From the NCBI RefSeq assembly GCF_001753675.2, contig NZ_MJUW02000096.1, forward strand, positions 1 to 32,210: a stretch of DNA of 32,210 nt. Direction: 5' to 3'. Both the position numbers and the translations under genes were made by a program. The notes under the pieces were generated by a model, which worked only from the letters and a program-made list of their open reading frames with translations, did no database searches and was not told where the DNA came from. Origin of the DNA: Candidatus Brocadia sapporoensis. GTDB lineage: Bacteria; Planctomycetota; Brocadiia; Brocadiales; Brocadiaceae. Shown one piece after another: positions 1 to 32,210 of the stretch (positions are counted from its first letter, which is position 1; every line of letters begins with the position of its first letter).

Positions 1-108
1 GATACCATGCCACCCCTACAGGGTTAACCGTCATTGCATAACGATATGCTATAATCATGACATCCCTTCGGAATTACAGAATCAATATTTTGTTCACTCA
101 TAGGATTT
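1..108. other. Leader region of the first ORF with a repeat-like box
   Basis: This non-coding stretch contains a TATAAT hexamer near 51-56 that could serve as a -10 element for the gene at 109, but no convincing -35 lies 17 bases upstream. The bases from about 50 to 72 (CTATAATCATGACATCCCTTCGG) closely resemble a second stretch at about 29,950-29,972, so the TATAAT may belong to a dispersed intergenic repeat rather than a promoter. Confidence 0.3.
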
Positions 109-606
109 GTGAGCGAAAGTACGCTGAATAGTTACGATATTATTGCATATAAAATCTATGAAAGTCCGGAAAACATGGGAACAGAGGCAAATTTTCTTGC
201 AGCCACAGAGACCATATCCCAATATATATCAGAAACGTTCAAGGATTTAGATGTATTCAAAGACCATTTATCCCGGCTAGAGAAGAGGGTGAAATCAATT
301 AATCAATTTGCTGACACGGTGTATAATTACTATCAGGATAAACAACCTTTGAGTTTTGACATCGTTAAGAATATGGTTTCTGCGGCAAAAGACATTAACT
401 TAAAAATGATTACGGATATTGTGGCTTATAAAATTTACCAAAGTCCAGAGGATAAAGGTCCAGATCTCAATTTTATATCGGCCGAAACATTTGTTGCCCA
501 GTACCTGTCGGAAAATTTTAAAAATATCCGTGAATTCAGAAGATGTCTTTCTGTCCTTGGCAAAGGGCATTATGCACAGGAGGCATTTGCCGATCTGGTA
601 TATTAA
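109..606 (+). CDS. Hypothetical protein with an internal tandem duplication
   Basis: I do not recognise this 165-residue protein. It starts with GTG and has a weak AGGA-like ribosome site just upstream. It has no signal peptide, membrane segment or cysteine-rich motif, and looks soluble and helical. Two copies of a unit of about 60 residues are visible, at about 9-71 and 104-165. Both share the pattern DI(I/V)AYKIY(E/Q)SPE near the start, then QY(I/L)SE(T/N)FK, then an LS.L segment and FAD(T/L)VY at the end. The second unit ends at the stop codon, so the protein may be complete as a two-repeat protein or be cut from a longer repeat array. Decayed DNA follows immediately downstream, which leaves open that this gene is also a remnant. 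The reading frame is supported mainly by conservation of the repeat pattern at protein level. Confidence 0.55.
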   Translation: MSESTLNSYDIIAYKIYESPENMGTEANFLAATETISQYISETFKDLDVFKDHLSRLEKRVKSINQFADTVYNYYQDKQPLSFDIVKNMVSAAKDINLKMITDIVAYKIYQSPEDKGPDLNFISAETFVAQYLSENFKNIREFRRCLSVLGKGHYAQEAFADLVY

Positions 607-624
607 GTATTATTGCCAAAAGAA

Positions 625-1675
625 AAAATAATACGACGTTTGATAATCATGTTGTTCAAAGGTTTGTACGGATGGCAAAAAATATACGCACGAAATTTCC
701 TGGCTCTAATGCAATCCAATACCTGGAAAGGGAAAAAAGTTTGTCTCGCCATCCTCAGCAAAAAGCTATCCCTTAGTAGTAAAAAATGCAAAAGGTATGG
801 ATATTGCCGATGTAGACAATAATGCCTTCCTTGGTTTTACTGCAAGTGTCGCTGTTTATAATACCGGACACAGTCACAATCAGATCGTTTCAGCAATCAA
901 TAGCCAGGCAGAAACCCTTGTTTATATGTCAGGTACGATTTTTATAATCCCCTCCATATCGAGCTGGCAGAAAATCTTTCTGCAATTTGTTCCGGACCTT
1001 ACACAAAAAAGTCTTCTTCGGAAACCTGGCGTGGAATCTGTAGAGGCTGCATTTAAATTGGCACGTTACTACATAAGGCGTTATATCAATTAACACACGA
1101 GTATAATAGCCTCTGTGTAGCCGATGAGGTGCAATCAGGCATGAGTCGCACAGTAAAGATGTTTGTCTGTGAACGCTTTAACATTATTCCTGATATTATT
1201 GCCCTTGCAAAGGGAATTGCATCAGGACTCCCCTTGTCTGCCACAGTTGCTCGGGAAGAATTATGAATTGGGTTCCCGGCAGTCATAAAAGCACCTTTGG
1301 AGGAAGTCCCGTCAGTTATCAAACTGCATTCTCCACGATCAAGTTGCTTGAAGACGGGTTTGTTGGTAATGCTGCGAAACAAGGCACTTATCTGATGCAA
1401 GAATCAAAGAAATTAGAGCGTGCCTATCCTATTATCAGTGATGTCAGGGGAGCCAGGACTTATGTTTGCCGTTGAAATAGTAAAAAGACAAAGAAATGAA
1501 GGCGTACGTATCGGAAGAGCGTGAAAGTGTTGGCCAGAAGGCGTTCTCAAATGGATTGTTACTCTTGGGCTGTGGGTGCAGTGCCATCCGTTTCTGTTCG
1601 TCATTGATTCTTTCAAAAGAGGATGCAGATATTGCTTTGCCCATATTTGAAGAGTGTCTGAAAGAAACCATGTAA
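625..1675 (+). pseudogene. Decayed class III PLP aminotransferase (acetylornithine/4-aminobutyrate aminotransferase type)
   Basis: All three forward frames are needed to follow this protein. Pieces resembling class III aminotransferases appear in the right order: an N-terminal FPGSNAIQYLER segment, then DIADVDNNAFLGF and VYNTGHSHNQIV, SVEAAFKLARYY, VADEVQSGMSRT, the PLP-lysine region LAKGIASGLPLSA, then WVPGSHKSTFGG and a C-terminal tail ending at 1675. Frame changes occur near 770, 937, 1010, 1025, 1260 and 1450. Between ARYY (about 1076) and the DEVQSG segment (about 1125), roughly 100 codons expected in this family are missing, including the central cofactor-binding part. The gene cannot make a working enzyme. 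Functional relatives transfer an amino group from ornithine- or GABA-like substrates with pyridoxal phosphate. The substrate of the ancestor cannot be read from this remnant. Confidence 0.85.
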
Positions 1676-1751
1676 AATGTTTTTTCCCAGGCCATCGGCT
1701 ATTTTGGTGAAAACAGGTATACGTACTATGTCATCCCAACCGACTATTTCC

Positions 1752-1780
1752 TTGATAAATATTTCTTATCTTTTTATACT
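1752..1780 (+). promoter_or_regulatory. Sigma-70-like promoter for the S41 protease
   Basis: The -35 element TTGATA (1752-1757) and the -10 element TATACT (1775-1780) are separated by 17 bases, each matching the consensus at five of six positions. Transcription would start near 1787, giving a leader of about 36 nt before the ATG at 1823. The fit is by sequence only. Confidence 0.55.
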
Positions 1781-1822
1781 TACGGTTCAATAAAATTATT
1801 TATAAACCGAAAGGGATTACGC

Positions 1823-4800
1823 ATGAAATTAAAATTTACATCAAGCCATGTGAAGTATTTACTCTTTACCTTATTTTCAATCACCTTCTCTTTTCTAAGT
1901 CTTACAAAAACCTTTGGACTGGAGCCGCGTTCTGAAAAACGAACAGAAAAAGAAGAACGCAACTATAAGTTTCGCTTGCCCGGGATTGTTAGCTCTTATG
2001 TCAATCGGCTGTATGTGGACCCCGAGCGCATAAAATCGGTAGAAATGCTTAAAGAGGCGCTTGCGTGGGAAGAAAGGATTGTCCCTGAGGTATTAGCAGA
2101 CTTTTCAGAAAATACCAATACCGAAAAGATAACGGTGGATGATATTTCAAAAACGTTTGATTTGTCAAAAATTCACCGAACAAAAGACATGGTCGAGATA
2201 CTCCACGATGCCCTGTCGTTTATTAATACAAATCGCCCGCCATCTGAGATCATTACTGCCAGTGATATCGAATATACTGCGATTAATGGCATGCTCACTC
2301 AACTTGATCCGCACTCTATCATTTTGCCGCCAAAGGAGTTTGACGAATTTAGGATCGGTACTACAGGCAAGTTCGGCGGACTCGGCATGGTAGTTGGCTT
2401 GCGAGATGGTGTACTTACGGTAATATCGCCGATTGATGGCACTCCTGCTGCACGGGCTGCCATGAAGGCTGGAGATAAAATTGTTGAAATTGATGGTGAG
2501 TCTACCGTCAACATGAATCTTACGGAATCTGTTGGAAAACTACGCGGTGACCCGGGGACTACCGTAACGCTTTCCGTTTTAACGGAAAAGGTGGCTCAAT
2601 CAAAAGAGGTTGTTTTGAAACGGGAGATTATTGTTATTCCGACGGTGGAATCCGCATCGCTGGATGGGGATTTGGGCTATATAAAAATACGAAATTTTCA
2701 GGATGATACATCGCAGATGCTTAGCGATCACCTGAAACGTCTCAAATCATCCGGCAAAAAACTCAAGGGGTTAATCATTGACCTAAGAAACAATTCCGGG
2801 GGTCTGTTAGATCAGGCCATAGAAGTTGCGGATAAATTTCTTGAAAGAGGGGCGATCGTTATTACGGTTGGTCCGAGCGGTCATCCCAGAGAGGTCGCTG
2901 AAGCCAGAAAAACCGATACAGACGAAGCCCCGTATCCGATTGTGGTGCTTGTTGATGCGGGAAGTGCTTCCGGCGCCGAAATTGTTGCCGGAGCGCTTAA
3001 GGAGAACGATCGGGCCATTATTGTCGGCGACAGGAGCTTTGGCAAAGGTTCTGTGCAGCAACTCATTGAGCTTATGGATGGCTCTGCATTAAAATTAACC
3101 ATAGCCAAATATCTTACCCCATTATCCACAGATATTCAGTCGGTTGGTATTACTCCTGATATTAAGCTTATTCCTGCAACCGTTACAAAGGATCACATCA
3201 ACCTCTTTCGGGGTATCGTTGCCCTTCGCGAAGAGGACCTCAAACAGCATCTTGATGAACATCGAAAAGATGAGACACCGTTTGCTACTCTGAAATATTA
3301 TCTAGAAACCAAGGAAAAAGACAAGGACAGAGATAAGGATAAGGATAAACCGGAAGAATTGGAAGAGGAGACGGGGGATCCCTATAAACTGCCAGATTTT
3401 AATACAGATCTTCATATTATCTTCGCCAAAAAACTGCTTGCCAGGGCAAATACATGGCAACGGACCACTTTTTTAGAAAACTCCTCTCCTGTTATCGAAG
3501 AAACTGCAAAGGCCGAAGAAAAGAAAATTGCTCAGGCGCTTCAAAAATTGGATATTGACTGGTCTCCTGGCACAAGTACCGGGACAGTAAAGACGGATAT
3601 TTCTTTTTCTACAATTCCTGCAAACGGTCGGGTGAAGGCTGGAGATAAGATTACCCTTACAATAACGGCTGCAAATGTTGGAGAATCGCCGGTATACCAG
3701 TTACGAGGTATTTCATCGAGCAAGAATGGTCTCTTTGATAAAGTTGAGTTTATTTTGGGGAAAATAGATGCAAGAGGTACACGGTCGTATTCCACAACTA
3801 TAGAAATTCCTAAGGGTGCACTTGATAGGGAAGACGAGGTCGTCATTAAGTTTGAAGAATTGAACCAGCATAATCCGAAGGACGTTAAACTGAATATCAT
3901 TACCGAGGCGTTACCACGACCTCTTTTTGCCTATTCATATCAGATTCTGGATACCGTAAAGAACTCGTCGAAAAATAATGGAGATGGCTTGATACAACGC
4001 GGAGAGGATATTGAAGTGCTCGTATCCGTGAAAAACATCGGAGAGGGTGTATCTGAAAAAAATGTAATATCGGTAAGGGATCTCAGTAACAAAGAAATTT
4101 TTGTAAAAAATGGTAGGGCAGAAATAGGAGCGCTCAATCCGGGAGAGATGAAAGAAGCATCCCTTTCATTTTTTATAAAAGAAACGGTGTCGTCGGACAA
4201 ATTCAGCATGGACATGATCATTTCCGATATGGTCTTCGGGACGTTTTTAACCAGCAAACTCACATTTCCTATTATAGCAAACAAGCAGAAGATCGTGCAA
4301 ACTTCTGGTCTTTTGAAAGTTGAAAGGAATTATACACCACTCTACGGTGGAGCGTCGTTTGACTCGCCGGTGTTATCCATGCTGAAGGAGGGAACTATTT
4401 TGATGGGAGATGCAAAACTTTCCGATTGGTTTCGTATAACGCTTGCAAAGAACCGGGATGGTTGGGTGTCAGCAAAAGATGTTATAGAATTAAAAGAATC
4501 GCGGAGTGTGCCGAGTGCGCCAGAACTTCTTATACAACGGACTCCTCCGACAATAATCCTGAAACAAACCTTATCGAAAATGCTGCTCGGAAACGACCCG
4601 TTAACGCTCTCTGCTGTTATAGAAGATGATGTGCGTGTAAAACATGCATATATCCTGATTAATAATGATAAGGTCTTTTTTAAATCTAATAAGATTCCCG
4701 ACTTAAAAGAATCGAACAGATTTGAAATTAACACCAATCTATCTTTAAAAGAAGGGCCTAATGTAGTGACGATAGTTGCACGTGACGATCATGACCTTGT

Positions 4801-4855
4801 TACTACGAAGTCGTTTGTTGCGACAAGGGGAAGTGTTGTTGCAAATGGACTATAA
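1823..4855 (+). CDS. Secreted C-terminal processing protease (S41, PDZ) with long C-terminal extension
   Basis: This 1010-residue protein is a tail-specific serine protease of the CtpA/Prc family with unusual extra domains. Residues 1-32 form a signal peptide (basic start, hydrophobic core about 11-27). A PDZ domain lies at about 183-255 and the S41 catalytic domain at about 282-450. The catalytic serine is probably S383 in GSASGAEI and the general base K408 in SFGKGSV; the 25-residue spacing matches E. coli Prc. A highly charged Lys/Asp stretch at 497-517 leads to two CARDB-like beta domains (about 590-690 and 700-820), a bacterial SH3 domain (about 829-890) and a final Ig-like domain (about 905-1003). 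Ordinary CtpA proteins end soon after the protease domain. The ATG follows an AAAGGGA ribosome site. The protein probably acts in the periplasm or at the cell surface, where the SH3 domain may bind peptidoglycan. Protease assignment is strong; the role of the C-terminal half is inferred. Confidence 0.92.
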   Translation: MKLKFTSSHVKYLLFTLFSITFSFLSLTKTFGLEPRSEKRTEKEERNYKFRLPGIVSSYVNRLYVDPERIKSVEMLKEALAWEERIVPEVLADFSENTNTEKITVDDISKTFDLSKIHRTKDMVEILHDALSFINTNRPPSEIITASDIEYTAINGMLTQLDPHSIILPPKEFDEFRIGTTGKFGGLGMVVGLRDGVLTVISPIDGTPAARAAMKAGDKIVEIDGESTVNMNLTESVGKLRGDPGTTVTLSVLTEKVAQSKEVVLKREIIVIPTVESASLDGDLGYIKIRNFQDDTSQMLSDHLKRLKSSGKKLKGLIIDLRNNSGGLLDQAIEVADKFLERGAIVITVGPSGHPREVAEARKTDTDEAPYPIVVLVDAGSASGAEIVAGALKENDRAIIVGDRSFGKGSVQQLIELMDGSALKLTIAKYLTPLSTDIQSVGITPDIKLIPATVTKDHINLFRGIVALREEDLKQHLDEHRKDETPFATLKYYLETKEKDKDRDKDKDKPEELEEETGDPYKLPDFNTDLHIIFAKKLLARANTWQRTTFLENSSPVIEETAKAEEKKIAQALQKLDIDWSPGTSTGTVKTDISFSTIPANGRVKAGDKITLTITAANVGESPVYQLRGISSSKNGLFDKVEFILGKIDARGTRSYSTTIEIPKGALDREDEVVIKFEELNQHNPKDVKLNIITEALPRPLFAYSYQILDTVKNSSKNNGDGLIQRGEDIEVLVSVKNIGEGVSEKNVISVRDLSNKEIFVKNGRAEIGALNPGEMKEASLSFFIKETVSSDKFSMDMIISDMVFGTFLTSKLTFPIIANKQKIVQTSGLLKVERNYTPLYGGASFDSPVLSMLKEGTILMGDAKLSDWFRITLAKNRDGWVSAKDVIELKESRSVPSAPELLIQRTPPTIILKQTLSKMLLGNDPLTLSAVIEDDVRVKHAYILINNDKVFFKSNKIPDLKESNRFEINTNLSLKEGPNVVTIVARDDHDLVTTKSFVATRGSVVANGL

Positions 4856-4900
4856 AAACCCCCGTGTCCTCACACAGATATGCATGAGGGGCACAGGGGT
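4851..4900 (-). terminator. Intrinsic terminator of the apr-sat operon
   Basis: The bases 4858-4872 and 4885-4900 form an imperfect GC-rich hairpin. Read on the minus strand, the stem is followed by a TTTTTA tract (4857 back to 4852), as expected for Rho-independent termination of transcripts coming from sat, about 155 bases upstream. On the plus strand there is no T-tract, so it would not be an efficient terminator for the protease gene, whose stop codon it abuts. Confidence 0.6.
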
Positions 4901-4952
4901 GACATGCCGTATATCATTCAGGGCTATGCGACTTATCATGAACGTAAAAAAG

Positions 4953-5010
4953 CTGTCATTGCGAACGAAGGATATCTGTGGTTTAGATTGCTTCGTGCAA
5001 TCGTCCTCGC
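4953..5010. repeat. Partial palindromic intergenic repeat (GTCATTGCGAACGAAG type)
   Basis: The segment begins with GTCATTGCGAACGAAG and continues with AGATTGCTTCGTGCAATCGTCCTCGC. Many bacterial genomes carry a dispersed palindrome of this kind, in which a GTCATTGCGAGCGAAG-like arm is matched by a CTTCGT...CCTCGCAATGAC-like arm. Here the second arm is degraded. It lies between the convergent protease and sat genes. Assignment rests on recalled resemblance to such repeats; no second full copy was found in the window. Confidence 0.35.
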
Positions 5011-5056
5011 ACAAGGATTTTTGTTTACTTCGTTTCTTAGAAAAAAGGTTTTTATC

Positions 5057-6226
5057 CTATTTCAATTTCTGATAATAATCACTCAATATTTTTGCAATCT
5101 CTGGTCTTGTGAATGTTTGAGGCGGAGCTTGTCCTGCGCCGAGCATCCTCCTGACCTCTGTACCACTCAGGATGACGTGGTTGGATGAATCATGAGGGCA
5201 TGTCTTGTAAGAGGCCATACCGCTGCAAGCTTGACAGTAGAAGGTGTGGTCAAAAAATAATGGGGTAATTCCTATCTCCTGAGGATCAAATTCATCGAAG
5301 ATATAATGGGCATCAAATGTGCCGTAATAACTGCCGACGCCCGCATGGTCTCGTCCTACAATGAAATGGGTACAGCCATAATTCTTTCTCACGAGCGCAT
5401 GGAAGATGGCTTCCCTTGGTCCGGCGTACCGCATTGCAGCCGGGAAAACAGACAGCATGGCCCTGTCCTTTGGGTAGTATTTCTCTAAAAGTACCTCATA
5501 ACTCCTGATTCTGACATCTGCCGGTACATCATCACTCTTGGTTTCTCCTACGAGAGGGTGTAACAGGATGGCATCCACGATCTCCAGGGCACATTTCTGG
5601 ATATATTCGTGGGCGCGATGCACGGGATTACGAGTTTGAAAACCAACTACGCGTTTCCAGCCCTTTTTTACAAACGTATCCCTCAATTCTTGAGGATCCA
5701 TCCGGTATGACAAAAAATCAGAAGGCTTTGCCCGATTGACCACACTCACCTTGCCTCCAAGAAGGTATTCTCCCATAGTATAAACATAATCCACGCCAGG
5801 ATGTTTTCTGTCATCAACACCATAAACCTCTAACGATTCTTTGCGTTTGTCATGGTGAAAGATTTCTTCAAGGTGTAAAATTGCAATTACTTCATTGGCC
5901 CGATCTGTCAAAGCAATCTCTTTGCCCGGCTTGAGGCCTTCAGCCTCTTCTTTTGTTGCTGAGAGGACAATCGGAATTGACCACGGCAGCCCATTTGACA
6001 ACCGCATATTGTCCACGACATTGTCATAATCCGCTTTGCACATAAATCCTTCCAGAGGGCTCATTGCTCCAACGGCAATCATATCAAGGTCTGACATCTC
6101 GCGGGAATTTAGCTGGATTTTTTTCATGTCATAATGAGTTGCCTTATCCAACAGTATTTCCCGTTGTTCCGTGGATACAATCCGGTGAATAAGCTTTCCC
6201 CCATGCGGCGCAATGTTTTTAACCAT
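5057..6226 (-). CDS. sat: Sulfate adenylyltransferase (ATP sulfurylase), dissimilatory type
   Basis: Sat interconverts ATP plus sulfate with adenosine 5'-phosphosulfate (APS) plus pyrophosphate in the cytoplasm. At 389 residues it has the usual length of the monofunctional bacterial/archaeal Sat and no APS-kinase domain. The nucleotide-binding motifs [10 protein letters not shown] (197-206) and GRDHAGVG (291-298) are intact. A zinc-binding type cluster is formed by C331, C334, C343 and H350, a feature of Sat from sulfate reducers and sulfur oxidisers. The ATG follows AAGGAGA and AAGGAAAG ribosome sites that overlap the aprB stop region; the gap to aprB is only 6 bases. It is the last gene of the aprA-aprB-sat operon, so it supplies APS to, or drains it from, AprAB. 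The direction of the pathway in the cell cannot be decided from the sequence. Confidence 0.95.
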
Positions 6227-6232
6227 CTTTCC

Positions 6233-6562
6233 TTAATCTCCTTTCAACCATCGTGTCCGAATAATAAATTCCTCCTGGTGCCCTTCGGCATCCCAGACTG
6301 TCCAAATCGTTTTGTCGCGTTTTAACCGTGCTTTTAAGGAAGAGCCGCTACTGCATATCTGGAAAGGAAGTCTCAGCTCAATCGCCTGTACAGGGCATTC
6401 CTTCACACAACTGGCGCACGTCCAGCAAGCCGACTGGTCACGAATCGCTGCCTTCGTGTTTTCTTTGCGGTAGCACAGATCGCCCGGGCAGATGCGCTCA
6501 CATCGCGCCTCAGGTAATCCTTTGCAACCATTACAGATAGTTTCGTCAATGAAGATGCTCAT
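6233..6562 (-). CDS. aprB: Adenylylsulfate reductase beta subunit, short form
   Basis: This is the iron-sulfur subunit that passes electrons to or from the FAD of AprA during APS/sulfite interconversion. Taking the ATG at 6562, which overlaps the aprA stop as ATGA, gives 109 residues; a GTG at 6568 in the same frame is a less likely start. Two [4Fe-4S] motifs are present: C10..C13.......C21...C25P and C46..C49..C52...C56P. The following beta segment with IWTVWD and FIIRTRW resembles the middle domain of AprB. The protein then ends at RTRWLKGD, whereas classical AprB of sulfate reducers (about 150 residues) continues with a C-terminal arm of about 40-45 residues that wraps around AprA. The missing arm is a real difference, not a frameshift, since sat starts 6 bases later with proper ribosome sites. 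Confidence 0.88.
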   Translation of the reverse strand: MSIFIDETICNGCKGLPEARCERICPGDLCYRKENTKAAIRDQSACWTCASCVKECPVQAIELRLPFQICSSGSSLKARLKRDKTIWTVWDAEGHQEEFIIRTRWLKGD

Positions 6563-8235
6563 GAGCACAAAGGCCTTTCTATCATGAATATTTCATCCGT
6601 TTTTGGATTATAGACAGAATTAACAAATGTAAGCCATCGGCTGTTATCCTTTTCGGGATAATCAAACCGGGTCTGGTAGCATGCCCATCTCGTCTCTTTA
6701 CGGTATATCAGATGTTCTACCAATACCTTTGCGACATCAACCCGGTCGATACATTCCAATGCTTCGACCAGAGAATAATGATTTACGGCAAACAGGTCTT
6801 TCATACGGTCTTTGAGGCCTTTGAGTAATCGCCTTGCTTCCAGTAATCTTTCTTCATGAAGTGCGTAATTCATGGAGATTCCGCCAGCGTATTCATCCAT
6901 AATCTTTTGAAGTCGTTCCCTTGCCTCTGCCGGCGATATACCCGCTTTTTTTGTTAAAGGATGCAAAACCCTGGTTTTTTCCTTCCTGACCACATCTTCA
7001 TCTATAGTTATCAGGGGCACCCCTTTTATATCTTCCAGTGCAGTTGTTGCAGCAATACGCGCCTCAACCCAACTTCCGCTTACGTATTTCTTGGGTGCGC
7101 CCCCTGCTACTTCTCCGGCGGCATAAAGACCGGGGATTGTCGTTCTTCTGTCCTTGTCGATCCAGTACCCCGCCTGACAATGACCACCCACCAGGAAAGG
7201 TTCGGTGCCATAAATTTCCACAGGTTTCTTCCGCGGATTCATCTCTTTTGTTGCCCACAAAAGGATAATCTGAGGATTCATATTTAAAAAATCTTCCTTG
7301 AGTCTTCTCTCTTCCACTTCAGTTAACGTGGTTGTATTCAAAAAACAGGGACCACGGCCAATTTTCTTTTCCTCAACGGTTGCCAGAAGCCTGTGATGTG
7401 TCAGGCACTTATTCCCGCCCCAATGTTTATAATAGCGTTCCAGGTAGTCTTCTCCGCGTGCATTAATCTGTTTCGAATGTGCACCTACGGCGATGGTGCC
7501 AGTTGGCGCATTCACATCCTTTACCCGCAGGGCAATAAATCGATTTTCAAAACTCGTCATTTCTGCCCCAATCCGTATTCCCATAGCATATCCGGTTCCT
7601 GCATTCCAGGGGCAATACCACAGCAGATGCCGTGCTTCCCCTGTGTTATGCGGTTTATAGATACCTGAAGCTCCCCCGGTTGCAACGATTACGGCTTTTG
7701 CCCTGACAACATAAAAGATGCCATCCCGAATTCCGAAGCCAAACGCCCCGCAAACACGGCTATTGTCGTAAATAAAATTGGTTGCCACAACGCGATTAAA
7801 AACCTGGGCGGGTGTTTTTTGCACGGCTTCCGCTAGAATGGGTTTTAACCGTTCGCCAAAAATACGAATACTGCGTTTCCCACGCATCTTATAGGTGCCA
7901 TCTTCATTCTTTTCTATGGGCAACCCCATCTTTTCCACGTCTTTGACTACCTCATTAAGCCCCCGAACAATGCTGTAGACAAGATCCTTTCTGATAATAC
8001 CCTCAAACTGCCGCTCAACATATGCAACATAGGAATCAGGTGTTTGCCCCTCATGTAAGTATGCATTGATGGCATTCAGCCCCATAGCCAGACACCCACT
8101 GCGCTCGATGTGTGCCTTTTCCATGACAACCACCCGGCAGCCGGGAGAATTCTTGTAAATCTCCACTGCAGCAAAACACCCCGCTGCCCCGCCACCAATA
8201 ATCAATATATCAGTATCTATATGTAAAGTGCCCAT
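6559..8235 (-). CDS. aprA: Adenylylsulfate reductase alpha subunit (FAD)
   Basis: AprA is the catalytic flavoprotein that reduces APS to sulfite plus AMP, or runs in reverse in sulfur oxidisers. It belongs to the fumarate reductase/succinate dehydrogenase flavoprotein family. The N-terminal FAD-binding motif GGGAAG is at 14-19, followed by a conserved ERSG segment (44-47). ATGGASGIY (185-193) and GYAMG (215-219) belong to the FAD and capping region, and H352 in VGGHCQAGYW fits the active-site histidine region of AprA. The C-terminal FAD segment is GLYAAGEVAGG (369-379). At 558 residues it is about 80-90 shorter than typical AprA (about 640), in keeping with the shortened AprB. The operon contains no AprM, Qmo or Dsr genes in this window, so the redox partner is unknown. 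A fumarate reductase is the alternative family, but the aprB and sat neighbours settle the call. Confidence 0.93.
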   Translation of the reverse strand: MGTLHIDTDILIIGGGAAGCFAAVEIYKNSPGCRVVVMEKAHIERSGCLAMGLNAINAYLHEGQTPDSYVAYVERQFEGIIRKDLVYSIVRGLNEVVKDVEKMGLPIEKNEDGTYKMRGKRSIRIFGERLKPILAEAVQKTPAQVFNRVVATNFIYDNSRVCGAFGFGIRDGIFYVVRAKAVIVATGGASGIYKPHNTGEARHLLWYCPWNAGTGYAMGIRIGAEMTSFENRFIALRVKDVNAPTGTIAVGAHSKQINARGEDYLERYYKHWGGNKCLTHHRLLATVEEKKIGRGPCFLNTTTLTEVEERRLKEDFLNMNPQIILLWATKEMNPRKKPVEIYGTEPFLVGGHCQAGYWIDKDRRTTIPGLYAAGEVAGGAPKKYVSGSWVEARIAATTALEDIKGVPLITIDEDVVRKEKTRVLHPLTKKAGISPAEARERLQKIMDEYAGGISMNYALHEERLLEARRLLKGLKDRMKDLFAVNHYSLVEALECIDRVDVAKVLVEHLIYRKETRWACYQTRFDYPEKDNSRWLTFVNSVYNPKTDEIFMIERPLCS

Positions 8236-8267
8236 AACACGAAAAATCGAAAATTTACAAAAAAATA

Positions 8268-8296
8268 ATACTACTCATATTTTATTTTTATGTCAA
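8268..8296 (-). promoter_or_regulatory. Promoter of the aprA-aprB-sat operon
   Basis: On the minus strand a perfect -35 TTGACA (8296-8291) is followed after 17 bases by TAGTAT (8273-8268). The spacer and surroundings are strongly AT-rich. The predicted leader to the aprA ATG at 8235 is only about 25 nt and carries no clear Shine-Dalgarno sequence. Confidence 0.55.
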
Positions 8297-8735
8297 TTTC
8301 AAAACGGAATAAAGCACGACTATTTTTCCTTTCGCTGGTTTATATTGATTCAGCGCCGGAATTACCTTTAGGGTACTCAGACTAAACGTTGTCAGAATCG
8401 TAAAGGTGAGGATGAAGAGAAAGGGAATTATCCGAGGGCGCCTTATAAATCGCAACAATAAAATTCCACTCAGAATAAAATATGGCCAGACAGCAAACGA
8501 TGCCTGCAAATGCAGAAGGCAGGCGGGAAGATAGCCCTGCAATCTTTTCAAAAGGAAGTAAAAATAAATTGATAAGCCAGAATAAAAGTGGCGGCTTTTC
8601 TGGATAGGGTATACTATTCAGGTGAGAAACGACAAAATTACAAGATCCTGAAAATTGCATTCAACCTTGCGAAACGAAATTGGCTAAGGAATAATAACTG
8701 CGTATTCTGATGACGAGGGGTTTATGGGTGCAATT
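8288..8735 (-). pseudogene. Remnant of a GT39/ArnT-type membrane glycosyltransferase
   Basis: Two overlapping minus-strand frames carry pieces of a dolichyl-phosphate-mannose mannosyltransferase/ArnT-like protein. One frame has SHLNSIPYPEKPPLLFWLIN and SSRLPSAFAG (about 8430-8625). These match the conserved HLNG.PY.EKPPL and RLPSA.AG pattern of the first loop and second membrane segment. Upstream, SEYAV-like residues near 8710 may come from the DEGEYA region. The second frame has a hydrophobic FILSGILLLRF segment and a C-terminal VIPALNQYKPAKG. Between the two pieces most of the central membrane region is missing and the frame changes. Intact relatives transfer a sugar from a polyprenyl-phosphate donor to lipid A or protein in the inner membrane. 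This copy is non-functional. Confidence 0.7.
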
Positions 8736-8797
8736 CGACGAAATTATTTTTTTAGATTCATCATTCCCTTTTTATCTGTTTATCCAGGTGGATCTAA

Positions 8798-8824
8798 AGA
8801 TTAAAAAGGCAGATATTGCTGCCT
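8798..8824 (-). terminator. Intrinsic terminator of the UDPGP-type gene
   Basis: AAGGCAG and CTGCCTT form a perfect 7-bp stem around a 6-base loop. On the minus strand the stem is followed by TTTTTAATCTTT. It lies about 40 bases beyond the stop codon of the gene that ends at 8863, which is the right place and orientation for Rho-independent termination. Confidence 0.75.
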
Positions 8825-8862
8825 TGGTTGAACTGTTTTGTATAATACCGTTTCACAGCAAT

Positions 8863-10359
8863 TTATAAAAGTAACTTTCCGTTGAATTGCAGTTGTTTGT
8901 CTACCTTGTTTTTTAACTCCTCTTCATCCATGGCGAAACAAGGGCTGATTTCGATTAAACCAATCACATTACCCCGCACATCGACGGGAATAGAAACACC
9001 GATGTTCCGCAACCATCGTCCAAACTGATTAACCATGTCTTGCCTTGAGGTCTCTGGCGAATTTTCCCCTTCCATATTTTTTATAGGTGAAAACTCGTCT
9101 TCACGCAACACCTCCATAATCACGCTTTTTTTAACGTATTTCAATATATCAAAAATAAAACTCTCGAATTTAATCGCATTATTTTGTTTAGGGTCGATCA
9201 CGTTACCATCTTCATCTAAGTATGGTACCTTTTTTATTGCAGCGTGATATGGGAGAGATTCTCCTGACTGATATACTTTTTCAAGAAAATCGATATTTAT
9301 CATATGAACTGCAATATTTCCGGCATGGTATTTCAGGGTGCCATTCTCATTTTTTTCATACATATCTTTTCGGCTGAGTTCGCTGTATTCAATCATGTGC
9401 AAGTTTCCGTCGATATATACTACAATTCCTACTTTTTCTTCAGGGTCACATTTTTTAACAATTTTCAATGATACCTCAGATGAATTTCTCATATGGTGTC
9501 CAATGAAAACAGGATCAGCTATTTTTACTAAAATGTTATCAACCTGATGATAAAAGATGTTTTTAATGCCACGACGCTTCATGTCGTTAAGGACGTTTTT
9601 TTCCTTAAGGGCCATGAGGGCTCCGCCATGTCCATTCGGGCTCATGATGATATTTGATTTTGAGTCCATCATTACATTCCCTTGCAGATCAACAACGGGT
9701 ACCATGTCTTGCGTAAAAAAGCACACCTGGTGGGAGTTTAATCCAAAAAAATTGTGCACCTTGAAAAAATTCTGCGTTGCGGAATCATTACTTTTACTGG
9801 TCATAATGTACCATGGGATTCTTGTGTTGTATCTCTTTTGAGCCGCAACTATTTTTTCAGCATGGAGTTGAAAAATGCTCTTTCTGGTAATTGGTGTGAT
9901 GAGAAATGTTCCTTTCGGTCCGTTGATTCCTAACCTTGTTCCATCTCCACCAGCAACCGTAAGAATGGCAATTTCTCCTTTTTGTAGAGAGATTTCACCC
10001 GTAAGCTTTGCTTTATGTGCCATTTCCTTTTCCGCATCTTTTTTTGGAAAAGTGATGATAGGCGGGGGAGTTAAGTTGTCTCGGGATGTTCGGGCGGGTT
10101 TCAGAACGGCATCATTAAAAACTTTCTTTATAAGACCAAAATCAATGGTAGACACCTGATCTAAGAGATTCTTCTTTTCTGAAGCAGTTATTTCATTCCA
10201 CCACCGAAAGATATGGATTTGTCCAGCTTCAAAGGCATTTTTAACATGGCGTAGATAGCCTGGATATTCCTTTTCCAAGAGTTCTCTTGTAATGACTTTG
10301 TTATTTACCGGAAAATCTCTGTCGAAATGAGTCGTTTTCATGCGTTCATTTTCCATCAT
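8863..10359 (-). CDS. UDPGP-family nucleotidyltransferase (UTP-sugar-1-phosphate uridylyltransferase, UAP1-like)
   Basis: This 498-residue cytoplasmic enzyme belongs to the eukaryote-like UDPGP type 1 family, which makes UDP-sugars (UDP-GlcNAc or UDP-glucose) from UTP and a sugar 1-phosphate. The nucleotide-binding loop is AGGDGTRLG (136-144), followed by the PKGTF signature (148-152). SPNGHGG (about 245) is the sugar/uridine-binding loop, and the QVDN and ADP.F.G pattern (about 272-288) marks the metal site. The family is seen in eukaryotes and in planctomycetes among bacteria, while most bacteria use GlmU or GalU for these steps. The exact sugar cannot be read with certainty; similarity to UAP1/AGX favours an N-acetylhexosamine. 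The ATG at 10359 has a second ATG right after it. The gene stands alone with its own promoter and terminator and is divergent from the AsmA-like gene. Confidence 0.88.
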   Translation of the reverse strand: MMENERMKTTHFDRDFPVNNKVITRELLEKEYPGYLRHVKNAFEAGQIHIFRWWNEITASEKKNLLDQVSTIDFGLIKKVFNDAVLKPARTSRDNLTPPPIITFPKKDAEKEMAHKAKLTGEISLQKGEIAILTVAGGDGTRLGINGPKGTFLITPITRKSIFQLHAEKIVAAQKRYNTRIPWYIMTSKSNDSATQNFFKVHNFFGLNSHQVCFFTQDMVPVVDLQGNVMMDSKSNIIMSPNGHGGALMALKEKNVLNDMKRRGIKNIFYHQVDNILVKIADPVFIGHHMRNSSEVSLKIVKKCDPEEKVGIVVYIDGNLHMIEYSELSRKDMYEKNENGTLKYHAGNIAVHMINIDFLEKVYQSGESLPYHAAIKKVPYLDEDGNVIDPKQNNAIKFESFIFDILKYVKKSVIMEVLREDEFSPIKNMEGENSPETSRQDMVNQFGRWLRNIGVSIPVDVRGNVIGLIEISPCFAMDEEELKNKVDKQLQFNGKLLL

Positions 10360-10393
10360 ACATCAATAGGATTCAGGAATTTTTGCTTTTTTA

Positions 10394-10422
10394 AGTATGC
10401 CTGAAGGAGCCTTTTACGACAA
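10394..10422 (-). promoter_or_regulatory. Possible promoter of the UDPGP-type gene
   Basis: On the minus strand TTGTCG (10422-10417) and CATACT (10399-10394) are separated by exactly 17 bases. Each matches the sigma-70 consensus at four of six positions. Initiation would be about 28 bases before the ATG at 10359. It is a moderate match only. Confidence 0.35.
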
Positions 10423-10641
10423 CCCAAGTATCGGTAAGTGGATTTAGAATTTTATAATAATGTTTATGTCCTGTCGTGGGAACCGAGTTTGCCGGATACA
10501 TTTATTTTCTGGCATAATGAACGAGCGTGTTTGAATAGTTTCAGAAACTCAGGGTGGGGGTTCGTTTCCCATATGAACGGACCCAAAGGCAATATTATAT
10601 TGTTCATATTATTTACGGACGAAATCCTCATTAAGTACAAG
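10423..10641. other. Intergenic region with an unsupported 68-codon ORF
   Basis: The divergent region between the UDPGP-type and AsmA-like genes contains a GTG-initiated open frame at 10438-10644 (plus). Its product, with WEPSLPDTF and SGWGFVSHMNG segments, resembles no family I know and has no clear ribosome site. The composition resembles intergenic repeat material more than a gene. I do not call it coding. Confidence 0.3.
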
Positions 10642-10650
10642 TGATATAAT
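10642..10650 (+). promoter_or_regulatory. Extended -10 promoter for the AsmA-like gene
   Basis: TGATATAAT is a perfect extended -10 element (TGnTATAAT). No good -35 is present at the usual distance, which extended -10 promoters can tolerate. A leader of about 125 nt would precede the ATG at 10784. Confidence 0.45.
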
Positions 10651-10783
10651 TATAAAAAATTTTTCCGGAACGGCAAGGATTTTCCCATTCAGCTTCTTTA
10701 ACTCTTTTAGAAATTTAAACTTGAAATACCTTTGTAATAACAGTAACCTTAAACATTATTTTGTTTATGGCAAAGGAAGTTAT

Positions 10784-13114
10784 ATGAAAAAAAGCGTGAT
10801 TATTGTTTTGGTTGCGGTTTGTTTTGTGGTAGGAATAGGAGCGTTTGTATATATCTTTGCAAAACGGATAACCTCTGACGAAACGATAAAGAATCGCCTG
10901 CTAGGCATGATGAAAGAGTTTGGAGACACTGAAGTTGATTCTGTGCATATCGATTTTTTGGAAGGGATTACTATTAAAAATTTTTCGTTTGTCGGTACCT
11001 CTGAAGACACACGGGGCAAATCGCTCAAAATTCCCCGCATTGTATTAAAACATGATCCACAAAGCCTTATAAAAGGGCAATTTGTTGTTAATAATGCCAT
11101 TGTTATTGCGCCAGAGTTAACGGTTGAAAAGCCAACCGATATTTGGTCTCTCCTGAATACCATAAAGGCGCATTTTGATGAGGTGGGAATACCGCCTTAT
11201 GTAAATGTTTTGCGGCAGGGTATCGAAATCAGAGATTTGAAGATACATATCAAGGAAGACCCGCAGACATCTGGCCAGGAAATTAAATTGTCAGGCATCG
11301 ATATCGTATCCCTACCATACGCGGGCTCTTTCAAAGACATTATCATCAAAGGAAGCGTTGATGACGAATTTCTGGGGAATTATTCATTTGCAATGAAACT
11401 TTTCCCTGAAATTCCTCGTCTCGATATTAAAGCTTACGCAAATAACGTCATGATGAACGAGAGGTTTTGTAGCAAATTTCCTTACCTAGGCAAGATGTTG
11501 TGGGAAAAATATCAACCGGAGGGAAGGGTCAGTGCCTTCTGTAATGCCCGTTTTGATAACAAGGATAAGCAGGAAAAGATGGATTACATTGTCAGTGTTA
11601 ATCTTAATGGGCTGAAGGGTATGTATCAATATTTGCCGGTATCGGTTCAAGATGTGAATGGCGAGTTAGAATTGAACCCGGCAAAGATATATCTGAGAAG
11701 AATTACCGCGTATGTCAAATGCGGAGAATCTACTTCTCAGGCCGAATTAAGCGGAGAGTTCGATCTTTACGGGCCAAGAAAGACCTTTGCATTGAAGATT
11801 GCCAATCTCTTTATGGATCAGGAACTTTTAAAAAAAATACCTGATATCGATGTACAGGTGTGCTCAAAGATACAGCCAACGGGCATGATGGATCTGACAT
11901 TCCAGTATAATGAAGGAGAGAACCAGAAACGGGATTATTATTTGAGTGCGAATGGCAAAGGCCTGGAGGTGAGACTTAAAGACTTTCCCCTGCCTATTTC
12001 ATATGTGACCGGAGACTTCAATCTCGCCAATGATATTGCGGTCTTTAAAAATGCCAGCGGTTTTATAGAATGTGGGGATCAGTCCATTTTTACAGAAATG
12101 AATGGTGTGTATGATACGAATAAGAGTCGAAAGATATTTCATTTCTATTCCCCAAGTGTATCGATAACAGAATCCTTTTTAAAAAATCTGCCCAATAAAA
12201 TGCTTGGAGAAAAGATTTGGACGCATCTGCAGCCGGCCGGTAAGATAGAAATCAGTGGCGATTTCCAGGACTTTCTTGAACAAAAGGATTTCAATTATGC
12301 CATGGCGGTTGAACTTAAGGGTTGTGAGGTTCTTGCAGGTACATATAAGATCCCTCTATGGGGGATGGAAGGAAGACTCGAGTTCTGCAATGCGGGAATC
12401 GTGGGCAAACATATCAGTGCCCGATGCTGTGGCGGACAGGTAGTAGGGAATTTCATTTTTAAGACAGACATCGATCCGAATCAATACGAAGGAGAAGTGA
12501 TTTTTTCAAGGATTACACTTGAAGAACTATCCCGTAAAATTGGAAAGAAGGAGAATGCCTTATCTGGGTTACTATATGGAAATATTAAATTCCATGGGAA
12601 TGGCACAGATCCTAAAAGTTTTTGTGCCGAGGGAAAAATCAATGTAGACGAAGGATATCTTTCTGATGTGCCTATTATTCTAAATATTTTTAATGTTCTT
12701 AACCTCAGTTTACCAAAAAAAGAAAGTTTTCATAGTGCAAAGGTAAGGCTTGATGTAAAAGACGGCATTATCCATATTGATGAAGGGATGGTTTCCAGCG
12801 ATACGGTTGAAATTAGTGGGCATGGGGATATTCATTTTAATGGAGATGTTCGTTTAGAGGCAGCTGCCGCATTTAATAAAGGTTTTTTTTCTCAACTCCC
12901 TATTGTGGGGAGATTTTTTGATTTGGTTGTAGGCGGTGTGCGAAAACAATTAACCATGGTAGAGGTCAGGGGCACGTTTTCGAATCCAGAAATTCATTCA
13001 GTACCTTTTAAACCACTCACCAGGTCTATAGAAAGTTTGTTTGAAATATTGCCAAAACATGAACCAAACACGACTTCGGATGGCGAAAAGAAGTCGGAGG
13101 CAAGGGGGTTGTAG
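10784..13114 (+). CDS. AsmA-like envelope protein
   Basis: The product (776 residues from this ATG) has one N-terminal membrane anchor at about 4-27 and a long beta-rich remainder, the build of AsmA/YhdP/TamB-type proteins that sit in the inner membrane and span the periplasm. The C-terminal part (about 600-750), with LSGLLYGNIKFHGNGTD, repeated VDEG-type turns and a conserved LPIVGRFFDLVVGG segment, resembles the AsmA-like C-terminal domain. I chose the ATG at 10784 because GGAAG precedes it by about 4 bases and the signal-anchor starts there; a TTG at 10721 would add 21 residues without a membrane role. Family members help move phospholipid to the outer membrane or influence its assembly; that role here is inferred. 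The stop codon is followed within 8 bases by the start of a decayed acyl-CoA synthetase gene, once probably co-transcribed. Confidence 0.75.
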   Translation: MKKSVIIVLVAVCFVVGIGAFVYIFAKRITSDETIKNRLLGMMKEFGDTEVDSVHIDFLEGITIKNFSFVGTSEDTRGKSLKIPRIVLKHDPQSLIKGQFVVNNAIVIAPELTVEKPTDIWSLLNTIKAHFDEVGIPPYVNVLRQGIEIRDLKIHIKEDPQTSGQEIKLSGIDIVSLPYAGSFKDIIIKGSVDDEFLGNYSFAMKLFPEIPRLDIKAYANNVMMNERFCSKFPYLGKMLWEKYQPEGRVSAFCNARFDNKDKQEKMDYIVSVNLNGLKGMYQYLPVSVQDVNGELELNPAKIYLRRITAYVKCGESTSQAELSGEFDLYGPRKTFALKIANLFMDQELLKKIPDIDVQVCSKIQPTGMMDLTFQYNEGENQKRDYYLSANGKGLEVRLKDFPLPISYVTGDFNLANDIAVFKNASGFIECGDQSIFTEMNGVYDTNKSRKIFHFYSPSVSITESFLKNLPNKMLGEKIWTHLQPAGKIEISGDFQDFLEQKDFNYAMAVELKGCEVLAGTYKIPLWGMEGRLEFCNAGIVGKHISARCCGGQVVGNFIFKTDIDPNQYEGEVIFSRITLEELSRKIGKKENALSGLLYGNIKFHGNGTDPKSFCAEGKINVDEGYLSDVPIILNIFNVLNLSLPKKESFHSAKVRLDVKDGIIHIDEGMVSSDTVEISGHGDIHFNGDVRLEAAAAFNKGFFSQLPIVGRFFDLVVGGVRKQLTMVEVRGTFSNPEIHSVPFKPLTRSIESLFEILPKHEPNTTSDGEKKSEARGL

Positions 13115-13121
13115 GGAATCG

Positions 13122-13600
13122 ATGTTAGAACACTTCTTTTCACCAGACACCGTTGCTGTCGTCGGAGCCACCCCTGAAGCAGGGAAGGTGGGGCACGGTT
13201 TATTCAAAAATTTGATTACTTGCGGATACGGAGCGAAAGTCTATCACGTAATTCTAAGTCGGGCAATATTCTGGGAATCAGGGCATACCAAGCCTCCGTG
13301 AAATTAAAGATGCTATTAATCTTGCTGTAATTGTTGTTCCTGTCTCCCCTCTTTTTACAATAATGAATCAATGCCATAATCATGGCATTGATTCATTGTT
13401 GTTATCAGCGCCGGCTTTGAAGAGAATGGTATTGAGGGAGTAGCGGGGGGACGAGAATTATCCGGAAGACCAAACGATATTCAAACCGGGGGCTTTTTGC
13501 ACTTCAGTTCTGGACCAATGGGAGATATCCAGATTTTTTGAATGGCGTAGTTGTTTCTGGTAAAATACTCCACGTACATTATCGGGGTACTGTCTAGACG
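13122..13600 (+). pseudogene. Remnant of an NDP-forming acyl-CoA synthetase (CoA-binding domain)
   Basis: The first 40 codons from the ATG at 13122 read as the CoA-binding domain of ADP-forming acetate/acyl-CoA ligases, with FFSPDTVAVVGATPEAGKVG followed by a GLFKNLITCGYGAKVYHV segment. After about 13250 the frame is lost. Other frames give NSKSGNILGIRAYQ, then REIKDAINLAVIVVPVSPL and the NQCHNHGIDSL region, all in the order expected for the family (VYPVNP...I.G...Y.S...I...VDLAVI.VP). Beyond about 13,450 recognisable sequence fades. Nearly the whole enzyme (usually about 700 residues) is gone. The intact enzyme interconverts acyl-CoA and acid with ATP synthesis. The remnant contains the long hairpin at 13357-13402. 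Confidence 0.75.
13357..13402. repeat. Long near-perfect inverted repeat (21-bp stem, 4-base loop)
   Basis: The arms 13362-13377 and 13382-13397 are perfect 16-bp reverse complements around the loop AATC. The match extends outward by five more pairs (13357-13361 with 13398-13402), of which one is T/G. There is no T-tract after it, so it is not a standard terminator. It lies inside the acyl-CoA synthetase remnant. Confidence 0.85.
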
Positions 13601-13691
13601 ATATTGAAAAGAACAGGATGAAAATGTTGCCTGGTGAATTCGTTAATATCCCTAATATTTACCTGATGTGATTTCTAACTAAGGAGTTTAT

Positions 13692-15563
13692 ATGCTTAAG
13701 AGTTTCAAAAAAATATCGTTTAAAATACCAAAGAAATTTTCTGCCTGGCATATCATTATTGCCTTTGGTTTTTTTATTCTGCTCCAGATGTATTTAATGA
13801 ACCCCGGCGTGAGAGATATCACATACAGTGAGTTCAAAAAAATGGTTAAAGAAGGTAATGTCCTGGAATGCCATATTTCCCATATGACGATTCGTGGTAA
13901 ACTACGTGAGATGGCGCGTGGTTCCACGAAAAATGCCGCTTTTGTTACCACGCGCGTTGAAGACCCTGACTTGGTGAAGGACTTGGAATCTATGGGGGTG
14001 AGATATGCAGGGCATTATGAGAATCCGTGGCTGCGGACGTTCTTTTTTTCCTGGGTAATGCCCTTGTTAATCTTATTTGTGATCTGGCGTTTTGTGTTTA
14101 AACGGTTTGGTCCTGCAAGCAGTATTATGACATTTGGGAAAAGCAAAGGTCGTCTCTATGCGCAGGAAGACCTGAATGTAACCTTCGATGACGTGGCAGG
14201 CATAGACGAGGCCAAAGAGGAACTGCAAGAGATTATTGAATTTTTAAAGACGCCTGAAAAATTTCGCGCCCTGGGTGGGAAAATACCAAAGGGCGTCTTG
14301 CTTGTCGGTGCCCCAGGAACAGGGAAAACCCTCCTGGCAAAAGCTGTGGCAGGCGAGGCCGGAGTGCCTTTTTTTAATATGAGTGGCTCAGAATTCGTTG
14401 AGATGTTTGTTGGGGTGGGCGCTGCTCGAGTGAGAGATTTGTTTAATCAGGCGGACCAGAAGGCGCCTTGTATTATCTTTATAGACGAACTTGATGCGCT
14501 TGGCAAGGCACGTGGCGCAAATCCTATGGGTGGACACGATGAGCGGGAGCAGACTTTAAACCAGTTGCTGGTCGAGATGGATGGCTTTGACTCTAATAAA
14601 GGAGTGATCATTATGGGAGCAACAAATCGCCCGGAGATGTTAGACTCTGCGCTTTTAAGACCTGGCAGGTTTGATCGTCAGGTGGTTGTGGATCGGCCAG
14701 ATCTCCACGGTCGCGAGGCGATACTGAAGGTGCACGTAAAGGACGTGAAGTTGGAAAAAGAGATTAATTTGCATTCGGTTGCAGCGATGACTCCTGGATT
14801 TGTTGGCGCAGACCTTGCAAACCTCGTCAACGAAGCTGCCCTGCTTGCGGCCAGGAGAAATAAGAAGGCCGTCGGTATGCCAGAATTTGAGGAGGCAATT
14901 GACCGCCTTATGGCAGGTCTCGAAAAGAAGAAACGTCTGATGAATAAAAAGGAGAAGGAGATCGTTGCCCATCATGAATCAGGTCATGCCCTGGTTGCAT
15001 GTTCTGTGCCACATGCAGATCCTGTACGTAAGATATCAATGATACCCCGTGGTATTGGGGCACTGGGGTATACCCTGCAAAAACCTACAGAAGACCGATA
15101 CCTTATGACCAAGGCGGAGCTTCTTGACCGGATTGCAATCCTGCTTGGAGGCAGAGTCGCAGAGGAGGTTATTTTTAATGAAATATCAACAGGAGCACAG
15201 AATGATTTGGAAAAAGCAACAGAAATTGCCAAATTAATGGTTAAAGAATATGGTATGAGCGAGAAGATGGGGCTGGTAACCTTCGAGCAAGGCGACCGGC
15301 CGCTCTTTCTGAGCGGAGGATTTGCTGCGGGTAAGGAATATAGTGAGGAAACAGCACGGGAAATAGACCTGGAGATTAAGAAGATAATAGACGAATCGTT
15401 TTGCCGCGTAAAAGCATTGTTAATAGAAAAAAAAGATATCTTACAAGGCATGGCTAAAAAACTGATGGAAGATGAGGTTATCGAGGGAGAAGATCTGAAA
15501 AAACTCCTGGAGGAGCTTCACAAGTCCAACGGGAAAAATGTGTCTGCTACTCAGGCTTCTTGA
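13692..15563 (+). CDS. ftsH: ATP-dependent zinc metalloprotease FtsH
   Basis: FtsH is a membrane-anchored hexameric AAA+ protease that pulls out and degrades damaged membrane proteins and selected soluble ones. The 623-residue protein has a first membrane segment at about 18-36, a short periplasmic part, and a second segment at about 114-134. The AAA domain carries Walker A GAPGTGKT (206-213), Walker B IIFIDE (261-266) and the second region of homology ending in RPGRFDR (323-329). The zinc site is H428-E-S-G-H432, with a third ligand expected from the Asp in [11 protein letters not shown]. All catalytic residues are present. The ATG has an ideal AAGGAG site at 13681-13686. Lon follows 190 bases later on the same strand, so the two quality-control proteases may be co-regulated. 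Confidence 0.96.
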
Positions 15564-15755
15564 ATCACTTTTTAAGAAGTTGTCTGAATTCCAGCCGGAT
15601 CGGCTGGGCATGTTCAGGTAGCGGTGGGCCAAGTTCCGCTACCAGGACGACGAAAAACACTGCTGATTTGGTTGAGCAGGCAAGCAGGTCGCTCTATACA
15701 GAAAAGGTGGCAAAAAACGTATGAGAAGGAATAAGTGTAACACGGAATTAAAATA
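15564..15755 (+). other. FtsH-Lon spacer with two stable hairpins
   Basis: No gene is seen here. Two compact inverted repeats occur close together: CCAGCCG-GAT-CGGCTGG at 15592-15608, and GGTAGCGG/CCGCTACC around an 11-base loop at 15618-15644. Neither is followed by a T-tract. They could be a structured leader of the lon mRNA, an RNA-processing site, or part of a small RNA. No strong Shine-Dalgarno sequence lies directly before the lon ATG. Confidence 0.4.
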
Positions 15756-18107
15756 ATGAAGAAGGCATCATTTTCTGTTCATAAACAGAGCGACGAAGCA
15801 CTGCCGGAAATTATTGCCATCGTTCCTATAAAGAATGATGTTGTTTTTCCGCAGTTGATTCTTCCGCTTGAGATAACAGGAGAAGGATTGATAAAGGCAA
15901 TAAATGAGGCTATTGCCAAAAATGAATTTATTGGCATCGTGGCATTAAGGTATGATATTGATTTGCCCGAACCAACAGACTTTTATGAGGTTGGAACAGC
16001 CGCAAAGATTGTCAAGGTATCAGAAGCTACTTCGGGTAATATAAAAATCCTTATAGAAGGTGTTGCGCGGATCAAGGTCACAGAATATACGCAAACAGCA
16101 CCCTATTATAAGGCACGGGTGGAAGAGCTTCGTGTATTTACAGAAAAAACCGAAACGGTCGATGTCCTTGTGCAGGGTGTTATAACGCTTTTTAAACTGA
16201 GTGCTATGCTGGGAAAAACCTTACCCAAAGACGTTGTCTCTATGATTGACACCATTAATAATCCATCCGTACTGGCAGACCTGACAGCGATTTATTTAGA
16301 ATTGCCGGTGAGCGAAAAGCAGAAATTGCTGGAAATGATCGACCCCAAGAAACGATTGAGGGTTGTATTTCAGTATCTGAATAAGGAAATTCAATTAACA
16401 GAGGTCAGGGAAAAAATTAACGAAGAAGTTGCCAAAGAAATGTCAAAGACCCAACGGGAGTACTTCTTAAGAGAGCAGCTAAGGGCTATTCAAAAGGAGT
16501 TGGGTCAAGATGACCCCCATATGGAGGAAATTAATAAGCTGGAAGAAAAGATTCAAGAAGCGAAAATGCCTAAGGAGGTAGAAATGGTGGCAGTAAAAGA
16601 ATTAGAGAGGTTAAGAGACATTAATCCTGCATCGGCTGAATATCCTGTTTCCCGAACGTACCTGGATTATCTTATTAATATTCCCTGGAACAAAGGGACG
16701 ATCGACAATCTGGAAATCAGCCAGGCAGCGCAGATTCTGGATGAAGACCACTATGGCTTGGAAAAGGTGAAAGCTCGCATTCTTGAGTTTCTGTCTGTGT
16801 GCAAACTAAAGGAAAAACTGAAAGGCCCTATTCTCTGCTTTTGTGGTCCTCCTGGCACCGGGAAAACGTCCCTGGGAAAATCGATTGCACGGGCATTGGG
16901 CAGAAAGTTTATCCGTATCTCTTTGGGAGGCATTCGTGATGAAGCTGAGATTCGGGGACACCGTCGTACATATGTAGGTGCATTACCCGGACGGATCATT
17001 CAGGAAATCTGCCGTGCGGGGTCAAACAACCCGGTGTTCATGCTCGACGAAATTGATAAAATTGGCGATGATTTCAGGGGCGATCCTGCATCATCCTTGC
17101 TGGAAGTCTTAGATCCGGAACAGAATTTCAGTTTTGTTGATCATTATATTGATGTTGCCTTTGACCTTTCCCATGTTTTGTTTATCACAACGGCTAATAT
17201 TCTTGATACCGTTCACACTGCACTACGAGATCGCATGGAGGTTCTCTATCTTCCCGGGTACAGTGAAGACGAAAAATTACGAATAGCGTACCAGTTTTTG
17301 ATTCCAAAACAACTGAGAGAAAACGGACTGGAAGACCAGCCTGTCACATTTCAGAACCAGTCTGTTTATAAAATCATTCGTGAACATACAAGAGAGGCGG
17401 GATTAAGAAACCTGGAGCGGGAGATTGCATCGATTTGCAGAAAGGTCGCCAAAGAGATTGTTGCCGGCGAACAGATTACCAATGAGATACGGCCGGAAAT
17501 CGTGGAAAAATTTCTTGGGCCACGAAAATTTTTCTACCAGGTTGCGGAGGAGGAAGATCGGATTGGGGTTGCTATCGGCCTTGCCTGGACCGAGACAGGC
17601 GGAGACATTATCTTTGTAGAGGCATCCCGCATGAAGGGGGAAAAAGAGCTGACTCTTACCGGACAACTCGGTGAGGTTATGCAGGAATCAGCGATTGCTG
17701 CACTCAGTTATGTCCGCAGTAATGCAAAACGGCTGGGTATTGATGAAAATTTTTACAACACATCTGATATCCATATTCATGTTCCCTCCGGAGCAATACC
17801 GAAAGACGGGCCTTCGGCTGGGATTGCGATGTGTATGGCGTTGATTTCATTGTTGACAGAAAGGCGTGCGAAAAGAGAGGTTGCGCTTACCGGAGAAATT
17901 ACCTTAACGGGCAACGTATTGCCTGTAGGTGGGGTAAAGGAAAAAGTGCTTGCGGCAATAAGGGCAGGGGTGAAGGCGATCGTGCTGCCGGCAAAAAATA
18001 AGGATGATTATGAAGAAATTGACAAAGAAATCCGCAACAAGATCCAATGCTCTTATATTCAAAAGGTCGACGACGCTATAGATTTGGTACTCATTCAAAA
18101 ATCATAA
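15756..18107 (+). CDS. lon: ATP-dependent protease Lon
   Basis: Lon is a soluble AAA+ serine protease that destroys misfolded and regulatory proteins. The 783 residues have the normal bacterial LonA layout: an N-terminal substrate-binding domain (about 18-205), a coiled linker (about 210-300), the AAA module with Walker A GPPGTGKT (364-371) and Walker B FMLDEID (428-434), and the C-terminal protease domain. The catalytic pair is S687 in KDGPSAG and K730 in GGVKEK, 43 residues apart as in E. coli Lon. Nothing is missing. The gene lies between ftsH and a universal stress protein gene that starts 18 bases after the lon stop, which suggests a stress-related operon. No heat-shock promoter such as CIRCE was found upstream. 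Confidence 0.97.
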   Translation: MKKASFSVHKQSDEALPEIIAIVPIKNDVVFPQLILPLEITGEGLIKAINEAIAKNEFIGIVALRYDIDLPEPTDFYEVGTAAKIVKVSEATSGNIKILIEGVARIKVTEYTQTAPYYKARVEELRVFTEKTETVDVLVQGVITLFKLSAMLGKTLPKDVVSMIDTINNPSVLADLTAIYLELPVSEKQKLLEMIDPKKRLRVVFQYLNKEIQLTEVREKINEEVAKEMSKTQREYFLREQLRAIQKELGQDDPHMEEINKLEEKIQEAKMPKEVEMVAVKELERLRDINPASAEYPVSRTYLDYLINIPWNKGTIDNLEISQAAQILDEDHYGLEKVKARILEFLSVCKLKEKLKGPILCFCGPPGTGKTSLGKSIARALGRKFIRISLGGIRDEAEIRGHRRTYVGALPGRIIQEICRAGSNNPVFMLDEIDKIGDDFRGDPASSLLEVLDPEQNFSFVDHYIDVAFDLSHVLFITTANILDTVHTALRDRMEVLYLPGYSEDEKLRIAYQFLIPKQLRENGLEDQPVTFQNQSVYKIIREHTREAGLRNLEREIASICRKVAKEIVAGEQITNEIRPEIVEKFLGPRKFFYQVAEEEDRIGVAIGLAWTETGGDIIFVEASRMKGEKELTLTGQLGEVMQESAIAALSYVRSNAKRLGIDENFYNTSDIHIHVPSGAIPKDGPSAGIAMCMALISLLTERRAKREVALTGEITLTGNVLPVGGVKEKVLAAIRAGVKAIVLPAKNKDDYEEIDKEIRNKIQCSYIQKVDDAIDLVLIQKS

Positions 18108-18125
18108 AAGAAGGGAGGAAGACGC

Positions 18126-18587
18126 ATGATCAGTATCAGAAATATACTTTGTCCGATTGACTACTCGGTTTATTCAGAGATGGCGCTGAAATATGCAATT
18201 GAATTTGCTGAAAAATACCAGGCAAAGCTTTATTTAATGCACGTCTTGGATATTCGTGTTTACGATATTAATAATCCGGAGCTGTACAATATCAATATCG
18301 TAGACGAAGAGACCATTGAGAAACTCCGGGAGAGACTGCTCAGATGTGTAAATGAAGATACAAGAGGCCGGATATCGGTAGAAGCTCTTATTATCCAGGG
18401 AGTTCCATTTGCCGAGATCATCAAGGTGTCGAAAGAATACGGGATCGATCTGATTGTGATTGGTACGCACGGCAGGACGGGACTATCGCACGCAATTATG
18501 GGAAGTGTGGCGGAAAAGATAGTCCGTAAGGCACCCTGTCCCGTACTTACCATAAGACATCCTGAGCACGACTTTATTATGCCGTAA
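18126..18587 (+). CDS. Universal stress protein (UspA family)
   Basis: This 153-residue single-domain protein has the Usp fold: an N-terminal ILCPIDYS strand and loop, and the C-terminal ATP-binding signature G-x2-G-x9-G-S, seen as GTHGRTGLSHAIMGS, followed by a VRKAPCPVLTIR strand. The complete signature suggests an ATP-binding Usp, which usually acts as a soluble dimer in stress, starvation or redox responses. The exact job is not known. A strong GGGAGG ribosome site lies at the right distance before the ATG. The gene follows lon by 18 bases and is probably co-transcribed with it. Confidence 0.92.
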   Translation: MISIRNILCPIDYSVYSEMALKYAIEFAEKYQAKLYLMHVLDIRVYDINNPELYNINIVDEETIEKLRERLLRCVNEDTRGRISVEALIIQGVPFAEIIKVSKEYGIDLIVIGTHGRTGLSHAIMGSVAEKIVRKAPCPVLTIRHPEHDFIMP

Positions 18588-18658
18588 TGAAACGTGATGT
18601 TTAAGAACAATGAGTGGCACGGACACATTTGTTTTGTTCGTCGTGCCCGACTACTAAA

Positions 18659-19075
18659 ATGAATAAGTATATTCTTATAGACCACACTGCAGATATCGGA
18701 ATTGATGTCTTTGGCGCTTCATTGCAGGAATTGTTTGTCAATGCAGCGTTTGCATTATTTGATATCATCACAGACTTATCGAAAACGGAAGACAAGATCG
18801 CATATAAAATAAGTGTTTCCGGGATAGACAGGGAGCAACTCCTCGTCAGTTGGTTAAGTGAATTATTGTACCTGCACGATGTGAAAAATCTCTTGTTTAA
18901 GGATTTTTGTATTGAAGGCATTACGGACAATCAACTCAACGCAACCGTATGGGGCGAGGCATTTCGTGAGGATAAACATGTGATTAAAACGGAGATTAAG
19001 GCGGTTACTTACCATTGCCTGTCAATCATCCAGGAAGACCATCACTGGAAGGCACGGGTTATTTTTGATATTTAG
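18659..19075 (+). CDS. Archease, activator of the RNA ligase RtcB
   Basis: Archease is a small metal-binding protein that lets RtcB turn over repeatedly and widens its nucleotide use. The 138-residue product starts with YILIDHTADIGIDVFG, the typical archease N-terminus with its DHTAD signature, and ends with the conserved KARVIFDI strand. The ATG at 18659 is chosen because homology begins there; an alternative upstream start at 18614 would add 15 unrelated residues. No strong ribosome site is seen. The next gene, 93 bases on, encodes RtcB, which confirms the assignment. Many archaea and some bacteria pair the two genes in this way. Confidence 0.9.
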   Translation: MNKYILIDHTADIGIDVFGASLQELFVNAAFALFDIITDLSKTEDKIAYKISVSGIDREQLLVSWLSELLYLHDVKNLLFKDFCIEGITDNQLNATVWGEAFREDKHVIKTEIKAVTYHCLSIIQEDHHWKARVIFDI

Positions 19076-19168
19076 ACAGGAGCGAGTGTCCGTTTGTTCC
19101 AAGATTGTTTATCCATTGAATTGTATTCTGACCGCTGAGCACTTGTGCAGAGAAAGAGAGTGTGTTTG

Positions 19169-20620
19169 ATGACGGATGACAAATATAAAATTCAGAAGAT
19201 AGATGATTATCGTTGGCGTATCCCGCGGGAAGGAAAGATGCACGTGGAGGGCATTGTATACGCCGATGAGCATATGCTGAAGGAAATTCAGAAGGATGAA
19301 AGTCTGCAGCAGGTAATTAACGTTGCCTGTCTCCCTGGAATAATAAGGCATTCACTTGCAATGCCTGACATCCACTGGGGATATGGATTTCCTATTGGCG
19401 GTGTGGCTGCGTTTGATGTTGATGAGGGCGTAGTCTCCCCTGGTGGTGTAGGGTATGACATCAATTGTGGGGTAAGATTATTAAGAACCGGACTGCATCG
19501 TATAGAAATTATCAACAAGCTTGAGTCTCTCGTCAACACCCTGTTTGCCAATATTCCATCCGGTGTGGGGTCACACCGCAGGGATTTAAAGCTTTCTCAG
19601 CAGGAAGAAAAAAATGTGCTCAGGGATGGGGCTCGATGGGCAGTTTCTCAGGGTTACGGGACGAAAGAAGATTTGGAATACATTGAAGAGAAAGGTTGTA
19701 TCCGGGGGGCTGATCCTGAGCTGGTTTCAGATCGCGCCCTGGAACGGGGCCGGACGCAACTAGGTACGCTCGGTTCAGGGAATCACTTCGTTGAGGTCGG
19801 TTATGTGTCTGAGATATACGACGAGGAGATTGCCCGCGTATTAGGACTCGAGAGGGACGGGATTACCATTGTGGTGCACACAGGTTCCAGGGGATTGGGC
19901 TATCAGGTGTGTGACGATTTCCTCAAGGTTATGATTAATGCTTCCCGGAAATATAACATAGAGCTGTCTGACCGGCAGCTTTGCTGCGCTCCGGTCAATT
20001 CCCAGGAAGGCAAGGAGTACCTTGCTGCAATGGCTTGCGCCGCCAATTATGCATTTGCCAATCGGCAGGTGATTACCCACTGGGTACGGGAATCCTTTGG
20101 AGGTGCATTGCACATAAGTCCAAAAGAGTCCCAAATATCCCTGGTCTATGATGTGGGTCATAATATTGCAAAATTTGAGGAGCATATCGTGGGGGGTGAG
20201 AAGAGACGGTTATGCGTCCATCGGAAAGGGGCAACACGCGCATTTCCTCCCCATCACCCAAATATCCCGGACGTATATAAATCCGTGGGTCAACCAGTAT
20301 TAATACCGGGCGACATGGGGCGTTGTTCCTACGTGCTTGTGGGTACAGAGAAGGCATACACCGACACCTTTGGCAGTACGTGTCATGGTGCAGGGAGGGT
20401 TATGAGCAGGGGTCAGGCGACGAGATCGACCAAAGGGCGCAATATTGCTGAGGAACTGAAGGCAAAAGGCATCCTTGTCCGTGCCGACAGCCGGGCCACG
20501 CTCGTCGAAGAAGTATCCGAGGCATACAAGGATGTGACAGAGGTTGTGGGTGTGGTAGAACACGCCGGGATCAGTAAAAAAATAGTCCAGCTAAAACCGA
20601 TGTGTGTTATTAAGGGGTAG
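19169..20620 (+). CDS. rtcB: RNA-splicing ligase RtcB (3'-phosphate/5'-hydroxyl RNA ligase)
   Basis: RtcB joins RNA ends carrying 2',3'-cyclic or 3'-phosphate to 5'-hydroxyl ends, using GTP and manganese, through a guanylylated histidine. From the ATG at 19169 it has 483 residues, normal for the family. Metal and nucleotide residues are visible: D97 and C100 in YDINCGVR, N205-H206 in GSGNHFVE, H237 in HTGSRG, and H406 in STCHGAGR, the expected guanylylation site (H404 in the Pyrococcus enzyme). A GTG at 19145 would add eight residues but has no better ribosome site. With archease just upstream, this is an RNA repair pair, likely for tRNA or rRNA broken by ribotoxins or stress. There is no RtcR-like sigma-54 activator or RtcA in the window. 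Confidence 0.96.
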   Translation: MTDDKYKIQKIDDYRWRIPREGKMHVEGIVYADEHMLKEIQKDESLQQVINVACLPGIIRHSLAMPDIHWGYGFPIGGVAAFDVDEGVVSPGGVGYDINCGVRLLRTGLHRIEIINKLESLVNTLFANIPSGVGSHRRDLKLSQQEEKNVLRDGARWAVSQGYGTKEDLEYIEEKGCIRGADPELVSDRALERGRTQLGTLGSGNHFVEVGYVSEIYDEEIARVLGLERDGITIVVHTGSRGLGYQVCDDFLKVMINASRKYNIELSDRQLCCAPVNSQEGKEYLAAMACAANYAFANRQVITHWVRESFGGALHISPKESQISLVYDVGHNIAKFEEHIVGGEKRRLCVHRKGATRAFPPHHPNIPDVYKSVGQPVLIPGDMGRCSYVLVGTEKAYTDTFGSTCHGAGRVMSRGQATRSTKGRNIAEELKAKGILVRADSRATLVEEVSEAYKDVTEVVGVVEHAGISKKIVQLKPMCVIKG

Positions 20621-20706
20621 CTTACATCGAATAATCTTTGATTTTTGGTGGCTTGAATTGCTTGTTTTTTTGTCGTGTGGATAATAGGTGCGCGGCATTT
20701 TTCATA

Positions 20707-20729
20707 ACTCCTACCGTTAGGGGTTTTTT
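20707..20729 (+). terminator. Intrinsic terminator after rtcB
   Basis: ACTCCTA and TAGGGGT pair as a 7-bp stem with one T/G pair around the loop CCGT, followed by TTTTT. It lies about 87 bases after the rtcB stop on the same strand and would end the archease-rtcB transcript. Confidence 0.6.
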
Positions 20730-20920
20730 ACGAAGAATTCTGCGAACACTTTCTGCTGGATTATCAAATGAAATATCTCTTCAAAACACTTTTTTCACGT
20801 TTTTCTTGATGCCGGTATTACACCATTTCCTAACTGGACAATGCCGGGTTTTGCCAAGCCGAATAAGTTGCATGTATCGCGATCCGTCGTGTTGACAAGA
20901 ATGGTTTAGAAAGGTGCACT
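20730..20920. other. Intergenic region between rtcB and pcm
   Basis: No gene, repeat or clear promoter is visible between the rtcB terminator and the pcm start. A TTGACA at 20892-20897 is too close to the pcm start to act as a -35 with a matching -10. Confidence 0.4.
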
Positions 20921-21586
20921 TTGAATACCCCGCACAATATCGACTCCTATGTCACAGACCGGTTTCGTATGGTGCAATACCAGCTTGTAAGTCGTGGCAT
21001 TCGTGACGAACGGGTGATATGGGCAATGTCCGAAGTACCCAGACACCTGTTTGTACCGGAATTATACCGTCATGCTGCATATGAGGATTGCCCTTTGCCT
21101 ATTGGTGAAGGGCAGACCATTTCGCAGCCCTATATGGTTGCCATCATGACGCAGTGTCTTGAATTAAAGGGGGGAGAGCAGGTATTGGAAATAGGGGCGG
21201 GCTCGGGATATCAGGCTGCAATCGTGAGTAAATTGGCAAGCCGTGTTTATACCATCGAACGACATGCAGCGCTTGCGACAAAAGCAAAAGGTGTTTTAAA
21301 GCAAATGGGATATGATAATATAACCGTAATCACAGGAGATGGAAGTCTGGGGTTACCAGAGAAGTCACCTTTCCATGGGATCATTGTCACAGCCTGTGCG
21401 CCTCATGTCCCGCGGTGTTTAGCAGATCAACTTGAAATTGGAGGACGGTTGGTAATACCTATAGGGAATCCTTATCATCAGGTATTACACCAGATGGTAA
21501 AACGGGAAAAGGGAATAGAAGACCGGAATGTTCTGGAGTGTGCTTTTGTACCACTCATTGGTGAAGAAGGCTGGAAGGAAGAATAA
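20921..21586 (+). CDS. pcm: Protein-L-isoaspartate O-methyltransferase
   Basis: Pcm uses S-adenosylmethionine to methylate isoaspartyl residues that form as proteins age, starting their repair. The 221-residue protein has the typical N-terminal RGI.DERV...VPRHLFVPE segment, the GQTISQP(Y) motif, the SAM-binding loop VLEIGAGSGYQAA, and the IIVTACAPHVP segment of the active-site region. The length is normal. The start is a TTG at 20921 with AAGGTG just upstream; internal ATG codons would cut into the conserved N-terminus. With FtsH, Lon, Usp and RtcB nearby it continues the macromolecule-repair theme, but it lies behind a terminator and is probably transcribed separately. Confidence 0.94.
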   Translation: MNTPHNIDSYVTDRFRMVQYQLVSRGIRDERVIWAMSEVPRHLFVPELYRHAAYEDCPLPIGEGQTISQPYMVAIMTQCLELKGGEQVLEIGAGSGYQAAIVSKLASRVYTIERHAALATKAKGVLKQMGYDNITVITGDGSLGLPEKSPFHGIIVTACAPHVPRCLADQLEIGGRLVIPIGNPYHQVLHQMVKREKGIEDRNVLECAFVPLIGEEGWKEE

Positions 21587-21708
21587 TCTTACAGCGAACA
21601 CAGGTTGTGGTATTACCATGACAAAGTTTTTTTGCAGGTTTTTTAGCACCTTCCTTTTTCCCATTGATAGGGGGTTTTGGTTGCAGCTTTGCTGCGTTAT
21701 GAAAGTAT

Positions 21709-21737
21709 TTGACCTGTTTCAGGATTTGTGTTAAAAT
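21709..21737 (+). promoter_or_regulatory. Sigma-70-like promoter of the ndk-like/MBL/gyrA operon
   Basis: TTGACC (21709-21714) and TAAAAT (21732-21737) are 17 bases apart and each matches the consensus at five of six positions. Transcription would begin near 21744, just before the long leader hairpin, and about 145 nt before the first start codon. Confidence 0.6.
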
Positions 21738-21755
21738 CTTCCCATTGAAAATTCT

Positions 21756-21836
21756 AAGGAGAAAGGGTGAAGGGGAGAAGTTTAAGAGGTTTGCGAAAGG
21801 CTTTTCCACTTCACTCTTTCTCCTTAATCTTTTTTA
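21756..21836 (+). promoter_or_regulatory. Leader hairpin with T-tract (possible attenuator)
   Basis: The arms 21756-21780 and 21801-21825 pair over 25 positions with two G/T pairs and one mismatch, around a 20-base loop. The descending arm is followed by AATCTTTTTT. The shape is that of an intrinsic terminator, but it lies between a good promoter and the first gene of the operon, about 50 bases before its ribosome site. It could be a regulated terminator. It could instead simply end read-through from pcm, in which case the promoter upstream is false. No anti-terminator or known riboswitch fold was recognised. Confidence 0.6.
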
Positions 21837-21888
21837 CTGATGTAGTGCATTTTTAACTTAATTCTGTTTTTGGAGAAGAAAGAAACGT

Positions 21889-23088
21889 ATGGCGGACGAA
21901 TTGACCTATGCATTGATTACCCCCTACAGCCTTTTAAAAAGCCGCACCGGCGGTATTTTAGGCCGGCTGCTTTCGCTATCAAATCTGGATTTTGTGGGCG
22001 TGACCATGTTTGCCCCGAGTGATGCCTTTGTTGATAAATATTGCGCTACCATTGAGGAACAAGACTGCAAGCCATCATGGAAAAAGGCCATGAAAGACTA
22101 TATTAACAGCAATTTCCGGAGGGTGAACAAGTTTGGGATTACCAACAGGATGGTATTGCTTTTTTTTAAAGGCCCCCGTGCCCTTGAAAAATTGAAGGAT
22201 GAGGTGATCGGGCCGATTACCAGCTTTCAGGGGCACACCATTCGGGGGAGCTTCGGAGATTTTGTAGAGAGTTCGGATGGCAAAATCGAATATTTTGAAC
22301 CAGCAGTTGTATCTGCGGCAGACCATCGCACGAATGATAAACAGTTAGCCCTGTTTGCTGAATATTTGTCAAACGATGGTGGGGTTTTAGAGGACATTGT
22401 CAAGTTTTCCGAAGGAGTGAAGGCCGAAACAACCCTGGTCATTCTCAAACCCTTTGAGGAACAAAGTCCGTTACCAGGAAATATGATTGATATGTTTTCA
22501 AGGACGGGTTTATTCATTGTCGGAATTAAGCTTTTGAGAATGAGTATTGCGCAGGCAGAGGATTTTTACGGCCCGTTAATCAACATCTTTCGGGAAAAAT
22601 TGAAGCCCAAACCAGAGAAAATCGCTGAAAAGCTCAAAGAAGCTTTAAAATCTGTTTTAACCTTTGAAGTGCCGAATGCGATTATGAATAGCCATGCAGA
22701 GCAGTTGTCAGAGCAGCTTAAAGATATGAATGCAATGAACGAATTTAACAAAATTGTGCAGTACATGACGGGTCTGGACCCTGAAAAATCAAGCCCCGCA
22801 GATAAGAAAAGACCAGGAACCGCCAGATGTCTTGCCTTGTTATATCGTGGCCCGGATGCCATTCATAAAATACGAAATATCCTCGGGCCTACGGATTCAA
22901 AGAAGGGCGAACCCGGCAAGGTTCGCAGAATTTATGGTGAGGATATTATGAAAAATGCAGCCCACGCCTCAGATGCTGTAGAAAATGCCGAACGTGAACG
23001 GAAGATTATTGGGCTGTGGGATAATAAGGGACACTGTGAGCTGAAAGAGATGATCGAAAATTATTTGCGGTCAAAGGGATCATGCTGA
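21889..23088 (+). CDS. Tandem nucleoside diphosphate kinase-domain protein with one apparent active site
   Basis: The 399-residue protein contains two NDK-like domains. The first spans about 5-160 and has the GHTIRGSFG segment (115-123) equal to the PGTIRG loop of NDK. However, the usual IKPD lysine is replaced (LITPYS) and the position of the catalytic His reads PAVV (138-141), so it lacks the phosphate-accepting histidine. The second spans about 178-385. It keeps K187 in ILKPF, GKVRRIYG (343-350), and the active-site KNAAHASDA motif with H359. It therefore probably has phosphotransfer activity only in the C-terminal half, exchanging phosphate between NTPs and NDPs. The second domain also carries a long helical insert (about 235-310). 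Canonical NDK is a single domain of about 140 residues. GGAGAAG precedes the ATG. The gene overlaps the next by 7 bases and leads into gyrA. Confidence 0.82.
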   Translation: MADELTYALITPYSLLKSRTGGILGRLLSLSNLDFVGVTMFAPSDAFVDKYCATIEEQDCKPSWKKAMKDYINSNFRRVNKFGITNRMVLLFFKGPRALEKLKDEVIGPITSFQGHTIRGSFGDFVESSDGKIEYFEPAVVSAADHRTNDKQLALFAEYLSNDGGVLEDIVKFSEGVKAETTLVILKPFEEQSPLPGNMIDMFSRTGLFIVGIKLLRMSIAQAEDFYGPLINIFREKLKPKPEKIAEKLKEALKSVLTFEVPNAIMNSHAEQLSEQLKDMNAMNEFNKIVQYMTGLDPEKSSPADKKRPGTARCLALLYRGPDAIHKIRNILGPTDSKKGEPGKVRRIYGEDIMKNAAHASDAVENAERERKIIGLWDNKGHCELKEMIENYLRSKGSC

Positions 23089-23756
23089 TACAAAAGATAA
23101 ATGTAGGTCCTTTGCAGGTGTGTTGTTACCTTGTTATCGACAAGGAAGCTGCTGAAGTGATGGTTATTGACCCTGGCGCAGACGAGGGAATGATTATTGC
23201 TTTTTTAAAAAAACAACAACTGCTTCCAAAAAGTATTGTAATCACCCATGGGCATGGCGATCATATCGGCGCCAATGCCGAACTAAAAAAATCCTTTCCT
23301 GATGTGCATATCTGCGTTCATGAAGCAGACCAGGACATGCTCCCTTATCCGGCAAAAAACCTTTCCATCCTTGCCGCTTTTTATGGAGGCACAACGGTGA
23401 GGTCGCCGGTGGCGGATCGATTGCTGAACGATGGGGATGCGGTTGCTGTCGGAAAATATACCTTTGAAATCATTCATACACCGGGACACACGCCAGGTGG
23501 AATATGCCTGTACTATAACGATCCGAAGGATGAAAACCCCCCCGTGCTGTTTTCCGGGGATACCCTTTTCAAAGAGAGTATTGGCAGAACGGACTTTCCA
23601 GGCTGTAATCAAAAAAAACTCATACAGGCCATCAAAGAACGATTGTTTGTGCTGGATGAAAGAACGATCGTGTATCCAGGTCACGGGCCATCAACGACGA
23701 TAGCGGAAGAGAAAAAAAATAATCCTTTTGTTGCTGAGGTAATCATCCATGGCTGA
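23082..23756 (+). CDS. Metallo-beta-lactamase-fold hydrolase (glyoxalase II-like)
   Basis: This 224-residue cytoplasmic protein has the metal motif THGHGDH (H56, H58, D60, H61), then HTPGHTPGG with the next metal histidine, FSGDTLF with the bridging aspartate, and a final YPGHGPST histidine, all as in glyoxalase II-like hydrolases with two metal ions. It probably cleaves a thioester or a related small substrate; the true substrate is unknown. The length matches the short YcbL-type family rather than full glyoxalase II. The start ATG overlaps the stop of the ndk-like gene (ATGCTGA), and its own end overlaps gyrA by 8 bases, so translation of the three genes is likely coupled. Confidence 0.9.
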   Translation: MLIQKINVGPLQVCCYLVIDKEAAEVMVIDPGADEGMIIAFLKKQQLLPKSIVITHGHGDHIGANAELKKSFPDVHICVHEADQDMLPYPAKNLSILAAFYGGTTVRSPVADRLLNDGDAVAVGKYTFEIIHTPGHTPGGICLYYNDPKDENPPVLFSGDTLFKESIGRTDFPGCNQKKLIQAIKERLFVLDERTIVYPGHGPSTTIAEEKKNNPFVAEVIIHG

Positions 23757-26262
23757 AAGAAGAGAAAACATAAAAGAGTTATTCATTGAAGAAGAGATGA
23801 AGGATTCGTATCTGAGCTATGCCATGAGTGTCATCATGAGCCGTGCGCTTCCCGATGTAAGGGATGGGCTAAAACCATCGCAGAGACGTATTCTGGTGGC
23901 CATGAATGATCTTGGGCTTGGTCCCCGTTCCAAATTCAGAAAATGCGCCAAGATTGCAGGTGATACCACAGGTAATTATCATCCACATGGTGAACAGGTG
24001 GTTTATCCCACCCTCGTTCGCATGGCGCAGGATTTTAATTATCGATATCCACTGATTGAGGGGCAGGGGAACTTTGGCTCTATTGATGGAGACCCTCCTG
24101 CAGCAATGCGTTACACGGAAGCCCGTATGACTGAAGCGACAATGATTATTATGGAGGATTTGGAGAGAGAAACTGTTGATTATGTGCCCAATTATGACGA
24201 TACCCGGACGGAGCCGGTTGTCCTTCCTTCCAAGTTCCCCAATTTACTGTGTAACGGATGTTCCGGTATTGCGGTCGGCATGGCCACGAGCATTCCACCT
24301 CACAATGTGAATGAGATCTGCGATGGAATTGTTGCAGTTATTGACAACGCAGAGATCACCGTTGATGAATTGATGAAGATCATCAAGGGGCCTGATTTCC
24401 CCACGGGGGCTTTAATCTGCGGTATGGAAGGGATCAGAGAGGGATACCGGACAGGGCGCGGAACGATTATCGTCCGGGCACGGGCGCACACAGAAACATC
24501 AAAAAGCGGGAAAAAGAGCATTGTTGTGACGGAGATACCCTACCAACTGAACCGTGATAATATCCTGGAGCGGATTGCTGTATTAGTGCGGGAAGATCAG
24601 CTTAAAGGTATTTCAGATATTCGCAACGAAAGTGATCGGGACGGAAGCCGTCTGGTTATAGATCTGAAGAAAGGGGAGGACGAAGAAGTTGTTCTCAACC
24701 AACTTTATAAACACACAAAACTCCAGGATAGTTTCAGCATTATTATGATCGGCCTGATCAACAATCGGCCGGAAACGCTCAACCTGAAGCAGATGTTGGT
24801 CTACTATATTGAGCATCGAAAAGTTGTCATCATCCGAAGAACAAAATATTTACTGGGGAAGGCTCAGGCCAGGGCTCATATCCTGGAAGGGTTAAAGATC
24901 GCCCTTCAAAATATTGACAGAATCATCCAGTTGATCAAGACCTCAGATTCTATTGAAACGGCGCGACGGGGACTCATGAGCGAATTCTCCCTCTCGGAAC
25001 TACAGGCAAATGCCATTCTGGATATGAAACTTCAGAGGCTGACGGGACTTGAACAAGGGAAAATCGAAGAAGAGTATAAAAAATTATGTGCCGATATCAA
25101 GGGATATCAGGCGATCCTGTCTGATGAAAAGTTGGTGCTGAATATTATTAAGAAAGATATTGAGGAAGTGAAGGAACGCTTTGGTGACAAACGCCGCACG
25201 GAGATCGTTAGCGCCGTTACGGAGTTGAATATGGAAGATCTTATTGCCGAAGAAAGCGTCGTCGTTATTATTAGTCACGAAGGCTATATTAAGCGATTAC
25301 CCATTGCCTCATACCGGAAGCAGCACCGCGGCGGCAAAGGTGTCTCCGGTGCTGATATGAAAGAAGGGGATTTCATCGAGCATCTGTTTGTAGCTTCAAC
25401 CCATGATTATATCCTGTTTTTTACTGACCAGGGCAGAGTTTACTGGCTTAAGGTTTACGATATACCGCAAATGGCCCGAACGGCTAAAGGAAGAGCGCTT
25501 ATCAATTTGCTTGAGTTAAAAGAAGACGAAAACGTAACTTCTCTCATTCCCATAAGGGATTTTGACGAACGGCAACTGGTTATGGCCACCAGGAATGGAA
25601 TTGTGAAAAAAACGGTGCTCAATGCCTACGGAAATCCGAAAAAGGGCGGTATTATCGCCATTAACCTGGATGAAGAGGACAAGTTGATCGGGGTGAAATT
25701 AACCAATGGCAAACAGGATATTATCCTTGGCACCGAACAGGGAAAAGCCATGCGTTTTTCAGAAGAGGACGTCAGAACCATGGGGCGCGTTACACACGGG
25801 GTAAAAGGAATCACTCTTAAGGAGAACGATAAGGTGCGGGATATCGTGATCGTTGATGAGCAGGCAACGCTGCTAACGGTTTGTGAAAAAGGGTTCGGAA
25901 AACGTACCGACTTTGCCGAATATCCCGCTCATCGCCGGGGTGGACAGGGTGTTATTAATATTAAAACTACCGAGAGAAACGGAAAGGTTGTTTCGCTGAT
26001 TGATGTGAGAGACGAAGACGAACTGATCATGATCACTGCGCGGGGACAGGTTATCCGTACCCCGGTTAATACCCTTCGCACCATTGGAAGGAACACGCAG
26101 GGGGTTACTCTCTTTTCCATTGAGGAAGGAGACAAGCTAGTCTCTGTTGCGCGTGTTGTTCCGGAAGAGACGAAGGCAGAAGGGGGAGCCGAAGAAACGG
26201 TAAACGAAGTGGAAGAGGAGAAACCCACGGATGAAGGTGCACCGGAGGATGCTCATGAGTAA
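23749..26262 (+). CDS. gyrA: DNA gyrase subunit A
   Basis: GyrA is the breakage-reunion subunit of the A2B2 gyrase that adds negative supercoils with ATP. The 837-residue protein has the normal layout: winged-helix/tower domain with the catalytic Y122 in AAMRYTEAR, coiled-coil arm, and a C-terminal beta-pinwheel. The GyrA-box is QHRGGKG (about 522-528), a one-residue variant of QRRGGKG, which favours GyrA over ParC. A second blade repeats HRRGGQG, and the protein ends in an acidic tail. The quinolone pocket is unusual: numbering agrees with E. coli, and residues 81-87 read G-E-Q-V-V-Y-P, so S83 is Gln and D87 is Pro. It is the last gene of the ndk-like/MBL/gyrA set, starting inside the MBL gene. 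gyrB is not in the window. Confidence 0.95.
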
Positions 26263-26436
26263 ATTGCCCGGTCGTTGTTCATAACACCTCGTTTTTAAAA
26301 TTTCTGCAAAATATCTTTTCTTTATTGAGGGTGCGGAAGATGAATCCCGATGACGAGTATTGGCTGCCTTTTCATGGGGTTTTTAAAACCTTATCCTGCC
26401 TTAAAAACAGGCATTCCAGAAAAAACTATTACGACA

Positions 26437-27225
26437 ATGGACCAGAAATTTCCCATATCCGCCTGTATTATCACGTTTAATGAGGAATCACGCATCCGCG
26501 ATTGCCTCGAGAGTGTGAAGTGGGTGGATGAGATTGTTGTGGTGGATTCCTTGAGTACCGACAAGACGGTGGATATTTGCAGGGAATATTCTCGCAAGGT
26601 GTATCAACGGCCATGGCCGGGTAATATCGACCAAAAAAACTATGCCATGGGTCTGGCTAAAAACGACTGGATCCTTAGCCTTGATGCTGACGAACGACTT
26701 TCGCCAGGACTTATTCGAGAGATTCAGGATGCTATCCGTAACCCGGGTAATATCCCGGGGTTCTTTTTCCCGCGGCGCAGTTTCTATTTAGGCCGATGGA
26801 TCTGCCATGGGGAGTGGTATCCTGATTACCAATTGCGACTCTTCAAAAAGGACTGCGGGCAGTGGCAAGGCACAAATCCTCATGGGCGAGTTATCGTACC
26901 GGGGAAAACCGGCTACATGAAACATGATCTTTATCACCTCAATTATAAAAACTTTTCGCATCAGTTGAGAACGATAGACAATTACTCCACGATTTTCGCT
27001 GATATTATGGCCGATCGTGGCAGGGGTTTTAGCTTCCACAAACTCCTCTTTCAGCCTCTGTATAAATTTATCAGGGGATATTTTTTCAAGAGAGGTTTTC
27101 TGGATGGCCTGCCTGGGCTTATCATCGCAACCTCGAGCGCCTTCTATATTTTTGCAAAACAGGTAAAGCTCTGGGAACGAGTACGAAGTCCTGAGAAAAA
27201 AGACAGCGAAGGGAGTAAAAGGTAG
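26437..27225 (+). CDS. Family 2 glycosyltransferase (WaaE/KdtX-like, LPS core type)
   Basis: The product (262 residues from this ATG) is a GT-A fold glycosyltransferase. ISACIITFNEE (7-17) is the nucleotide-sugar-binding first strand, VVVDSLSTDKT (34-44) the second, and LSLDADERL (80-88) holds the metal-binding DxD as DAD. The QRPWPGNIDQKNYA and HGEWYPDYQLRLF segments are typical of WaaE/KdtX-like enzymes that add glucose or a related sugar to heptose or Kdo of the LPS inner core. A C-terminal hydrophobic stretch (about 217-243) may attach it to the inner membrane. Starts at 26350 or 26437 are possible; the later ATG is where family similarity begins, and neither has a good ribosome site. The kinase-like gene follows 11 bases later, so the pair probably works on the same glycan. 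Confidence 0.87.
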   Translation: MDQKFPISACIITFNEESRIRDCLESVKWVDEIVVVDSLSTDKTVDICREYSRKVYQRPWPGNIDQKNYAMGLAKNDWILSLDADERLSPGLIREIQDAIRNPGNIPGFFFPRRSFYLGRWICHGEWYPDYQLRLFKKDCGQWQGTNPHGRVIVPGKTGYMKHDLYHLNYKNFSHQLRTIDNYSTIFADIMADRGRGFSFHKLLFQPLYKFIRGYFFKRGFLDGLPGLIIATSSAFYIFAKQVKLWERVRSPEKKDSEGSKR

Positions 27226-27236
27226 GTCTATACTCA

Positions 27237-28718
27237 ATGCAATTCTTTCGGCAGATCGTGAGTTTTTTCTGTTCTCCTGTTTCTATACCGAATCCTTCTG
27301 AGTTTACCGGGTATCTGTCGAAGAGAATCAACCATGTTCATTGGCTTATCCATAACCAACACGCATTTCTCATTCCTTTTCTTGAACGCTTGAAAGATGC
27401 TACCGCAGAGACTCTGATGGCAACCCCCCTCCCGAGACGGCATCACTATAAGAAGATGGGCGAATTTGAAATTACCTATAAAGGCAAAAAAGAGCCATAT
27501 CTCGTAAAAATATATAACTACCCTCGTCTGCTTCAAAAGATAAAACAGTGTTTTAAAAATACACGGGGATTCCACGAATTTAATGCCGCCTACTTGACGG
27601 CAATGAGAGGGATTCCGGTAGAAGTACCGGTTGCCTGTGGAGAGCGAAAGTATTTCTTCACGAAAGAATCCTACTTGATTGTAAGGAAGATCAGGAACAG
27701 TCAGTCGATCCGTCAGTATTTCAAAGGTAACGCCCCGCTGAAAGAAAGAAGAGATATTTTGAGAAAATTCGGCAGCCTTGCACAGAAGATGCACAAATCA
27801 GGGATACAGCAAGATGCCTTTTCTCTGGATAATTTTTTAGTATACGATGAAAACGGAGCCAAGAAGATCATCGCAATCGATTTTGAAATGGTGTCAGTTC
27901 ACACACGGAGCCTTATAGAGAAGCTTTGTCTCTGGTATCTGGCAAAACTAAACCGTGAGAAAGGCAATTTCACTGATACGGAGCGGGTCAGATTTCTCTT
28001 GTCGTACATGAGCCACGATATTGCCCGCTGGAAAACAATTGCAGGAGACATTGAGTCCATGACGGTGCAGATACAAAAGAAAGGTGCAAAAAAGGCATCC
28101 AGGCTTTGTGTTCGTGAAAATAAGAAATTTGGTTTCTTCAAAAACGCTCAATTCCGTGGGTTTTACCGGAGAAATTATTTAAGAGAAACTCTGGAAAAGG
28201 CGTTGTATATTATGGAAGAAACCGGGCAGGATGACATTTCGATAAATCATCTGCACATCTTGCGATTGACTCGAAACAGTCCATCGGGGTTCGATTGTCG
28301 CAGCTTGAAACAATTATGGATAAAGGCAAACACTTTGTTTGCATTAAAAATTGACGTGCCCGTGCCTGTGGGTGTTTTTGAAAGACACTCCCCAAATGAG
28401 CGAAAGGAAGGTTTTCTTATCTCTGAGATGCCGGATAACTGCACCCCCTTGAGTCGTTATCCTAACTGGTTTTCTGATCAAAATATTTTCCTTTCCCTGA
28501 AAAGGCTCGCAGAACAAGTTTCGCCCTTTGGCACCCTAAATAAGCAACTGAGTTGCCAGGACATCTTTGCCCTGGTGCAGGGGAACCGTTTCCGATGTTA
28601 TCTGGGAAATTATCATTCCTTTTCAATCAATCGGCTTCCGGGAGTAGCGAACAAATCGATCAATGTGCAGACAATCAGGAATCTATTCCAAGCGCACCAT
28701 GCATCGGCAACACAATAA
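27237..28718 (+). CDS. WaaP/Kdo-kinase-like protein with a second, degenerate kinase-like domain
   Basis: This 493-residue protein is not a known named gene, but kinase features are visible. In the first domain (about 74-270), K91 in LVKIY fits the ATP lysine, E114 the helix-C glutamate, D193 with N199 (QQDAFSLDNF) the catalytic loop in place of HRD, and D215 in IIAIDFE the metal-binding DFG position. The pattern of a basic segment followed by an RGIP.E.PVA loop and a short DFE motif is that of lipopolysaccharide kinases (WaaP, KdkA). The second half (about 315-465) repeats the pattern: LKQLWIKANTLFALKIDVPVPVGV, then GFLISEMP, then a loop ending LGNYHSFSI. It lacks the catalytic Asp and metal Asp in their expected places. 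It probably phosphorylates a heptose or Kdo on the glycan built by the upstream glycosyltransferase. The kinase call is an inference from motifs. Confidence 0.65.
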   Translation: MQFFRQIVSFFCSPVSIPNPSEFTGYLSKRINHVHWLIHNQHAFLIPFLERLKDATAETLMATPLPRRHHYKKMGEFEITYKGKKEPYLVKIYNYPRLLQKIKQCFKNTRGFHEFNAAYLTAMRGIPVEVPVACGERKYFFTKESYLIVRKIRNSQSIRQYFKGNAPLKERRDILRKFGSLAQKMHKSGIQQDAFSLDNFLVYDENGAKKIIAIDFEMVSVHTRSLIEKLCLWYLAKLNREKGNFTDTERVRFLLSYMSHDIARWKTIAGDIESMTVQIQKKGAKKASRLCVRENKKFGFFKNAQFRGFYRRNYLRETLEKALYIMEETGQDDISINHLHILRLTRNSPSGFDCRSLKQLWIKANTLFALKIDVPVPVGVFERHSPNERKEGFLISEMPDNCTPLSRYPNWFSDQNIFLSLKRLAEQVSPFGTLNKQLSCQDIFALVQGNRFRCYLGNYHSFSINRLPGVANKSINVQTIRNLFQAHHASATQ

Positions 28719-29185
28719 GACACGAAGTTTGCTATTATTTCGATTTTTCATTGTCTCTGTGCCTGACGTCAAACTTATCTGGTCGCAATAGGGTGCAGAG
28801 GAATCTTCATTTAGTGTAATGGTTTGTTATAGCCGTTTAAATTTTTTTTCGGCTGAATTGCAAAGATTTTTCCAGGCCTCTTGTTTGATCCTGAATTTAG
28901 TACCATGATTATGTCAAGTTCTTACATCAAAATCGACAAAGGTTAGTTCTTCTTCAAGGCATTTTATAAACCCATTAATATCAAAACCAGACATAACCTA
29001 CAATTCGGTGAATTTAAAATACTCACATCAGTTTTCTATTTTCCTTTCGGATACCACATGATGCAGTAAAGCCGCAACCAAATCTCCCCCCTATCGTTCG
29101 ATTGATCCTTCGGCAAGCCCAGGATATTGCGCTGTGCATGGTGAGCCTGCCGAACCATCACAACAAAGTCAAGGGGGCGAAGGGG
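28719..29185. other. Gene-free region with a palindromic repeat
   Basis: No gene is visible. A hairpin with a T-rich loop (AGCCG...CGGCT) lies at about 28831-28854. At 29108-29155 an inverted repeat occurs, with TTCGGCAAGCCCAGGAT facing ATGGTGAGCCTGCCGAA across a short spacer; the arms match over about 13 of 17 positions. A related palindrome lies at 30277-30332, on the other side of the IS remnant. Confidence 0.4.
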
Positions 29186-29920
29186 CATAAGCACTAACTT
29201 GTTTTATTAACAAATTTTATTCATCATGGTATTTTTATATCAATCATCTTGCCAGCTTATAGGAGGACAAAGCCATGATGAAGATTGGGACATTCTCAAA
29301 ACCCTTTTACCAAACGATTGGAAAAGTTTAGCTGTAGATACAAATGCGTTAAAAGGCTTGCGCAAGGATAAATCAGAAGAAGCCATTAAAATAGTTCATA
29401 AAAAACTTAAAAGACATACAAGCAAAAAGGGTATTGAACTGAAACCGGAGACCTTTATTTATGCCAAGTACGCAATTGTGTTCGCCACGTTTCCTGGAAA
29501 TCAATTTACCGCTTTTGATATCTTAGAATGGTATAGAATCCTATGGCAAATTGAGCTGGCCTTTAAAAGATTTAAACAAATCGCGCAATTTGGATATTTA
29601 CCGAAATACGATGATGATAGTTCGAAATCTTGGCTTTACGGCAAATTATTCGCTGTTCTTTTAACAGAAAGATTAATAGATTTTGCCAAGTCCTTCCCCC
29701 CGGGGATACACCATGTTCCAGTCAGAGGACTCAAAGCCAATGGAGTAAACTTACTTTTATGTTTCATCAAGTAAAACGGGTTATAGAACCGGCGTTATTA
29801 TTACAGGAAGTTCTTTACTCCTGGAACGGCATTGCTTGCTCTTTAGCAGAAAAACCAAGAACCCGAAATATGCAACTCTCAAAATACTTCGAGTTCACTT
29901 AAAACAAGTTAGCGCTTAAG
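29186..29920 (+). mobile_element. Internally deleted IS4-family element
   Basis: Terminal inverted repeats are visible: TAAGCACTAACTTGTTTTA at 29188-29206 and its complement at 29900-29918, with one mismatch in 19. The right repeat overlaps the end of the transposase reading frame. AGGGG occurs directly outside both ends (29181-29185 and 29919-29923), a possible target duplication, although the left copy is separated from the repeat by two bases. At about 730 bp the element is roughly half the length of a full IS4-type sequence, so it is a non-autonomous derivative. Confidence 0.7.
29226..29902 (+). pseudogene. Truncated and frameshifted IS4-family transposase
   Basis: The reading frame begins with a piece resembling the IS4 transposase N-terminus (DEDWDILKTLLPNDWKSLA, then KGLRKDKSEE). 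It passes directly into the C-terminal third (GIELKPETFIYAKYAIVFATFP, then FDILEWYRILWQIELAFKRFK). The central region holding the first two DDE aspartates is absent. In the C-terminal YREK signature (Y-x2-R-x3-E-x6-K) the Arg is Leu (YRILWQIE), while Y, E and K remain. Near 29750 the frame changes, and the last 45 codons, with FHQVKRVIEPALLLQEVLYSW, continue in another frame to 29902. The protein cannot catalyse transposition but could be mobilised by an intact relative. Confidence 0.75.
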
Positions 29921-30083
29921 GGGAAGTTGAATATTGTGGAGCATTTTTCTATAATCATGTCAGCTCTTCGGGATTTTTCTTCCTGCCCGTTTTCCCTATT
30001 GACTCTTAACAGTTCCGAGATAATATTTCCTGTCACTGTTAGTTACAAATAAATTATACAATATTAAAGAAAAAAATTGGGAG

Positions 30084-30191
30084 ATGTTTTACAATAGCGA
30101 AGCAACTGTAAGTGAAATGTTAGAGCGATTAGATACCAGGATAAAAAGAGCGAAAATTTCAGAAAAAATCGAAGCATTAAAAAACAAGTAA
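30084..30191 (+). CDS. Possible 35-residue small protein
   Basis: A short open frame encodes MFYNSEATVSEMLERLDTRI followed by a lysine-rich helix ending in KNK. The composition is that of an amphipathic, charged helix. It has no recognised family, and its purine-rich upstream stretch (GGGAG) touches the ATG, too close for a normal ribosome site. It could equally be the tail of a lost gene. It is included only as a candidate. Confidence 0.2.
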   Translation: MFYNSEATVSEMLERLDTRIKRAKISEKIEALKNK

Positions 30192-30341
30192 TCATCGAAT
30201 AACGAAGGTCTAGCCCCTCTGAACTAATCCCCCAAGTTATGTCTTCGGTTGTGGGGTTGCATGGATTCCGTTGTGATGGTCCGAAGGGCTCACCAGCACG
30301 GAGCTACATCCTGAGCGCCTGACGAAGGACCGAAATATATC
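30192..30341. repeat. Palindromic REP-like intergenic repeat
   Basis: Around 30277-30332 the sequence GGTCCGAAGGGCTCACCAGCA is followed after a short spacer by TCCTGAGCGCCTGACGAAGGACC. The two halves are imperfect reverse complements (GGTCC, then GGCTCA against TGAGCGCC and GGACC). The pattern, a GTTCGACAGGCTCA-like arm facing a TGAGCCTGTCGAAG-like arm, is a common dispersed intergenic repeat in many bacteria. The rest of the segment shows no gene. Confidence 0.45.
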
Positions 30342-30368
30342 GCACTGACAAACAATGTTTGTCAGTGC
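30342..30368. promoter_or_regulatory. 27-bp perfect palindrome upstream of the antiporter gene
   Basis: GCACTGACAAACA and TGTTTGTCAGTGC are exact reverse complements around a single A. It lies about 105 bases before the start codon of the antiporter. Such a compact two-fold symmetric site may bind a dimeric regulator, or the transcript may form a hairpin. No T-tract follows, so it is not a typical terminator. Confidence 0.45.
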
Positions 30369-30472
30369 CATCCTATAATCCGCTTAAATAAAATGAAAAT
30401 TCCTATACAATTAAATTAAAAATATTTTCACAAACCTTTTTTACAAAACGGTACTAAGGATATTATTCAATC

Positions 30473-31669
30473 ATGGAAATTGCTGAATTTTTTTTAAAAT
30501 TTTTAATGATTCTGGTGTTCGCAAAGTTCTTTGCGGAGATGTTTGCTTATTCGCGGCTTCCTGCTGTTCTGGGAGAGGTTGCTGCTGGTATAATTTTGGG
30601 CCCCAGCCTTCTGGGGGTTTTAACAGTAGATGCGACGCTTCGCCTGCTGGCAGAAATTGGGATATTACTCCTGCTGTTTGAGGTTGGGCTGGAAACGGAT
30701 ATAGGTCAAGTTGTAAAAGTGGGGGCACAATCATTTTTAGTTGCAATCAGCGGGGTTGCAGCGCCTGCAATTGCCGGCTACTGTTTAAGTAAATACGTTT
30801 TTAATCAATCTGGTATTACCTCACTTTTCATTGGTGGGACAATTGTAGCCACAAGTATTGGAATAACGGCACGCGTGCTCATCGATATAAAGAAACATCG
30901 ATCCAGAACAGCCAAGATCGTCCTTGGCGCCGCAGTTCTTGATGACATTATCGGTGTCGTTATTCTTGCAACGTTGTTTGATTTTGCTGTAAAGGGAGAG
31001 GTTAGTATATTTGATACGGTCAAAATCGTTGGATTTATCTCCATCTTTTTACTCATTGCACCGATAATTACGAAACTGTTCGTCCCGCTAATCTCAAAAG
31101 CGTCCAATTATAGCAAAACGGACGGAACAATACCCACGATTATGGTTTCTCTGATTCTTGCCCTTGCGTTTATTTCGCACAAAATCGGCGCTCCTGGAAT
31201 ACTTGGTTCTTTTGCGGCCGGCATTGCGTTAGCGCGACGTTTCTTTCTCCCGCTAGGTTCCGCAATAGACCATCACAGCCCTGCTCTCGCCGAAAAAATT
31301 GAGGAAAACATGAAGCCAATTATCGGTCTTTTTGTCCCCGTATTCTTTGTGGTTGTCGGGGCTTCAATCAACATGAAAGTAATTGACTTCTCATCAATAA
31401 CCTTCTGGCGGATGGGTGGGCTTTTGGTTCTCATTGCCATTGTCACAAAAATGATAAGTGGTATATGGGCCAAGGGTGGTTTAAGGACAAAACTTTCAAC
31501 AGGCATTGCTATGGTTCCAAGAGGAGAAGTAGGCCTCATATTTGCCGAGGTAGGAAAGGAAGCAGGCGTGTTTGATGATCTCATTTATGCAATCATTGTT
31601 TTCGTTGTCGCCTTAACGACACTGATAGCACCTGTTTTATTGAGGTTCGTTATGAGGGATGAAGAATGA
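30473..31669 (+). CDS. CPA2-family cation/proton antiporter (Na+/H+ or K+/H+)
   Basis: This 398-residue inner-membrane protein has about 12-13 hydrophobic segments and no cytosolic NAD-binding (RCK/TrkA-N) domain, so it is the membrane core only. RLPAVLGEVAAGIILGPSLLG (28-48) is the family N-terminal signature. ATSIGITARVL (126-136) and AAVLDDIIG (153-161) form the ion site, with a D157-D158 pair; two aspartates are the pattern of electrogenic Na+/H+ exchangers such as NapA, while many K+/H+ types have Asn-Asp or Gln-Asp. MVPRGEVGLI near residue 347 is also conserved. It probably expels Na+ using the proton gradient. A weak AAGGA site precedes the ATG. The gene stands alone beyond a repeat-rich region with a palindrome upstream. 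Confidence 0.9.
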   Translation: MEIAEFFLKFLMILVFAKFFAEMFAYSRLPAVLGEVAAGIILGPSLLGVLTVDATLRLLAEIGILLLLFEVGLETDIGQVVKVGAQSFLVAISGVAAPAIAGYCLSKYVFNQSGITSLFIGGTIVATSIGITARVLIDIKKHRSRTAKIVLGAAVLDDIIGVVILATLFDFAVKGEVSIFDTVKIVGFISIFLLIAPIITKLFVPLISKASNYSKTDGTIPTIMVSLILALAFISHKIGAPGILGSFAAGIALARRFFLPLGSAIDHHSPALAEKIEENMKPIIGLFVPVFFVVVGASINMKVIDFSSITFWRMGGLLVLIAIVTKMISGIWAKGGLRTKLSTGIAMVPRGEVGLIFAEVGKEAGVFDDLIYAIIVFVVALTTLIAPVLLRFVMRDEE

Positions 31670-32210
31670 AGTGGTGTCGACTCAGGCCCAAACAGAGCAA
31701 AGGGCTGGCACAATGACTTAGGATTGACTTATCTGCTTTCTTCTTTTTTGCCTAACGATGCTTCACAAGACTAACCGCGCTCTATTCCCAACTCTTCCTT
31801 ATCAAACCGTACGGTCAGTTTTCCCGAAGATGACTTTCCGATCCTTTCGTTGACAAGAAGGAAGCGAATCGTCTTCATTTCCACTCGTTACCAGATGCTT
31901 TGAACAATGCGTCAAAGCACTTTTGAATTACACATTTTTCTTATGTCGATAGGCTGGAGTAACCCAATAGAGGGCTTTTATTCTATGACTATCAGATATC
32001 CATGTTTCAATGGATAAACCCCGATAAATGAATAAAATGAAGGATTGTGGCAAGACCGCTCTGATTGGAATTTGAAGATGCTTTTTGTCATATCACAGCA
32101 AGAGACAAACGGGGAGGCAGAATATTTTTGATGACAGAGACCGGGAAAAGTTGTACCTAAATTCTGCAAACGATTTTCGCAGTGCGAAAATCGACCTTCT
32201 GTAATACCCT
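31670..32210. other. Gene-poor right end with a hairpin and unsupported small ORFs
   Basis: No convincing gene is seen in these 541 bases. A 35-codon minus-strand frame (31771-31878) ends in SSGKLTVRFDKEELGIERG. It recalls short tails found next to reverse transcriptase or transposase genes, but this is only a resemblance. A 63-codon minus frame (31978-32169) has no recognisable motif. CGATTTTCGC-AGT-GCGAAAATCG at 32171-32193 is a perfect 10-bp hairpin without a T-tract. Confidence 0.3.

Follow-up and report, generated by a model that had tools for sequence, protein, structure and literature searches.

The DNA stretch analyzed here (the window) comprises 32,210 nt of the genome of Ca. Brocadia sapporoensis, and Pfam domains of the PCMT, NDK, metallo-beta-lactamase and gyrase A families were identified at the locus of interest, all features of which lie on the + strand. 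The pcm gene (PCMT domain) has its stop at 21586 and is followed by an operon whose first gene encodes an ndk-like protein of 399 aa (21889..23088, PF00334 in two stretches), with a gene for a metallo-beta-lactamase-fold protein (23082..23756, PF00753) and gyrA (23749..26262, PF00521 and PF03989) downstream. The ndk-like protein shares 94% identity with its counterpart in Candidatus Brocadia sp. WS118 and 92% with that in Ca. Brocadia pituitae; with its two NDK stretches it is much longer than an ordinary NDK, and full-length relatives were also found in other families of the order. In genome G008 (L011) the gene has a frameshift near its start, which is either real or an assembly error. Elsewhere in the window, adjacent archease and RtcB genes (PF01951 and PF01139) are present at 18614-20620, ORFs at 5057-8235 on the - strand resemble, judged by eye, those of ATP sulfurylase and the two APS reductase subunits, and a 182-aa ORF at 29226-29774 is taken, also by eye, to resemble the C-terminal part of an IS4-type transposase.

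Between pcm and the ndk-like gene, a sigma-70-type promoter with an extended -10 is predicted at 21709..21737, consisting of the -35 TTGACC (21709-21714), a 17-nt spacer and the TG-extended -10 TAAAAT (21732-21737), which together agree with the consensus at 10 of 12 positions. The transcript would be expected to start about 7 nt past the -10, at 21744, leaving a short stretch to 21754, only about 10 nt, ahead of a long hairpin with a purine-rich 5' arm (21756..21780) and a pyrimidine-rich 3' arm (21801..21825). The arms are 25 nt long and pair at 24 of 25 positions (22 Watson-Crick pairs, two G.U pairs and one mismatch), positions 21755-21826 alone fold at -39.0 kcal/mol, and a 201-nt stretch has a folding z of -2.58, with 2 of 200 shuffles equally stable. 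This is the sole inverted repeat detected within 21500-22000. The stem is followed by AATC and a run of six T (21830-21835), and a Shine-Dalgarno-like GGAG (21873..21876) precedes the ndk-like gene in the arrangement TTTGGAGA..ATG, which hairpin-bearing and hairpin-free leaders have in common. The promoter, the hairpin and the T-run were each found at the place given in the preliminary description, the distances of which are correct as well.

Regarding the promoter, the bare pattern is not found more often than by chance (34 matches vs 31.9 +/- 5.2 in shuffled sequence), and its support comes from comparison with relatives. The ndk-like protein was searched in 59 related genomes, and 27 genomes of the family have a readable start codon with upstream DNA; the other six of the 33 family genomes were left out, either due to a gene cut by a contig edge (G003, G014, G019) or to the lack of a full-length match (G011, G017, G030). 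All 27 readable leaders have the promoter ahead of the ndk-like gene, with TTGACC in 26 and TTGATT in one, a count that is partly circular for the -35 since 26 of the 27 promoters were located by the string TTGACC; this does not apply to the AAA upstream (27/27) or to the -10 (TGTGTTA..AT), neither of which served to locate the promoters. The -10 has the form TG(T/C)TA...T across these leaders, an 18-nt spacer gives the better fit in G018, and in G029 and G031 a larger insertion has moved the promoter to about 355 nt upstream. Judged by this conservation, the promoter is a real one and the operon's own, which bears out the proposal that it drives the operon and would place the hairpin in the mRNA leader, as had also been suggested.

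The same comparison bears on the idea that the hairpin terminates the upstream pcm transcript, which had been considered since pcm ends 170 nt before it on the same strand. The conserved promoter, however, intervenes between the two, and by tblastn pcm was found upstream of the ndk-like gene in one of 42 loci, that of the window (some loci being shortened by contig ends), while eight other genomes retain the hairpin without pcm. As pcm adjoins the hairpin in this genome only, termination of pcm by the hairpin is extremely unlikely. A closer terminator-like site on the + strand, a stem followed by a T-run at 21604-21622 and 18 nt past pcm, would, as a pattern match only, be more plausible as the end of the pcm transcript.

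The hairpin is far less widespread than the promoter. It is present in nine of the 27 leaders, those of the window, G009, G002 and G008 of the same genus, G016 and G023 (g7), G027 and G032 (g10), and G012 (g3), while three leaders have an unrelated inverted repeat and 15 have neither. All nine hairpin leaders have a TTGACC-to-ATG distance of 177-180 nt, as against 88-100 nt in six hairpin-free Brocadia genomes, whose leaders are thus about 80-90 nt shorter. These six, out of ten same-genus relatives, show a gap at the hairpin and retain the promoter, contrary to the expectation that close relatives with the same gene would carry the hairpin. When three filled leaders are aligned with four empty ones, promoter and start codon are the same and the hairpin, the T-run and a short tail form one single gap. 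The inserted segment, delimited by this gap and by a covariance model described below, extends over 21755..21847 with ends uncertain by several bases, and the repeat ends are too worn for a target-site duplication to be read. The hairpin is thus dispensable, six close relatives doing without it, and is not part of the basic design of the operon. In a tree of the ndk-like protein all nine hairpin rows fall within one group of 18 rows (g1, g3, g7 and g10), the support of which is not strong (81/85), and another nine rows of the family fall outside that group; the tree is compatible with a single gain and later losses, the alternative being repeated gain. In G024, G029 and G031 (g10) the place of the hairpin is occupied by a different inverted repeat of the GCCACTAAGACACGAAG type, which is itself dispersed (43 matches with at most one mismatch, none in the reversed control). 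This second leader repeat, GCCACTAAGACACGAAG...CTTTGTGCCTTGGTGGC, is seen in L016 (G024), L014 (G029) and L018 (G031), and two of these genomes have further nested insertions there.

Similarly, sequences related to the hairpin are dispersed at other places. A covariance model built from the nine leader hairpins (R1) and run over the 33 family genomes recovered the nine leaders (E at most 1e-15) and, in other places, further palindromes of which the best has E 2.6e-6; those dispersed palindromes that were fetched have a 5' TGTGTAAGGAAGGAGAAAGGG in common, and in many of them the stem is followed by a T-rich stretch, at the position of the T-run in the window. The pattern TGTGTAARGAAGGAGAAAKGGNGAA, allowing at most three mismatches, gave 28 matches in the 33 genomes and none in the reversed control, three of the 28 being ndk leaders and at least one, inside an ORF (G012:C284), probably a chance match. 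A shorter pattern, TAAGGAGAAAGGGG with one mismatch, was tried as a family marker and was no commoner than its reversed control, so that the family is separated only by the longer pattern and the covariance models.

An independent test was provided by a second covariance model (R2), built from 13 copies located elsewhere in related genomes and containing no ndk leader. Run over the window and 26 loci, R2 recognized eight of the nine hairpins in leaders, with E values between 1.5e-11 and 7e-5, including that of the window (21731-21852, E 1.2e-6), and matched the G012 copy weakly (E about 0.09); in the 18 hairpin-free loci it matched no leader, the sole match (E 0.38) lying outside. In the scan of the 33 genomes, 21 had R2 matches at E <= 1e-4 away from ndk, at 51 distinct places that include the 13 training copies; eight genomes, namely G011, G015, G022, G025, G020, G013, G021 and G018, gave no match at E <= 0.01 and can be regarded as a natural negative control. 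The genome of the window has one other clear copy only (G000:C27:10649-10788, E 2.3e-7). The repeat is about 90 nt long in the window and about 140-160 nt elsewhere, and has no conserved coding capacity, the sole possible ORF not being conserved. Since the hairpin is recognized by a model free of leaders and recurs at 51 other places, hairpin and T-run are, by their match to the family, one ORF-less, MITE-like palindromic repeat scattered through the Brocadiaceae, a class defined by a short and strong inverted repeat, multiple dispersed copies (here across 21 of the 33 genomes) and both filled and empty sites. In the literature on anammox, Brocadia and planctomycete repeats, MITEs and GxxExxY genes, a description of this repeat was not found in titles and the openings of abstracts.

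The preliminary description had suggested that the hairpin could work as an attenuator for nucleotide metabolism and gyrase together; as a regulated attenuator it would be an intrinsic terminator in the leader opened by a signal. Promoter, leader hairpin, T-run and operon are indeed common to this locus and to known leader attenuators; the promoter lies upstream of the hairpin, as far as the sequence alone can tell, the stem is stable, and a run of five to six T is kept 3' of it in all nine hairpin leaders. However, AATC parts the stem from the T-run, and no competing anti-terminator fold was found in the leader, where arm-arm pairing reaches -37.2 kcal/mol and the best alternatives -10.9 and -12.3, the best leader fold being about -14.5 with either arm blocked and -46.3 unblocked. 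Nor did the window match any Rfam-type sensor, and a conserved leader peptide was likewise not found: the sole possible leader ORF, starting with GTG at 21767 behind AAGGAG, was rejected on account of the loss of its start codon in G009, G016 and G027. Lacking a second fold and a leader peptide, and with about 10 nt ahead of the hairpin, the locus does not support classical attenuation. Unlike a leader attenuator, moreover, the hairpin is not conserved with the operon, being absent from 15 and replaced in three of the 27 leaders with the same promoter, and it is dispersed at unrelated places. Regulated attenuation is therefore considered improbable. It is still less probable, and indeed very doubtful, that promoter, stem and T-run constitute the gene of a small RNA of about 90 nt with read-through into the operon; this layout would suit such a gene, but the window has no Rfam match at gathering scores, and the promoter is the operon's own in the hairpin-free relatives.

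Regarding conservation, the arms of the window copy are 0.80-0.90 identical to those of five copies from other genera, compared with 0.37-0.42 at four-fold sites of the ndk-like gene, and the outer 12 bp of the stem show 0.92-1.00 identity over all 36 pairs; the remaining leader, at 0.61-0.90 in gapped alignments, is likewise somewhat constrained. In a comparison with 81 fetched stretches containing dispersed copies, several of them overlapping, each arm of all nine leader copies is closest to that of another leader copy, a pattern that would fit a single insertion inherited under constraint; the appearance of constraint could also arise by gene conversion from other copies. The suggested search of relatives for covarying stem changes was answered in part: four pairs have changed on both sides, yet 54 of 500 shuffles reach as many, so that the covariation is weak. 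An excess of G.U over A.C in the leader stems (24 to 1 cells) was considered as a sign of RNA selection and dropped because dispersed copies are biased alike (51 to 6, counted from the table). As the stem has been kept while synonymous sites are nearly saturated, the hairpin probably does something. The opposite view, that an old insertion without effect has been retained by chance, would accord with a hairpin that is dispensable, limited to certain lineages and part of a scattered repeat, but it sits poorly with arms far more conserved than four-fold sites and with leader copies closer to each other than to dispersed ones; we regard it as unlikely, though deserving of serious weight.

Thus, the locus is probably best understood as a MITE-like repeat retained downstream of the promoter, where it would be transcribed as a leader hairpin tuning the amount of operon mRNA. 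The repeat may have inserted once, long ago, downstream of the promoter and ahead of the start codon of the ndk-like gene, in the ancestor that Brocadia shares with three related genera, and would have been passed down and kept since, with the loss of the hairpin in some lineages and its exchange for another inverted repeat in others. Lying downstream of a conserved promoter, it would form a very stable 5' leader hairpin and act after transcription has started, either as a substrate of RNase III, for which the genome has a gene, or as a 5' stability element, with some, perhaps weak, premature termination at the T-run, so that the amount of operon mRNA would be tuned. Our best guess among the remaining candidates assigns the largest share to RNase III cutting or mRNA stability, the other candidates being partial termination at the T-run and no effect.

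Such a role would have precedents. The closest documented parallel is the NEMIS or Correia element (CREE) of Neisseria, like the leader repeat a short, scattered inverted-repeat element, a copy of which is described in N. meningitidis as lying between the native promoter and mtrCDE, being part of the mRNA and being cut by RNase III (PMC2649163); Neisseria belongs to a different phylum, and the comparison is one of likely mode of action, not of membership, the leader repeat being known here from its sequence. MITEs such as ERIC, RUP, SPRITE and Nezha are described as ORF-less, mostly intergenic and palindromic and as nested with other repeats, all of which resembles the leader repeat, and stabilization of mRNA, its degradation and terminator-like behavior are listed there for MITE transcripts (PMC3733652, PMC10969869). 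REP elements (GTAG/CGTC) are a further likeness, being extragenic palindromes that are reported from Planctomycetes too (PMC3733652); they are 20-40 bp long, bear a tag at one of their ends and come with RAYT genes, and the leader repeat is set apart from them by its length of about 90-155 bp.

Unlike MITEs generally, three copies related to the repeat flank or carry remnants of GxxExxY genes (PF13366): arms of the AAGGAGAAAGGG type enclose a broken GxxExxY gene in G004:C12 (L122) and adjoin broken ones in G030:C127 (L177) and G029:C142 (L183). In a sample of 30 loci (L226-L255) from more than 150 PF13366 matches listed, inverted repeats across the ORF with a score of at least 16 were found at 21, compared with none of 210 same-sized stretches of the window, a lenient control because the window is mostly coding DNA. 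GxxExxY genes of the Brocadiaceae thus in most cases lie between inverted repeats of the ACCACAAAGACACAAAGGACACAAAG type (at 21 of the 30 loci examined), and the leader hairpin may therefore be an ORF-less relative of the GxxExxY-bearing palindromes, which is a lead and not a result. A mobile repeat derived from GxxExxY (PDDEXK_3) elements might then have been domesticated as a leader RNA element setting the expression of the ndk-like, metallo-beta-lactamase-fold and gyrA genes, selected in four anammox genera and replaced in one of them by another palindrome that belongs to the same broad class; this extended scenario is tentative and, in our judgment, rather improbable.

For the biology of these bacteria, what had been supposed to be an attenuator would become a case of a mobile repeat that the leader of an essential gyrase operon has retained. 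Because the promoter is common to relatives with the hairpin and to those lacking it, the effect of the insertion is directly measurable. The link of the palindromes to GxxExxY genes would, should it prove correct, indicate the parent element of a planctomycete class of repeats.
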